Assembly (NCBI RefSeq): GCF_013402915.1
Contig: NC_050720.1
Location: forward strand, 62,001-126,000
Reading direction: 5' to 3'
Origin: Zygotorulaspora mrakii
Taxonomy: Eukaryota; Ascomycota; Saccharomycetes; Saccharomycetales; Saccharomycetaceae
Length of the DNA stretch: 64,000 nucleotides
The position numbers were made by a program, and so were the translations under genes. This document shows, piece by piece, positions 1 to 64,000 of this stretch. Numbering within the stretch: position 1 is the stretch's first letter; the number at the start of each line of letters is the position of its first letter. The notes beneath the pieces were generated by a model that searched no databases, was not told the DNA's origin, and worked only from the letters and a program-made list of their open reading frames with translations.

Positions 1-1
1 G

Positions 2-55
2 GTATTTGCTCAATTATTTGACTATGAGTTCGAGGACGTCTTTTCTACATTATAG
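2..55 (+). CDS. Possible C-terminal end of a gene cut by the window edge
   Basis: Frame 2 is open from the window edge to a TAG at 53-55 and encodes 17 residues ending FEDVFSTL. The acidic and aromatic composition looks like a protein C-terminus, but 17 codons are too few to identify. In S. cerevisiae the gene before SUI2 is POL31 on the same strand, so that gene or another could end here. The assignment is inference only, and the open stretch could be chance. Confidence 0.3.
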   Translation, partial: VFAQLFDYEFEDVFSTL

Positions 56-261
56 AAATGAAAAACTTGTTATCCTCTAGAATGGCAAGGTGTTCCCCTG
101 ATAATCTCTTCGAAGTGTATCCTGTAAGTATCTATGATATAAGGCGATTTGCGATTTTCATTTTAATGTCTCCCCAGGCGCGACGATCAAATTCAGAATA
201 ATTAATGTAATCTTGATTCACTACGGCCCAAAGAACGCACGCCCTGATCGTTCCAATATCC

Positions 262-3200
262 ATGCCGGGTCCATCATATAGTAGGCAGAGAAATGCCAAT
301 AGTATTGATCTTCTACGAGGTATCTCTAATGCGTTGAAACGTTCACTTGACAACAAGAAACCTTCAACTACTCAACAAAAAGGAACTGAGAGTACACAAA
401 AGGTCGGCAAGACATATTTATTACTGCTTCTCAAAAGATTAGGTGATTTCAATAGTAGCTATCAAGAGAGAGGTCAAGCTGCGGTTGAGGTAAGACAACT
501 ACTGGACGGCTTAGACCAAAAATCTGTACCCGCTGTATGGTATTCTGCACATGATCTGATAGACAGCACAGTTCCACAGCATATAAGAAGAGCAGCTCTC
601 GAGCTATTATATGAATGCATAGTACGATGCGAAGAAGATTCACTAAAGGTCGTTTTTTTCCCTCTGGTTGTAAACCATATGATCGAGTTGATGGAAAAGA
701 ACGAGGTTTTCGAGCTCAACAGTGAAGTTGCGCTCTTGTTATCATGTCTCAATGCAATTGTCAGGGATGCCAGTCCTCTGCTGAAAACAGATGACATCTC
801 AGTACTTACCGCTATCATTGATGAGATAGTTCCTCTCACCAGTCAAAAGAATTTAGATAACATTTACCCTGAAGCCCTTTTACAACTGATGAGCCTTATA
901 CAGAAACTAATAAAACCTGTTAAAGAGGGCGCTCTTCTTGGTGTTGCAAGATTGGATAATTATATGTTACAAATGGGAGAGGATATCGGAAACAAATTTT
1001 TTTGCGGAGTAATAGATTTCTTTACATGGTTAATGAGAAACCACAAGCAGCATGTTTCAGCAGAACTTCTTCAAGAAATAGCGGCTAGTGTCATCTACAT
1101 GTCAGGGATTTTGAATGAAAGGAAAGAAGAAATGGTTCTTTATGATATGGAATTGCTCTTAAAAGAGATTTCGAAAACTTCCAAAAGAGTATCTTTTTTA
1201 GAACAACTGTTTTCTTTGAATGCTATCAAACCAAAGGAAACCAATAAAATTTTCGATTCATATGTGATTATGCTTCTTTCAAAGCTGCGATCTAATCTGA
1301 TTGATAACGACACCAATGAGAGTCGACATGAGATAATCATGGTTGCAAATAAACTTTACCAGCAAAAAAAGGATAGTATCCTTTTGAAGCTAATACTTGA
1401 GATTTTGAATGTCAATAGTAAAAATATGGAAAGTTTCGTGGACGATGAATTCTTTCTATCTACCACAAAGAATGCTCTCGGCTTATGGCAACTAATAAGA
1501 CTGACCCTAAGGAGAAATTCATCATTAGGGAGGCTTTTTGGTCATAAAATAATAAATAAAATTTTCAAGAATCATGGTATCAGTTCTTCAATAGGAATAA
1601 ACAACTTATTACAGTTCACGTTTGCAGAAGGTTTATCTGCAGATCCAGGAATTATTGTTTGTGCTCTTGAGGCGGAATCGGGAATAATTTTTGAGTTGGA
1701 GACACTTCGTCTGTTGGTTATTAATATAATGGTTCCAAGCACAATGATGGAAGTTCGCTTACGTGTATGGAAGCTATTTATAAATCTTGCGAGAGATGCA
1801 AAAACCAGTTTTCTTTCTCCAGACGTTAATAAGGATAGTTTACTAACAATGCTTTACGCCAAAAATGAATCTTTAGAATTAAATAGCGAAGAGGCAACTT
1901 TGTTTGAGGAACTGATATATGCACTCATTCAAGAGCTTGATGCAGATCAAGTGAAAGATTTCATTCAAGATTACATTTACCCTGATATTTATGACACACT
2001 TGGTACACTAAGACGCAGAAAGAGTATTGTGGGTGCTATTGGAACTTTCGCCAGGGGATGGCAAACATCTGAGCGTCTCGCGAGGAGATTAGAGATTTTG
2101 ATTCATGGTCTTATCAGATCTTTTATATGGAGTGCCACTGATGATAGTGGTTTCAAGTGCATTTTCTTGTACCAGACACTCATCAAAGTCTATGGACGTG
2201 CAGCAGGCTGCGCCCATGCAGATACATTACTTGATATTGCTCGAGCAATGATTAGAATAAGACGCGACATATCTGGATACTTATACTTCAAAAACCCATC
2301 AGATGCAATTGGAATTAGCTCTGCTTTTGGTAGGAACAAGAACTTACTAAAAGAACCTCAACAAAGGTTTAAATGGACCTTTCCCGAGTCGACAAAAATT
2401 ATCGATGACAATTTGCTAGAAAAGCACAATATACATGTTATGTTTGATGATATCAACGAAAAATCAACTCAATGTGTTGATATTGGTGCCTGGCTTTCGG
2501 CCGCCATAGATACGATAGAAATTCCAAGAGATCTGGAAATTTACTCCTACTTGTTAACACACTTGTGTGGACAACTGTCCGATATTACTCTTTTCAAATG
2601 CCATCACTCTTTGATAGATAGATTTAAAAGGGTGATTTGTAATCATTTAACCAATTCCATCCCTTCCATCGTCCCCCTGGGTGACATTATCAGTATCTCT
2701 GATCTTCATTCAGCTTATGTACGCAACTTGTCTGCGGTACTTGCATATCATTCATTTCAGTCCAAGAGTTTTGCAGATGAATTGGTCAATGCCCTGGTTG
2801 GTGGTCTCACATCCTGGGAGAAAACTTTGATTCCAATCTTACATATTTTGACAATTAGCTGTTTCGAAATTCCGCAGTCGATACAAAGATATTTAACTCC
2901 CATTTTGCAACATATCCAAAAAAGGATTACAAGTTTATATGCAACAGCTTCAATCCTTGAGTTTTTTCTTGCATTATGTGAGTCTCGAAAATTGATTTCG
3001 AACCTGACTATTGAAGAAATCAAACGAGTATTCGCAATTATATTCAAGCTTATTGAAAATTCAGTGGATCTCAAAATAAGATCAAAACAAAAAAGAGAAG
3101 CAGAAGATTATGAGGTGGAAAAGTCAGCTCCATATCAGCGTTTGGAATACGAAATTGATATGTCTCCCTCCACTGAGTCATTTCTGATCAAAGAATCGCT

Positions 3201-4467
3201 GGCGGAATTTTTCCAGAATCAGTCGTTTCGAGCACTATCCAGCTGGTTTTTACAAGTGAATGAAAGTTGCAAGCTAGAGCTAATGCCATTCATAATAAAG
3301 AATCTACAAAGTCTAAGAGCAATCAAATCCCTAAAAAATGACGCCACAGCTTACATGGACTTTTTCAGCAGGTCCCGTTTTGGCCCTCAAGGTAGCGACA
3401 ATATCATTCATGGTGAATTAAGTGATTCCGCTCTTGAAGAATCATCCAAAATGACTAGATGGATTCATGACGACGGATTGATTTCTATTCGGGTACACGA
3501 TTCACTAAAGAAAGCTATTGTTAGTGTACGAAAACCATCATGCAATCGAATATTTGAGGTCGATCTGTCCGTTTCTACTGACACCCAACCTTCATATGAC
3601 ATTTTTAATTTTCCTGATGAAGACGAAAACAGCGAATCTTTGAGATCAAGTAAGGAAGTGCCTATTGACCCAGAGCAGGTACTATTTCAACTGCTATACA
3701 TTGGGAAGATAAATGCAAGTTTTGAGAACTCTTTCGTTAAGATTCCAGATGTCATTTCTTTTAGACGTTCAATTAATGCATTTGATCGAATACCAGATGT
3801 AGACATACAAAAAGCCGGTATTGTATACATAGGTCCTTCTCAGAGAACCGAAGAAGATGTTCTTCGCAACACTGATGGATCCTACCAATATCAGTGGTTT
3901 CTCAGTCAAATGGGGAAATTTATTAAATTAGATGAAGTATCCAAGTTTTTTTACACAGGTGGTTTAGTTCCGAAAACTGATGGAGAGTATGCTTTAGTTT
4001 GGAGGGATGAAATCACGCAAATTGCCTACCATACAGTAACTCTGATGCCTAATGATAGTGATAGCATCTCGATGAAGAAAAGCCATGTGGGTAACGATCT
4101 CGTTAACATATTTTACGATGAATCGGGCTTACCCGATTTCAATTTCAACATTATAAAGAGCCAGTTCACATTTATTAGTATCGTAATCACACCTCAAAGC
4201 GTAGATTGCGAGGAAAATCAAGCGATAGCCGATCATTACAAAGTCAAAATGTATCGAAGAAGCGGAACACCCGGTCTTCTCTCTTGTACGCACTTCAAGA
4301 TAATTGGAAAGCCAAACTTATCGAGATATGTTCGTCATGCATGCCTAACTGCCAATGCGTTTGCCCAGAAGTACTGCGAAAATCGTTCTTCGGACGCTTG
4401 CTCTATATGGGGTGTTCGTTGTAAGCATCTAACAACTCTAAGGGAACGTGTATGCGCCGTGCTGTAA
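262..4467 (+). CDS. TSC2: Tuberin-like GTPase-activating protein (TSC2 homologue)
   Basis: The protein has 1401 residues: a long helical repeat-like N-terminal and central region, then a C-terminal Rap/Ran-GAP domain at about residues 1180-1370. The GAP domain carries the family signature HVGNDLVNIFYDESG from residue 1275. Asn1278 in the GND triplet corresponds to the catalytic asparagine thumb of Rap1GAP and human tuberin. A later stretch, FNIIKSQFTFISIVITPQ, also matches tuberin. In other fungi and animals Tsc2 works with Tsc1 to switch off the GTPase Rheb and so restrain TORC1. The length is close to that of fission yeast Tsc2 and shorter than the human protein. S. cerevisiae lacks this gene, which is absent between its POL31 and SUI2. 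The ATG at 262 is the first in frame. The GAP identity is secure; Rheb as substrate is inferred from the family. Confidence 0.88.
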   Translation: MPGPSYSRQRNANSIDLLRGISNALKRSLDNKKPSTTQQKGTESTQKVGKTYLLLLLKRLGDFNSSYQERGQAAVEVRQLLDGLDQKSVPAVWYSAHDLIDSTVPQHIRRAALELLYECIVRCEEDSLKVVFFPLVVNHMIELMEKNEVFELNSEVALLLSCLNAIVRDASPLLKTDDISVLTAIIDEIVPLTSQKNLDNIYPEALLQLMSLIQKLIKPVKEGALLGVARLDNYMLQMGEDIGNKFFCGVIDFFTWLMRNHKQHVSAELLQEIAASVIYMSGILNERKEEMVLYDMELLLKEISKTSKRVSFLEQLFSLNAIKPKETNKIFDSYVIMLLSKLRSNLIDNDTNESRHEIIMVANKLYQQKKDSILLKLILEILNVNSKNMESFVDDEFFLSTTKNALGLWQLIRLTLRRNSSLGRLFGHKIINKIFKNHGISSSIGINNLLQFTFAEGLSADPGIIVCALEAESGIIFELETLRLLVINIMVPSTMMEVRLRVWKLFINLARDAKTSFLSPDVNKDSLLTMLYAKNESLELNSEEATLFEELIYALIQELDADQVKDFIQDYIYPDIYDTLGTLRRRKSIVGAIGTFARGWQTSERLARRLEILIHGLIRSFIWSATDDSGFKCIFLYQTLIKVYGRAAGCAHADTLLDIARAMIRIRRDISGYLYFKNPSDAIGISSAFGRNKNLLKEPQQRFKWTFPESTKIIDDNLLEKHNIHVMFDDINEKSTQCVDIGAWLSAAIDTIEIPRDLEIYSYLLTHLCGQLSDITLFKCHHSLIDRFKRVICNHLTNSIPSIVPLGDIISISDLHSAYVRNLSAVLAYHSFQSKSFADELVNALVGGLTSWEKTLIPILHILTISCFEIPQSIQRYLTPILQHIQKRITSLYATASILEFFLALCESRKLISNLTIEEIKRVFAIIFKLIENSVDLKIRSKQKREAEDYEVEKSAPYQRLEYEIDMSPSTESFLIKESLAEFFQNQSFRALSSWFLQVNESCKLELMPFIIKNLQSLRAIKSLKNDATAYMDFFSRSRFGPQGSDNIIHGELSDSALEESSKMTRWIHDDGLISIRVHDSLKKAIVSVRKPSCNRIFEVDLSVSTDTQPSYDIFNFPDEDENSESLRSSKEVPIDPEQVLFQLLYIGKINASFENSFVKIPDVISFRRSINAFDRIPDVDIQKAGIVYIGPSQRTEEDVLRNTDGSYQYQWFLSQMGKFIKLDEVSKFFYTGGLVPKTDGEYALVWRDEITQIAYHTVTLMPNDSDSISMKKSHVGNDLVNIFYDESGLPDFNFNIIKSQFTFISIVITPQSVDCEENQAIADHYKVKMYRRSGTPGLLSCTHFKIIGKPNLSRYVRHACLTANAFAQKYCENRSSDACSIWGVRCKHLTTLRERVCAVL

Positions 4468-4830
4468 AGATTCATTAAGCTGTCCGCTCAAACAGTTAGA
4501 AATGCAAGCTACCTAAGCTCCGCTTCACTAGCGAATACAACATTACCATCACTGATATCATAATCAGTCATTAGTATGATAATATGTCATTAGTATCGTC
4601 ATAAGTAGTCTGGCAATAGAAGTTTTATGTTTACCCGGCGCGCATCAAACAAGCGCCCTACTAATAGCCAATGCCCTTGGGAAAAATTTTCACAATTCCC
4701 ATAATGAAGAAGAAGTGAACTGTGACATATTATATTACAATTGAACATTAGATCGGGCTCTCTTGTACATCAGTAGTATATCGACCACTTCTTTGTATAT
4801 CCTATCAGTTTTTGAGGAGAATAGAAAAGG
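4468..4830. promoter_or_regulatory. TSC2-SUI2 intergenic region
   Basis: This 363-bp spacer holds the TSC2 3' end and the SUI2 promoter. It contains a direct repeat GTCATTAGTAT at 4567-4577 and 4586-4596. An 11-bp match to the S. cerevisiae ARS consensus (TTTTATGTTTA) lies at 4623-4633. No gene or RNA was recognised. Confidence 0.4.
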
Positions 4831-5742
4831 ATGTCCACTACACATTGCAGATTCTATGAGAATAAGTATCCAGAAGTTGACGACATCGTTATGGTGAATG
4901 TTCAGCAAATCGCTGAAATGGGAGCATATGTCAAACTTTTGGAATACGATAACATTGAGGGTATGATTTTGCTGAGTGAGTTATCTCGTAGACGTATAAG
5001 GTCCATTCAAAAGTTGATCAGAGTCGGTAAGAATGATGTTGTCGTTGTTCTTCGTGTAGATAAAGAAAAGGGTTACATTGATTTATCCAAACGTCGTGTT
5101 TCATCTGAAGATATCATAAAATGTGAAGAAAAATATCAAAAATCTAAAACTGTACATGCAATTATGAGGTATTGCGCTGAAAAATTTCAAATTCCATTAG
5201 AAGATTTGTACAAAAGTATTGCATGGCCATTAAGTCGAAAGTATGGTCATGCTTACGAAGCTTTCAAGTTATCTATAATCGATGAAACAGTTTGGGAAGG
5301 TATTGAACCGCCATCGAAGGAAGTTTTTGAAGAATTGAAACTATACATTTCCAGGAGATTAACACCTCAAGCCGTCAAGATCAGAGCTGATGTCGAAGTT
5401 TCCTGTTTCAGCTACGAAGGTATTGATGCAATCAAAGAGGCTTTGAAAGCTGCAGAATCTCTCTCCACAGAACAAATGCAAATTAAGGTAAAGCTAGTGG
5501 CCGCTCCATTATACGTTATCACGACCCAATCATTAGATAAACAAAAGGGTATTGAATTACTAGAGCAAGGTATTGAAAAGATTAACCAGGTCATTGCTAA
5601 GCATAACGGTGTTTGCAATATCACAATGTCACCAAAGGCTGTTACCGCAACTGAAGATGCTGAGTTGCAAGCACTATTAGAAAGTAAGGAACTTGATAAC
5701 AGATCTGATTCTGATTCTGAAGAAGACTCTGATTCAGAATAG
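4831..5742 (+). CDS. SUI2: Translation initiation factor eIF2 alpha subunit
   Basis: This 303-residue protein is nearly collinear with yeast Sui2. It is part of the eIF2 complex that delivers initiator Met-tRNA to the 40S ribosome. An N-terminal S1 domain (about 15-88) is followed by the helical and C-terminal alpha-beta domains. The sequence LLSELSRRRIRS places Ser52 (Ser51 after Met removal) at the site phosphorylated by Gcn2, so general amino-acid control should act on it. The acidic serine-rich tail DSDSEEDSDSE looks like a CK2 target, as in S. cerevisiae. The ATG at 4831 gives a full-length protein. It is followed by MHO1 on the same strand, the S. cerevisiae order YJR007W-YJR008W. Confidence 0.98.
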   Translation: MSTTHCRFYENKYPEVDDIVMVNVQQIAEMGAYVKLLEYDNIEGMILLSELSRRRIRSIQKLIRVGKNDVVVVLRVDKEKGYIDLSKRRVSSEDIIKCEEKYQKSKTVHAIMRYCAEKFQIPLEDLYKSIAWPLSRKYGHAYEAFKLSIIDETVWEGIEPPSKEVFEELKLYISRRLTPQAVKIRADVEVSCFSYEGIDAIKEALKAAESLSTEQMQIKVKLVAAPLYVITTQSLDKQKGIELLEQGIEKINQVIAKHNGVCNITMSPKAVTATEDAELQALLESKELDNRSDSDSEEDSDSE

Positions 5743-6011
5743 TCATTTTCATAACTGCAAATATGTTTTTACGCAAGTATGTAGTTTTACAACTATGAAA
5801 GTGTGTAGCACCATGGAAATAATATAATAAATGTAGTTTTGTCATTTTAAGCGATGCATTTATTTAAAGGGAAGGAAGGGGCCCAAGGGGAGAGGTCCTT
5901 GAAAAAAGATATAAAAAGTGCAAATATCACCAGGTATTCGCTGGAGCAGTCTAGATATTAACCGTAAATAGCCCTTGGGTTATAATTAAGTCACACGCGA
6001 GGTAGGCAAAC

Positions 6012-7013
6012 ATGGCAGATTCTGTACGTCTAGCTACCCATGCTGGAACCTGGTATTCCAATCATGCAAGTGAGCTATCGTCTACGTTGCAGAGCTATCT
6101 GAATAATACTGGCAAGAAAAGCGGTTCTATTCCAGGTGCAAGGATTGTGGTATCACCGCATGCAGGCTATAGATATTGTGGACCAACTATGGCGCATTCT
6201 TATGCTTGCCTCGATATTAATTCAGATGTGAAGAAAGTTTTCATTATTGGTCCATCACATCATGTCTACTTCAAGAACAAGGTGCTACTGACAAAGTTCA
6301 AGGAAATAGAAACGCCAATTGGCAAGGTCAAAGTCGATCAAGAGATAACGGAGGACTTGTTGAGAGGCGCAAACAAGGAAATTTTCGGTTTCATGGACGC
6401 TGAGACTGATTTAAATGAACATTCACTTGAAATGCAATTCCCAATGCTTATTCAGACTTTAAAATGGAGGAAAAAACCGCCGGAAGAAGTTGAAGTTGTT
6501 CCATTGCTAGTTTCTCATAACAGTACAGATGTTGATTATGCGATTGGTAGGGTCTTGAAAGAGTACCTCAAAGATCCTACAGTTCTGTTCATATTAAGCA
6601 GTGATTTTTGTCATTGGGGGAGGCGATTTGGGTATACGGGCTATTGTGGCATGGAAAGTGAGTTAGACGAAGCTATTGGCGAAGAAACTGAGATTGAAAT
6701 GCTCACATCCCGAAGTAAACTATCACATCATCAATTAGACATTTGGCAATCTATTGAATTAATCGATAGAGGTGCAATGAGAGTTTTAAGTGATAGCAAA
6801 AACGACTCGAAGTATAACATGTGGAAAAAATATCTTGAGATCACTGGTGACACTATTTGTGGTGCGAAACCAATAGCCATTGTACTGTCCGCGATCTCAT
6901 TCAGCGAAAGAGAGGTTGTGTTCAAATGGCCGCATTATTCTCAAAGTTCAAAAGTTTCGAATTTAAATGACAGTAGTGTAAGTTATGCAGCAGGCTATGC
7001 TACCCTCTTATAA
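6012..7013 (+). CDS. MHO1: MEMO1 family protein Mho1
   Basis: This 333-residue protein of the MEMO family is the orthologue of YJR008W. Family signatures are visible: THAGTWYSN near the start, VSPHAGYRYCGPTMAHSY at about 48-65, IIGPSHH, and SSDFCHWGRRFGY. These histidines and acidic residues form a metal pocket like that of class III dioxygenases. Human MEMO1 has been linked to metal binding and signalling; the molecular role in yeast is not settled. It sits between SUI2 and GAPDH exactly as in S. cerevisiae. Confidence 0.95.
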   Translation: MADSVRLATHAGTWYSNHASELSSTLQSYLNNTGKKSGSIPGARIVVSPHAGYRYCGPTMAHSYACLDINSDVKKVFIIGPSHHVYFKNKVLLTKFKEIETPIGKVKVDQEITEDLLRGANKEIFGFMDAETDLNEHSLEMQFPMLIQTLKWRKKPPEEVEVVPLLVSHNSTDVDYAIGRVLKEYLKDPTVLFILSSDFCHWGRRFGYTGYCGMESELDEAIGEETEIEMLTSRSKLSHHQLDIWQSIELIDRGAMRVLSDSKNDSKYNMWKKYLEITGDTICGAKPIAIVLSAISFSEREVVFKWPHYSQSSKVSNLNDSSVSYAAGYATLL

Positions 7014-7223
7014 ATAAGTAATCAACTGAGAATCCCTTTTGAATTAAACAACTAGACAAGAATCAATACTGAACATTCAACACACGTAATAAAAATTTTT
7101 TGTTTTAAAAAAAACTATATATCTCTAGCATAATTAAAAAAAAAGCTTTATATTCTTGAAACATTTGTAAATTGTAAATTCGTCATTAAGAAAAAGAATT
7201 GATATTCCTTTTCATAAATTCAT

Positions 7224-8252
<1,029 letters not shown>

Positions 8253-8348
8253 CTATGTGAATTTGTTCCTGGGGTCTTAAAATAAAAAATAATAATAATA
8301 GCTAAACAGTATGTAATAATCCTACTACCATATCTAATCGATCACTCC

Positions 8349-8356
8349 TTTATATA
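8349..8356 (-). promoter_or_regulatory. Probable TATA box of GAPDH
   Basis: TATATAAA on the minus strand lies about 140 bp upstream of the GAPDH ATG, a usual spacing for a strong glycolytic yeast promoter. Confidence 0.55.
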
Positions 8357-9098
8357 TGAATTTTCAATCTCGCTTTTCAATTCACCTCAGGCTCAGTCAC
8401 ATCACTGTGTTCCAATGGCCTCCCCATCCTACTCACTCAACGTTTTCGCTACCATGGGCATACGCAGTTGCTACCACGATCCCATAACAAGCACCCTACA
8501 AATTTCTACCAATCCATGCAACGAGAACATCATAGGCCTCTCGTTGTTGCATGCACACTTTAACAAACAATGCGCACTGAGCACCTGCCTGATCTCATAT
8601 GATTATGTGATATGACACGATACTGAAAAATATATGAGATGATTTGATGTTATTCTTTTTTTTTTCCATGCCCTTCCCCGATGCTGAACATCTTTTGATG
8701 GAGGAGGCCTCGTTAGTTAGCGGTTGCTGAGACGGTGAGATGTTTAATGAAATTACCTCGTACCTATCGCTGTCGGGCTTCCTGTAATTTTGCGGATTCC
8801 GCCAGATTTTATGGATGCTGAGGAATCGACGGGTTTTTCAGATTTTAGTGGACGCTTCCCTTTTGGTTGTTGCCTCCGCGAAAAGTGGAAGCCGCGAACC
8901 GAACAGGCTGGTTGCAGAGACTCGAACGGGGCCATCTGGATAGGGGCGGGGCCACGTTCGGCGCACGGTAGAAGAAAGAGAGAAATAAAAAAAAGGGGAT
9001 TGCCCCAACAAGACTGGAACATTCTAGAATCCTGGGACGGCGAGAAAGCAGAGGTCTGCAACAGTCCGGATCTCCGCCCTCACGGACGCCCCGGATGC

Positions 9099-9154
9099 CG
9101 GACATCGCGTTCGTCTACCTCCGCGGTTTCCGGACATCCGCGGTTCTCGGACAT
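9099..9154 (+). repeat. Three copies of CGGACAT in the MET3 upstream region
   Basis: Exact CGGACAT copies lie at 9099-9105, 9131-9137 and 9148-9154, with CCGCGG blocks between them. CGG triplets are the usual contact of zinc-cluster regulators, so these may be a binding array. No specific factor can be named. Confidence 0.4.
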
Positions 9155-9210
9155 TTTATCGATATTTACGTGTCGGACCGCGGAGCCACAGCTGTCAAAA
9201 ACAGTAACCG

Positions 9211-9216
9211 CACGTG
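9211..9216 (+). promoter_or_regulatory. CACGTG E-box (Cbf1-type) upstream of MET3
   Basis: This is a perfect CACGTG, 470-475 bp upstream of the MET3 ATG. In S. cerevisiae, Cbf1 binds this box at MET promoters and helps recruit Met4 during sulfur limitation. Confidence 0.6.
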
Positions 9217-9253
9217 GTATCGTTTTTTCACGTTCTCAGGGTTTCGGTAAATC

Positions 9254-9260
9254 TCACGTG
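9254..9260 (+). promoter_or_regulatory. TCACGTG Cbf1 site upstream of MET3
   Basis: TCACGTG is the full preferred core of the Cbf1-Met4-Met28 complex in S. cerevisiae. It lies about 430 bp upstream of the MET3 start and 38 bp from another CACGTG, supporting sulfur control of MET3. Confidence 0.65.
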
Positions 9261-9380
9261 GAAAGATGTCGTGTGAAGTGACGGTGGGTGGTCTGGGTGG
9301 GCGGGAAAGCCATGGAAAAACCGTGGTGGTTATCCCGGCATGTTGCGAAGAATGATGAGTTTCAGAAGAGCTGTTGGATC

Positions 9381-9410
9381 TGAAAAATTATGAAAAATTA
9401 TGAAAAATTG
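9381..9410 (+). repeat. Tandem 10-bp repeat, three copies
   Basis: TGAAAAATTA is repeated three times head to tail; the last copy ends in G. It lies between the CACGTG boxes and the TATA element of MET3. Confidence 0.9.
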
Positions 9411-9596
9411 TACAAAGGTGAAAGGGAAAGGCTCTGGAAAGTTTCAACATGAACATACCACAATTGTGGCTTGATTATCAACAATTTTGAAAAGATGTTG
9501 GTAAATCTGTAAGTCTGCGTGGGGGTTCGACTCCTGGTCAGAATGGAGGAATGCAATCTCGAGGCTGGGCTGAAAGACGACCGGACTGTGAGTGTC

Positions 9597-9605
9597 TATA
9601 TATAG
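9597..9605 (+). promoter_or_regulatory. TATA box of MET3
   Basis: TATATATAG lies 81-89 bp upstream of the MET3 start codon at 9686, as expected for an inducible TATA-containing gene. Confidence 0.6.
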
Positions 9606-9685
9606 TGGGCGTAGAGTTGGGACGGTGGCACATGTCTTGAGTGGGCTCTTGTGTAAGAAGCCGTAAGCACTGTAGAAAGAAAAGA

Positions 9686-11206
9686 ATGCCTGCTCCTCAC
9701 GGTGGTAAATTGCAAGACCTGGTCGCCAGAGACGCCTCGAAGCACGGGGATCTGCTGAAGGAATCGCACGGCTTAACTCGCTTAGATTTGAGCGAAAGGC
9801 AAGTTTGCGATCTGGAACTAATTTTGAATGGTGGGTTCTCACCGTTGGATGGATTTCTGACCGAGAAGGACTACTTGAAGGTCGTCGAAGACTCCAGGTT
9901 GTCGGATGGCACCGTCTGGACCATTCCAATCACGTTGGATGTGGCGGAGGATTTTGCCAAGAGCGTGAAAGCGGATCAAAGAATCGCTTTGATTCAGGAC
10001 GGGGAGATTCCGTTGGCGATTTTGACCGTTGGCGACGTCTACAGGCCAGATAAGTCGCTTGAAGCCAAGAAAGTCTTCAGAGGCGATCCCGAACATCCAG
10101 CCATTCAGTACTTGAACAATGTCGCCGGCGATTACTACATCGGTGGTAAGTTGGAAGCAATTCAATTGCCACAGCATTACGACTACCCAGGTCTGAGGAA
10201 AACTCCAGCCCAATTGAGGTTGGAGTTTCAATCCAGACAGTGGGATCGTATCGTTGCATTCCAAACACGTAACCCAATGCACAGAGCCCACAGAGAACTG
10301 ACAGTTAGAGCTGCCAGAGAGGCAAATGCCAAGGTTCTGATCCACCCTGTGGTCGGCATGACCAAACCTGGTGACATTGATCATCACACCAGAGTGCGTG
10401 TCTATCAGGAAATTATTAAACGTTATCCAAGTGGTATCGCTTTTATGTCTCTACTACCGCTGGCTATGAGAATGGCTGGTGACAGAGAGGCTGTTTGGCA
10501 CGCAATCATCAGGAAGAATTACGGTGCAACTCATTTCATTGTCGGCAGAGATCATGCGGGTCCTGGTAAGAACTCAAAGGGGGTTGATTTCTATGGTCCA
10601 TATGACGCACAAGAATTGGTTGAATCCTACAAGCACGAACTTGGTATCAATGTTGTTCCATTCAGAATGGTTACCTATTTACCTGATGAAGATCGTTATG
10701 CTCCAATTGACGAAATTGATACATCAAAAGTAAGGACTTTGAACATTTCAGGTACAGAATTGAGAAAAAGATTGAGAACCGGTGGTGAGATCCCTGAATG
10801 GTTTTCATACCCTGAAGTGGTAAAGATTTTAAGAGAATCCAATCCACCAAGACCTCAACAAGGGTTTGCTATCATTTTTGAAAACTCACTAAACATTTCT
10901 CGTGCTCAACTTTCTATTGCACTATTATCAACATTCCTACAATTTGGTGGTGGTAGACATTATAAAATCTTTGATCATAAAGATAATGACAAGACTCTGC
11001 TTGAACTTGTACCAGATTTTATTAGGTCTGGTACTGGTTTGATCGTTCCAAATGAATGGTCCTCAAATGTTGATGCTGCTAACTTGTATCGTTTAGGATC
11101 GTCTGGTGATGCCGACATTAAACTAGAATCCAATGATGAATCTGTTTTCTTCATCGTACAAAAAGTTGTTCTATTCTTGGAAGATAACGGTTTCATTCAA
11201 TTTTAG
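9686..11206 (+). CDS. MET3: ATP sulfurylase
   Basis: This 506-residue sulfate adenylyltransferase makes adenylyl sulfate from sulfate and ATP, the first step of sulfate assimilation. The start chosen is the ATG at 9686 ([12 protein letters not shown]), which matches the S. cerevisiae N-terminus; the open frame extends 15 codons further without homology. Catalytic motifs [12 protein letters not shown] and [14 protein letters not shown] are intact. The C-terminal third is the APS-kinase-like domain that mediates hexamer assembly in yeast. Paired Cbf1-type boxes upstream suggest regulation by sulfur supply. It is the orthologue of YJR010W, in the expected place after GAPDH. Confidence 0.97.
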
Positions 11207-11245
11207 GATTAATGTTAAAAAATAATATAATATACGTAAACAATC

Positions 11246-12499
11246 TTATACAGTGTTTAATTGTTTCAAATAGTTGATGAATCTTTCAGATTTGCCCTTG
11301 GAATCAGAAAACTTCTCGTTGACTTGAACGTTAACGGTTAGTATATATTCGTTATGAGAAGTTTCAGTATCGCTCTCGTTTCCCCTTTGCGTTGGTATGC
11401 TTTTATTAGAGGCAGAAAGTAAGTCAAAAATATCGTTCTGAGCACAATCGTTCAACTCAGTATCCACCGGAGTTAACTGATAGGTAACGTCAAACCTTGC
11501 TTCTGTTGGGGAGGGTGTAACCAAATGTTCAAATATTGGATCGTAAAAATCAGACCTTATATTGGTCAAAGGTTGCTCATGCGTGAAATGGTATGCCTCA
11601 TCCAAAAATGAATCTAATGAAGAACTTAATTGTTCATATGTAACGTTACTTGGAACTTTCAAACCAATTTGCTCAGTTATAATTATAGGTTCTGATCTAA
11701 CGGTCTGTTCTTTCGCATTTTCCTTAGGTTTTTGTTGTTCCACAAGCTTGTCTGATTCTTTTTTAAATTCGATGTTAGATAAGTCTAGCTGCTCACCACT
11801 TTTGATATACTTTGCAATGTTTACAACAGATTCCTTGGGAATCAAACCAAAATACGCTAGAACGTCACCCTTCAGTAACCTTCCATTTTTACCTGAACTT
11901 TTTATCTTCTCGAGCGCTTCATCTTTGGTAATGCCCCTTGATGCCAACAATTGAGCTACTGAAGGTAATAGTGTCTGCTTTGTGTTCGCTTTTTGTAAGA
12001 GTTCCGTAGAACCAATCCCTGTGGATTTTTCACTGTCAGTGCTTGATACCCTACTTGTTTCTTTTCTTGACGTTGTACCTTTATTTGGTGTAGACTGCTT
12101 AGGAGTAGCCTTCTTCTCTGCTATACTTGAGGAATCCTTTGGGAACTTCAGACTGGACAGGTCGTCATTTACATCAGCCAAATATGCAATTGTTACACCA
12201 ACAGGGATATCTTTGGCGCCATTTTCGACAATAATTTTAGCTATCTTCCCGTCATCTAGAGCCTCAACATCGATCTGTGCTTTATCAGTTTCAACCTCCA
12301 GAAGCACGTCACCCGCTGAAAAGATATCCCCGACCTTATATTTCCATTCGACGATACCACCTTTTTCCATAGTGGGTGACATAGCAGGCATAGCGAATGC
12401 CTGAGCATTCAGTATTCTCATAGTGTTATGTACGCATCTGGTCGTTAATCGGTACCGCAATGCTGCATTGGGAAGTCTTAACATTGCAGATAGTAACAT
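11246..12499 (-). CDS. PDX1: Pyruvate dehydrogenase complex protein X (E3-binding protein)
   Basis: This 417-residue mitochondrial protein anchors dihydrolipoamide dehydrogenase to the pyruvate dehydrogenase core. A basic N-terminal presequence (about 1-30) precedes a lipoyl domain (about 34-110) with the modification motif VETDKAQ, Lys73. A peripheral-subunit-binding domain follows at about 175-218 (PSVAQLLASRGI...KGDVLAYFG). There is no acetyltransferase catalytic domain, as in yeast Pdx1 (YGR193C). Its 3' end is 39 bp from the MET3 stop, so the two genes converge. Confidence 0.93.
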   Translation of the reverse strand: MLLSAMLRLPNAALRYRLTTRCVHNTMRILNAQAFAMPAMSPTMEKGGIVEWKYKVGDIFSAGDVLLEVETDKAQIDVEALDDGKIAKIIVENGAKDIPVGVTIAYLADVNDDLSSLKFPKDSSSIAEKKATPKQSTPNKGTTSRKETSRVSSTDSEKSTGIGSTELLQKANTKQTLLPSVAQLLASRGITKDEALEKIKSSGKNGRLLKGDVLAYFGLIPKESVVNIAKYIKSGEQLDLSNIEFKKESDKLVEQQKPKENAKEQTVRSEPIIITEQIGLKVPSNVTYEQLSSSLDSFLDEAYHFTHEQPLTNIRSDFYDPIFEHLVTPSPTEARFDVTYQLTPVDTELNDCAQNDIFDLLSASNKSIPTQRGNESDTETSHNEYILTVNVQVNEKFSDSKGKSERFINYLKQLNTV

Positions 12500-12774
12500 T
12501 TTTGTGTAGATAGTATTATCAAGAAGTTATTCGAACCTTCAAGTGTCCTCACAGTACTCTATGCTTCCAAAATCTACTTACAATATGATGTTTTCATTCT
12601 TTCCACTTTTACGAATTAAGTACCATTATGTTTTTTATTCCACCCCATCTTAATAATCGGACGAATAAGTCCTTCAATTCTAAAAACGGTGAAATTAAAA
12701 AAACAACCTCCAAATATAAGTGAGACTCTAAATAATTACAACTATCTTATTTATTTCCAAGTATACGAAACCTA

Positions 12775-14502
12775 TCATAATGTAGCCTCCAATTGACTTA
12801 GTGGAAGAATCTTATTATTGTACTGTTGCCATGCGTCGTTGTCAGCATCACAAACATACTCTAGATCATCCCACGCAAATTTTTCATTCAAAAATTGATC
12901 ATAGCGTAATTGGGTCTGTTTCGTATAGTACAAATCTGACCATGCTGCCTTGTAGCACCCACCTAGAGCACATGAGTTGGGAGTTTCTAGTCGGTAATTT
13001 CCCTCTGTGGCACCGATAACTTGGGCAAATTTCTTGACAATGTCATCGTTTTTGGATGCACCACCAACAAAAAATGCTTTATTAGGTCTCTTGCTAAAAT
13101 ACTCCTTCAACGGGATATCATCATAGTCGAATCTGACTTTGACATCTGCATTTTTTGTATTCAATGGTTCCACTTCAGACGTTATCAAGGGAGATATACG
13201 AACGCGACAGCTTAATGCTTGCGATTCAACAATGTTTTTAGCATCATGCCTCTTGTCAGCGAATGCATCTACAAACTCTTTGATGTTCCCCGTCTCCAAA
13301 TCGAATTTGGCTCTTTTACAAACTGCATTGACGCTGGGGACGATTTCTCCCAACGGAAAATAGACACCGATTTCATCGTCACTGGGTAATTTGTGATCAG
13401 ACACTGCATCATTAAATTTAGTCCAGTCATGACTTGTCGTTTCACCATTTAGCTCGTTACGAATCTCCTCTCTCGCTAAGGATCCATTACAGTAGCAAAT
13501 CATACCCATGTAATAACTGGAGATAGTCGGATGGATGAACAGGTGATAATCTGCTGACGGGTGGTATTGGTCGGTAACCAGTAAAATTGTAGTACTTGTT
13601 CCCAGCGAGACCAAGACATCATTTTTTTTCAAAGGCAAAGAACAAATAGTGGCCAAATTATCACCTGTGAAAGGGAAAATAGAACAATCACTGCTAAAGC
13701 CGTACTTTTCTACAAAATAGGAAGATATAGAAGAAAGGCGTACGGGCTCATCACACTTGATTGCCGGTGACAGTAATTTCTTCTCTATGTTGGTGGCATC
13801 CTTATCAATCAAAGCCAATAAATTCTTGTCAAAATCACGTTTCGGAATTTCATACAGGTTCATACCGCACGCATCAGCTTCTTCTAATGGAGTGAGTTTA
13901 CCACTTAAAAGAGACGCAACAAAACTTGAAACCAATGAAATTGTCTGGGTATTGGAGTAACACTCAGGCTCTTCCTCTGCAATTTTCAGAATTTGAGTAC
14001 CCGTGAACCTGAAATGGGCCCTCGAACCGGTTATCTTCGCTAAGCCTTGAGGACCACCAGCCTTTTCCTCGAATGCTTTGCACTGCTTTCCGGTACTGTG
14101 GTCCTGCCAATTTGGAGCCGTCGCCCTAGAAAAAGCTGCCGGAACCAGTTGTTCTACCAGAGACCCATCCTTGGGATCTAATGCAGTCAACAATTCATCT
14201 GCGGCCTCAGTCCAGTAGACCGATCCATGCTGCTGACAAGAACCGGAGATAGCCTTAACTTTACTCAAATCAAATCCGCTCTTGGTGAACTTGTAAAAAA
14301 TCAGATCGATTGATTCCACCCACATTGCAACAGGACATTCAATAACATCACCTTTGATATAAACACCTTTTGTCGTCTCATATTGGGGCAATTCCGTTTC
14401 GAAAACTATCGTCTCCGAGTGAACGATCTTCAGATCCTGATTAATGGCCAAGCATTTTAGCTGCTGGGTTGACAGATCGAACCCCAAATAATAGCAGTCC
14501 AT
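12775..14502 (-). CDS. XKS1: Xylulokinase
   Basis: This 575-residue FGGY-family sugar kinase phosphorylates D-xylulose to xylulose-5-phosphate for entry into the pentose phosphate pathway. The N-terminal phosphate motif YLGFDLSTQQLK is present. The central GSCQQHGSVYW, TAPNWQDHST and SLGTSTT stretches and the C-terminal FVGGASKND match yeast Xks1 (YGR194C, about 600 residues). The position beside PDX1 on the same strand matches S. cerevisiae. Confidence 0.96.
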   Translation of the reverse strand: MDCYYLGFDLSTQQLKCLAINQDLKIVHSETIVFETELPQYETTKGVYIKGDVIECPVAMWVESIDLIFYKFTKSGFDLSKVKAISGSCQQHGSVYWTEAADELLTALDPKDGSLVEQLVPAAFSRATAPNWQDHSTGKQCKAFEEKAGGPQGLAKITGSRAHFRFTGTQILKIAEEEPECYSNTQTISLVSSFVASLLSGKLTPLEEADACGMNLYEIPKRDFDKNLLALIDKDATNIEKKLLSPAIKCDEPVRLSSISSYFVEKYGFSSDCSIFPFTGDNLATICSLPLKKNDVLVSLGTSTTILLVTDQYHPSADYHLFIHPTISSYYMGMICYCNGSLAREEIRNELNGETTSHDWTKFNDAVSDHKLPSDDEIGVYFPLGEIVPSVNAVCKRAKFDLETGNIKEFVDAFADKRHDAKNIVESQALSCRVRISPLITSEVEPLNTKNADVKVRFDYDDIPLKEYFSKRPNKAFFVGGASKNDDIVKKFAQVIGATEGNYRLETPNSCALGGCYKAAWSDLYYTKQTQLRYDQFLNEKFAWDDLEYVCDADNDAWQQYNNKILPLSQLEATL

Positions 14503-14758
14503 ATTTTGCTACGCTTAATTGAATATGTACAAATTTCAGTCTACTTCACCTGTTGCTGATCGAGCCTAAAATTTACTCTTTCCTTCTTGTAGATCCCCAG
14601 ATTTTTCGAGGTTTAAACCCCTCGTTATATATGCAAGGTGTCAAGCAAGAAGCAATATGAAAATGGAAAATGGCAATTGAAAATCGGAACACACTGTATT
14701 TCATGACTTCTTACTTACGTTGAACTATTTAGGCACATACCATTGCACACGTTTCTGC

Positions 14759-15025
14759 TCACATGGAAATTTTTGGCTTGACCCAGTCGAGCTTCTCTCT
14801 AGTATATGCTGGATATGCTGGTAACACTACAACCATCGCAACAACGATTGCCAAACCATAGGTAACTACCAGATATAGAAGTGATTGTGCGAAAAACCCA
14901 ATAAGCGAGGCCAAAATTGCCCCAGCAATGAGAATCAGCTGCTGATACCTTTCGGTGTTCTTTTGACTTCGAAAATCAATAGGAAAAACAAGCTTTCTAC
15001 CTAGCTCTTGCAAAATTTCAGACAT
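14759..15025 (-). CDS. SPC1: Signal peptidase complex subunit Spc1
   Basis: This 88-residue membrane protein is the small SPC12-type subunit of the ER signal peptidase. The layout is a short cytosolic N-terminus (FPIDFRSQKNTERYQQL), two transmembrane helices (about 28-47 and 50-70), then a cytosolic tail with the PAYPAYTREKLDWV stretch typical of SPC12. Its size and position match YJR010C-A. Confidence 0.93.
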   Translation of the reverse strand: MSEILQELGRKLVFPIDFRSQKNTERYQQLILIAGAILASLIGFFAQSLLYLVVTYGLAIVVAMVVVLPAYPAYTREKLDWVKPKISM

Positions 15026-15365
15026 GATGTACTCTTAAACAATAAATCCTCCCTGCAGTGATCAAGGGCTCAGCCAGTACGAGTTCTCTGTCTCCCTTCG
15101 TTATTGTCGACTAACCTTTATTTCTATATTTGTTGTTTTGGTTTTCATTTTTCCTCTTATAATAGGATTTCTGTCAAAAAGACCTGTCATTTTTTGATGT
15201 CACATAATAGAAAGCAGGCATAAATGGGCTTGCGACACCTGCATTGAAAGCATTTCGGTCTATATATTGATTACACGGGATTTATTACATATGGTAAGTC
15301 AGATAAGCGCAACTCCTGCAGCATTTCGGTCTATATATTGATTACACGGGATTTATTACAAATGG
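15026..15365. other. SPC1 upstream region and repeated 3' flank
   Basis: The left half is AT-rich and probably holds the SPC1 promoter. From 15250 it consists of a 71-bp direct repeat that runs into the end of the next gene. No other gene was seen. Confidence 0.5.
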
Positions 15366-15391
15366 TCAGTCAGATAAGCGCAACTCCTGCA
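15250..15391. repeat. 71-bp tandem duplication spanning a stop codon
   Basis: Copy 1 (15250-15320) and copy 2 (15321-15391) differ at only two bases, and the first 8 bases of a third copy (GCATTTCG) follow. Copy 2 carries the last codons and the TGA of the minus-strand gene ending at 15366. In copy 1 the same triplet reads TTA, so the stop is absent there. The near identity points to a recent event. Confidence 0.95.
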
Positions 15392-16202
15392 GCATTTCGT
15401 TATTAAGCCAAGTGACAAATGACATGTAAGTCTCATTTTGAGTAAGGTCCGCATCTTGAACACCTGTGGCCTCTCTGTATTTCTTGGTTACAGGTTCTGT
15501 TTGAGCTAAGAGTTTGAAAATAGCTGTGTTCAGTCGGTCCAGTTGCTCCTTCCAACTGGGTATCAGCTCTTGGCCTAGAACCTTCAGAAGTATGCCAACC
15601 TGCGGTTTAGTTAGTCTATATTGCGTATGCAACGGTATTTTTTTCAGGAAATCGTAGATATTGGCAAAACCAATCGTGCAGTTATGCACGAGCATTGCCA
15701 ACTGTGGGGCATTGCTGATTATCACCGACGCCAGTGTCTCGTTCGGTAAGATTAAGAACTGTGCTCTCTCTCTACTGATGATATTCCTGTATTTTGGAGC
15801 AGAAGTTGAATTAGACAGTTCGCCCTCTTGTTTTTGCTTGAGTCTCTCATAAGATTCCTTCAACTCAGCAAGGTGTTCTTGGAACAGACTTCTCACCGTA
15901 TCTAGTTTTTGTGCCGTAGGAATTCCCACATCTGTGTTACTGGAATTGTTATTCGATGGCGAAAAGGCTTGCCATGACAAGTACTGTATTAGGTGTATGA
16001 TCACAATTATGAATTGTACAGTACTCTCAATGAATGACGATATCTCCAGAGACAACAGAAAATTCCTCTTTTGCTCCAGCGAAGTACATGTGGCAAACTC
16101 TTCCTCGAGTTTCTCATCCATTCTTGAAATACAGTCTTGGAACACGGTATCATTGGCACTATCGTTAGACATCGCTTGCGATCCGTCGATTGTGTTGCTC
16201 AT
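15366..16202 (-). CDS. Uncharacterised protein, probable YJR011C orthologue by position
   Basis: This 278-residue protein is not recognised by sequence. It lies between SPC1 and PEX39 on the minus strand, where S. cerevisiae has the uncharacterised YJR011C (about 260 residues). The N-terminal half is acidic with a hydrophobic helix (FIIVIIHLIQYLSW, about 62-76). A coiled-coil-like stretch follows (AELKESYERLKQKQEGEL), then a helical second half. No catalytic motif is visible. The last codons and stop lie inside a 71-bp tandem duplication, so the C-terminus may have changed recently. Confidence 0.75.
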   Translation of the reverse strand: MSNTIDGSQAMSNDSANDTVFQDCISRMDEKLEEEFATCTSLEQKRNFLLSLEISSFIESTVQFIIVIIHLIQYLSWQAFSPSNNNSSNTDVGIPTAQKLDTVRSLFQEHLAELKESYERLKQKQEGELSNSTSAPKYRNIISRERAQFLILPNETLASVIISNAPQLAMLVHNCTIGFANIYDFLKKIPLHTQYRLTKPQVGILLKVLGQELIPSWKEQLDRLNTAIFKLLAQTEPVTKKYREATGVQDADLTQNETYMSFVTWLNNEMLQELRLSD

Positions 16203-16421
16203 TTTTCACTTTTATTATTGCATCCCCTAGTTAACTTCTGGTCAGCTGCCTGAGACAATCCAAGTGATAATGGCTAAAAAATGACAATTAACAATTTAAT
16301 GAATACTCTTGAACTCTGCCTTTTTTCTACTATGTCGCTCGGATCGCCATTAGGATTCAAGATTTGAAAAGATGAGTGAAGTGACAAGTGAAAAATTAAA
16401 GAACTTTAACGCGACTGCAGG

Positions 16422-17339
16422 ATGACACAAGAGATCACCACCCCCAAGCAAGGAATAATATCTGATGAGAACTACTCTAGAATTATGGGGTTCGTTGCCG
16501 GTGTATTCTCCGGTGTCATGAAGAACACCGTTGGTCACCCGATGGACAGTATTAAAGTGAGATTGCAGACCTCACAGGGAACAGGCAGGTTTACGGGGCC
16601 ATTGGACTGTGTCAAGAAAACGTTTCAGCAACAGGGAATTCGTGGGTTCTATTTAGGATTTACACCTCCATTGGTAGGCTGGGTTTTAATGGATTCTGTT
16701 TTATTAGGAAGCTTACACAATTATAGAATGCTATTGCACAAATATGTGTATCCTGAACACGAAAAATTACCATTACTTGGATGTGTAGTCAGTGGTGTCA
16801 TGTCGGGTTGGACAGTTAGTTTTATTGCTGCACCTGTTGAATATGCAAAGGCCAGATTACAGGTCCAATATGATCCCTCTACAACGAAATATAGTGGCCC
16901 GCTTGATGTTATCAAAAAGACATGGAAACAAAAAGGTGTAAGAGGCCTATATAAAGGTCTGATTAGTACACTGATATTCAGATCGAACTTTGTCTTCTGG
17001 TGGGGATCATATGAGTTGATAACACAATGGTTTAAAAAAAACACGAACATGAGTGATCCTGCAATAAATTTCTGGGCCGGTGGTTTAAGTGCCACTTTTG
17101 GATTTTGGACGTTCGCGTATGCGAGTGACGTCGTCAAACAAGTTGTGCTTTGCGATGATAAATACGATGGTAGCTTCAAATCTTGGAAGTCCGCCGTTCG
17201 TGATATTTATACAGGGCATGGGATCAGAGGGTTCTTCAAAGGTTTTACCCCCAGCTTTTGTAGATCATTCCCTGCAAATGCTGCGGCACTAGCTGCGTTT
17301 GAATTTGTGTTGAGAACAAGTGGTGCCAAGCCATCTTGA
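16422..17339 (+). CDS. Mitochondrial carrier family (SLC25) transporter
   Basis: This 305-residue protein has three carrier repeats of about 100 residues. Signatures are HPMDSIKVRLQ in repeat 1, APVEYAKARLQ in repeat 2, and ASDVVKQ in repeat 3, where the usual first proline is alanine. Matrix-helix glycine motifs (GIRGFYLGF, GVRGLYKGL, GIRGFFKGF) are present in all three. The ending SFCRSFPANAAALAAFEF resembles the carnitine/amino-acid carrier branch (Crc1, Ymc1, Ort1). The substrate cannot be told. No S. cerevisiae gene lies at this place between YJR011C and YJR012C, so it is an insertion there or a loss in S. cerevisiae. Confidence 0.9.
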   Translation: MTQEITTPKQGIISDENYSRIMGFVAGVFSGVMKNTVGHPMDSIKVRLQTSQGTGRFTGPLDCVKKTFQQQGIRGFYLGFTPPLVGWVLMDSVLLGSLHNYRMLLHKYVYPEHEKLPLLGCVVSGVMSGWTVSFIAAPVEYAKARLQVQYDPSTTKYSGPLDVIKKTWKQKGVRGLYKGLISTLIFRSNFVFWWGSYELITQWFKKNTNMSDPAINFWAGGLSATFGFWTFAYASDVVKQVVLCDDKYDGSFKSWKSAVRDIYTGHGIRGFFKGFTPSFCRSFPANAAALAAFEFVLRTSGAKPS

Positions 17340-17429
17340 TCAAATTAGCACTCCATATAGTGATAAATCATTTATAGACAAAGAACATTCAAAGACCTTC
17401 ATATGAAGTACCGGATGTGCAGCTACTCC

Positions 17430-17741
17430 TTATTGCGCATCGAGCTCATTTTCTCCTAAGTAGTAGCTTGAATCAACATCCGTATTTAAGCGATCGTATT
17501 CCTCTTGCACCTGTATAGAACTTTCCTGCGAAAACGCAATAGAAGTTGCGAGGTCATTACCATCTCCGTCTAGACTGTATGTACTTTGGTTGGCAATTTC
17601 CCAAGGTTTGGGTCTTGATGGTATTTCTGATACAGTCCTTAAAGATTCACACAACGTAACGTCTGGCACCGCCACAACATTTGGTAAGGGTTTGTCACTG
17701 ACGATATGATCGATTATCTCCTCGTAGCTTAATTCAGGCAT
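17430..17741 (-). CDS. PEX39: Peroxin Pex39 (YJR012C family)
   Basis: This 103-residue, probably disordered protein holds a KPWE motif (RPKPWEIANQ) near residue 46. It occupies the place of S. cerevisiae YJR012C, immediately before divergent GPI14. YJR012C has recently been described as Pex39, which helps Pex7 import PTS2 proteins into peroxisomes through an [R/K]PWE motif. The N-terminal LSYEEIIDHIVSDKPLPNV stretch also looks conserved in character. Identification rests on motif, size and synteny. Confidence 0.75.
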   Translation of the reverse strand: MPELSYEEIIDHIVSDKPLPNVVAVPDVTLCESLRTVSEIPSRPKPWEIANQSTYSLDGDGNDLATSIAFSQESSIQVQEEYDRLNTDVDSSYYLGENELDAQ

Positions 17742-17932
17742 TTGGAGATTCTTCGACTTTTACACTATATATATATTTACCATTTGAATGGGTCAGTTTC
17801 AAGAAGCTACCTTCCATACTTAATTTGCACTCGCTTCAAAAAGAATATTATAGACAATGAACGAAAAGAACTATCGTTTGAGAACAATTGCAAGAAGCAA
17901 CTAACAGCTCGCCGTGATTCACATTCTCGACC

Positions 17933-19159
17933 ATGGCGGATCATTCTACGGGATTGATCGTGGTTTCTTTCTTGGTAAGGGTAGCCTTTTTCCTATACGG
18001 TATTTACCAAGATGCTAATTATAAAGTTAGATACACAGATATCGATTATTTTGTGTTTCATGATGCTGCTGCTTACGTTCATGATTGCATTATGAACGGT
18101 GGAGATGGATCTCCATATCAGAGGGACACTTATCGCTATACACCTTTACTCAGTTGGCTCCTAGTCCCAAATCACTATTTTGAATGGTTTCATCTTGGAA
18201 AAATGATCTTCATTGCCTTCGACTTACTTACCGGTATGATTATCCAGAAGCTGCTGAAGAAATGTTTTAAACCTAGAAGTAATTTTCAAACAATATGTCT
18301 CAACAGTATTTGGCTCTTAAATCCAATGGTGATAACGATTAGTACCAGAGGAAACGCTGAAAGTATGATAAGTTTTTTAGTAATGGCTTCGTTATATCAA
18401 ATACAAAAAGGGAACCTGATCGTATCGGGAATACTACATGGGGTGGCTATTCATTTCAAAATCTATCCCATCATTTACTCTCTCCCCATTGCAATGTATC
18501 TTTATCAGGCCAATAAATCAGTTGGATGGTTCAAGAAACTGTTTTTATTTGGCGGTGCAACACTATTTGCTCTTCTAGGTTCTAGTGCTTATATGTACAA
18601 GATCTATGGCAATGAGTATCTAGAGCACGCATATTGGTATCATTTATATAGGATAGACCACAGACACAATTTCTCACTATGGAATATTCTCCTGTATTAC
18701 GACTCTGCCAGGCCTTCCAGTGCTTCACTGATATCAAAACTTGCATTTTTACCGCAGTTGATAATTGTTGCAATGGTATCATTCCTGCAATACATTCAAC
18801 CAACATTTGCGGGTCTATTGAATGTCTTATTTGTTCAAACTTTCGCATTTGTCACTTACAATAAAGTTTGCACTTCGCAGTATTTTGTTTGGTACTTAAT
18901 ATTTCTGCCGTTTTATTTTGTAGATAGCACAATAAGCTGGAAAAGGGGTATTTGTATGGCTGTAGCTTGGATTAGTACTCAGGCATTCTGGCTGCTACAA
19001 GGTTATCGATTAGAATTTGAGGGCAAAAATGTTTTTTACCCACAAATGTTCTGCGCAAGTGCAGCTTTCTTCCTTACAAATACCTGGTTACTTGGTGAGT
19101 TCATTCATGATATTAAACGGAGACAGTACGTAGTTAGTGAAACGAAAAAGAGGAATTAA
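17933..19159 (+). CDS. GPI14: GPI mannosyltransferase I (PIG-M)
   Basis: This 408-residue, multi-pass ER protein adds the first alpha-1,4-mannose to the GPI anchor precursor. The luminal motif RYTDIDYFVFHDAA (about 33-46) contains the DxD-type acidic pair of the GT50 family. PYQRDTYRYTPLLSW and CTSQYFVWYLIFLPFY also match yeast Gpi14 (YJR013W). Roughly ten hydrophobic segments run to the C-terminus, which ends in a lysine/arginine-rich tail. The gene is divergent from PEX39, as in S. cerevisiae. Confidence 0.95.
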   Translation: MADHSTGLIVVSFLVRVAFFLYGIYQDANYKVRYTDIDYFVFHDAAAYVHDCIMNGGDGSPYQRDTYRYTPLLSWLLVPNHYFEWFHLGKMIFIAFDLLTGMIIQKLLKKCFKPRSNFQTICLNSIWLLNPMVITISTRGNAESMISFLVMASLYQIQKGNLIVSGILHGVAIHFKIYPIIYSLPIAMYLYQANKSVGWFKKLFLFGGATLFALLGSSAYMYKIYGNEYLEHAYWYHLYRIDHRHNFSLWNILLYYDSARPSSASLISKLAFLPQLIIVAMVSFLQYIQPTFAGLLNVLFVQTFAFVTYNKVCTSQYFVWYLIFLPFYFVDSTISWKRGICMAVAWISTQAFWLLQGYRLEFEGKNVFYPQMFCASAAFFLTNTWLLGEFIHDIKRRQYVVSETKKRN

Positions 19160-19318
19160 AAACAGATATATATGAACTTCTTCTTTTCTCACAGGTTTAT
19201 TTATTTACTTTTTTTTGAGACGCTGCGAATTGCACTGACAAATTTTTAGTTCATATTCAAAGGCAAGAATCGGTCAAATCAAGAAAAGGACTTGAGGCAA
19301 AAGAAGCTAAGGATACCT

Positions 19319-20059
19319 ATGTCGAGATTGGAAATATACTCTCCTGAGGGGTTACGTTTAGATGGCCGTCGTTGGAATGAACTAAGACGCTTTGAATGCT
19401 CAATAAATACGCATGCACATGCGGCCGATGGCTCATCATATTTAGAACAAGGTAATAACAAAATAATTACGCTAGTGAAAGGGCCCCAAGAACCTAGTAA
19501 TAAGTCTCAGGTAGATACCGCAAAGGCACTCCTACGAGTTACGGTAAATCTAACAAAATTTTCAAAGAGTGAAAGAAGCAAATCTAGTCATAAAAATGAA
19601 AGAAGAGTGCTGGAAATGCAAACAGCATTGGTACGCACATTCAATAGAAATTTGATGTTACACATTTACCCAAGGACCTTGATAGATATAGAAATACATG
19701 TCTTGCAACAAGATGGTGGAATTATGGGATCCCTTATCAATGGGATCACTTTAGCTTTGATCGATGCAGGGATTGCAATGTACGATTACATCAGTGGCGT
19801 TTCTGTAGGTCTCTATGATGAGACTCCATTATTGGACACTAACACATTAGAAGAGAATGCTATGAGTACAGTCACATTAGGTGTAGTTGGAAAATCTGAA
19901 AAATTATCATTATTATTGGTGGAGGACAAGATACCGTTAGATAGATTGGAAAGCGTATTAGCAATTGGCATAGCCGGTTCTCATAGAATAAGAGATTTGA
20001 TGGACAAAGAATTAAGAAGACGTGCTGAAAAGAGAGTGGCAAGTGCATTGGCTCGATAA
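19319..20059 (+). CDS. SKI6: Exosome core subunit Ski6/Rrp41
   Basis: This 246-residue RNase PH-fold subunit of the nine-membered exosome ring acts in 3' RNA processing and decay in nucleus and cytoplasm. The start chosen is the ATG at 19319 (MSRLEIYSPEGLRLDGRRWNE), giving the same length as yeast Ski6 (YGR195W). The open frame runs nine codons further without homology. The protein is strongly conserved throughout, including GIMGSLINGITLALIDAG and NAMSTVTLGVVGKS. Eukaryotic Rrp41 is thought to lack catalysis in the yeast ring and acts as scaffold. Confidence 0.97.
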   Translation: MSRLEIYSPEGLRLDGRRWNELRRFECSINTHAHAADGSSYLEQGNNKIITLVKGPQEPSNKSQVDTAKALLRVTVNLTKFSKSERSKSSHKNERRVLEMQTALVRTFNRNLMLHIYPRTLIDIEIHVLQQDGGIMGSLINGITLALIDAGIAMYDYISGVSVGLYDETPLLDTNTLEENAMSTVTLGVVGKSEKLSLLLVEDKIPLDRLESVLAIGIAGSHRIRDLMDKELRRRAEKRVASALAR

Positions 20060-20141
20060 CCAGTTGGTTTGTCATTGACTGTTAAATATATGGATGCAAA
20101 AATACGCATTGCATTAATTCCCTCTGTAATCTAAATACGTA

Positions 20142-22862
20142 TTAAAGTTTTTTCTTTCCTATTGAAGAGAATAGACCTCTTGATTTTCTGGATTGTAATA
20201 TCACTTTTTTTGTTAAATGTGTCATATTTTGATTTACGCTGGCAACAGTATTTATTACGGAATGTTTTCTGTTCAGTTCGTCAGCATGTGCGTATGCGTC
20301 TCTAACATGGTTGCTAACTTTGTACTCTTCGAAAAGGTAGTCTTTATCAGATTTTGACGAAGATTTGAGACTATAGCTTAGCCAAGTTTGTATTCCCGTA
20401 TCGTAATGCTGTGATTCCTTCCAGTGGTCTCGCAGCTGTTGAATTTTCTGCTCGTGTGATATGTTGCTATTGAGCATCTTATTGATGTCCATAGACGGCA
20501 CCTTATTTTTCTGTGAAATCTTTGCTATCTCCTTTGAATCAGGGACTTGCAAGCTAAAAACTTCCTTGAAATGAGTTTGAGGAGGACCAGAATCCCCTTC
20601 TAGAGAACTTGTGGTAAGAGAGGTTCCTAAAGACTTTGGATCGTCGGAACTGTCATTATGGCTCATTTCAGCTGCATACTCCGGAAGTGGTGGTGCACTT
20701 TGATTATTTGCAATCAACCCCGGTACATTGAATACAGTATGGTTGTCATATATTGTCCTCGTATCTCTTATAGTTTCCATATCGGCTTCTGTGTCTTCCG
20801 AAGGGAATGCATCCCACGAGCTCTCGACTTCACTGTAAGCGGAGGGAATACGTGGTTTCATGCTAGAAGGTGTTAGATCTATCAATTTACCATTTTCATC
20901 GTAAACGTATCCAGGTGGGGCGGCTCTATTTGAACTGTCTTCTAAAAAACCATTTCTAAAAGCTTCAGTGTTTGGCCTCCATTTGCCAAGGTTGACTGAC
21001 TGACGTGTGTTTATTGGACTTGTCTCTTCACCTGTATCGTAGTCCTTTTCAATGATTTCTTTATCAGTATCCTTCTTGACAATATCTCTCTCGGTTATAC
21101 TTTTTTCAGAGACACTTTTTTCAATGATGTCTTTCTCAGAAATTCCTTTCTCAGCGACATCATTTTCAGTAATATTATTCGCGATAACATCATTCTCAGT
21201 TGTAACTTTCTCGGTGATCTCTTGGACATCACTTTGCGTCGCAGAATTAGCTCGGAAATGTTTTTCATTACGAGAGTTAGTATTATCTGGAGAAGCTTGC
21301 TCCATAGCGGAGCTCGACAGAGTATCGACATCGCCGTTCTTTTCATTATCATCTCCATTTTTTCCATGTGAATCATCATCCTCCTCCTCCTCCTCCTCAT
21401 CACTTATCATTTTGTTAAAGTACCCAGATTTTGATACTTTCATTGCATCCTCATCGCTGCCCTCTTCATGGCCCTCTTCATGGTCCTCTATTTGACTTTC
21501 TTTATCAGAAGTTTCTGATCTCCAACTATTGTTATGATTTCTATGACCTGCGTCCGAACGCAATTCATGTTCACTTTCAGACTTCACTGCCCTGTATTTT
21601 ATAGAATCGGTGTACGAAAGATCGTCACCACCGTCATCCGACGAATAATCATCATAAGATGATTGTCTCGTCTGTGAAAAGCTATCGTTAATAGAAGGCG
21701 AATATTTTCGCTCATCATCACTAGCTGTCTTCTGCTGTATTTCTATCACAGGTTTCTCTTCCCCATCATTTTCTGCATCATTAATGTCATTACTGCCTTG
21801 AGTAATATGTGGTGCGGATAAAGGAGGCGTGCAAAAACTTTCCTCCGGCTCCACTGACGTTCTTGTATAGGGCTCATCAACTATTCTTTTATCTTGTATG
21901 TTCGTATTATCATAACTATTGTCCTCTTGGTTGTTCTTTTTGTATTCGTCGCTGTCATCCTCAGAGGGAGATGCGTCTTGTTCTTCCGATTCTGAATCAC
22001 GGGTCATATGATCTGACGTATTCCCACTTACAACATAATCTTTTTCTTCATCGTTCCCATCGTCAGGCTCAATAAGGTTAGAAAAATATCCACTCTTTGA
22101 AACTTCATATTGCGCATCGTCACTGACTTCATAGCCACTTACCACGTCGCTATCGGCTTCGTCGCCGTTGGCCTCGCTATCACTCAATTCCTTTTCTCCG
22201 GTCTCATTTTTTACAAATATTCTTGTGTTGCTGTCTTTGTCATCTTGTTTATCTTGAGTTTGATCTTCTTTAGAACCGCTTTCCACTCCTTTAATCATAG
22301 GAATCTCATCATCGTTCTCATAATCAGCCTTGTCTAGTTCTTGATCAACGCTTTCAAACTTTCCTAGTACCTTACTGTGATTTATGTCCGGAGACATCTC
22401 TTTGGAAATTTGTACCATCAGGTTTTCCAATCCTTCATTAACGGGAGTCCTTCTAGTCTGCATCGAGCCCTTAGAACTAGTATTTGATGAGGTTTTCCGT
22501 AATCTTGGAGTCTCTAAAGAGCCACTGCTCTCTTCAAAAGGTACCTGTTGTTGCAATGGTAACTGCGGAGATTTAAGCTCTTGTGAGACAATTTCACTTT
22601 TTGGCTCAACAGCTTCATCAGCACCCACAATTCCATCATTTCCATCCTTCAAGGTATCTCTGGCATCGGTATCCATATAAGCTAATTTGGGTAGGTTTGG
22701 CAACTTCGCAATGGTACCTTTTCTTGAAACCATTGTCTCCCTGCGATCATTCCCTTCATCTGAAGTGTTTTCATCGCTGCTATCCCAGCCAGAGCCATCA
22801 TAAGAGGCCTGCGACGCACTCACCCAGCGGTACGACTTCTTCCTCTCCACGTGGTCCGCCAT
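20142..22862 (-). CDS. FYV8: Fyv8-like acidic disordered protein
   Basis: This 906-residue protein begins with a conserved box YRWVSASQASYDGSGWDSSDE typical of Fyv8 (YGR196C, about 817 residues, cellular role unclear). The middle is highly acidic and serine-rich, with YEVSKSGYFSN- and KVSKSGYFNKMISDEE-type short motifs appearing twice (about residues 250 and 475). A degenerate repeat of ITEKD-like units lies at about 550-605. The C-terminal 150 residues are less acidic and end in a basic RKSRGLFSSIGKKKL. The neighbours SKI6 and TMA22 fit the ancestral order. Function is not evident from sequence. Confidence 0.85.
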   Translation of the reverse strand: MADHVERKKSYRWVSASQASYDGSGWDSSDENTSDEGNDRRETMVSRKGTIAKLPNLPKLAYMDTDARDTLKDGNDGIVGADEAVEPKSEIVSQELKSPQLPLQQQVPFEESSGSLETPRLRKTSSNTSSKGSMQTRRTPVNEGLENLMVQISKEMSPDINHSKVLGKFESVDQELDKADYENDDEIPMIKGVESGSKEDQTQDKQDDKDSNTRIFVKNETGEKELSDSEANGDEADSDVVSGYEVSDDAQYEVSKSGYFSNLIEPDDGNDEEKDYVVSGNTSDHMTRDSESEEQDASPSEDDSDEYKKNNQEDNSYDNTNIQDKRIVDEPYTRTSVEPEESFCTPPLSAPHITQGSNDINDAENDGEEKPVIEIQQKTASDDERKYSPSINDSFSQTRQSSYDDYSSDDGGDDLSYTDSIKYRAVKSESEHELRSDAGHRNHNNSWRSETSDKESQIEDHEEGHEEGSDEDAMKVSKSGYFNKMISDEEEEEEDDDSHGKNGDDNEKNGDVDTLSSSAMEQASPDNTNSRNEKHFRANSATQSDVQEITEKVTTENDVIANNITENDVAEKGISEKDIIEKSVSEKSITERDIVKKDTDKEIIEKDYDTGEETSPINTRQSVNLGKWRPNTEAFRNGFLEDSSNRAAPPGYVYDENGKLIDLTPSSMKPRIPSAYSEVESSWDAFPSEDTEADMETIRDTRTIYDNHTVFNVPGLIANNQSAPPLPEYAAEMSHNDSSDDPKSLGTSLTTSSLEGDSGPPQTHFKEVFSLQVPDSKEIAKISQKNKVPSMDINKMLNSNISHEQKIQQLRDHWKESQHYDTGIQTWLSYSLKSSSKSDKDYLFEEYKVSNHVRDAYAHADELNRKHSVINTVASVNQNMTHLTKKVILQSRKSRGLFSSIGKKKL
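21045..21225 (-). repeat. Degenerate 5-residue coding repeat in FYV8
   Basis: The FYV8 frame here encodes about ten consecutive units of the type [I/V]-x-E-[K/N]-[D/S/G]: ITEND, ISEKD, IIEKS, VSEKS, ITERD, IIEKD. The units are imperfect at both DNA and protein level, which suggests slippage-driven growth followed by drift. Confidence 0.8.
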
Positions 22863-23345
22863 GTCAACCAGATAAAATAAACCACACCGTGAGCTACTTT
22901 TAGGCAGAAAACAGACCTGATAGTAATGTTTCGATGAGTCAATTCAAAGCCTTAACATTGTACAGAAACCAAATCAAACATGACCTTTTACAATTGAGCC
23001 CTCAAGTCGTTGGCGATGACAAGTGAGTATAAAAATACCATAATAAAAACACTCTAGCATGTGTAAACTACGAGAGTCACCAAGACCTTAACTATTACTG
23101 CTCTATACTAATATACTACCACGAGCTTATTCCAGGTTGGCACTTTGACCTTCTCTGGTCTCCTTGACTTGGGTATTCCTATATCATGTTTTTGGCACCC
23201 AAACATGTGGGCAGCATCATTATGCTATTTTTTCAGAGCGAGTGAAATATCAAATTTAATAAAATTTAATAAAAAATAGACAAAATTCAATTTCAAGAAG
23301 AAGAAGTATAACTCTTTGATTCGGCTTATTGAAATCTAATCAACA
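22863..23345. other. FYV8-TMA22 intergenic region with a small open frame
   Basis: This 483-bp divergent promoter region contains a 30-codon ATG frame at 22934-23026 with an LYR-like triplet. Next to it are intron-like signals: GTGAGT at 23023, TACTAAT at 23106-23112 and a CAG at 23133-23135. No other gene was recognised. Confidence 0.4.
22934..23026 (+). CDS. Small open frame with LYR-like motif, possibly spliced
   Basis: The frame encodes 30 residues beginning MSQFKALTLYRNQIKHDLL. The ALTLYR pattern resembles the start of LYR-motif mitochondrial proteins, but these are normally longer than 70 residues. The stop TGA overlaps a GTGAGT sequence, and a TACTAAT branch-like site lies about 85 bp on. 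Splicing to the CAG at 23133-23135 would add only three residues. Splicing to the AG at 23124-23125 would open a frame to about 23279, but a GAG acceptor is unusual. It may be a real microprotein, an exon of a two-exon gene, or chance. Confidence 0.3.
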   Translation: MSQFKALTLYRNQIKHDLLQLSPQVVGDDK

Positions 23346-23957
23346 ATGCTAAGAAGTCCTCTATACTGTGCTGTTTGCTCACTGCCTCCAGAGTATTGTG
23401 AATTCACAGGTAAACTAAAACGCTGCAAAGTATGGTTACGAGATGCGCACCCAGCGACATATAAAATACTATATGATGCAGAGGACGACTCTGTGGATGC
23501 TGTCAGTGGTAAGCTAGCAGAATCATCAATTGGTGAGGAGAGAGAGGAGAAATTAGAGAAAGATCTGCTAAAATTACAAGCGAAACAAGAAAACAGGGAA
23601 CAAAGAGAACTCCAAATGAAACTATCATCAAAAGTTGTCATCAAAAGAGAAGCAAGAACCAAGAAAAAATCTCTTGTTGCAATTTCAGGATTGGAAGTTT
23701 TCGAAATTGATATGAAAAAGTTGGCAAAGACTTTTGCATCAAAATTTGCAACAGGATGTTCTGTCGCCAAAAATGTTGAAAAGAAGGAAGAAATAATTGT
23801 CCAAGGGGATGTATTGGAAGGTGTAGAGAAATACATTCATGCATTACTGGAGGAAAAGGGTTTGAAAGATGTAAAAGTTGAGGTTGTGGATGTTAAGAAG
23901 AAGAAAAAACCGGATACCGCTGCTGCAGGTGGAGATCAGTCAAAATCATCAAAATAG
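23346..23957 (+). CDS. TMA22: Density-regulated protein family factor Tma22 (DENR)
   Basis: This 203-residue protein is the orthologue of YJR014W. With Tma20 (MCT-1) it recycles 40S subunits by removing deacylated tRNA after termination. An N-terminal metal-binding cysteine region (YCAVCSLPPEYCEFTGKLKRC) precedes a charged helical linker with KLAESSIGEEREEKLEKDLL. The C-terminal SUI1/eIF1-like domain (about 100-185) contains the ISGLEVFEIDMKKLAKTFA stretch. A lysine-rich tail ends the protein. The ATG at 23346 gives a start collinear with the yeast protein. Confidence 0.96.
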   Translation: MLRSPLYCAVCSLPPEYCEFTGKLKRCKVWLRDAHPATYKILYDAEDDSVDAVSGKLAESSIGEEREEKLEKDLLKLQAKQENREQRELQMKLSSKVVIKREARTKKKSLVAISGLEVFEIDMKKLAKTFASKFATGCSVAKNVEKKEEIIVQGDVLEGVEKYIHALLEEKGLKDVKVEVVDVKKKKKPDTAAAGGDQSKSSK

Positions 23958-24045
23958 AAAGAAGAATGAATAATTAAGATATTATATAATTTAAAAAATA
24001 GGCTGTCTTACGTAATTCGTAAAATGACTATTTTCTATCACAGTT

Positions 24046-25455
24046 TTACGACTTAGCGGATGCCTGTAGTAGTTGTTGTTGTTCTTGTTGTTGTGCAGCA
24101 GCTTCCTTTTGCTTTTTTATCCTCTGTCCAACGATTTTCATTGCGAATGGGAAGCAAGCAGTATTAATGGCCACCCAGGCGACTAAAACACCGTAATTTC
24201 TACCCATTTTATGTCTTGATAGATTCAAAAAGATAACTTTGTAAATGTCAACACCATTATGAATAGGCATTGCATAACCATAACGATAAAATTGATTGTT
24301 CAGAACAAATGGGTAAAACGAGCAGGAAATATTCAAAACAATCCATGTCGTTAACCAAAAACCCAAATATTGTGGACCATAAACAAATATTACACTGATC
24401 ATGTTCTCGTTTGCACCGCCCAGAGCCATCATCAATAACCATGTTGACATCCAATAAACCACAAAACCGCCTCTGCCGAATGCCAGAGTGAAATTGATAC
24501 GGTAAATAGCCGATACGGTGCAAAAAAACAGAGACAGCAGAAAGTAAGTCAACCATGAAATAGCAATTCTGTAAATTATCATATGCTTTGGTTTCAACAA
24601 CTGTGCCATCTCCGCGTGTAAAGGTCCGAACAGCGATAGCTGGAAAAAAGTCAGCAACAAACAGTAAATCAAACCGACTTGCAGAGGACTTAATAGAACC
24701 GTGTCGTAAAACGAACGATAATCTATATAGTTAAATTTCATATCGGAGACATTTATCACAGTAGCTGGGTCTATCGTCGCCGCATCCTGGTCACCGCGGG
24801 AAGTAATATTGGAAATAAGTTGTGGCAGGTAAGTTGAGCGGTAATAGTTCGCATACAAATTTTCCAAAGTTTGCATATTTGGCAAGATAGAGGCTCTAAC
24901 ACTCGACGGATCACGGCCACTCATGAACCAAACGTCGAAGTACGAGTCTGGTGTAAAACTCCTGTTACCATCTGTGTTTCCTAGCAATGTGTTGTACAAA
25001 TCGTCAGTTGCGTTCGGTTTTGCGTTCAGCGCTAGCCAGTATTGCTCTCCGTAGACCAGATCTCTGACTTTGTCACTAATTTCGTCCACCGTCACATTAT
25101 ACTCATCCATGAATTCACTCTGACTGTACACATGCCACGTACAGGGCACGCTGGAGATAAGAGAGGGCAGTTCTTGCGTCATCGTAACCGGAACCACCTC
25201 GGACTCGTCCTGTATGACCGTCAGAACGCTAACCTTGAACATGTAGTGATCTCTATTGTACGCGGCGCCCCAGTATATCGAAAGCACCGTGATCACAACC
25301 GCACCCAGCAGCAGATTGGTCTGCAAAAATATCCTCAAGATCTTTTTCCGATGATCCTTCAGCCGCGGGGAAAGAAACCCAGTTTGCGACCTTCTCAGAG
25401 GCAATTGGCCTTCATTTTCGAGATCGCCCGACACCTTGTCGTCGCTACCTCCGTC

Positions 25456-25486
<31 letters not shown>

Positions 25487-25668
25487 GGGTACTCCTTTCT
25501 GAAGCTGCAAACCGATTCCGCACTGGACGAGTCGTTAGACCTGCACTTTGTGTTGCTGTCGCGTCCTTCCGTCTTCTCCATCTCAACGGCGATATCCGCT
25601 ACAGCCATCTCTTCGACACCGTTGGCGGCGGTCGGCACCTGTCTCTCCATCGCTTGCTCCGGAACCAT
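24046..25668 (-). CDS. SNG1: SNG1-type membrane protein (DUF3533)
   Basis: This 540-residue protein begins at the ATG at 25668 (MVPEQAMERQVPT); the frame is open further upstream but has no other in-frame ATG there. S. cerevisiae Sng1 confers nitrosoguanidine resistance and affects membrane lipid asymmetry; the mechanism is unclear. The N-terminus is hydrophilic and includes ten glutamines (residues 62-71). One membrane segment lies near 130-150, then a large extracytoplasmic loop with several N-glycosylation sequons, then five or six hydrophobic segments. A glutamine-rich tail ends the protein. One gene stands here for both SNG1 (YGR197C) and YJR015W of S. cerevisiae. The minus strand matches SNG1. 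Confidence 0.9.
25456..25485 (-). repeat. CAG trinucleotide tract (polyglutamine in SNG1)
   Basis: Nine CAG codons and one CAA on the minus strand encode ten glutamines in the cytosolic N-terminal part of the SNG1 protein. The near-pure CAG run is prone to length change. Confidence 0.95.
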
Positions 25669-26741
25669 CTTTTCTTCTAGACGAGATACACACGAACTGA
25701 TGCAACTGCTAAGAGCCGTGCCTGTATTGAAAAGCCTGTCCAATGAGTCAGTCAACCTACTTCGTTCCGTGGCCTGTCGCTCTACGACGTGCGACTATCC
25801 AACCCACACTTGACCTGCTTGTTTAAGTACAAACCGGCCTTGACTGCAGAATCCACCCAACCGGAACCTGTGGCCGTTTCACCTATCCATGTCAGCTATC
25901 TCCATCTACAAACTTGTTGACCAATACCACACTACAACTGCTTTTTTTCAACTCTGCGCGGGACGGCTGACTTGCTTACGTTATACTGCACTACACACTG
26001 CATTACACATAGCAGGGGCGGCAAGCATAAACCCGAGCATGTTCAGTAAATAGAGTTTCCCGGCTCATTACGTGAGACGTGACATGTCTGCGTCTTTATT
26101 TCCGTCGTGTGAGGCTTATTTCCGTCGTGTGACGGCTTATTTCCGTCGGACTCGTCGTGGGGGACGATGTCGTGATCTTGCCGTTTTCCTTTTTTCTGCG
26201 AGCTGAAACGTTTCTCAGACGCTTCTGAAACGGTTCTTGTGCCGTGCGTTTCTCGGAGAGAGTTTTCGCGCGAAATGGGCCGTCGGAAGCGTTGCCGTGT
26301 GTGACGACGGCGGCTATTCGGTGATCGTCCGAAACGATACCGGTTCTTACAGCATGCCGGACGGTGCCCGGACAAAACGACAGAGACGCCCGCTGTCCGG
26401 AGCGCCTCGCGCTCTCGTGCTACTTTAGCATCGTGGCTCATCAGGCAATCGGTGTGACGAAAGCCTTGTAACCTGGTCAGTGATACATAGGGTCGGTTGA
26501 GCATGTATGTAGACGTGATGTGCTTCTGAGAGCCGACTGGCCCATGCAACGTGGAGCCGTGGTGGGCAGCCGGGGTTGGACGGCGTGTGCTCTAGGTGGT
26601 GCCGTGTGTAGCGATTTGGCAGGCCGCTCGCTGTTTTTCGGGATCGCAGGGCCAAGGGCTCTGAAATCCGTTTACAAGTGCAAGAGAAGGCTGTAATGAT
26701 GGGGGTCGATTGGGACGCGGACGAGGGTCAGCAAGCTCGAA
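25669..26741. promoter_or_regulatory. Long GC-rich divergent region between SNG1 and YPP1
   Basis: This gene-free stretch of 1.07 kb becomes clearly richer in G+C from about 26150 to 26740. It holds a 20-21-bp tandem repeat at 26096-26148. The open frames inside have no recognisable protein sequence. No tRNA or snoRNA signature was seen. Confidence 0.5.
26096..26148. repeat. Tandem repeat, 20-21-bp unit, 2.6 copies
   Basis: The unit starts TTATTTCCGTCGTGTGA and occurs at 26096-26115, 26116-26136 (with one inserted C) and partially at 26137-26148. It lies in the upstream region shared by SNG1 and YPP1. Confidence 0.9.
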
Positions 26742-28991
26742 ATGCGCAGTGACACGATCGTGGGCGCCCTAAGATCCAGACTACTGGGCTCGGGTGAGTT
26801 TGACACCGGGTATCCGGCGCTCGACACGGCGTTGAGGCTTCAATTCAGACTACACTACCATCTTCTGGGCAAGGGTGTGAACAACGTGGTGGCACAAGTG
26901 TTGAAGGACGAGTGTTCTAAGTTAGAAAATGAGCTGAGAGCTTCGCAAAGCAAGTCGGTGGATGCCAACGTCAGCCAATTGGCTCTCAAAATAGTTTCCA
27001 ATGCCCGCGGTGTGATATCGTACCATTTGGGCGCGTTGAATGAAAGCAAAGAACTGCTCGTGCAGGGCGCACAGGTCGATATTGTCTGGGCAGGGTTTGC
27101 GGAGTTTCTGAATCTGGAAAATCTGTACTACAGAGGCCTCTGTAACAATGACACGGCGGTCTACGCGGAAGAGCTCTCGAACGTGGTACAGGATATACCG
27201 CCGGAATCTCACGGCATGGCATGGCACTACTTGCAGCTGATTTTCAAGTCGATGACAAGGGACCAACTGAAGACTTTGCCGGCAGACAGCGCTCTCACGT
27301 ATTTGGGGAACCTCGTCAACGGATACTGTGACGAGAACCAGTTATTGACACTTATAGATCCGCTACTCAAAGAGTCGAAATTTCCCCAGGCGAACGAATC
27401 GAATAACAAAAAGTTAATTCAGTTCCATGTCTTTCTACAGTATTTCTTCAAAAGCTCTGACACCTTTTCGCCTAAATGGTATCCGTTTATTGTATCCTCT
27501 ATTGAGAAGACTTTCCAGAGTATTGAGATATCCAAATGTGCCATGATTTACTTTGGCCATCAAGCAGAACCGGTGGTGAAGGATTCCCTGCTGAACTTTG
27601 TGAATTTCGTGAGATACACCGAAAGAAATTTTGTCATCAACAATGAAAACTATGATGACGTCATTTCGCTGATTGATTGTTTCACTTTCATTCTGAACAT
27701 TGTTAAGAATGACTCTTTCAATGTAAGCCATGTTTTCAATTTGAGTGATTCCCTCGACAGATTATTGTCCCTTTTACAGTTTTTCTATCAGAAAAACAAT
27801 TTCTCAATAATGAACGAAAATGATTCACTGAACTGGTTGGAAAACTCTTCAAAACTGCTGCTACCCTTTACAGTTTCCAATGCGCTTTCTGACGCTTGGA
27901 CTATTTTATTTTCACATAAAAAGAGCTCCTTGGATCTTTTATTATCTAATGAATTGACATCGTATCTCGCAAATGCGATGTGCGTGGAATCTAGCGAGGG
28001 AAAGCTTTGCGACTTACAGTTTCAATACTCCTATTTACTGGCTGAGAAGAGATTGATACCAGCAGCAACAAAGATTTTAAAAACTGTAATACTAGAAAAG
28101 AATCCCGATTGCTATAAAGCTTGGCATTTGTTAGCTCTCTGTGAATCAATCCGTGAAGACAAAGAATCGGCTTTTAAAATAGTTTGTTCTGTGATTGAAG
28201 CAATGAAGGAAACTCTCGCAGAGAAGAAACTGTCAAAAATTGATAGATGGCAGTACATTCATTTAAAATTGACCCAGTTAAGTCTTATTGAGGAAATTTT
28301 TGGCACCGCTGATGCTTTAGAAATGTTGCCTGAAATTTATGAACTATATGGTGATCTTTTCCCGGATGACAAAGATGAGTTTGCTTCATTTGGTAAAGAA
28401 ATCAACCAATCAAAAAACTACCTTCTTCAAATGATATGGATATTTGCAGCCAACATGTTTTTAAGGGCAGAATCTAAATCTGAATCCTGTAAAAATGCTA
28501 TAAAGGAAGCTGAAAATGTTACCAATGCATACAAAAATTTGAATTGTAACATTGCAAGGGGGTATATGTACTTGACAGAAGGCGGCATAAAAAGATCATT
28601 AAAAGAGTTCGAAAGTGTCTTATTTTATGATCAGTATAATGTCCATGCGGTGCTTGGACTTGCTGAAATTATCTTCCCCGATGAATCGAATCAATCTGAG
28701 CCATCTTTTCAAAATTATTGCGACCTGATACCAAAGGAAGAACACCTTGCTACTAGAAAAAAAGTTTTCGTGAATGAATTGGATGAATCAGCATCATGTG
28801 CAAGATTGAAATTTCTTTTGGAATATTCTATTACACAATCAATTGATGCGTATTTTACTCCAGAAATCTGGTGGTATCTTTCAATAATTTACAATAAATT
28901 TGGTGATAAAAGCTATAAAAATGCTTTACTGAACTGTATACGGTACCAAGAGACTAAACCAATTAGAGAATTTAAATTTTGTAATTTTTAA
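26742..28991 (+). CDS. YPP1: PI4-kinase complex cargo protein Ypp1 (TTC7-like)
   Basis: This 749-residue helical-repeat protein is in the place of YGR198W (817 residues) between SNG1 and PMT6. Ypp1 links the phosphatidylinositol 4-kinase Stt4 to Efr3 at the plasma membrane. Tetratricopeptide-like helices are visible in the C-terminal half, for example AWHLLALCESIREDKESAF, and the GLAEIIFPDE stretch near 640. The N-terminal 80 codons are GC-richer than the rest, following the base composition of the upstream spacer. The protein ends in a YRTSK-less short basic tail. Confidence 0.88.
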   Translation: MRSDTIVGALRSRLLGSGEFDTGYPALDTALRLQFRLHYHLLGKGVNNVVAQVLKDECSKLENELRASQSKSVDANVSQLALKIVSNARGVISYHLGALNESKELLVQGAQVDIVWAGFAEFLNLENLYYRGLCNNDTAVYAEELSNVVQDIPPESHGMAWHYLQLIFKSMTRDQLKTLPADSALTYLGNLVNGYCDENQLLTLIDPLLKESKFPQANESNNKKLIQFHVFLQYFFKSSDTFSPKWYPFIVSSIEKTFQSIEISKCAMIYFGHQAEPVVKDSLLNFVNFVRYTERNFVINNENYDDVISLIDCFTFILNIVKNDSFNVSHVFNLSDSLDRLLSLLQFFYQKNNFSIMNENDSLNWLENSSKLLLPFTVSNALSDAWTILFSHKKSSLDLLLSNELTSYLANAMCVESSEGKLCDLQFQYSYLLAEKRLIPAATKILKTVILEKNPDCYKAWHLLALCESIREDKESAFKIVCSVIEAMKETLAEKKLSKIDRWQYIHLKLTQLSLIEEIFGTADALEMLPEIYELYGDLFPDDKDEFASFGKEINQSKNYLLQMIWIFAANMFLRAESKSESCKNAIKEAENVTNAYKNLNCNIARGYMYLTEGGIKRSLKEFESVLFYDQYNVHAVLGLAEIIFPDESNQSEPSFQNYCDLIPKEEHLATRKKVFVNELDESASCARLKFLLEYSITQSIDAYFTPEIWWYLSIIYNKFGDKSYKNALLNCIRYQETKPIREFKFCNF

Positions 28992-29245
28992 ACCTTTGCA
29001 TGTAAATATATATGAACATGCATCACAATCTATTCAAATACTCCCATGGCGTCCTATTTTTCAGAGACATGAAAAGAACCGACAGCTTGATAAGTTTGTT
29101 GTTATTGATTCGGAGTTTCGATCTCGGGCGCTTATGTAGTAAGTGACCAACACTCAGTAAAAAGTTGAACAATTCTACAAAAAGATGATAAACTCAAAAC
29201 ATAGCAACATAAAAAACTATAGACAATATGTCAAGCGTAGTGTGA

Positions 29246-31263
<2,018 letters not shown>

Positions 31264-33399
31264 ATGGATAAAGGCAATAGTGGAGATACTATAGGAGATA
31301 TGAAATGGAAAGAAAATGTTCAATCAATCGCAAGATTTTTAGCCCCATTGATCTTCACAACGTTATCGTTTTACGTGCGATTCAAGGACATTGGAAAGAA
31401 TGACTATGTAGTGTGGGATGAAGCTCACTTTGGGAAATTCGGGTCTTACTATCTAAGGCACGAATTCTACCACGATGTACATCCCCCGTTAGGTAAAATG
31501 CTTATTGCCTTGACGGAATGGCTAGCTGGGTTCGATGGTCAATTTGATTTTGACTCGAATAATGCTTATCCGGATTCTGTAAACTATACACGTATTCGTC
31601 AATTGAATGCAGTATTCGGTGCATTGTGCTCTCCGGTAGCATACTTTACCTGTTTGAATATGAAGTTCAGCATTTGGACTACCTATCTCATTACTTTAAT
31701 GGTGACATTAGAGCATTCTTTCATCGTATTGTCGAAATTCATATTGCTAGATTCAATGCTGCTCTTCTTCACGATGACAACATTTGGATGCATGGTTAAA
31801 CTATATACGCTTCGAGGAAAGAGTTTCACTAGGACATGGTCACTTTGGATGCTTTTAACAGGTGTTTCCATTGGTTGTGTTTGTTCCGTTAAATGGGTTG
31901 GTCTTTTTATTACAATCGTGGTTGGGCTGTTCACAATTTCAGAATTATATGAAATGCACTGCAAAGGTGAGAAGAAAAAATTGAAGCATTGGTTAATTAG
32001 AATTATCGATTTGATTATCATTCCATTTTTAATCTATCTTTTCTGTTTCAAGATCCATTTTACACTTTTGTATAAATCAGGTACTGGCGATGGTTCCACA
32101 AATACGCTATTCCAAATTAATTTAGAGAATAATAAGATCGAAAATGGTCCTAGAGACATCGTTTTCGGCTCAAACGTCACTATAAGATCACATGGCTTGA
32201 GTCCAAATTTATTGCATTCTCACGTCCAATCGTATCCAGAGGGATCCCAACAAAAACAAGTGACAGGCTACGGCTTTGCAGATACCAACAATATGTGGGA
32301 AATCAAATTTCCAAGAGAATCTTATCCAAAACCGGCGAACAACGGAAGACCAATTAAATTGACAGATAAAGCTGTGATAAGACTTGGACATATTAATACA
32401 GCTTGTAATCTTCATTCACATGAAATATCTTCGCATGTTTCTCGTGGCAACTTTGAAGTGTCAGGTTACGGTTCAGAGGTTGTCGGAGATTCAAAAGATA
32501 ATTGGGTGATTGAAATTGTTGAACAATTGGGCTCTTCAAATCCGAATTTTCCAAAGGAAGATTCAGACGTTGTTCATCCTGTTTCAACTTTTTTTAGATT
32601 GCGGCATCAAGATCTTGGTTGTTATTTGACTTCAACAGGCTTTTCATATCCAGCTTGGGGTTTTAAACAATCAGAAATTGTATGTAAATATTCATGGAGT
32701 CACAGAGATAAGTCGACTTGGTGGAATGTTGAAGAGCATTGGAATGAGAATTTACAAATTTCACCAGATTACGTGCCACCGAAATCAAAATTTTGGACAG
32801 ATTTTATTCTAATCAATTTTGCTATGGCTTCGTCAAATAATGCGTTGGTACCTGATGGAGATAAGTATGATAACTTAGCAACGAAAGCTTGGGAATGGCC
32901 AATTTTGCACACAGGACTAAGAATGTGTGCTTGGACGAATAACATGACGAAATATTATCTGTTGGGCTCTCCATTCAATACGTGGCTATCAACAATTTCA
33001 TTGTTTGTCTTCCCCTTCATAACTCTAAATTTGTTAATTAGTTGGAAAAGACAACGAATCAATTTGAGCTCTCATCAAGTTTGGCTCTTTGCCATCCAGG
33101 GAGTTTTCCCATTCATTGCATGGATGACACACTATCTACCATTCGCTACTATGGGCAGAGTTACTTACGTTCATCATTACGTTCCAGCATTGTATTTTGC
33201 AATGCTAGTATTTGGATTCGTTGTTGAATTTTCGTTAAGGAGATCTAATAGATGGTTAAGGCAAATAATTTACAATATTTTATTTTTTGGTTGCATTTAT
33301 ATATACTTACTTTTCTCTCCACTGTGTCAAGGTATGACAGGCTCAGCAGCGAAATATTTTAAATTACAGTGGTTTAAAAGTTGGGATATAGTTCTATAA
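31264..33399 (+). CDS. PMT6: Protein O-mannosyltransferase Pmt6
   Basis: This 711-residue multi-pass ER enzyme transfers mannose from dolichol phosphate to serine and threonine of secretory proteins. The first luminal loop contains the GT39 acidic pair in YVVWDEAHFGKFGSYY (about residue 50) and HPPLGKML. A large luminal loop at about 290-480 holds three MIR repeats (for example LLHSHVQSYPEGSQQKQVTGYG). A C-terminal bundle of membrane helices follows. It resembles Pmt6 (YGR199W, 759 residues) most by position, just before ELP2. PMT4 or another PMT is a less likely alternative. Confidence 0.92.
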   Translation: MDKGNSGDTIGDMKWKENVQSIARFLAPLIFTTLSFYVRFKDIGKNDYVVWDEAHFGKFGSYYLRHEFYHDVHPPLGKMLIALTEWLAGFDGQFDFDSNNAYPDSVNYTRIRQLNAVFGALCSPVAYFTCLNMKFSIWTTYLITLMVTLEHSFIVLSKFILLDSMLLFFTMTTFGCMVKLYTLRGKSFTRTWSLWMLLTGVSIGCVCSVKWVGLFITIVVGLFTISELYEMHCKGEKKKLKHWLIRIIDLIIIPFLIYLFCFKIHFTLLYKSGTGDGSTNTLFQINLENNKIENGPRDIVFGSNVTIRSHGLSPNLLHSHVQSYPEGSQQKQVTGYGFADTNNMWEIKFPRESYPKPANNGRPIKLTDKAVIRLGHINTACNLHSHEISSHVSRGNFEVSGYGSEVVGDSKDNWVIEIVEQLGSSNPNFPKEDSDVVHPVSTFFRLRHQDLGCYLTSTGFSYPAWGFKQSEIVCKYSWSHRDKSTWWNVEEHWNENLQISPDYVPPKSKFWTDFILINFAMASSNNALVPDGDKYDNLATKAWEWPILHTGLRMCAWTNNMTKYYLLGSPFNTWLSTISLFVFPFITLNLLISWKRQRINLSSHQVWLFAIQGVFPFIAWMTHYLPFATMGRVTYVHHYVPALYFAMLVFGFVVEFSLRRSNRWLRQIIYNILFFGCIYIYLLFSPLCQGMTGSAAKYFKLQWFKSWDIVL

Positions 33400-33402
33400 G
33401 TT

Positions 33403-35769
33403 TTACGTATTTATTGAATTCAGACGAACGGAATATATTCTGCAAGAACAGTCACTGCTTGCTACTGCTAATAATAGTTTGTCATCTCTTTTCATATTTG
33501 ACCATCTCATTCTCATTATTTTACCTGCTGGTGTTATACTATCGTCAAGCTTTGTCAACAACTCGAAAGCTCCAGAATTAAAAGTATATATTAAAACTGA
33601 ACCACTTTCTAAACCGAGTGCAATGAGAATCTTACCATCTATTAAGCATTCATAAATGGATACAGCTGTTACAGATTCTATCAATTTGAGAGTGCCGTCC
33701 AAAACAAACTCTTTAGTAGCAATGTCGTTTTTCCATACTTTAACAGATCTATCCCTCGAAGCGGTAATAAAAACCTCACCAGCCTCTAATGGGGCCCAAT
33801 CACAATCCCAAATAATCCTACTGTGTGCTTTTTCCTTCTTATATTTCAATACAAATGTTTTGTCTTCAAAATTTCTTTGCCAAATGGCCCAATTCCGATC
33901 TCTAGAAACACTCAATAAATATTTGTCATTCTTTGAAAATCTAAGTTTGGTAATCGTCAAGGCATGGAAAGCTAGTGATGGCTTCAACTCTAACCAGGTT
34001 GCTGTATCAAACATACGAATAACTGCATGTTGAGGTGTATTTGATCTGCATGCAGATGCAATTAAAGATGAATCTGGTGAAACATCAACGCAGGATATTT
34101 CGTAACCATGACCATACAGCTTTTCAATTTCAGGCCATAATAAATGCCTCTGTAATTGATCTTCAGTCGGTGGGTGCCCTAAGGAAGCAGCTAGATCATA
34201 TGAAATATTTTTGGTATCGTTGGTCTCACGAGAATTAGGGTCCTCATCTTCACTATCTTCTTGATCCGCAGAGCTTGCTGCTTTATTGGATAAACCTAAG
34301 GCTGGTAGTGATGCGGATGCAGCTATGCCATCATTCGCCTTAAAGTTACATCCCACAAATTTTTGCAAAATTTCGGAGACACCTTTAGGCAGATCAAATG
34401 ATCTTAGAATTTTTTCATCGCCACCACTTACAAATCTACCGTTAGAAATTGGTTCGACACAAATCATATCATAACCATGAATCTGGGGCCTCGAGAATTC
34501 ATGCCAAGTAGCAACCGGCCGCTTACTTCCTGATGCATTATATATCCACGGCGCATAAAGCCTCGTTGTTTGATCTAACGAGGTTGCTAATAAATAGTCG
34601 CCGGTTCCAGACCAGGCCACATCTGTGACCTCCTTCGTAGAGCCTGAAATACCAATGTATTGCTCCCATGTCACAGTATCCTCTGATGACCATATTCTCC
34701 AAGAGCCAGTTTTACCGTTTGTCAATATATAGTCCTTGCCATTAGAGTGAAACCATAAGCACGACCAAAATCCACCAGAAGATCCTGTTGCGGTGGAAGC
34801 ACCCTTCGTTGATATTTCACCTAGTCTTGACCCACAAATCCAAACACCAGAGGTCTCATCAGGTTCCCACACAATTAGTGATGTGTCTGCAGTAGACGCC
34901 AGCAACTGTAGTCGACTTTGATGCCACTTCAGGGATGAAATCCAATCATCATGGCCCATAATCAAAGCTTCAAAATTAATGACAACTTTCATATTGTTTC
35001 TCATCTCAAATTTATACTTCTTGTTACTCAACAAATTTGGTCTATCTTGATCCTCATCGACGTAGACACTCCTGTCATTTATTCTTATCCGCCATAATCT
35101 GATGTATCTGTCCTGCGACCCCGATGCTAAGAGGAAATCTCCAGGAGTCTCCATTGTACGAAATGCTAATGATTTAATCCAGTCTTCGTGGCCTTCTAAC
35201 TCAGCGGCTAACTCACATTTCAAAGACCCGTTTTCTTCAAAGGTTAAGGAGTACATAAATAAGTTGACACTCGTACCTCCAATGGCAAGTAAAAAGCTGT
35301 TGCTATCAATTTCACTGAGTGCTAATGTCAGCGGGAATATACCCTTACGAACGAAGAACTCGGTACTCAGACAAAACTTTCCATCCTGCAACACCCAAAT
35401 GGAGATAAGTCCATCTGCGCTCCCTACAACAAATAAATTTTTTACAACAGCTAATGCCACTAAGGTTTGCTTATAATGCTCGACGCTCTGGATACACTTT
35501 AAACTCGAAAAATCCCATATCTTAACGTGATGATCTTCAGAAACAGAAATCACATAATTGTTATCTTCCATAAACTTGACACACGTTACATCCGCATCGT
35601 GTCCTTTCAACGTAAGATAGACTCCATTCGACGATTCATTGAGAGGTCTCCACATTGCAATGGTTTTTCCAGCACCAAACGCAACAACCTTCTCATGTCG
35701 ATGAACATCACTAACCTGAGTCTGCTTGTTACAACCGATAAATATTGCGTCAGAAGTTACCTCCGACAT
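33403..35769 (-). CDS. ELP2: Elongator subunit Elp2, WD-repeat protein
   Basis: This 788-residue protein forms two beta-propellers; WD-type repeats recur along its length, for example GHDADVTCVKFMEDNNYVIS, GHEDWIKSLAF, GHDDWISSLKWHQSR and ASRDRSVKVW. Elp2 is part of Elongator, which starts mcm5-type modification of wobble uridine in tRNA. Size and position match YGR200C (788 residues). Its stop lies 3 bp from the PMT6 stop, so the two genes converge with almost no spacer. Confidence 0.96.
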   Translation of the reverse strand: MSEVTSDAIFIGCNKQTQVSDVHRHEKVVAFGAGKTIAMWRPLNESSNGVYLTLKGHDADVTCVKFMEDNNYVISVSEDHHVKIWDFSSLKCIQSVEHYKQTLVALAVVKNLFVVGSADGLISIWVLQDGKFCLSTEFFVRKGIFPLTLALSEIDSNSFLLAIGGTSVNLFMYSLTFEENGSLKCELAAELEGHEDWIKSLAFRTMETPGDFLLASGSQDRYIRLWRIRINDRSVYVDEDQDRPNLLSNKKYKFEMRNNMKVVINFEALIMGHDDWISSLKWHQSRLQLLASTADTSLIVWEPDETSGVWICGSRLGEISTKGASTATGSSGGFWSCLWFHSNGKDYILTNGKTGSWRIWSSEDTVTWEQYIGISGSTKEVTDVAWSGTGDYLLATSLDQTTRLYAPWIYNASGSKRPVATWHEFSRPQIHGYDMICVEPISNGRFVSGGDEKILRSFDLPKGVSEILQKFVGCNFKANDGIAASASLPALGLSNKAASSADQEDSEDEDPNSRETNDTKNISYDLAASLGHPPTEDQLQRHLLWPEIEKLYGHGYEISCVDVSPDSSLIASACRSNTPQHAVIRMFDTATWLELKPSLAFHALTITKLRFSKNDKYLLSVSRDRNWAIWQRNFEDKTFVLKYKKEKAHSRIIWDCDWAPLEAGEVFITASRDRSVKVWKNDIATKEFVLDGTLKLIESVTAVSIYECLIDGKILIALGLESGSVLIYTFNSGAFELLTKLDDSITPAGKIMRMRWSNMKRDDKLLLAVASSDCSCRIYSVRLNSINT

Positions 35770-36052
35770 CTTAAACCAAGCTAATTATGGAACGCTTGTC
35801 CTGTTTACCTAGTAGACCGTTTTCAAATAGATACAATTTGCGATGAGCCTAGCGCTCTTGGTGTTGCTAAAATTTTTCAGGTTCATCATGCTAATGAAAA
35901 AACGAATATATCGAACTAAACAGTCGAACAGAGATGAAAAAGTGAGAGCTGTCCATTCAATGGACTTTCTACATTGTTGTATAGTTTATAAACCGATTAA
36001 TTCATAATAAATAATTTGGAGGTTGATAGCTGAATTGATTAAAAGAAAAAAA

Positions 36053-37810
36053 TCATAAGTCTAAGACACAACCATGAGAAGCGTCAGAGACTAATTTAGC
36101 GTACTTTGATAAAGTACCTCTTGTATAACGAGGAGCTGGTGCAGTCCATTTTGATCTACGATCAGTCATTTCTTGTTCAGGGACCAAAAGATCGATTTTG
36201 TTGTTATCGGAATCAATAATAATTTCATCACCATCTTTGACTAAAGCAATTGGACCACCTTCAGCAGCTTCAGGAACGATATGCCCGATGAGGAAACCGT
36301 GGGATCCACCAGAGAATCTACCATCTGTTAGTAATGCAACGTCTTTACCTAAACCGTAACCCATTAATGCAGAAGAAGGTTTTAACATTTCTGGCATACC
36401 TGGACCACCTTTTGGACCTTCATATCTGATAACAACGACTGTCTTTTCACCTTTCTTGATCTCACCACGTTCCAAAGCACGAATGAATGCTGATTCTTCT
36501 TCAAAAACGCGAGCTTTTCCTTTGAAATATGTTCCTTCTTTACCAGTGATTTTACCAACTGCACCACCTGGTGCTAAGGAGCCATATAGAATTTGTAAAT
36601 GACCACTTGTCTTAATAGGTTGAGAGATAGGTTTAATGACTGTTTGACCTTCTTTTAAGCTTGTTGCCTTGGCCGCACGCTCGGCAAGAGTCTCACCAGT
36701 AACAGTGAGAGTGTCCCCATGCAAGAAACCATTTTCGAACAGATACTTGATGACCGCTTGTGTACCACCTACTGTAATTAAATCGGCCATAACATGTTTA
36801 CCAGATGGTTTGAAATCACCGATTAGAGGCGTCTTATTACTAATTCTTTGGAAATCATCTGGGGTCACCTTAACACCGCACGAGTGAGCAATTGCGACCA
36901 AATGAAGGACTGCATTGGTGGATCCACCGGTAGCAACAACATAAGTAATGGCATTCTCAAATGCAGCCTTGGTGAAAATGTCAGAAGGTAGAATTCCTAA
37001 ATCTAATGTTTTTTTTATACTTTCACCAATGTTGTCACATTCTGCGATTTTCTCCTTCGAAATTGCTGGATAAGCTGAAGAGTTTGGCATAGTAATACCC
37101 AAAACTTCAGCTGCAGAAGCCATGGTATTAGCAGTGTACATACCACCGCAAGATCCTGGACCTGGACAGGCATGTTCCACCACGTCCTCTCTTTCCTTCT
37201 CAGTGAATTGCTTGGAAATATATTGACCGTAAGATTGGAAAGCGGCCACAAGATCAATGTCCTTTGGAATGGCAGGTGATCCGCAAGTTGGATGACCTGG
37301 CATAATCGTACCACCATACACCATAATTGATGGCCTGTTGTGTCTACCCATAGCCATCATGACACCTGGCATATTCTTGTCACACGATGGAATTGCAATA
37401 TTAGCATCGTAATGTTGTGCCATCATGATGGTCTCAAATGAATCTGCAATAATTTCTCTACTTTGTAGAGAGTATCTCATACCCTTAGTACCCATGGAAA
37501 TACCATCAGAAACACCGATTGAGTTAAATTGCATTGCTTTCATACCGGCTTTTTCGACTGACGCTGAACATCTGTTGTTCAAGTCCATCAAATGCATGTT
37601 ACAAGGGTTACCGGACCACCAACATGAGCCAACACCAACTTGAGGTTTTTTGAAGTCACTCTTTTTGAATCCAGTAGCATAAAGCATCGCCTGTGAAGCA
37701 CCTTGGTCCTTTGGTTCGGTAATCACCTGAGAGTATCTGTTCAATTTCTTTGCGACATTCTTGGTGGTAGAAAAATGTCTACCACTTGCAATTTTACCTA
37801 ACATCCCCAT
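36053..37810 (-). CDS. ILV3: Dihydroxy-acid dehydratase, mitochondrial
   Basis: This 585-residue iron-sulfur enzyme carries out the third step of valine and isoleucine synthesis. The start chosen is the ATG at 37810 ([16 protein letters not shown]), giving the length of yeast Ilv3 and a basic mitochondrial presequence. The open frame extends 28 codons further without homology. Cluster-binding cysteines lie in [17 protein letters not shown] and [16 protein letters not shown]. The C-terminal [20 protein letters not shown] box is intact. It is the orthologue of YJR016C and lies between ELP2 and PCT1, which are YGR genes in S. cerevisiae. Confidence 0.98.
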
Positions 37811-38182
37811 TACTGATTGATGATGGTATATGTGTGAATACAAATTACAATACCAATCTAGATAAAGGCTGCTGTAAAAGTTAAGATGTAACAATGACTA
37901 TCTAAAATATACAGACTTTTCAAGTCATGACTGATATATAATAGCATCATCGTGAAAAATTCTTAAAAAAAAAAAAAAAAAAAAAAAAGAATCAAAAAAG
38001 GTACCCGCAGTGTCAACAATCAGCCATTCTCCAAGGAAGAAATAAAATCAGGTGCTCCCATAGCACTCTTAGAGGTCAGAAGTTTGCAATAGAAGCGGAA
38101 ATATAACGTAAGGCCGGGGGAGAGGTTATTACATATTATGAAATATAAGAAACGTAGTGTAGTATTCATAGCGTCCTATCAT
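37811..38182. other. ILV3-PCT1 intergenic region
   Basis: This 372-bp spacer holds the ILV3 promoter, with TATATAA near 37935, and the PCT1 3' flank. A run of 24 A residues lies between them at 37965-37988. No gene was seen. Confidence 0.5.
37965..37988 (+). repeat. Poly(A) homopolymer, 24 bases
   Basis: An uninterrupted run of A lies about 155 bp upstream of ILV3. Poly(dA:dT) tracts of this kind exclude nucleosomes in yeast promoters. The length may be affected by sequencing error. Confidence 0.9.
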
Positions 38183-39445
38183 TTATTTATCTTTGGCACC
38201 ATGTTGGTCGTCATCGCCATCATCTGAGCTAGTACCATTTTCTTCAGGAACGGGCGAGTTCTCATTGTCATTGTCGTCGTTATCATCACTATTTTTATCC
38301 CTATTAATGGACTGGCTTTCTTCTTCACCCGTAGTACTACTGTTGGATGTGCTTGGACTACTCGGAGTGGACATACTGGAAACATTTGTTGTCTCACCCG
38401 TGAATTCACTTGCGAAATCGCTTGCTGGACTCTTTTCTCTTATTAATCGTTTACCTCTTTCTAGTGTTTTCTTTAAGTTCTCATCAAGGGCTCCTCCAAC
38501 TAGTTTAGAGTACAGCTTGTTCCCTAGAGTCTTTCTAAGCAGAATTTCCCTGACTTCAAAGTACAAATCCTTGGAAGCGTTGTTTAGGTGCACCTGGTTT
38601 TTCTTGAAATATGACCTGAAATCATTTATATGTTTCTTGAAATCTAGTTCATTTTTCTTGAGCCATGAAATGTTTAGTTCTTCTTTGGTGGCACCACGAG
38701 CAAAATTTCTCATAAGATATTGATCGTAGTCTCTTATGATTTTTGTGATAATGTCACTCGTGGAAATCCCATTAGTTCTCTGTGTGACCAAAAACTTGCC
38801 TGTCTCTTTCACTGGTCTATAAATATCGTCGCTGCCGGCACTTCCGTAAGGTATGTCATCATGGGCAACATAGTCTATATTATGCTCTTTTAAAAATTCT
38901 GGATTTATCACCCATGGTGCATTTGGAATCACTTCATCTACCCATTTGCAATGTTTAAGAGTTTCACAACGTTGTTCATCGGTCAACACAGTCAAACCCT
39001 TTAGTTTATGCGTAATTCGATCACTTGGTATACCGCAGATTAATTTCACGTTTGGTAGAGCCTTCTTACATTGCTCCAGCTGTTTCATGTGACCCAAATG
39101 AAAGAGATCAAATACACCATCTGCGTAAACTCTGAGAGGTCTATCCTTCGGTGGGATGTTGAATCGGTAGCCCTTTGGCCTATACTTTCTGAGCTCTTCC
39201 GGCAACTCAGAGTCGTATTTCTTTTCACGCACTTGAAATTTCTTCTCCTCCTCCTGCAAATCAGCATCACGGTTCTTTCGAGAGCGGCTCATCTTGACCT
39301 TGCGACCTCTTCCTGGAGAGTTAAAGTCATTATCACTGCTGTTGTCTTCATCCCTTTTCCTCTTCTTATTCATATGAAAAAGATTGGTAAATGAAGAGTT
39401 TGACAGCCTGCTTTTCAAAGAGTTGCTTTTGGGTGATTCGCTCAT
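38183..39445 (-). CDS. PCT1: Choline-phosphate cytidylyltransferase
   Basis: This 420-residue enzyme makes CDP-choline, the rate-limiting step of the Kennedy pathway to phosphatidylcholine. The start chosen is the ATG at 39445 (MSESPKSNSLKSRLSNSS), which aligns with yeast Pct1 (YGR202C); 39 further upstream codons lack homology. A basic nuclear-localisation-like stretch (MNKKRKRDED) precedes the catalytic domain, which has ADGVFDLFHLGHMKQLEQCK with the HxGH motif and RTNGISTSDII. An amphipathic lipid-sensing region and an acidic serine-rich tail follow. Confidence 0.96.
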   Translation of the reverse strand: MSESPKSNSLKSRLSNSSFTNLFHMNKKRKRDEDNSSDNDFNSPGRGRKVKMSRSRKNRDADLQEEEKKFQVREKKYDSELPEELRKYRPKGYRFNIPPKDRPLRVYADGVFDLFHLGHMKQLEQCKKALPNVKLICGIPSDRITHKLKGLTVLTDEQRCETLKHCKWVDEVIPNAPWVINPEFLKEHNIDYVAHDDIPYGSAGSDDIYRPVKETGKFLVTQRTNGISTSDIITKIIRDYDQYLMRNFARGATKEELNISWLKKNELDFKKHINDFRSYFKKNQVHLNNASKDLYFEVREILLRKTLGNKLYSKLVGGALDENLKKTLERGKRLIREKSPASDFASEFTGETTNVSSMSTPSSPSTSNSSTTGEEESQSINRDKNSDDNDDNDNENSPVPEENGTSSDDGDDDQHGAKDK

Positions 39446-40010
39446 CTCGAGAATATGATAGCGTATAGCTTTGCCAACTTTCCCTTTGTGAATTGCAATT
39501 TTGTGTTTTCGATTCAGGCTTTCAATTTTTTCAGCATGACAGAACCTCTTTTCTGTTTGCAATGAATTCCTGCGAACTCAGAAATTGACATAGACATCAT
39601 GTGAAATTTGTATCACCTGCTTCTACTTGAGGATTCTTTGTTGGATGCAGCAATTGTTAAGATCATACTGTTGTCATTGAGGGGACTCTGGCTGTCCAAG
39701 ACTTTTTATTCAAGAAAATGAAGCCCCAGTCATCAAATGTTGCTAGAGCGCACGGGACCATTCTCTTGAGAGCTCTACATCGTATATATATGAGCTTGCA
39801 TATAGTAGAGTTATGAGATATTTGAGTGCCTATTTTCTTGATTTCTCGTTTCATTCACCATTTCTTGGAGGACACTAACACGTCGTTTGGTTCTCAAATG
39901 AACTGCGAAGTCCATTTGCTTTTCTCACAATAATCTCTTGTACACATACATTATAGAATGAAAATGATATTCTGGAGGGGTAAACCATTCAGACAACAAT
40001 ACAATTGTAG
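39446..40010. other. PCT1-YCH1 divergent intergenic region
   Basis: This 565-bp region drives both genes. A TATATATA stretch near 39783 is the only clear element. A 63-codon minus-strand frame at 39663-39854 has no recognisable similarity and is probably chance. Confidence 0.4.
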
Positions 40011-40466
40011 ATGTCCATATCAGCTAGGTCTATTAGCGGTATTAAGTACGTCGACGCAGCCCAGCTTTACCAGTGGCTAAAGAGTGGGGAGACTTCGTTG
40101 TCGCAGCCATTCCAGGTCATTGATGTTAGAGGTTCAGATTACGTTGCAGGACATATAAAAGGATGTTGGAACTACCCGTATAAGAGACTGGCCAGCGACG
40201 ACACATTCATGAGGCAGTTAATTGAACGTTTGTATCAGGCATGCAAAGACGCTGATAGCGACAGCATAAACGTTGTCTTTCACTGTGCGCAGTCCCAACA
40301 AAGGGGTCCAGCAGCAGCGATGAAACTCCTCAGAGAGCTGTCGGACAACGAACTGGACAATTTTAACGTCTGTGTTCTAAGAGGTGGGTTCAACCATTGG
40401 CAAGACGTCTATGGAGACGACTCGACAGTTACTGAAGATTACCAACCTGACATTTGGTCATGGTAA
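40011..40466 (+). CDS. YCH1: Rhodanese/Cdc25-like phosphatase Ych1
   Basis: This single-domain rhodanese of 151 residues is similar to YGR203W. The active-site loop HCAQSQQRGP gives a seven-position loop with Cys92 and Arg98, the CX5R pattern of Cdc25-type phosphatases rather than the shorter sulfurtransferase loop. FQVIDVRGSDYVAGHIKGCWNYPY is the usual rhodanese core. S. cerevisiae Ych1 shows phosphatase and arsenate reductase-like chemistry; the physiological substrate is open. Confidence 0.95.
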   Translation: MSISARSISGIKYVDAAQLYQWLKSGETSLSQPFQVIDVRGSDYVAGHIKGCWNYPYKRLASDDTFMRQLIERLYQACKDADSDSINVVFHCAQSQQRGPAAAMKLLRELSDNELDNFNVCVLRGGFNHWQDVYGDDSTVTEDYQPDIWSW

Positions 40467-40493
40467 ATATTGAACTACATGTACATAATTCCC

Positions 40494-40994
40494 TTAACCG
40501 ACTCTTTTGATCAGATGAACACCGCTATCCGACTCGACGATACCACTTACCTCACCCACCTTCAGCTTATACGCTGCAGATTCGAAACTAGGTTGCATTT
40601 CACCTTTTCCGAACCAACCCAGATCCCCCCCTCTTTTGAAGGATGAGCAATCCGACCTTTCCTTTGCTAATTCCTCGAACTTTTCATTACTTAGTCGTTC
40701 TTCAAATTTTTTCAACTCTGCAATAGCCTCATCTTTTGTGATGGTAATGTTCTCCGATCTGTGTGACGCAGGCCTCCGTGAGTCCTTGTGTTTTATCAGC
40801 AGATGCAAACATCTCACGCGCACAGGGTGTTCTCCAAGATATTTTATGAACGCCTCATGATTGGTGCCTTCTGGCTCTTCCCATTGCGATTGTTTTGTTT
40901 CCGGATTGAAGAAATACTCCCTTTTCTTAGATTTGCTATATCTTACGTTCCACGGCTCAGGTAAGCCTGACTCTGCAGAGCTCTTTTCACTCAT
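40494..40994 (-). CDS. ESS1: Peptidyl-prolyl isomerase Ess1 (Pin1 type)
   Basis: This 166-residue protein starts at the ATG at 40994 (MSEKSSAESGLPEPW), close to the 170 residues of yeast Ess1 (YJR017C). An N-terminal WW domain (LPEPWNVRYSKSKKREYFFN) and a parvulin domain are separated by a short linker. The parvulin domain contains VRCLHLLIKHKDSRRPASHR and SSFKRGGDLGWFGKGEMQ. The family isomerises phosphoSer-Pro bonds, mainly in the RNA polymerase II tail. The stop is 27 bp from that of YCH1. Confidence 0.97.
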   Translation of the reverse strand: MSEKSSAESGLPEPWNVRYSKSKKREYFFNPETKQSQWEEPEGTNHEAFIKYLGEHPVRVRCLHLLIKHKDSRRPASHRSENITITKDEAIAELKKFEERLSNEKFEELAKERSDCSSFKRGGDLGWFGKGEMQPSFESAAYKLKVGEVSGIVESDSGVHLIKRVG

Positions 40995-41909
40995 TGCACT
41001 AGATACCACAACTACTTTTGATACAAATAAATACTGTACCCGACGTTTGCAGGGCCCCAATTAGCTCAATTATTGACATTTTCTAAACTTCTTTTCTTTG
41101 TAAGGCTTCAAGGAATTTTTATTAATTTCATCGAGAGGACCCAGACACGAGAAAACACAGAAGAACGTACACAAGAACTACAAACATGTAGAGAGGCACG
41201 TGATTCAAATTCACTTCTATATCGACAATCACTTATAAGCGAGCACGTATCTATGCCGACAACAAGACTCATAATATGTCCTTGAACATTAGAGCACTTG
41301 TCTTCTCGAACTTTTTACCTATGGCTATCGCCAGATTGATCAGAAATCCGCTCAAAGCGTGCTGCCAAGATATGAAAAACTTCATATGAGTGACGTCTGC
41401 GTAAAAGATAAAACTGGATCGCAATAGGTTCCGGTCGTCTGCCAATTTCTCTTTGGTATGCTGCTGGGCACATTACCGATATGAATATCCAGCCATATCT
41501 TTGAAGCTCGCTGGTCACATGCAATTGCGACTTCACCTTGTCAACATCTGCTGCTTAACCTCTTTTTTTTATAGTGACTTCTACTAATATCAGAATGCAA
41601 TTTGACTTCTCCATGGCAGAATTGTATGAGCAGCCATGATCAAATCGAATACAGCCGGTATGTGGAGGCTACAGACCTTGATGAATGCGAATTGAATGTA
41701 TATCAGCATGTGTTTTTTTTATCGAGATGCATTAATGGTGATTGTCATCGGAAGTGAAAAAATTCTCGTTTAGAGTTCTTAAGTGAAGATAGAATAGAAG
41801 TTATAGATAGTTTATTTCTTTATTTTTTTCTGGTTTGTAATCAGTAGTCAGAAGCTCTAGTTCTTGGAAGACTAGGTATTGTTAAAAGGCTGAGTAGTGT
41901 CTATCAGAA
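40995..41909. other. ESS1-ADE3 intergenic region
   Basis: This 915-bp divergent spacer includes a CACGTGA box near 41194, which could be a Cbf1 site, and T-rich stretches near 41570 and 41712. A plus-strand frame at 41073-41285 and a minus-strand frame at 41315-41536 have no recognisable protein content. No RNA gene was recognised. Confidence 0.4.
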
Positions 41910-44753
41910 ATGACTGCACAATTGATCGATGGTAAGGCTTGTGCTCAGGCTATTCGACACGAGGTGACTAAGGAGATTGAGCAATTGAAGTCTCAAAATG
42001 CATCTTTCAGGCCACGTTTAGCTATCATCCAAGTAGGTGTTAGAAAGGACTCCTCCACATATGTGCGTATGAAATGCAAAGCTGCTAGGGAAGCAGGTAT
42101 CGAAGCTGATTTTATCTCATTGGCTGAGAAAATCACAGAACAAGAATTACTGGCTCAGATAGCTTCACTCAATGAGGACCCATTGATTCACGGTGTTCTT
42201 GTTCAATTACCTCTACCAAGTCATATCGACGAGGACAAAATAACCACTGCTGTCACTGCATCTAAAGATGTGGATGGCTTTGGGACCTTTAACATTGGTG
42301 AACTGAATAAGAAGAACGGTAAACCGTTTTTCTTGCCTTGCACGCCAAAGGGTATCATTGAACTTTTGAAAAGGAATGGTGTCAAGATTGCAGGCTCTAA
42401 ATCTGTCGTTGTTGGTAGATCAGATATCGTGGGATCTCCAGTGGCAGAACTACTGAAATCGGAAGACTCTACTGTCGTAATGACACACTCAAAGACTGAG
42501 AACTTACCTGCATATATCGCTGATGCTGATATCGTTGTTGTTGCAATTGGTAAGCCAGAGTTCGTTAAAGGTGAATGGTTCAAGGAAAATAAGAAGGGAG
42601 CTGTAGTGATTGATGTAGGCACCAACTTTGTTGAAGATTCAACCAAAAAATCTGGTTACAGAAATGTTGGTGATGTTGAATTCAATGAAGCTTTGAAATA
42701 TGTCAAAATGATTACTCCAGTCCCAGGTGGTGTTGGTCCAATGACTGTCGCTATGCTAATGCAAAATACGTTAATTGCAGCAAAACGTGAATTGGAATCC
42801 GGTGGTAAATTATGCAAATTTGAAGCCTTGTCATTGGATTTACAAAAGCCAGTTCCATCCGATTTTGAGATCTCAAGGGCTCAAAAGCCAAAACATATCA
42901 GCCAGGTTGCTTTAGAGGCTGGTATTCTACCATCTGAATTGGAACCATATGGATCTGTTAAAGCCAAGGTCAACTTGAAGCTATTAGATCGTTTAAAGGA
43001 TAAGGAGGACGGTAAATACGTTTTGGTCACAGGTATCACACCTACTCCTTTGGGTGAGGGTAAATCTACAACTACTGTTGGTTTGGCCCAAGCTCTTGGC
43101 GCTCATCTGAATAAGACGGTTTTTGCCAACGTTCGTCAACCTTCGATGGGTCCAACTTTTGGTATTAAAGGTGGTGCCGCCGGTGGTGGTTACTCTCAAG
43201 TTATTCCCATGGATGAATTCAATTTGCATGTCACGGGTGATATTCATGCTATTTCAATGGCAAATAACCTGCTTGCAGCTGCTATTGACACTAGAATGTT
43301 TCACGAATCTACACAAAAGGATGCTGCCTTATACAAAAGATTGGTACCAGCAAAGAAAGGTGTGAGGAAATTCACTTTGACTATGCAAAAAAGATTAAAA
43401 AAATTAGGTATTAACAAGTCTAATCCGGATGATTTGACACCAGAGGAAGCCTCTAGATTCGCTCGTTTGGATATCGACCCAGAAACTATCACTTGGAGAA
43501 GAGTCGTTGACTGTAACGATAGATTTTTGAGAGGTATAACTATAGGTGAAGCACCAACGGAAAAAGGTTTTACAAGAAAGACAGGTTTTGATATTTCAGT
43601 AGCATCTGAATGTATGGCTATTTTGGCGCTATGTAACGATTTGAATGATATGAGAGAACGTCTAGGTAATATTGTTATTGCTGCATCAAAAGCTGGTGAA
43701 CCAATCACCTGTGAGGATATCGGTTGTGCAGGTGCTATGACCGCTTTATTGAAAGATGCTATCAAACCAAATATTATGCAAACTTTGGAAGGTACTCCAG
43801 TTTTCGTCCACGCAGGTCCTTTTGCTAATATTTCCATTGGCGCTAACTCCGTTCTTGCTGATAAAATGGCTTTGAAACTTGCAGGTGTTGATCCAACTTT
43901 AACTGAAGAAGTTAAAAAGGAAAGAGTAGGCTATGTTGTCACGGAAGCTGGTTTCGATTTTACCATGGGGGGTGAAAGATTCATCAACATTAAGTGTCGC
44001 TCTTCAGGCTTAACACCTGATGTGGTCGTTATTGTTGCTACTGTTAGAGCTCTGAAGGTTCATGGTGGTGGACCTGAAGTTAAGGCTGGTGCTCCTTTAC
44101 CTGCTGCTTACTTAAATGAAGATGTTGAGTTGTTGAGAAAAGGTTGCGCTAACCTGGCTAAACATATTGCTAACGCCAAGCAGTATAACTTACCAGTCAT
44201 TGTTGCTATCAATAAGATGTCGTCTGATTCTGACTTAGAACACCAAGTCATCAAGGAAGAATCCTTAAAGGCAGGTGCAGAAGACGCTATTGTCTCCAAT
44301 CATTGGGAAGAAGGTGGTGCCGGTGCCATTGATTTGGCTCAAGGTATCATCAAAGTTACTCAGGAGGACACTAACAAAGATTTCAAGTTTTTGTATGATG
44401 TCGAAGGTTCCGTGGAAGACAAGATCACAAAGATTGCACAGAATATGTACGGTGCTAAGGACGTTCACTTCTTGCCAGAAGCACAAAAGAAAATCGAATT
44501 GTATACCAAACAAGGCTTTTCTGATTTACCTATTTGTGTGGCAAAGACTCAATATTCCTTATCTCACGACGCTAATTTGAAGGGTGTTCCAACTGGTTTT
44601 ACCTTCCCGATCAGAGATGTCAGGGCATCTATTGGTGCTGGTTACTTGTATGCTTTGGCGGCTGAAATTCAAACAATTCCTGGATTGCCAACTCACTGTG
44701 GTTTCATGAACGTGGAAGTGGACGAGGACGGTGAAATCGAAGGTATGTTTTGA
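41910..44753 (+). CDS. ADE3: C1-tetrahydrofolate synthase, trifunctional
   Basis: This 947-residue cytosolic enzyme interconverts one-carbon folates. The N-terminal methylenetetrahydrofolate dehydrogenase/cyclohydrolase occupies about 1-300, with SSTYVRMKCKAAREAGI (catalytic Lys region), KDVDGFG and TPVPGGVGPMTVAML. The C-terminal formyltetrahydrofolate synthetase occupies about 325-947, with the ATP motif TPTPLGEGKSTTTVGLAQAL. Codon use is fairly biased. Length and order match Ade3 (YGR204W, 946 residues). It supplies formyl groups for purine synthesis together with serine-derived carbon. Confidence 0.98.
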   Translation: MTAQLIDGKACAQAIRHEVTKEIEQLKSQNASFRPRLAIIQVGVRKDSSTYVRMKCKAAREAGIEADFISLAEKITEQELLAQIASLNEDPLIHGVLVQLPLPSHIDEDKITTAVTASKDVDGFGTFNIGELNKKNGKPFFLPCTPKGIIELLKRNGVKIAGSKSVVVGRSDIVGSPVAELLKSEDSTVVMTHSKTENLPAYIADADIVVVAIGKPEFVKGEWFKENKKGAVVIDVGTNFVEDSTKKSGYRNVGDVEFNEALKYVKMITPVPGGVGPMTVAMLMQNTLIAAKRELESGGKLCKFEALSLDLQKPVPSDFEISRAQKPKHISQVALEAGILPSELEPYGSVKAKVNLKLLDRLKDKEDGKYVLVTGITPTPLGEGKSTTTVGLAQALGAHLNKTVFANVRQPSMGPTFGIKGGAAGGGYSQVIPMDEFNLHVTGDIHAISMANNLLAAAIDTRMFHESTQKDAALYKRLVPAKKGVRKFTLTMQKRLKKLGINKSNPDDLTPEEASRFARLDIDPETITWRRVVDCNDRFLRGITIGEAPTEKGFTRKTGFDISVASECMAILALCNDLNDMRERLGNIVIAASKAGEPITCEDIGCAGAMTALLKDAIKPNIMQTLEGTPVFVHAGPFANISIGANSVLADKMALKLAGVDPTLTEEVKKERVGYVVTEAGFDFTMGGERFINIKCRSSGLTPDVVVIVATVRALKVHGGGPEVKAGAPLPAAYLNEDVELLRKGCANLAKHIANAKQYNLPVIVAINKMSSDSDLEHQVIKEESLKAGAEDAIVSNHWEEGGAGAIDLAQGIIKVTQEDTNKDFKFLYDVEGSVEDKITKIAQNMYGAKDVHFLPEAQKKIELYTKQGFSDLPICVAKTQYSLSHDANLKGVPTGFTFPIRDVRASIGAGYLYALAAEIQTIPGLPTHCGFMNVEVDEDGEIEGMF

Positions 44754-44829
44754 ATTCAACGCCTTTAATTAGTATATAATTAATAATCTATATGTAAGAG
44801 AATAGAAATTCATGTGATGTACGTCTAGC

Positions 44830-45831
44830 TTAGAATTTTGCTCGGATTTCTCTTTCTGAATCATAAATTACCAATCCTTCTTGCGAAACGTTAGCAACTA
44901 TTTCACCTGTTTCTGAATCATAATATTCCCCGCGCATTAAGTGCTTGTCCCAGTGGGATCTTGGATTCGTAACCTGCAAATATATCCAGTCATTCACTCT
45001 GGGCATATCATGGAAATATATGCTATGATCTAAGGAGACGCTAAATTTATGAGAGTACATTGGTAACTTGTGGAAATACGGAACAGTCATAAGTAGGTAA
45101 GAATCTGACAGATAAGCGAATGCTACGTAATTATAGCGCCTATCATTTGCTGGAGTGATTCGAAATGGGTTTTCTCCGTATTGCACAGCGGTAGTTGTTA
45201 CTGAACTTCTTATGGAAATGTATTGATCTAATTTATCAGTGTCTGCAGTAGAATAAAATAGGTCCTCAGGGAATTTGTATGCAATTGGACCAAATTGAAA
45301 GGTCTCGAGTTGCTTTTGAATTATACCTGGGTTTCCAAGTGCCGGCTGTAGATTTGCATATCGTTTCCAATTATCGTTCAAGATAAACTTCCTCTCAAAC
45401 AGGCTCGAAGCATCGCAAAATTTCCGCAAATCTGGTAAGTCCGAAGGCTTTATTGTTTTTAAGAAGTGCAACGAATCGTGGTCGTGCTTTTCCTTAGCAA
45501 ATAAAATTGTAGACGAGAATATCAATCTCTGACCTTGGTAAGCTGTGATTTGTTTATGAATGAAGTTTCGGCCATTTCTCAGATCTTCTACATCATAGGC
45601 GATCATATTATTTGGATCACCCCCACTGATAAAATAGCAGTGCAATGAAGTTGGTACAAAATTCGTAGGAACAGTGTATAACGAGGCTAATAGTGATTGG
45701 GCAACCAGAGTACCGCCAAAAGTTCCTCTAGCCAAAACTGGTGCCGCAGGTAAAGTTGTAGTGACGAACCGGGAAGCCGATTGCCTTGTCAGCTCTAGAA
45801 TTTTCTCCAACCCCATATGACTTGGTCCCAT
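44830..45831 (-). CDS. TES1: Peroxisomal acyl-CoA thioesterase Tes1
   Basis: This 333-residue double hot-dog thioesterase hydrolyses acyl-CoAs in the peroxisome. The start chosen is the ATG at 45831 (MGPSHMGLEKILEL), which aligns with yeast Tes1 (YJR019C); the open frame extends 35 codons upstream. RGTFGGTLVAQSLLA and the GGDPNNMIAYDVEDLRNGRNF stretch are conserved. VSLDHSIYFHDMPRVNDWIYL is in the second hot-dog. The C-terminus EIRAKF matches the S. cerevisiae end and acts as a PTS1-like signal (AKF). The possibility that the longer N-terminus is used is small. Confidence 0.92.
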   Translation of the reverse strand: MGPSHMGLEKILELTRQSASRFVTTTLPAAPVLARGTFGGTLVAQSLLASLYTVPTNFVPTSLHCYFISGGDPNNMIAYDVEDLRNGRNFIHKQITAYQGQRLIFSSTILFAKEKHDHDSLHFLKTIKPSDLPDLRKFCDASSLFERKFILNDNWKRYANLQPALGNPGIIQKQLETFQFGPIAYKFPEDLFYSTADTDKLDQYISIRSSVTTTAVQYGENPFRITPANDRRYNYVAFAYLSDSYLLMTVPYFHKLPMYSHKFSVSLDHSIYFHDMPRVNDWIYLQVTNPRSHWDKHLMRGEYYDSETGEIVANVSQEGLVIYDSEREIRAKF

Positions 45832-46302
45832 TTTGTAGCCCAATTCAATCAAAAAAGTAGCTGTCGTACAATTGTGGATCTTTATTGGGACTCTTAATAG
45901 TAATCTCAAATGTGCTTTATATACAAACGTGTTCAATTTTCTTCTTGTCGAGCGTCATCGAATTCCCAGTATCGTTGGAATTAAGAAGCAAACCCCGGAG
46001 TACGCAGATCCACTTTTGGAAAATAATAATGGTGAAGGAAGGTGATTGATTGCGCTTCGCAAGTAAATTCTGTAATTACATTGTGAGAGTCTTGTTATAT
46101 TACGGTAAAAGGTATAAACAGCTTCTCGATTGAAACTCGAGTACTTTACGAATCGCAATCAAAGTGCACAAGGGGGCGGTTTAAATTGCTGAATACTTCG
46201 CACGCCTTTAGGGAACTCAATCTCTATTAGTCATTAGTACGACAGAATATTTTTGGTTTGATAGACAGCTTTATCATTGGAAATACATCGCAGATTGGCA
46301 GT
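45832..46302. other. TES1-TDA10 divergent intergenic region
   Basis: This 471-bp region has a minus-strand TATATAAA near 45912-45921 that suits TES1. No clear oleate response element (paired CGG and CCG with the usual spacing) could be read. No other gene was seen. Confidence 0.4.
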
Positions 46303-47187
46303 ATGTTAGGAAAAGGTAGTTCAATTTTGGAGAACAGTATTACTTTTCTGGAAGAGTACGTACCAGCATGGTTCGAGAAACGTGAATTGAAAGAAGATAG
46401 TTCGCCGCTGTTTATATTCATATCAGGTCCACAGGGATCTGGAAAATCCTATACAACGACTTTTTTGCACAAGCATTTGGTGCAAAAGTATGGCGCAGAA
46501 AGAAGAATTGCAAGCATGTCAATTGACGATTTCTACCTATCCCATGACGATCAAATAACGCTCGGTAAGAGATTTTCTAGTAACAAATTGCTTCAAGGAA
46601 GAGGTCTGCCCGGGACGCATGATATTCCACTACTTTCACGTTGTTTGGAAGCGATTTGGAAGGGGGATGAATCAAAGGTATCCTTACCGCAGTACGATAA
46701 ATCGAAGTTCAATGGCGAAGGAGACAGAAGCAAGGAGGTTACAGTTGTAGATCTTCCATTAGATATTGTGATTATAGAGGGATGGTTTCTTGGATTCAAG
46801 CCTGTGTCAGAAATTCCCGAAAGCTCTCCATCGGAATTTTTTCAAGGAACTCCAGATATGAAACAAATCGACGCAAATCTGCAACTCTACGCTCCATTAT
46901 TGTGGTCTAATCCTCAAATATGCTCGTTAGGCATAGTATTCGAGGCGGATGAAATCGAGAATGTTTATAAATGGAGACAGCAACAGGAGTGGGCCCTCAA
47001 ACTTAAAGATGATCAGGGAATGGACGACGAGGGCGTGAAAACCTTTGTTGACAGATATCTCCCGGCATACCGACTATATTACGAAAATATGGTTCGTGCA
47101 GAAGATTTGGGCTCCATGGCGACGCTAACTTTAGGAATTGACCTGGAAAGGAATGTGATTTCGTGTAAGAGTAGATGCGTTGAATAA
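46303..47187 (+). CDS. TDA10: P-loop kinase-like protein Tda10
   Basis: This 294-residue protein runs from the ATG at 46303 (MLGKGSSILENS); an ATG-less extension of 15 codons precedes it. It is the orthologue of YGR205W. A Walker A loop SGPQGSGKSYTT is near residue 45, followed by SIDDFYLSHDDQ and the Walker B-like DIVIIEGWFLGF. The fold belongs to the phosphoribulokinase and plant glycerate kinase group. A kinase role on a small molecule is inferred; the substrate is not established. Confidence 0.93.
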   Translation: MLGKGSSILENSITFLEEYVPAWFEKRELKEDSSPLFIFISGPQGSGKSYTTTFLHKHLVQKYGAERRIASMSIDDFYLSHDDQITLGKRFSSNKLLQGRGLPGTHDIPLLSRCLEAIWKGDESKVSLPQYDKSKFNGEGDRSKEVTVVDLPLDIVIIEGWFLGFKPVSEIPESSPSEFFQGTPDMKQIDANLQLYAPLLWSNPQICSLGIVFEADEIENVYKWRQQQEWALKLKDDQGMDDEGVKTFVDRYLPAYRLYYENMVRAEDLGSMATLTLGIDLERNVISCKSRCVE

Positions 47188-47237
47188 GAGATACTTATTT
47201 ATTTTAGCAGGTTTATTTTCCTTTTTGCTTCTTACAA

Positions 47238-48203
47238 TTATATATCTTCGACATTGTTTTCAATCTCTTCCCATGGTATGATCGTTCTAGCCTGTGCAAG
47301 ATTGCGCCTTTTTCCTATTCGCTTGGCAGATTGGTTGCCTTTTGGGAGCACAATAATGTTGCTCCCGTCTCTCTTGTTTATTAAATTAGTTTTCAATAAG
47401 TTGATGTCCGTATTCTCTTCTTCAACTTCATTCAGTAACGTTGTTCCATGTAAATTCAGATCGCTTGCACTACTTGTGCATTTGCCTTCAACCTTTTCTT
47501 TATATTCAAACGTGTTCAAACGCTCCTCCACGTATAATTGCCTATCACGTAAGTAGCTGATATCTTTTGAGATTGATACCAATACGTTTTGTGTATCCTC
47601 GAATTGCTTAGTTAGATTTAACATAATGCCACGGGCTGCGATTAACGTCGTCTCAGTTCTCTCCTGAGTGATATCAAGGTGACTTTTCATATGTTCTGCT
47701 AATGCTGCAAGTCCAATTTCCTTATCCTGATCCTCTGGAGAAACTAGAGTGCAGCACCCTTGGGATCCTATTTTTTTCTCCAACCTTCCCAGCTGTTCCT
47801 CCAAATGTGAACCAATTTCCTGTATAGACTTCTCAAGCGCTAAAAGCCATGTTAGTATTTTAATTTCATACTTTTTCAGATTACTCAAGAGTATTTTTTA
47901 TCCTTCTTACCAACCTTTCACTTCTCCATCCTTCGCTGGTGCTTCGGTAAGCCTTTTTAAAATCCCACAGAGTTGTTTTGAATTCTTTTGCAAGACTTTG
48001 ATCAGTTCTGCAGATTTCTCTCGTAAATCAACACTCTCAATTTCCAATTTGCCAGCCCATTCTAATATTTGCTTATCAGCCTCCTCTAGGCGCTCAGCTT
48101 GATGATCAGCGGTATCAATAAGTCGTAATGGCAAGCCTTTCCCAGGGGGCGAGGATAAAGACAACGATACATCAGTAGATACATCATCAGAGTGGCACGA
48201 CAT
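47238..48203 (-). CDS. REC107: Meiotic recombination protein Rec107/Mer2, two exons
   Basis: Exon 1 is 48203-47915 and exon 2 is 47839-47238, giving 296 residues (S. cerevisiae Mer2, YJR021C: 314). Conserved blocks are EEADKQILEWAGKLEIES in exon 1 and RTIIPWEEI at the C-terminus, both seen in yeast Mer2. The middle is coiled coil. Mer2 joins Rec114 and Mei4 to promote Spo11 double-strand breaks on the chromosome axis. The exons meet in frame (EVK|A|LEKSIQEI) only if the donor is GTTGGT. The junction lies at the place equivalent to the S. cerevisiae intron. Expression is probably limited to meiosis by this splicing step. Confidence 0.92.
47840..47914 (-). other. REC107 intron with non-consensus donor
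   Basis: This 75-nt intron reads GTTGGT at the donor (47914-47909), a perfect TACTAAC branch site at 47857-47851, and TTTTAG at the acceptor (47840). The S. cerevisiae MER2 intron is 80 nt, has the weak donor GUUCGU and needs Mer1. An ATACTCTT at 47894-47887 differs from the Mer1 enhancer AYACCCUY at one base. The donor GTAAGA four bases on would hit a stop in exon 2. Confidence 0.88.
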
Positions 48204-48383
48204 ATCAAATACCGACTTGCCTATAATAATTCTCCTTCACCCGTTTCTGCTTTTTTTCTCTCAAGTTTGCCGCCCTCTAAGAAGTATACCTATGTTTGAA
48301 AAGAACCTTCGCTTTTTACCTTACATAAGAGAGCGAAAAAGCAGCAGAACAGTAGGAAACGAAACAAACAGCTTCGAATTACC

Positions 48384-48704
48384 ATGTCACCCTTACTCAA
48401 GGATTACTTGAATCGACGTATTATCGTAGTCAAAACTGATGGGGAAGCATTTTACGCCACCCTGGAGGGATTCGATAAAAATACAAACCTACTGCTTTTC
48501 AATTCACGTAACCTGAACGACGAGCCAATATGCATGGCCCAAGTGCTAAGGGGGAGTGAGATAGTCCTCTGTGGACTAGTCGAAGACGACAGCAATCTGA
48601 CTTTGAAACTCAACTCTGCGTCGAATATAAAAGATACAAGGAATAAAGTAACTAATGAGTATTTAATATGGGAAGCTGTTTGGAAAAAACAGTTAAAAAA
48701 GTAA
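48384..48704 (+). CDS. LSM8: U6 snRNA-associated Sm-like protein Lsm8
   Basis: This 106-residue Sm-fold protein is the subunit that defines the nuclear Lsm2-8 ring on the 3' end of U6 snRNA. The Sm1 stretch RRIIVVKTDGEAFYATLEGFD and the Sm2 stretch QVLRGSEIVLCGLVED are present. It is the orthologue of YJR022W (109 residues), divergent from REC107, as in S. cerevisiae. Confidence 0.96.
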   Translation: MSPLLKDYLNRRIIVVKTDGEAFYATLEGFDKNTNLLLFNSRNLNDEPICMAQVLRGSEIVLCGLVEDDSNLTLKLNSASNIKDTRNKVTNEYLIWEAVWKKQLKK

Positions 48705-48731
48705 ATACAGTTGCCGAACCCAAAGTTACTA

Positions 48732-49457
48732 TTATCGCTTAGCAATAAATTTTGCCTCTTCATCAATTCCACAATCTGGCGGAATCCCTAATTGACACAT
48801 TTTGACTGCAAGCTCCATGAGATAGTCGATCGCTTCGTTGAAGACTTTCGCCTTTTCAATGGTTGGACCCCAAACAAAAATGCCGTGTCTTCTCACTATG
48901 ACTGCACACGTATGTGGATAATCTTCAAATGTTTGTAGTAATGAATCTATTAATTGGTCTTCATGCGCCTTATTCTCTATTATAGGTATATTCAGGGTAT
49001 CGAAAAATGATAAAGGTATTAGTTTACCAGTTTCGGGATCTACCTTCCCGCTAGGTATTGCCTTAATTTGCTCTATATTAGCAATTTTGAAAACTTTGTC
49101 GAATAGCAGGGAAGAAAGCACTGCGTTTTGAGAGTGCGTGTGAATTATAGCACCCGCATTGCGGTGTTGAAAGCATGCGACAAACAATGGAGTACAAGCA
49201 CTTGGCTTAAACTGTTTTGGGATCCTTAGGTATTCCTTGCTTTTACCATCCATAACGAACATGTCCTCTGGTTTCATCTGCTCCTTTTGAACACCAGAGG
49301 GGGCAATATAATAGGCTCCAGTAGTTTGATGCTTAATTGATATACCACCACCTGTTCCGGTACACCAGTTGTTGTCGTAAAACTGCTTGCAAAGTGCACA
49401 TATCACATTTGCTGGGTGTTTAGGATCATCTGAATGAATCAGGGGTTCATAGGACAT
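48732..49457 (-). CDS. MDE1: Methylthioribulose-1-phosphate dehydratase
   Basis: This 241-residue class II aldolase-fold enzyme of the methionine salvage pathway starts at the ATG at 49457 ([18 protein letters not shown]), as in yeast Mde1 (YJR024C, 244). Zinc-binding histidines lie in [12 protein letters not shown] and [26 protein letters not shown] is the phosphate region. The 27 upstream codons have no homology. Its stop is 27 bp from the LSM8 stop. Confidence 0.96.
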
Positions 49458-49629
49458 TTTTTTTGTATACTTGTACGTACTGCGTGTGCGATAGATGAAC
49501 TGAGGAAAGTTTTTCAGGAAATCCAATTTAACATACATAAATAAAAAGGTAATAGTAAATCAATTCAATTCACATATGCCACTTTAAAAAACCCCGCTAC
49601 GAATCGCATTTTGCTGAAGTCAATAGTCA

Positions 49630-50169
49630 TTAGTTGGCACCTTGAGGCCTTGAAAAGTTTAATGTGCCGCAATTTGAGCATGTTCTTTTTTCCACATCAT
49701 TTTCGAATTCAAGAATGCCTTCCTTAACTTGAGTACCTAGATCAATCATTTGGAAACTCAGCTCACAGACAATTTCTCTGCAATTCGAACAATACCATCT
49801 CATGCGGTCATGTGCGCCGGCTGGACGATCTTGCTCAAGTACAAGTCCTACGGTGTCCGCGTATCTCACTGGACTGTGAGGAACATTTCCTGGCAACAAA
49901 TATGAATCACCTTCTTTAATGGTGATATCGATAAATCTGTCATCGCTCTTTTTAGACTCATCGACTACTTTCAAAGTCATTGCGCCTTTCTTTTGGTAAA
50001 ACCATTCGGGCGTAGGATTAACATGGTAATCGGTACGCTCATTTGGCCCACCAACAATCATCACGGTAAAACCGCCTCTATGAAGACAGTAATTGTTAAC
50101 GGGTGGCTGAAGTAAAGAGTCATTCTCTTTCAACCATGCATCTATATTAAGTGGTATTGTATTGAGCAT
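49630..50169 (-). CDS. BNA1: 3-hydroxyanthranilate 3,4-dioxygenase
   Basis: This 179-residue cupin enzyme of the kynurenine route opens the aromatic ring on the way to NAD. The iron ligands sit in [18 protein letters not shown] and [12 protein letters not shown]. The C-terminal rubredoxin-like site has two CxxC pairs, YCSNCRE and CSNCGTLNF. Length and position match Bna1 (YJR025C, 177). Confidence 0.97.
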
Positions 50170-51452
50170 TTTGTTCAGTGTTGTCTAACTATAGTTTAAA
50201 GTTCACCGTCTTTACAAGAAGTAATAAAGAAAATGTAGAAATGACACACTTTTTCAAGGTTTACTCTGTCGCTGACAGAGCGATGACAACTGGTGTATAT
50301 CCGACATGAACAAACCTACATAATAAGACTTCACTAGTCACTGGGTACGATCTGTCACCAGGTGTCACAGCAGCACATAGTCTTTTATAGGATCAGGTGA
50401 AGTCAATTCAGCGTCGCCAGTCAGTTCAGGTGCAACCAGAATTTCAAAAGCCTCATCAGTATGCGATCTAGTTGAGAGTGAAAGTGCCGAGAACTGGCAA
50501 CCAAGTCGTGCCAAATATTGAATGCTGATAAACTTTTTAAGCGGCCGCAATGCCTTTAAAATAGATATTCACTTGACACATAACGAGCAAACTTAGAAAA
50601 TGTGCTTTTATTTCAGTGAATTTGTGAAAGGCAAAACATGGTCTTTGAGTCTACAAAAGAACTCACTTCAAAGGACTACTTATGTATACTTTTTAGAAGC
50701 TTGCCCAAGTACGAGTAAATGGCACCGAATTACACTGTGATTCAAGTGTTGAAGATTGCATTTCTTCATCATTTTAAACTTGCCGCAAATTCTTCGTATG
50801 TTAAGGTCGATTGCTAGGAGACTGGCATCTTTATTGTTTTCTCAACGTTTCATTGTTATCTTTCAGATGCTAGCGAGATAGGTTGTGGAAAATGCTAAGG
50901 CTTGTATCTTCAACCCGCCATCCAGTATTATCTAATCGAATCTGCAGTCTCGACGACAGACAGCACATTATGCCTTGAGTAGGTTTCTTCCTTGTAAGTA
51001 AATATTCAACGTAATTGATTGAATTAATAAGAGGAACGTTCGGTATTTCTATAAGAGGCTTTGGTTTTTTCAGGCAATGCTCAAGATGTGTCGTCATTAG
51101 GAGGCAAGATTTTTTTCGATTTATAACAACGACTGCTTGATTTTATCAGTAGCGACCGACTTCCGATAATCTCAATTAATTAAGCATCTTTTTTATCAGC
51201 GAAACAGAAATCCAACAGGCTTTTAGAGGTCGTTTAGTCAATTCAATTCCCACTCTTAATTGAAGGGCATTTTTACTATTGACTGACATATGGAATAAAC
51301 AGTTGGCCTGTGTCATCGCACCGATCCTGTGATAACTTATCCCGTTTAACGGCCTATCTTCAAACAAAAGAGAACAGTGAAGTCCAAAAGGGACTGCACA
51401 GAGAACAGCCTGGTGCTCGAGAGGGTAGTTTGGTGCTCGCTGTCGTATCACC
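50170..51452. other. 1.28-kb gene-poor spacer between BNA1 and MVB12
   Basis: This is the longest AT-balanced gap that holds no clear gene. In S. cerevisiae the corresponding place after BNA1 carries Ty elements, but no LTR or retrotransposon sequence is seen here. A 61-codon minus frame at 50365-50550 lacks an ATG. No tRNA B-box (GGTTCGANNCC) was found. Confidence 0.45.
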
Positions 51453-51758
51453 ATGGGTGAGCTCAATACTAATATTGATGATATACTTCTCAAATCACCG
51501 CTTTATAATGCACATGGATCGGCTTTTCCACACATGGATCTGAAAAAACTAGAAGCCCCGCAAATCAGACTGCAGCCTTTACAACCTAGTAGTCAAGTAT
51601 TTGAGTCGTGGCATAAGGAATGTGAAAATTTGATAAATCTATGTAACGTTCATGACCAAGGGCCAAAGCAGTTTGATCAGTGGTATACAGAAAAGTTTAT
51701 GAGTAGCAAGCCACCGGGGATGATAGAAAATGTTATGCTTTCACCATCACGGCGGTAA
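51453..51758 (+). CDS. MVB12: ESCRT-I subunit Mvb12
   Basis: This 101-residue protein has exactly the length of yeast Mvb12 (YGR206W). Shared features include the N-terminal LLKSPLYN box, PQIRLQPLQPSS, the central KFDQWY-like stretch QFDQWYTEKFMSSKPPG, and the ending MLSPSRR. Mvb12 stabilises the ESCRT-I complex (Vps23, Vps28, Vps37) in multivesicular body sorting. The gene sits just before CIR1, as in S. cerevisiae. Confidence 0.93.
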   Translation: MGELNTNIDDILLKSPLYNAHGSAFPHMDLKKLEAPQIRLQPLQPSSQVFESWHKECENLINLCNVHDQGPKQFDQWYTEKFMSSKPPGMIENVMLSPSRR

Positions 51759-51799
51759 GTATGGTTGAGAATGTTATATAGAGAATAGTTTCGTTTAAA

Positions 51800-52576
51800 T
51801 TAGATTGCTTTGACATCTTTCAGTTTTTCGATTAGTTCATCAACAGACTTGACGGCGACTCCGGGTGCTCTTGGTTTTGGTTCTTCCATAGAGATGACTT
51901 TCAATCTTGGCTGCACGTCTACATTACTGAAATCTTTCAAACTTAGCTTCTCCATAGGTTTTTTCTTTGCTTTCATCAAGTTTTGCAAACCGACGTAGCG
52001 CGGAGTATTTAAACGTAAATCCGTTGTAATGACCATGGGCAAAGTGCCGCTAATGGTTTCCTCACCGCCGTCGATTTCACGGGTAACCTTGACTGTGTCA
52101 GAATCAACAAACTCTACCTTAGCTGCATTTGTAGCTTGTGGCCAGTTCAATAGGCCTGCCAGCATTTGCCCGGTGTTGTTGCAATCATCATCAATTGCTT
52201 GTTTACCCATAATGATTAAATTTGTCTTTTGCTTATCGACTATTTCCTTGAGTACTTTAGCGACAGCCAGTGGTTCCAGTTGAACATCCTTACTATCGAT
52301 TAAAGTCGATGTATCTGCTCCTTTTGCGAGACAGTTCCTCAAGATATCTTGTGCTTTGGCAGGACCAATAGAAACTGCATGGATATTTTCAACCAGAGAT
52401 TTATTTTTTTCCTTGATCCTGACAGCCTCCTCAACTGCAATATCGTCAAACGGGTTGATACTAAATTTCACACCATTGGTTTCAATTGCATTTCCAGCTT
52501 TGTTAACCCTTGGCCTGATTTGGTAGTCAACAACCCGTTTGACAGGTACAAGAATACGTAATTGTTTGCTAGCCAT
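51800..52576 (-). CDS. CIR1: Electron transfer flavoprotein beta subunit
   Basis: This 258-residue protein is the orthologue of YGR207C (261). The ETF signature VKRVVDYQIRPRVNK is at the N-terminus; the AMP-binding region has IIMGKQAIDDDCNNTGQMLAG and a TDLRLNTPRYVGLQNLMKAKKKP stretch near 200. In yeast it works in mitochondria with Aim45 (alpha subunit) and Cir2. The stop lies 42 bp from that of MVB12. Confidence 0.95.
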   Translation of the reverse strand: MASKQLRILVPVKRVVDYQIRPRVNKAGNAIETNGVKFSINPFDDIAVEEAVRIKEKNKSLVENIHAVSIGPAKAQDILRNCLAKGADTSTLIDSKDVQLEPLAVAKVLKEIVDKQKTNLIIMGKQAIDDDCNNTGQMLAGLLNWPQATNAAKVEFVDSDTVKVTREIDGGEETISGTLPMVITTDLRLNTPRYVGLQNLMKAKKKPMEKLSLKDFSNVDVQPRLKVISMEEPKPRAPGVAVKSVDELIEKLKDVKAI

Positions 52577-53344
52577 TTCAACTCCACACCGTATTCAACC
52601 TAAATGATGCACGTAGTGTAATTGTATTGCAGTTCTCTTATTTGATTATTTCAGCTTCAACGTACATTTTTCACTTCCAAGCTGTCATGGCACCCGAGGA
52701 TCGAAAAGACCATGTGACTCTGCTAAACGGTGCAATGAAGCAATCCTTCACAGAGGCTGCACTTCACCGAAGTAATGATGTCTGTAAAGGACTTTCAGTA
52801 GAGAAACTCCTTGGCTACACTAAAAATCGCTTTTTCCTGCACTGCTTGTCTTTAGTTCCTCCTCTAGGTAGACTATATCACTCAAATAAATTGAAAACCG
52901 TAGTAAATTGATTAATTAACATGATTGCTTGATAGAATTTCGAGGGAGACGGACTAAAGTCTTTACTGTTAGGTGGATAAGAAAATATCAGGATTGTAGC
53001 GGTCAAGTATTTTTTTTCATAATAAATACTTATATTACTCATTCACGATTTGTGTTAACAACTCATATTCAACTATTGCGACAAAACACAAAAAATTTAG
53101 ATGGTTAAAAAAAATTAAAAAAATGTCATGCAAATTGATAACCTGGGCCACACAAGGTTCTATTGTGACTGAAAGATGGGGCCAGCAAACCTTGACTTAA
53201 TGAGAGCTCTGTATCTCTTCTTATTTATGCTAACTCACGTGATATTTACACTTAACAATTGGAATGTATACACCATTGATGAAAAAAAAAAAAATAGTAT
53301 CATCGATGTTGCAATTACTTGAGACATCTAGCCATCAACCCGAG
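52577..53344. other. CIR1-SER2 intergenic region with an orphan small frame
   Basis: This 768-bp spacer contains the 74-codon ATG frame at 52687-52911. The rest is AT-rich with A-runs near 53108 and 53282. No known gene or RNA was recognised. Confidence 0.4.
52687..52911 (+). CDS. Hypothetical small protein
   Basis: The frame has 74 codons from the ATG at 52687 (MAPEDRKDHVTLLNGAMKQS). The first half is hydrophilic and helix-like; the second half has a moderately hydrophobic stretch NRFFLHCLSLVPPLGRLY. It is not recognised. The composition is more protein-like than the other small frames of the window and the start codon is a proper ATG, but nothing else supports it. Alternatives are chance or an exon of an unseen gene. 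Confidence 0.35.
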   Translation: MAPEDRKDHVTLLNGAMKQSFTEAALHRSNDVCKGLSVEKLLGYTKNRFFLHCLSLVPPLGRLYHSNKLKTVVN

Positions 53345-54256
53345 ATGTCCAGTTTTGTTATCACTTGTATTAGTCACGAGGACGTTTTGAACTTGGAGAA
53401 AAGGGCTGAAATCTCCAAAAAAATCAATGCTGTACTCAGTTCTGATGGATACGAAGTCGAAAGCGAGCAGCAATCATCTGAAAATGCCTTCGATATATAC
53501 GTCGAAAACTCAAATACTATTTCTCTGAAGGAATTCCACCTATTGCTCAAAGAAGTCATCGATTCAGTTAAGGATGCTGATTTAATTGTTCAATTGAACA
53601 ACAAATACCGTCAAAAAAAATTGATTGTGTTTGACATGGACTCAACATTAATCTACCAAGAAGTTATCGAACTAATTGCTGCATATGCCAATGTCGAGGA
53701 CAAAGTTCGTGAAATTACGGAGCGTGCGATGAACAACGAGTTAGACTTCAAACAATCGTTACAGGAACGTGTTAAATTACTGAAAGGCCTCAAGATAGAC
53801 GATCTGTATGATCAAATCAAATCGAAATTGGAAATCACTAAAGGTGTTCCAGAACTTTGTCAAGCTTTGCATAACAACGGATGCAAATTAGCTGTCTTGA
53901 GTGGTGGATTTATACCATTTGCAAAGTTTATTAAAGAGCAACTAAATTTGGATTATGCTGAAGCCAACATCCTTGAGACCGATTCCGACGGTCTACTCAC
54001 GGGGTTCACCAAGGGCACAGTTGTTGACGGACAGTACAAAGCAGAGACGTTGTTGAGGCTATGTAAAGAGTTCGATATTCCAGTCGAAGCAAGTTGTATG
54101 GTAGGTGATGGCGGTAATGATTTGCCCGCAATGAATGTCGCAGGTTTTGGTGTCGCATGGAATGCAAAACCCAGAGTCCAAGAACTTGCGCCAAGCAAGT
54201 TGAATACTAAATCAATGATAAACTTGCTGCACGTATTTGGATATTTGGAGATTTAA
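53345..54256 (+). CDS. SER2: Phosphoserine phosphatase
   Basis: This 303-residue HAD-family enzyme makes serine from phosphoserine, the last step of the phosphorylated pathway. The start chosen is the ATG at 53345 (MSSFVITCISHED), which aligns with yeast Ser2 (YGR208W, 309). The 27 earlier codons include an oligo-lysine from an A-run and have no homology. Motif 1 is VFDMDSTLIYQE with the nucleophile aspartate; motif 2 is LSGGF; motif 4 is GDGGNDLPAM. An ACT-like N-terminal region precedes the catalytic core. Confidence 0.96.
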   Translation: MSSFVITCISHEDVLNLEKRAEISKKINAVLSSDGYEVESEQQSSENAFDIYVENSNTISLKEFHLLLKEVIDSVKDADLIVQLNNKYRQKKLIVFDMDSTLIYQEVIELIAAYANVEDKVREITERAMNNELDFKQSLQERVKLLKGLKIDDLYDQIKSKLEITKGVPELCQALHNNGCKLAVLSGGFIPFAKFIKEQLNLDYAEANILETDSDGLLTGFTKGTVVDGQYKAETLLRLCKEFDIPVEASCMVGDGGNDLPAMNVAGFGVAWNAKPRVQELAPSKLNTKSMINLLHVFGYLEI

Positions 54257-54313
54257 AGAGTTTATAGAATAAATGCTCTAAAGTACTACATAGATAAAAA
54301 TATACCTCATAGC

Positions 54314-54625
54314 TTAAATGTTGGAAGCAATGGCTTGCTTTACAGCTGCAGGGTTAGCACCAACAACCTTAGCGACTGGTTTACCGCTTTTGTATAGAAT
54401 AAAAGTTGGCATAGAGGAAACTTCACACTTTCTTGCAACATCTGGCAACTCATCCACGTCAACCTTGTAGAAATCAGCTTCAGTGTACTCAGTAGAGAAC
54501 TTTTCGATCATTGGAGCAATCATCTTACATGGACCACACCAGACAGCGAAGAAGTCAACGACGACCAATTTGTCGACAGAAATAACTTTGTCGAAATCAC
54601 TAGCAGAAGCAATTGCACTTACCAT
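54314..54625 (-). CDS. TRX2: Cytosolic thioredoxin
   Basis: This 103-residue thioredoxin has the active site WCGPC at residues 29-33 and the cis-proline in SSMPTFILY. It reduces disulfides in ribonucleotide reductase, peroxiredoxins and PAPS reductase. Its place next to SER2 fits TRX2 (YGR209C) and its nearness to STU2 and PDC1 fits TRX1 (YLR043C), so it is the single ancestor-like copy. Two TTACTAA sites upstream suggest Yap1 control. Confidence 0.97.
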   Translation of the reverse strand: MVSAIASASDFDKVISVDKLVVVDFFAVWCGPCKMIAPMIEKFSTEYTEADFYKVDVDELPDVARKCEVSSMPTFILYKSGKPVAKVVGANPAAVKQAIASNI

Positions 54626-54780
54626 TTTTGCAATATATTTTTATTTGATTGAATGAATCTATCGATAGATTATATTGCATTTCTGATGAAATACTGTCTT
54701 TCAAATTCCCTTTCATTTTTCTTGGGTTTATATACTTTTTCATATCCCTTGAGGGTTTCGAGAACAGTTGCGCTCGCCAC

Positions 54781-54787
54781 TTACTAA
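54781..54787. promoter_or_regulatory. TTACTAA, Yap1 response element
   Basis: This perfect TTACTAA, the preferred Yap1 site, lies 156 bp upstream of the thioredoxin start. S. cerevisiae TRX2 is a classic Yap1/Skn7 target. Confidence 0.6.
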
Positions 54788-54844
54788 GCGATTCAGCCAT
54801 CTGGCCCCCAACATGAATAGATCATCTGCAATTAGAGAAGGACA

Positions 54845-54851
54845 TTACTAA
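54845..54851. promoter_or_regulatory. Second TTACTAA, Yap1 response element
   Basis: A second perfect TTACTAA lies 220 bp upstream of the thioredoxin start and 57 bp from the first. The pairing in the correct promoter strengthens the Yap1 reading. Confidence 0.6.
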
Positions 54852-55320
54852 ACAATCCAAGATAAGATGACTGATCCTACCACCTATTTCACTAGTTACC
54901 GAAAAATATGTGAACGGAATGAAAGGCGCTGCTAAGGGAGCAGCAAAATGTGTTGGAAACCAGTCATCAATCTTGTTCTCCATGGAATCATATTGCATCC
55001 TATTTACGCTGTGTGTCGCATACACCTACTGGTTGGAAACTAAAGCCTCAAGACTGAGATAAGGGAACGCAGGCGATGATTTCGAGACTACCCATGAGGC
55101 TGAGAGAGCTCAATTTACTATGTAGAACTCCGGTTGCTAATTGGCGTTACCCTCACACTTACGTATGACGGGATGAAAATGGGACGCCTCTTTTTTCTAT
55201 TTTCTTGTGTCAGAGAGTAGGTTTGGCGGTTGGATCAAAAACAATAATAAGGATCAGAGATGTAAACAAAGGAGTTTCAAAATAAAGGATTGTCTCATCG
55301 AAGAGTCATATAGAGTTTTG

Positions 55321-57852
55321 ATGAACGGTGGAGCAGATAATGATGACGTGGACTTCACAAAGCTACCATTGAATGAAAGACTAACTCATAAGCTTTGGAA
55401 GGCACGGTCTGATGGGTACCAGGAGTTGAATAGGTTGTTTAGCAATGCTACTCAGAAGCAGGGCAAAGATGATGATTCATTCATGATATATTGGAAAGAT
55501 CCATCTCGTTTTGGGGACTATGTTACCGATAGTAATGTTGTAGCGCAGGAGCAAGCGATCTTGGCGCTTGAATGTTTACTAAAGAATGTGGGGTTGCCAA
55601 AACAAATAGATGTAAAGACCGTAATGTACAATTGGATCCCTGCGTTGGCCGAGAAAGGCTTAGCATCATCTCGAGCTGTGACAAAGAACAAGGCAATGGA
55701 GTGCATCATTTTGATATGCTCTTTCGATGACTCGATCGCGGAGTCTGTTGAATTGGTTCTGCCGTTTTTCAATAAGAAGCTCCCCAAATTGGTCGCTGCC
55801 TCTATCAATTGCATCCGGGAGCTACTTGCGTCATTTGGGTTTGCCAAGGCTCCATTGAATAATCTTTTACCTGAACTATTAGATCCACTGGTTAAATTAG
55901 CTGGTCATGCTGATAGAAATGTTAGAGCTCAAACGATTGCATTGATTGTTGAAATTTATAAGGCTAATGGCAGAAACAAATCACTTTTGAACGAATTACT
56001 GCTAACGCATCTGAAACCAATCCAGCAAAATGAATTGGAAAAGCTTTTCGACGAGGCTGATTCAAATATGTCAGCCTCTAGGGGCTCGAAAAGATTATTC
56101 CAATGGGAAAAAGAACAAATGGAATTGGAAAAGAATAGGTTGCAGGAAAACCAACAAACGGATAAAGACGGTGATACGCTTATGGATCTTAAGTTAAAGG
56201 CAGAAGAGCCTGCATTAGATATCGATCCTTTTGAGATGTTACCTGCCGAAAGTATACTAGATAAGCTGCCTGCAGGTTTCCATGATAGGATATCTTCGAC
56301 AAAATGGAAAGATAGAGTTGAAGCTTTGCAAGAATTTTGGGATAATACACTGTCAAAAGTGAAAAAAATAAAATATGAAAGGCAAGAATATACTGAAATT
56401 TTATCTCTTTATGCGCAAATAATTCAATTTGACGCAAATGTCCAGGCTGTAACAATAGTCGCACAATCAATACAAAAAATATGTGAGAAACTAAGGTTTC
56501 CGGGATTTAGCAAAAACTACGTCACGATAATATTTGTTCCTCTGTTACAGAGAACAAAGGAGAAAAAGCCTTCCGTGATAGAGGCAATTCGAGGTTGCTT
56601 ACAGTCAGTTTGCAAGCTCTATAATCCATTAAGCTCGGAAGATAATAATGAAGATATGTTGCAAGAAATTTTAGAGTTTATGAAACATAAAAATCCACAA
56701 ATTAGAATGGAAACTACCGAATTGTTTTCTTTCATCTTACGAGAATTACCAGTTTCAAAGGAAGTTATCGACAAGAATCTCCAAGATGAGATCATTCCAA
56801 CAGTGATAAGAATTGTGAATGATACACAACCAACGATAAGAAATTCTGGGTTCGGATGTTTTGCTCAACTTCTTAGAATAATGGGTAGAAACGAAACATT
56901 TACAAATGCGCTAGAGAAGTTAGACAGCCTGAAAAGGAAAAAGATTCAAGAGTTATGCGCAAAATTGCCTGAATCATCATCCTCACCATCACTTTCAGCA
57001 GAAAATCTTGAAAGGGGCAGGGTGCATTCTGGCAGATTCGATTCAAGACCGTCAAGTTCATCTAGCATTCCATCAAAACGTGTCGCAAGTTCCCCATTGA
57101 AAAAAGTGTCGAAGGCAGCCTCGCCCAACGTGCAAAAATCAAGAATGTTATTAACGTCACAATCATTAGCAATGCCTAGATCAATGCCAGGATCACCATC
57201 GACGAGAACTCCAAACAGCATATCGACAGGAAATGGTACAAAGAGCCCTGTTCAGCTGCAAAAGTTGATTAATGAAAAGCAAAATTGGCTTAAAGAGCGA
57301 CAGCATTTATCGAATCACATCAATGAATTGACAAGCACACAGAACCGAATTAACGACGAAAACGAGATGTTGCGGGAACAGCTGAAAAACCTGCAGACAG
57401 AAATTCATGAAAGGGGACTACAAGTACGATCGAAGGATTTGCAACTGGCCAAATTACAGGATAGAGTAGAGCAATTGCAGGCGCAGGCACACGCGCAATC
57501 CCAACAGAACAATCGGCTGCTGCAACTCGAACGTAATCAGCAACAAGCGCCAACATCATTGTCATCAGACACGGCCTCCGCGATATCTACAAATCTCGGA
57601 GTAAGGTCTGTATCGTCATCCTCGTTTGAGCCGCTCACTGAAAGAAGCAAGCATCTAAGGACCCCAAGCGAGTCCAGCGACGATCTCCCGCGCCGTGTCG
57701 ACTCTCTGCAGCTCAACCACTCTCTCGCCTCCAGCAATAATGACATTATCAATGAGGAGAGCTGGAAACGTGCGGCAGAAGTCACGTCGCAGCTGAAGGC
57801 AAGAATTGAGCGAATGAGAGCCAAAACCAAGGGAATAAGTAATAATTTCTAA
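55321..57852 (+). CDS. STU2: Microtubule polymerase Stu2 (XMAP215/TOG)
   Basis: This 843-residue protein runs from the ATG at 55321 (MNGGADNDDVDFTKLPLNERL), aligning with yeast Stu2 (YLR045C, 888). Two TOG domains of HEAT repeats lie at about 10-240 and 305-545. A basic serine-rich linker with SKRVASSPLKK (microtubule binding) follows, then a dimerising coiled coil near 650-735. A short conserved C-terminal helix (EESWKRAAEVTSQLKARIERM) binds spindle pole and kinetochore partners in yeast. It adds tubulin at plus ends in the spindle. Confidence 0.95.
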   Translation: MNGGADNDDVDFTKLPLNERLTHKLWKARSDGYQELNRLFSNATQKQGKDDDSFMIYWKDPSRFGDYVTDSNVVAQEQAILALECLLKNVGLPKQIDVKTVMYNWIPALAEKGLASSRAVTKNKAMECIILICSFDDSIAESVELVLPFFNKKLPKLVAASINCIRELLASFGFAKAPLNNLLPELLDPLVKLAGHADRNVRAQTIALIVEIYKANGRNKSLLNELLLTHLKPIQQNELEKLFDEADSNMSASRGSKRLFQWEKEQMELEKNRLQENQQTDKDGDTLMDLKLKAEEPALDIDPFEMLPAESILDKLPAGFHDRISSTKWKDRVEALQEFWDNTLSKVKKIKYERQEYTEILSLYAQIIQFDANVQAVTIVAQSIQKICEKLRFPGFSKNYVTIIFVPLLQRTKEKKPSVIEAIRGCLQSVCKLYNPLSSEDNNEDMLQEILEFMKHKNPQIRMETTELFSFILRELPVSKEVIDKNLQDEIIPTVIRIVNDTQPTIRNSGFGCFAQLLRIMGRNETFTNALEKLDSLKRKKIQELCAKLPESSSSPSLSAENLERGRVHSGRFDSRPSSSSSIPSKRVASSPLKKVSKAASPNVQKSRMLLTSQSLAMPRSMPGSPSTRTPNSISTGNGTKSPVQLQKLINEKQNWLKERQHLSNHINELTSTQNRINDENEMLREQLKNLQTEIHERGLQVRSKDLQLAKLQDRVEQLQAQAHAQSQQNNRLLQLERNQQQAPTSLSSDTASAISTNLGVRSVSSSSFEPLTERSKHLRTPSESSDDLPRRVDSLQLNHSLASSNNDIINEESWKRAAEVTSQLKARIERMRAKTKGISNNF

Positions 57853-58220
57853 TAATCAAACAAATCGATATCACGGACATCACAAGTCTCCTTCGGCAAG
57901 CTTAAACGACGGGAGAGAGCTATTCGTTCCTCCCGAACTACGTGTATAGAACACTTCCGCGCGCTCGTACGACATCGTACAGCACCGTGCAACTCCGCGT
58001 AACTCCGCATTGTCGAGCATGGCACCTCGGCGGCTACACGGGCGGCGCATGCCAGCTGCACGCAGCACTGTTCTTGTTAAAGCTCGACCGTGTCGAGTTC
58101 AACTCTTTCTGGTTTATGTGAACAACATCGCGATCGAGCTCACATTGCGATGACGGCAGTCCCATCACCGCCAGACAAACTACAACCGTCGTCGGGCAAA
58201 GAGAGGTATTTAGCATATCT

Positions 58221-58246
58221 TCCGGTTCGGTCGCGACCGAACCGGA
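58221..58246. repeat. Perfect 26-bp palindrome
   Basis: The half site TCCGGTTCGGTCG is followed directly by its exact reverse complement, with no spacer. The CGG triplets facing outward and inward suit a dimeric zinc-cluster regulator. It lies 765 bp upstream of PDC1 and 370 bp after STU2. Confidence 0.95.
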
Positions 58247-58289
58247 TAATGAGAAAAAAAAACACACCTGTGTTTCCAGCTAACCGAAT

Positions 58290-58582
58290 ATGCACTTAGC
58301 GGGACACTTCGCCACCCACATTTTTACATACCGAAATTGGCCGCGCGACCGCCTCTGTGCCCGCCAAATTGCATAATTTAAGAACGTTTCAGCTTCCACT
58401 AATTTCAGCCCGCAGGCACAAACCAGAAAAAAAATAGGAAGTTCTGTTTCTGGAACGATTCGGAGAAGCCAATTCCAGTTAAACGCATAACGCATAAACT
58501 CGCGCACTGAAAGGCGTATAATATGCGAAAAGTATGCGTTTAGCGGGTTCAGAAACGTTATATGCATTATGCGTTTAGCGGC
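58290..58582 (+). repeat. Dispersed promoter motif ATGCGTTTAGCGG
   Basis: Copies are ATGCACTTAGCGGG at 58290-58303, ATGCGTTTAGCGGG at 58534-58547 and ATGCGTTTAGCGGC at 58569-58582. An inverted TTATGCGTTTA lies at 58480-58490. The repetition within 300 bp of a strong promoter suggests a binding site. Confidence 0.75.
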
Positions 58583-58884
58583 ACAGCGACCTCTATCAGA
58601 CCATGATAGTGGAATTACATGCATTATCATGAAATATGCCATTATGCTGTATGAAAAAATGGCATCGTTTGATTTATTTTTGAAAAAAAACGGTTTTTCC
58701 AACAAGAGCGACAGGATGAAAAAAAAGTTTGGAACATTCGATGAGGTGCTTAACCGTAATGGTATTCTAATGTCGCGTTTGCATTGTCAATGTGCATAGT
58801 GTTATGTTATGTTGTGTTGTTGTAGGTGTCCCTTATCAATTTCAAGAGCGCACGGGTAATGAGGGTATGATAGACATGTAAAAG

Positions 58885-58892
58885 TATATAAG
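58885..58892 (+). promoter_or_regulatory. TATA box of PDC1
   Basis: TATATAAG lies 119-126 bp upstream of the PDC1 ATG at 59011. An A-rich leader (CAAACAAACAATAAAA type) directly before the ATG is typical of highly expressed yeast genes. Confidence 0.65.
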
Positions 58893-59010
58893 CGAAAGGG
58901 ATTTATCCCAATTTCGAATCATCAGTAGTTGGGATGCACTCTTGGTTATATTTTTGTTTATAGAAGATCAAGGAATACATTCCCAAACAAACAACAAACA
59001 AACAATAAAA

Positions 59011-60705
59011 ATGTCTGAGATTACTTTAGGTCGTTATCTTTTTGAAAGATTAAAGCAAGTTGACACCAACACCATCTTCGGTTTGCCAGGTGATTTCAAC
59101 TTGTCCTTGTTGGACAAGATTTACGAAGTCCCAGGTATGAGATGGGCTGGTAACGCCAACGAATTGAACGCCGCTTACGCTGCTGATGGTTACGCCAGAG
59201 TTAAGGGTATGGCTGCTCTAATCACCACCTTCGGTGTCGGTGAATTGTCTGCTTTGAACGGTATTGCCGGTTCTTACGCTGAACACGTTGGTGTTTTGCA
59301 CATTGTCGGTGTTCCATCCATCTCCTCTCAAGCTAAACAATTGTTGTTGCATCACACTTTGGGTAATGGTGACTTCACTGTTTTCCACAGAATGTCTGCC
59401 AACATTTCTGAGACCACTGCTATGTTGACCGACATTGCTGCTGCCCCAGCTGAGATCGACCGTTGTATCAGAACCACCTACGTCACCCAAAGACCAGTCT
59501 ACTTGGGTCTACCAGCTAACTTGGTCGACTTGAAGGTCCCAGCTTCTTTGTTGGACACCCCAATTGACTTGTCTTTGAAACCAAACGATGTTTCTGCTGA
59601 GACCGAAGTCGTCGACCTAGTCTTGGAATTGATCAAGGATGCTAAGAACCCAATTATCTTGGCTGATGCTTGTTGTTCCAGACACGATGTCAAGGCTGAG
59701 ACCAAGAAGTTGATTGACGTCACTCAATTCCCATCTTTCGTTACCCCAATGGGTAAGGGTTCTATCGATGAACAAAACCCAAGATTCGGTGGTGTTTACG
59801 TTGGTACTCTATCTTCTCCAGAAGTCAAGGAAGCTGTTGAAGGTGCTGACTTGATCTTATCTGTCGGTGCTTTGCTATCCGATTTCAACACCGGTTCTTT
59901 CTCTTACTCTTACAAGACCAAGAACATTGTTGAATTCCACTCTGACTACATCAAGATCAGAAACGCTACCTTCCCAGGTGTTCAAATGAAATTCGCTCTA
60001 CAAAAATTGTTGACCAAGGTCGCTGAAGCTGCTAAGGGTTACAAGCCAGTTGCAGTTCCAGCTAGAACTCCAGCTAACGCTGAATCCGCTGACTCTACTC
60101 CATTGAAGCAACAATGGATCTGGAACGAAGTCGGTAAATTCTTACAAGAAGGTGATGTTGTCATCACTGAAACCGGTACTTCTGCTTTCGGTATCAACCA
60201 ATCTCACTTCCCAAACAAGACTTACGGTATCTCTCAAGTCTTATGGGGTTCTATTGGTTTCACCACTGGTGCTACTCTAGGTGCTGCTTTCGCTGCTGAA
60301 GAAATTGACCCAAAGAAGAGAGTTATCTTATTCATTGGTGACGGTTCTCTACAATTGACTGTTCAAGAAATCTCCACCATGATCAGATGGGGTTTGAAAC
60401 CATACTTATTCGTCTTGAACAACGATGGTTACACCATTGAAAGATTGATTCACGGTGAAAAAGCTCAATACAACGACATTCAACCATGGAAGAACTTGGA
60501 CCTATTGCCAACCTTCGGTGCCAAGGACTACGAAACTCACAGAGTTGCTACCACTGGTGAATGGAAGAAATTGACCACATGTGAAAAGTTCAACGAAAAC
60601 TCTAAGATCAGAATGATCGAAGTTATGTTGCCTGTCATGGATGCTCCATCCAGTTTGGTCGCTCAAGCTAAATTGACTGCTTCCATTAACGCTAAGCAAG
60701 ATTAA
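59011..60705 (+). CDS. PDC1: Pyruvate decarboxylase
   Basis: This 564-residue thiamine-diphosphate enzyme converts pyruvate to acetaldehyde in alcoholic fermentation. The start is the ATG at 59011 (MSEITLGRYLFERL), identical in layout to yeast Pdc1 (YLR044C, 563). The catalytic Glu51 lies in GNANELNAAYAADGYAR; the paired histidines are in LLLHHTLGNGDF; the cofactor motif GDGSLQ...NN is near 445-475. Codon bias is extreme, which implies very high expression and explains antisense open frames. It follows STU2 on the same strand. Confidence 0.98.
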   Translation: MSEITLGRYLFERLKQVDTNTIFGLPGDFNLSLLDKIYEVPGMRWAGNANELNAAYAADGYARVKGMAALITTFGVGELSALNGIAGSYAEHVGVLHIVGVPSISSQAKQLLLHHTLGNGDFTVFHRMSANISETTAMLTDIAAAPAEIDRCIRTTYVTQRPVYLGLPANLVDLKVPASLLDTPIDLSLKPNDVSAETEVVDLVLELIKDAKNPIILADACCSRHDVKAETKKLIDVTQFPSFVTPMGKGSIDEQNPRFGGVYVGTLSSPEVKEAVEGADLILSVGALLSDFNTGSFSYSYKTKNIVEFHSDYIKIRNATFPGVQMKFALQKLLTKVAEAAKGYKPVAVPARTPANAESADSTPLKQQWIWNEVGKFLQEGDVVITETGTSAFGINQSHFPNKTYGISQVLWGSIGFTTGATLGAAFAAEEIDPKKRVILFIGDGSLQLTVQEISTMIRWGLKPYLFVLNNDGYTIERLIHGEKAQYNDIQPWKNLDLLPTFGAKDYETHRVATTGEWKKLTTCEKFNENSKIRMIEVMLPVMDAPSSLVAQAKLTASINAKQD

Positions 60706-60872
60706 ACATATTAAGAATAGAATTATTGCTTTATCGTTTGTTTATGACAAATTTTTTATAGTTAAGTTAAATAGTTTCTTAGATTATAAAAAAGAATTAC
60801 GTTTGAAAAAAAAGAGGTTTTGTTTTCTATCATTAAATTTAAAATTATGTTACTTACATTTATGTATTGCAA

Positions 60873-62111
60873 TTATTCTTTGCTTCTTGGTGCAATCTTA
60901 AAACTTAGAATATCGTTCTTACCTGGTTCAACTAAACTATCTTCACTCACTCTAACTCCCCCGACCGTTTCAATTGCAGCAACAGTTAATTCCGTGCCCA
61001 TAATGTATTTGGAGACTTTCGCAACTGATGTACCCTTTTTTACCAAAAAACAGTCTCTGAAAACGTTTTGTCCATTACCGCCCGTAAATGTTTGAATATT
61101 TCTGACGGTATATACTGGCATCAGATTCAAAACCTCTGTAGCGGCTTGCAAAACCTGTACGACACCAGTAGAGCCAAATCTGTAAAGCACCAAATCTCTT
61201 ATATTTTCAATCCTATTCATTGTTTTTTCATCTAATGGCCTTAAATTCTCTGGATCATCCTCATACGTATCGACGAATTCCGAACCTTCCTCATAAGAAA
61301 TGAATTTCTGCTTCTTCAGCTTTCTTAGAAATAGTTCCGTTATAGCACTTGTCAGTACGGCTTTAGTATCTGGATATTTCAGCATAATCTTAGAAACATT
61401 CTTATCCGCATCTGGGTGATCCATCTTATTTAGCGCCAAAACTGTTGGAAATTTCTCCTTCATGAAAGATGTCACAACTTTGGTGATCCACGAATCATCC
61501 CACTTATCCAAAGGCGGTAAATCATCTATTCTATCCAAAGCTCTCCGAATCATAGGCGCATGCGACCCGTAGCCACCAAATTGACTTTGCAATGTATCCA
61601 CAATACTAGATTTGGTAGCCGTGTGCCTGCGCACAATCGAACCCCAACGCTTTTTCAAATTACCTTCAATCCAGAGTCGAATCTCATCTTGAAGCCACTC
61701 AATATCCTGCATTGGATCATATCCTCTAGTATTTTTACCCTCTTCGTTGGTGGTTCCACTTACATCTACAACATGAATCAATGCATCCGCATGTCTCAGA
61801 TCATCCAAGAACTTATTACCAAGTCCTCTACCGGCATGCGCACCAGGAACTAAACCAGCTACATCCAGCAACATAATAGGAATGTGTCGCTTACCATTCA
61901 AGCACCAGCCATAATTGGGTTTACAAAGTTTTTCTAACCCGAATCGTGAACATGCGCAGTCTATCTGGACATATCCAGTAGCACGATTGGGATCGATAGT
62001 TGTGAAGGGAAATGCCCCCATTGCAGCCGCTGCATCTGTCAAAGAGTTCAATGTAGTTGATTTCCCCGAAGACGGTTTACCAACAATACCGATAAGAGGA
62101 TCTCTGGGCAT
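60873..62111 (-). CDS. Obg-family GTPase YGR210C
   Basis: This 412-residue protein is the orthologue of the uncharacterised YGR210C (411). The start is the ATG at 62111 ([19 protein letters not shown]). G-motifs are GKPSSGKST (G1), [19 protein letters not shown] (G3 region) and [10 protein letters not shown] (G4). A TGS domain lies at the C-terminus, about 325-400. The family is related to Ola1 and YchF, ribosome-linked P-loop proteins. The function in yeast is not defined. Confidence 0.94.
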
Positions 62112-62430
62112 TTTTTGACACTTTCTCAACCATGTATTGTCTCAAAAGTAAAAATTACATCTTGCCTAGCATAGTTACTATCTGAAATATTGAAGTCCTA
62201 TTAGGATTTTGTACGAAGGCCTGAAAATTCAAAGTTGTAGAAACTTCTTGAAGCATCGCGATGTCTTGAAAAGCTAAAATTTTTTTCAAAATGACAGGGC
62301 ATCGCATAAAAAATGAAAGCAGATCTATAAATTTGTTGAAGCTGGGCGTTTATAGGCCTGGTTTAAGTTGTTTATTTTCAGGTACACAAGGAAGAGATCA
62401 TTGTTAAGAAACTTTTCACTTTGTTCCAAA
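62112..62430. promoter_or_regulatory. YGR210C-ZPR1 divergent promoter
   Basis: This 319-bp region contains a GCATCGCGATG palindrome at 62253-62263, an AAAATTTTTTT at 62276-62286, and a further CATCGC near 62300. These resemble PAC and RRPE elements of ribosome-biogenesis genes, but the match is partial. Confidence 0.4.
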
Positions 62431-63948
62431 ATGTCGTTGCAAGAAACAGGACAGAAAGAAGCAGAGCAAGTCGGAAATGGCTTGTTCAAGCCCGTGGGTG
62501 AAGCAGTTGAGGATATGCAAGAGGAGTCAAAGTTTAATGGGGTTTCAGATGGTGGTGAAATGGAGGCAAATCAAGACCTTGTTAGAACCACGGATGCTTC
62601 TGATTCCATGGGACATCCGATTCAAGAGATTGAGTCGTTGTGTATGAATTGTCACCAAAATGGTACTACCAGACTGTTGCTGACGTCCATTCCATACTTT
62701 AGAGAAGTTGTCCTAATGTCATTCGAGTGTCCACATTGTGGGTTCAAAAATTCTGAAATTCAATCTGCCTCCGCTATTCAGGAGAAAGGTTCAAAATACA
62801 TTCTTAAAATCGAGAATAGTGAGGATTTCAATAGGGAAATTATCAAATCCGAAAATGCAACATGCAAGTTTGTCGAACTAGACATTGAAATCCCTGCGAA
62901 GAAAGGTCAGCTGACTACAGTTGAAGGCTTATTAAATGAGATGATTGAGGATTTAGAATCTGATCAGCCAGCCAGAAAGGCAATCGACGAAAATCTTCAC
63001 GACAGGATTGATGAATTTATCAAGAAGGTCAGGAGCTATATGAATTGCGAGCCGAATACGGTGCCACTCACCTTTGTCTTGGATGATCCAGCAGGAAATT
63101 CATGGATTGAATATAAACCGGGTGAGCCTTTGCATAAATGGTCTCACGCTGAATATTTGAGAACTGACGAACAGAATGTCGAAGTCGGCATTATTACAAA
63201 GGATCAACTAGAGCAACGTCGCAAGGAAAAACTGGAAGAATTATCAAATCGTGACAGGAACCCTTCGCAGTCAGTTAAAGTCGATTCAACGTCATCAAAT
63301 TTTTTATCCGATGCAACTGAGATAGAAAACTTCAATAACGAAGTTCAAACTTTTAAGATAACCTGTCCTTCATGTATGCATGAATGTGAATGCCACATGA
63401 AGCCCGTTAACATTCCTCATTTCAAGGAAGTTATCATTATGTCTACAGTATGCGAGCATTGTGGTTATAGGTCTAACGAGGTCAAAACAGGTGGTGCCAT
63501 ACCAGAGAAAGGTAGGAAAATCACACTTTATTGTGACGATCCTGCAGATTTATCTCGTGATATCTTGAAATCAGAATCCTGTTCGATGACTATCCCAGAA
63601 CTCAGTGTTGAAATCCAGGAGGGAACTCTAGGGGGTAGGTTCACAACTTTAGAAGGCATACTGAAACAAGTTTATGATGAACTTGAATCTCGTGTATTTT
63701 CTCAAACTTCAGACTCGATGGATGAGCCAACGAAGCAACGTTGGCTAGCGTTCTTCGATAAATTGAAGAGTGCGTTGGATGGAAAAGTTAAATTCAACGT
63801 AATAATGGTAGATCCTCTTGCAGGTTCTTACATTCAAAATGTATATGCGCCAGACCCTGACCCAAATATGACCATAGAAGATTATGAAAGAACCGAACAA
63901 CAAAATGATGATTATGGGTTAAATGACATGAAAGTAGACCAACAATAG
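62431..63948 (+). CDS. ZPR1: Zinc-finger chaperone Zpr1
   Basis: This 505-residue protein with duplicated ZPR1 modules is similar to YGR211W (486). The first C4 zinc finger uses CMNCHQNG and CPHCGF (about 70-110); the second uses CPSCMHECEC and CEHCGY (about 310-350). Each is followed by a beta-rich domain. Yeast Zpr1 is a dedicated folding factor for eEF1A. The start is the ATG at 62431 (MSLQETGQKE); 21 upstream codons have no ATG. The acidic N-terminus is a little longer than in S. cerevisiae. The gene ends 52 bp before the window edge. Confidence 0.96.
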   Translation: MSLQETGQKEAEQVGNGLFKPVGEAVEDMQEESKFNGVSDGGEMEANQDLVRTTDASDSMGHPIQEIESLCMNCHQNGTTRLLLTSIPYFREVVLMSFECPHCGFKNSEIQSASAIQEKGSKYILKIENSEDFNREIIKSENATCKFVELDIEIPAKKGQLTTVEGLLNEMIEDLESDQPARKAIDENLHDRIDEFIKKVRSYMNCEPNTVPLTFVLDDPAGNSWIEYKPGEPLHKWSHAEYLRTDEQNVEVGIITKDQLEQRRKEKLEELSNRDRNPSQSVKVDSTSSNFLSDATEIENFNNEVQTFKITCPSCMHECECHMKPVNIPHFKEVIIMSTVCEHCGYRSNEVKTGGAIPEKGRKITLYCDDPADLSRDILKSESCSMTIPELSVEIQEGTLGGRFTTLEGILKQVYDELESRVFSQTSDSMDEPTKQRWLAFFDKLKSALDGKVKFNVIMVDPLAGSYIQNVYAPDPDPNMTIEDYERTEQQNDDYGLNDMKVDQQ

Positions 63949-64000
63949 ATGTATGTAACATCCCTGAATATAAATGCTTTATTATAAAGAAGCAGTTTGT

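Follow-up and report, generated by a model that had tools for sequence, protein, structure and literature searches.

The window analysed here, a 64,000-nucleotide stretch of Zygotorulaspora mrakii DNA, carries an orthologue of MER2/REC107, which is read as two exons on the minus strand from 48203 to 47238. The features of the gene and of the region immediately upstream of it are the following:

47915..48203, minus strand: MER2/REC107 exon 1, with its ATG at 48203 and phase 1 at its end
47840..47914, minus strand: MER2/REC107 intron, 75 nt, GTTGGT...TACTAAC...TAG
47909..47914, minus strand: non-consensus MER2/REC107 5' splice site GTTGGT, starting at 47914
47905..47910, minus strand: alternative donor GTAAGA, overlapping GTTGGT, out-of-frame, 4 nt downstream
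47887..47894, minus strand: ATACTCTT in the MER2 intron, from intron +21, one mismatch from the Mer1 enhancer AYACCCUY
47851..47857, minus strand: MER2 branch site TACTAAC
Last nt 47840, minus strand: MER2 acceptor TAG
47238..47839, minus strand: MER2/REC107 exon 2, with a conserved C-terminal ARTIIPWEE
48269..48274, minus strand: GGCGGC, a URS1-like core 71 nt 5' of the MER2 ATG, in the intergenic region common to LSM8

An earlier, sequence-only reading had placed an intron with a GTTGGT donor at 47840..47914; these coordinates are exact, with TACTAAC at 47857-47851 and the TAG running to 47840, and it is nearly certain that the intron is real. Five GT dinucleotides at gene offsets 240 to 345 were tried as donors. 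GTTGGT alone joins the two halves of the gene in frame, as had been claimed, and yields a protein of 296 aa; from the remaining four come products of 117 (GTGAAA), 99 (GTAAGA), 98 (GTAATC) and 98 aa (GTATGA), which also bears out the statement that GTAAGA leads to a stop. The unspliced frame stops at 98 aa. The 296-aa product matches the Pfam Mer2 family (PF09074) with an E value of 6.9e-36 and aligns with its best named relative, Mer2 of Torulaspora globosa, at 38% identity overall and with no gap over residues 1-109; the exon junction, in codon 97, falls inside this gapless alignment. These two matches identify the donor without appeal to a consensus. The Mer2 protein search returned eight matches: the protein encoded by the window itself, six named yeast proteins and one unnamed. 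Named Mer2 proteins from T. globosa, Vanderwaltozyma and Kazachstania, among others, span both halves; two from Zygosaccharomyces (176 and 179 aa) cover the junction region without the conserved C-terminal end. When the Mer2 alignment was run as a profile against the PDB, the hits resembled chance coiled-coil matches and were discarded.

Control of splicing by Mer1 is a well-known example of developmental regulation in yeast, studied chiefly in S. cerevisiae, where the MER2 donor is GUUCGU. Among the papers searched, none pairs GUUCGU with MER2, and none joins MER1, Torulaspora, meiosis and intron. The gene in the window and S. cerevisiae MER2/REC107 (regulon MER2, MER3/HFM1, AMA1 and SPO22) are orthologous and have non-consensus donors in common; an AYACCCUY-like element lies between donor and branch site, a probable MER1 is present in the genome, and MER3 and AMA1 orthologues of similar layout are found. 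The two systems differ in the donor itself (GTTGGT here, GUUCGU in S. cerevisiae), in the single mismatch of ATACTCTT and in SPO22, which was not found here; the donor in the window is also overlapped by the out-of-frame GTAAGA. Mer1 is described as binding AUACCCUU in the MER2, MER3, SPO22 and AMA1 introns, which have non-consensus donors, with Nam8 also needed (PMC6380292), and MER2 splicing is put at 13-14% without Mer1 and 53-59% with it in a second source (PMC3226532).

Introns of the same genome were sampled for comparison from 60 stretches around TACTAAC on contig C1 (from a listing of 100 of the 868 places at which TACTAAC occurs), from other loci and from the window. This census comprised 75 distinct TACTAAC sites, 27 of them with a coding-like second exon: two are AMA1 and MER2, 16 were kept as other introns and nine were dropped. 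The kept introns lie in non-target genes and give a sensible joined protein; the donors and acceptors of some sites were picked by eye, and one site (L058) was retained with an uncertain donor choice. Excluded were L028, L073, L093 and three window sites, all in open frames, L081, which resembles plain coding sequence, L070 (DBP2-like), for which no donor lies within range, and L037. The census, in which every intron has TACTAAC, misses those with a different branch site. The gene names (BET4, RPL19, RPS27 and so on) were assigned from the protein ends and are presumptive. The first exons of BET4 (AUG), RPL19 (AU) and RPS27 (AUG) are the same in a table of S. cerevisiae introns (PMC3226532), an agreement that supports the census picks. 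In the NSP1-like (L095) and RPL19-like (L077) genes the intron splits the start codon (A/TG and AT/G, respectively). Two further sites, L045 and L054 (C1 near 40.4 kb and 277.3 kb), have an identical TACTAAC context, and an intron-bearing gene is possibly duplicated there.

The near-match of ATACTCTT to AYACCCUY lies at 47894-47887, as the sequence-only reading had it, with one mismatch. The chance of one or more sites within one mismatch is 0.046 when placement in the window is random, and 0.004 when the MER2 intron is shuffled by dinucleotide. By itself ATACTCTT is weak evidence, and the other known Mer1 targets were therefore inspected. The AMA1 orthologue, identified by elimination as the third CDC20/Fizzy-family gene, has a 101-nt intron, GTAAGC...ATACCTTT...TACTAAC...CAG, in which ATACCTTT stands at +18 with one mismatch. 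The MER3 orthologue, a helicase with DEAD and one Sec63 domain, appears to require an upstream exon, and its candidate intron contains an exact ATACCCTT and the branch site GACTAAC. Five donors and several acceptors keep the MER3 frame. All five donors are upstream of the element; with GTAGGC, picked among them by shape, the element falls at +39 and the possible acceptors at 93, 114 or 120 nt. The shuffle chance for the MER3 intron is 0.31 with one mismatch and 0.023 for an exact site. AYACCCTY within one mismatch, a definition taken from the earlier finding and the literature independently of these introns, thus occurs in three of three target introns and in none of the 16 others (Fisher p = 0.001); it is exact in MER3 only, with one mismatch each in MER2 and AMA1. 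For SPO22, the fourth Mer1 target, the whole genome gave no match to Pfam PF08631, and neither of two frames on the upstream side of HOP1 matches the SPO22 family; loss of the SPO22/ZIP4 gene is not claimed, as it may have diverged, moved or been lost.

The sequence-only reading had regarded a species devoid of MER1 as contrary to its proposal; a probable MER1 was found. A KH_1 search of the genome gave 15 matches in five frames, and just one of these frames, listed below, combines a length near 285 aa with a KH that is single, complete and C-terminal:

C7:194110-194967 (L015 910-1767): candidate MER1 (KH gene), 285 aa, single C-terminal KH

Its KH_1 match covers residues 198-271 of 285 and scores 24.7 bits, against a cut-off of 21.5; a frame of 484 aa has a single partial match, and the remaining three have several each. 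The layout of the Mer1 family is a single C-terminal KH in a protein of about 270 aa. The gene order at the candidate is PTP1-like (tyrosine phosphatase), MER1, SSB-like (Hsp70), HO-like homing endonuclease, and a further neighbour is presumably a BRE4-like frame. In S. cerevisiae, PTP1-SSB1 lies on one chromosome and MER1-SSB2 on another; PTP1-like/MER1/SSB-like would therefore be the expected ancestral order. The HO-like gene (L016 8395-9825, minus strand) adjoins the SSB-like gene, and HO presumably lies near SSB1 in S. cerevisiae in the same manner. Upstream of the candidate, starting at -78, is the URS1-like TAGCCGCCGA, which we take to be the URS1 sequence. When 400 nt upstream were scanned for GGCGGC, cores were found at HOP1 (-91) and MER2 (-71, common to the divergent LSM8 promoter) and none at PTP1, SSB, AMA1 or MER3. 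Protein searches with the candidate returned no named Mer1, one near-identical protein being the sole match, and a PDB search gave weak KH matches only. The near-identical protein, which comes from another source, differs by one residue (R to L) N-terminal to the KH and starts four residues later. With no named Mer1 among the sequence matches, orthology is argued from position, domain and size; a syntenic single-KH gene with these properties is probably MER1.

How weak is GTTGGT? The donors of the 16 other introns are 12 GTATGT and one each of GTAAGT, GTACGT, GTATGG and GTTCGT; A stands at +3 in 15 of the 16, where GTTGGT has T. A rough donor matrix built on these introns gives, in bits, up to 12.0 for GTATGT, 6.4 for GTTCGT, 3.25 for both MER2 GTTGGT and AMA1 GTAAGC, and 1.5 for MER3 GTAGGC: the target donors span 1.5-3.25 and the 16 themselves, scored in sample, 6.4-12.0. 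With the GTTCGT intron left out, GTTCGT scores 3.30, AMA1 3.40, MER3 1.7 and MER2 GTTGGT 0.98, and the proposition that all three target donors fall below all others was dropped: it holds in sample only, since AMA1 is then level with GTTCGT. The 5' end of U1, ATACTTACCT, is present in the genome and was used for donor pairing. The local duplex energies are -7.3 kcal/mol for GTTGGT, -7.9 for GTATGT, -8.2 for AMA1 and -7.7 for MER3, and U1 pairing alone does not flag the targets as weak, because all three are close to GTATGT. GTTGGT is weak for this genome, yet one non-target, the GTTCGT of a BET4-like gene, is about equally weak; that gene is non-meiotic, and donor weakness alone consequently does not amount to regulation. 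The BET4-like gene (L035 2205-2282, plus strand, on C1) is sited downstream of a HORMA-domain gene; its first exon is ATG alone, and its intron begins with GTTCGT, the donor sequence of S. cerevisiae MER2, and has no Mer1-like element.

A tolerated weak donor would allow MER2 to be spliced constitutively, or to be limited by transcription alone, with its element a product of chance or a relic. The BET4-like donor, about as weak when left out of the matrix, is a precedent within the same genome; a published table likewise gives the BET4 intron of S. cerevisiae a low 5' score of 4.30 (PMC3226532); U1 pairs with GTTGGT nearly as it does with GTATGT; and a near-match of the ATACTCTT type is found in about 5% of random stretches. 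What makes constitutive splicing unlikely is that elements are present in all three target orthologues and in none of the 16 other introns, and that a candidate MER1 gene has been kept.

The explanation that we consider likely is that the MER2 intron lies within a working Mer1 regulon, with a Mer1-type switch as in baker's yeast: a poor donor, a probable MER1 and Mer1-type elements in three matching introns make it so in combination. The proposal of the sequence-only reading that the same switch operates here is partly supported by the KH gene and by AMA1 and MER3 introns that combine non-consensus donors with AYACCCTY-like elements, but its argument from the donor fails when taken alone, the BET4-like GTTCGT being similarly weak. 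Meiotic induction, Mer1 binding and the dependence of splicing on Mer1 are what we infer from this pattern. In vegetative cells, U1 snRNP would use the poor GUUGGU donor badly, and the MER2 message would be left unspliced or mis-spliced, so that full-length Mer2 would be lacking. During meiosis, MER1 would be switched on from a Ume6/Ime1-type promoter; the Mer1 KH domain would bind AUAC(Y)(Y)UU about 20 nt into the intron and, with U1 snRNP, stabilise U1 at the donor, and splicing at GUUGGU would then yield the 296-aa protein.

The overlap of two donors in GTTGGTAAGA suggests another off state, mis-splicing rather than retention: vegetative use of GTAAGA would produce a frameshift and NMD, its product stopping at 99 aa, and Mer1 would shift use 4 nt upstream to GTTGGT. 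GTAAGA had been called the stronger donor, which is plausible and not settled. It pairs slightly better with U1 (-8.0 vs -7.3 kcal/mol); the full 16-intron matrix places it slightly below GTTGGT (2.67 vs 3.25 bits), and the matrix without the GTTCGT intron places it ahead (2.82 vs 0.98), so that the order of the two hangs on a single intron. S. cerevisiae SRC1/HEH1 likewise has two close 5' sites, 4 nt apart. The 4 nt are given in a legend that names a 3' site. Hub1 influences which SRC1 site is used and either product is stable, whereas the second donor here would lead to a truncated frame; the same source describes 5' sites as staggered in GCR1 as well as SRC1, and reports for RPL22B a non-productive 5' site whose use leads to NMD (PMC3983031). 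GTAAGA serves as donor in none of the 16 sampled introns, and tandem-donor use is quite unlikely. So is an extension of it in which the overlapping GTTGGTAAGA forms a two-way switch and Mer1 specificity has perhaps been relaxed to AUACYYUU in this lineage, an idea of considerable doubt; if it were true, Mer1 would be a selector of 5' sites and not merely an enhancer. Very improbable is an effect of Nam8, which acts on weak meiotic introns in S. cerevisiae (PMC5648754), or of relieved competition for the spliceosome in meiosis, repression of ribosomal protein genes having been suggested to improve the splicing of meiotic introns (PMC6726248), in either case without Mer1, for this would leave both the shared AYACCCTY-like elements and the retained KH gene unexplained.

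Retention of a Mer1-type switch in this species is expected and unsurprising, because MER1 is found in distant yeast families and, where it has been lost, introns went undetected in three of its four targets. The account from which this is taken describes MER1 as ancestral and reports, for Saccharomycodes ludwigii, the loss of MER1 with no introns detected in AMA1, HFM1 and REC107, three of the four targets (PMC8567612). The same gene set and the same logic of co-inheritance apply here, in the opposite state, a probable factor and three introns having been kept. New are the divergence of both donor and element, an out-of-frame donor that overlaps the first, and a KH gene whose divergence defeats simple searches. 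The BET4-like intron is a warning that weak GTTNGT donors are used outside meiosis as well. The genome apparently keeps the probable factor, with a probable promoter site for it, and matching elements in three targets; the factor has diverged past easy detection by sequence, and the element has largely been kept. This opens to study the joint change of a KH protein, the RNA element that it recognises and weak donors.
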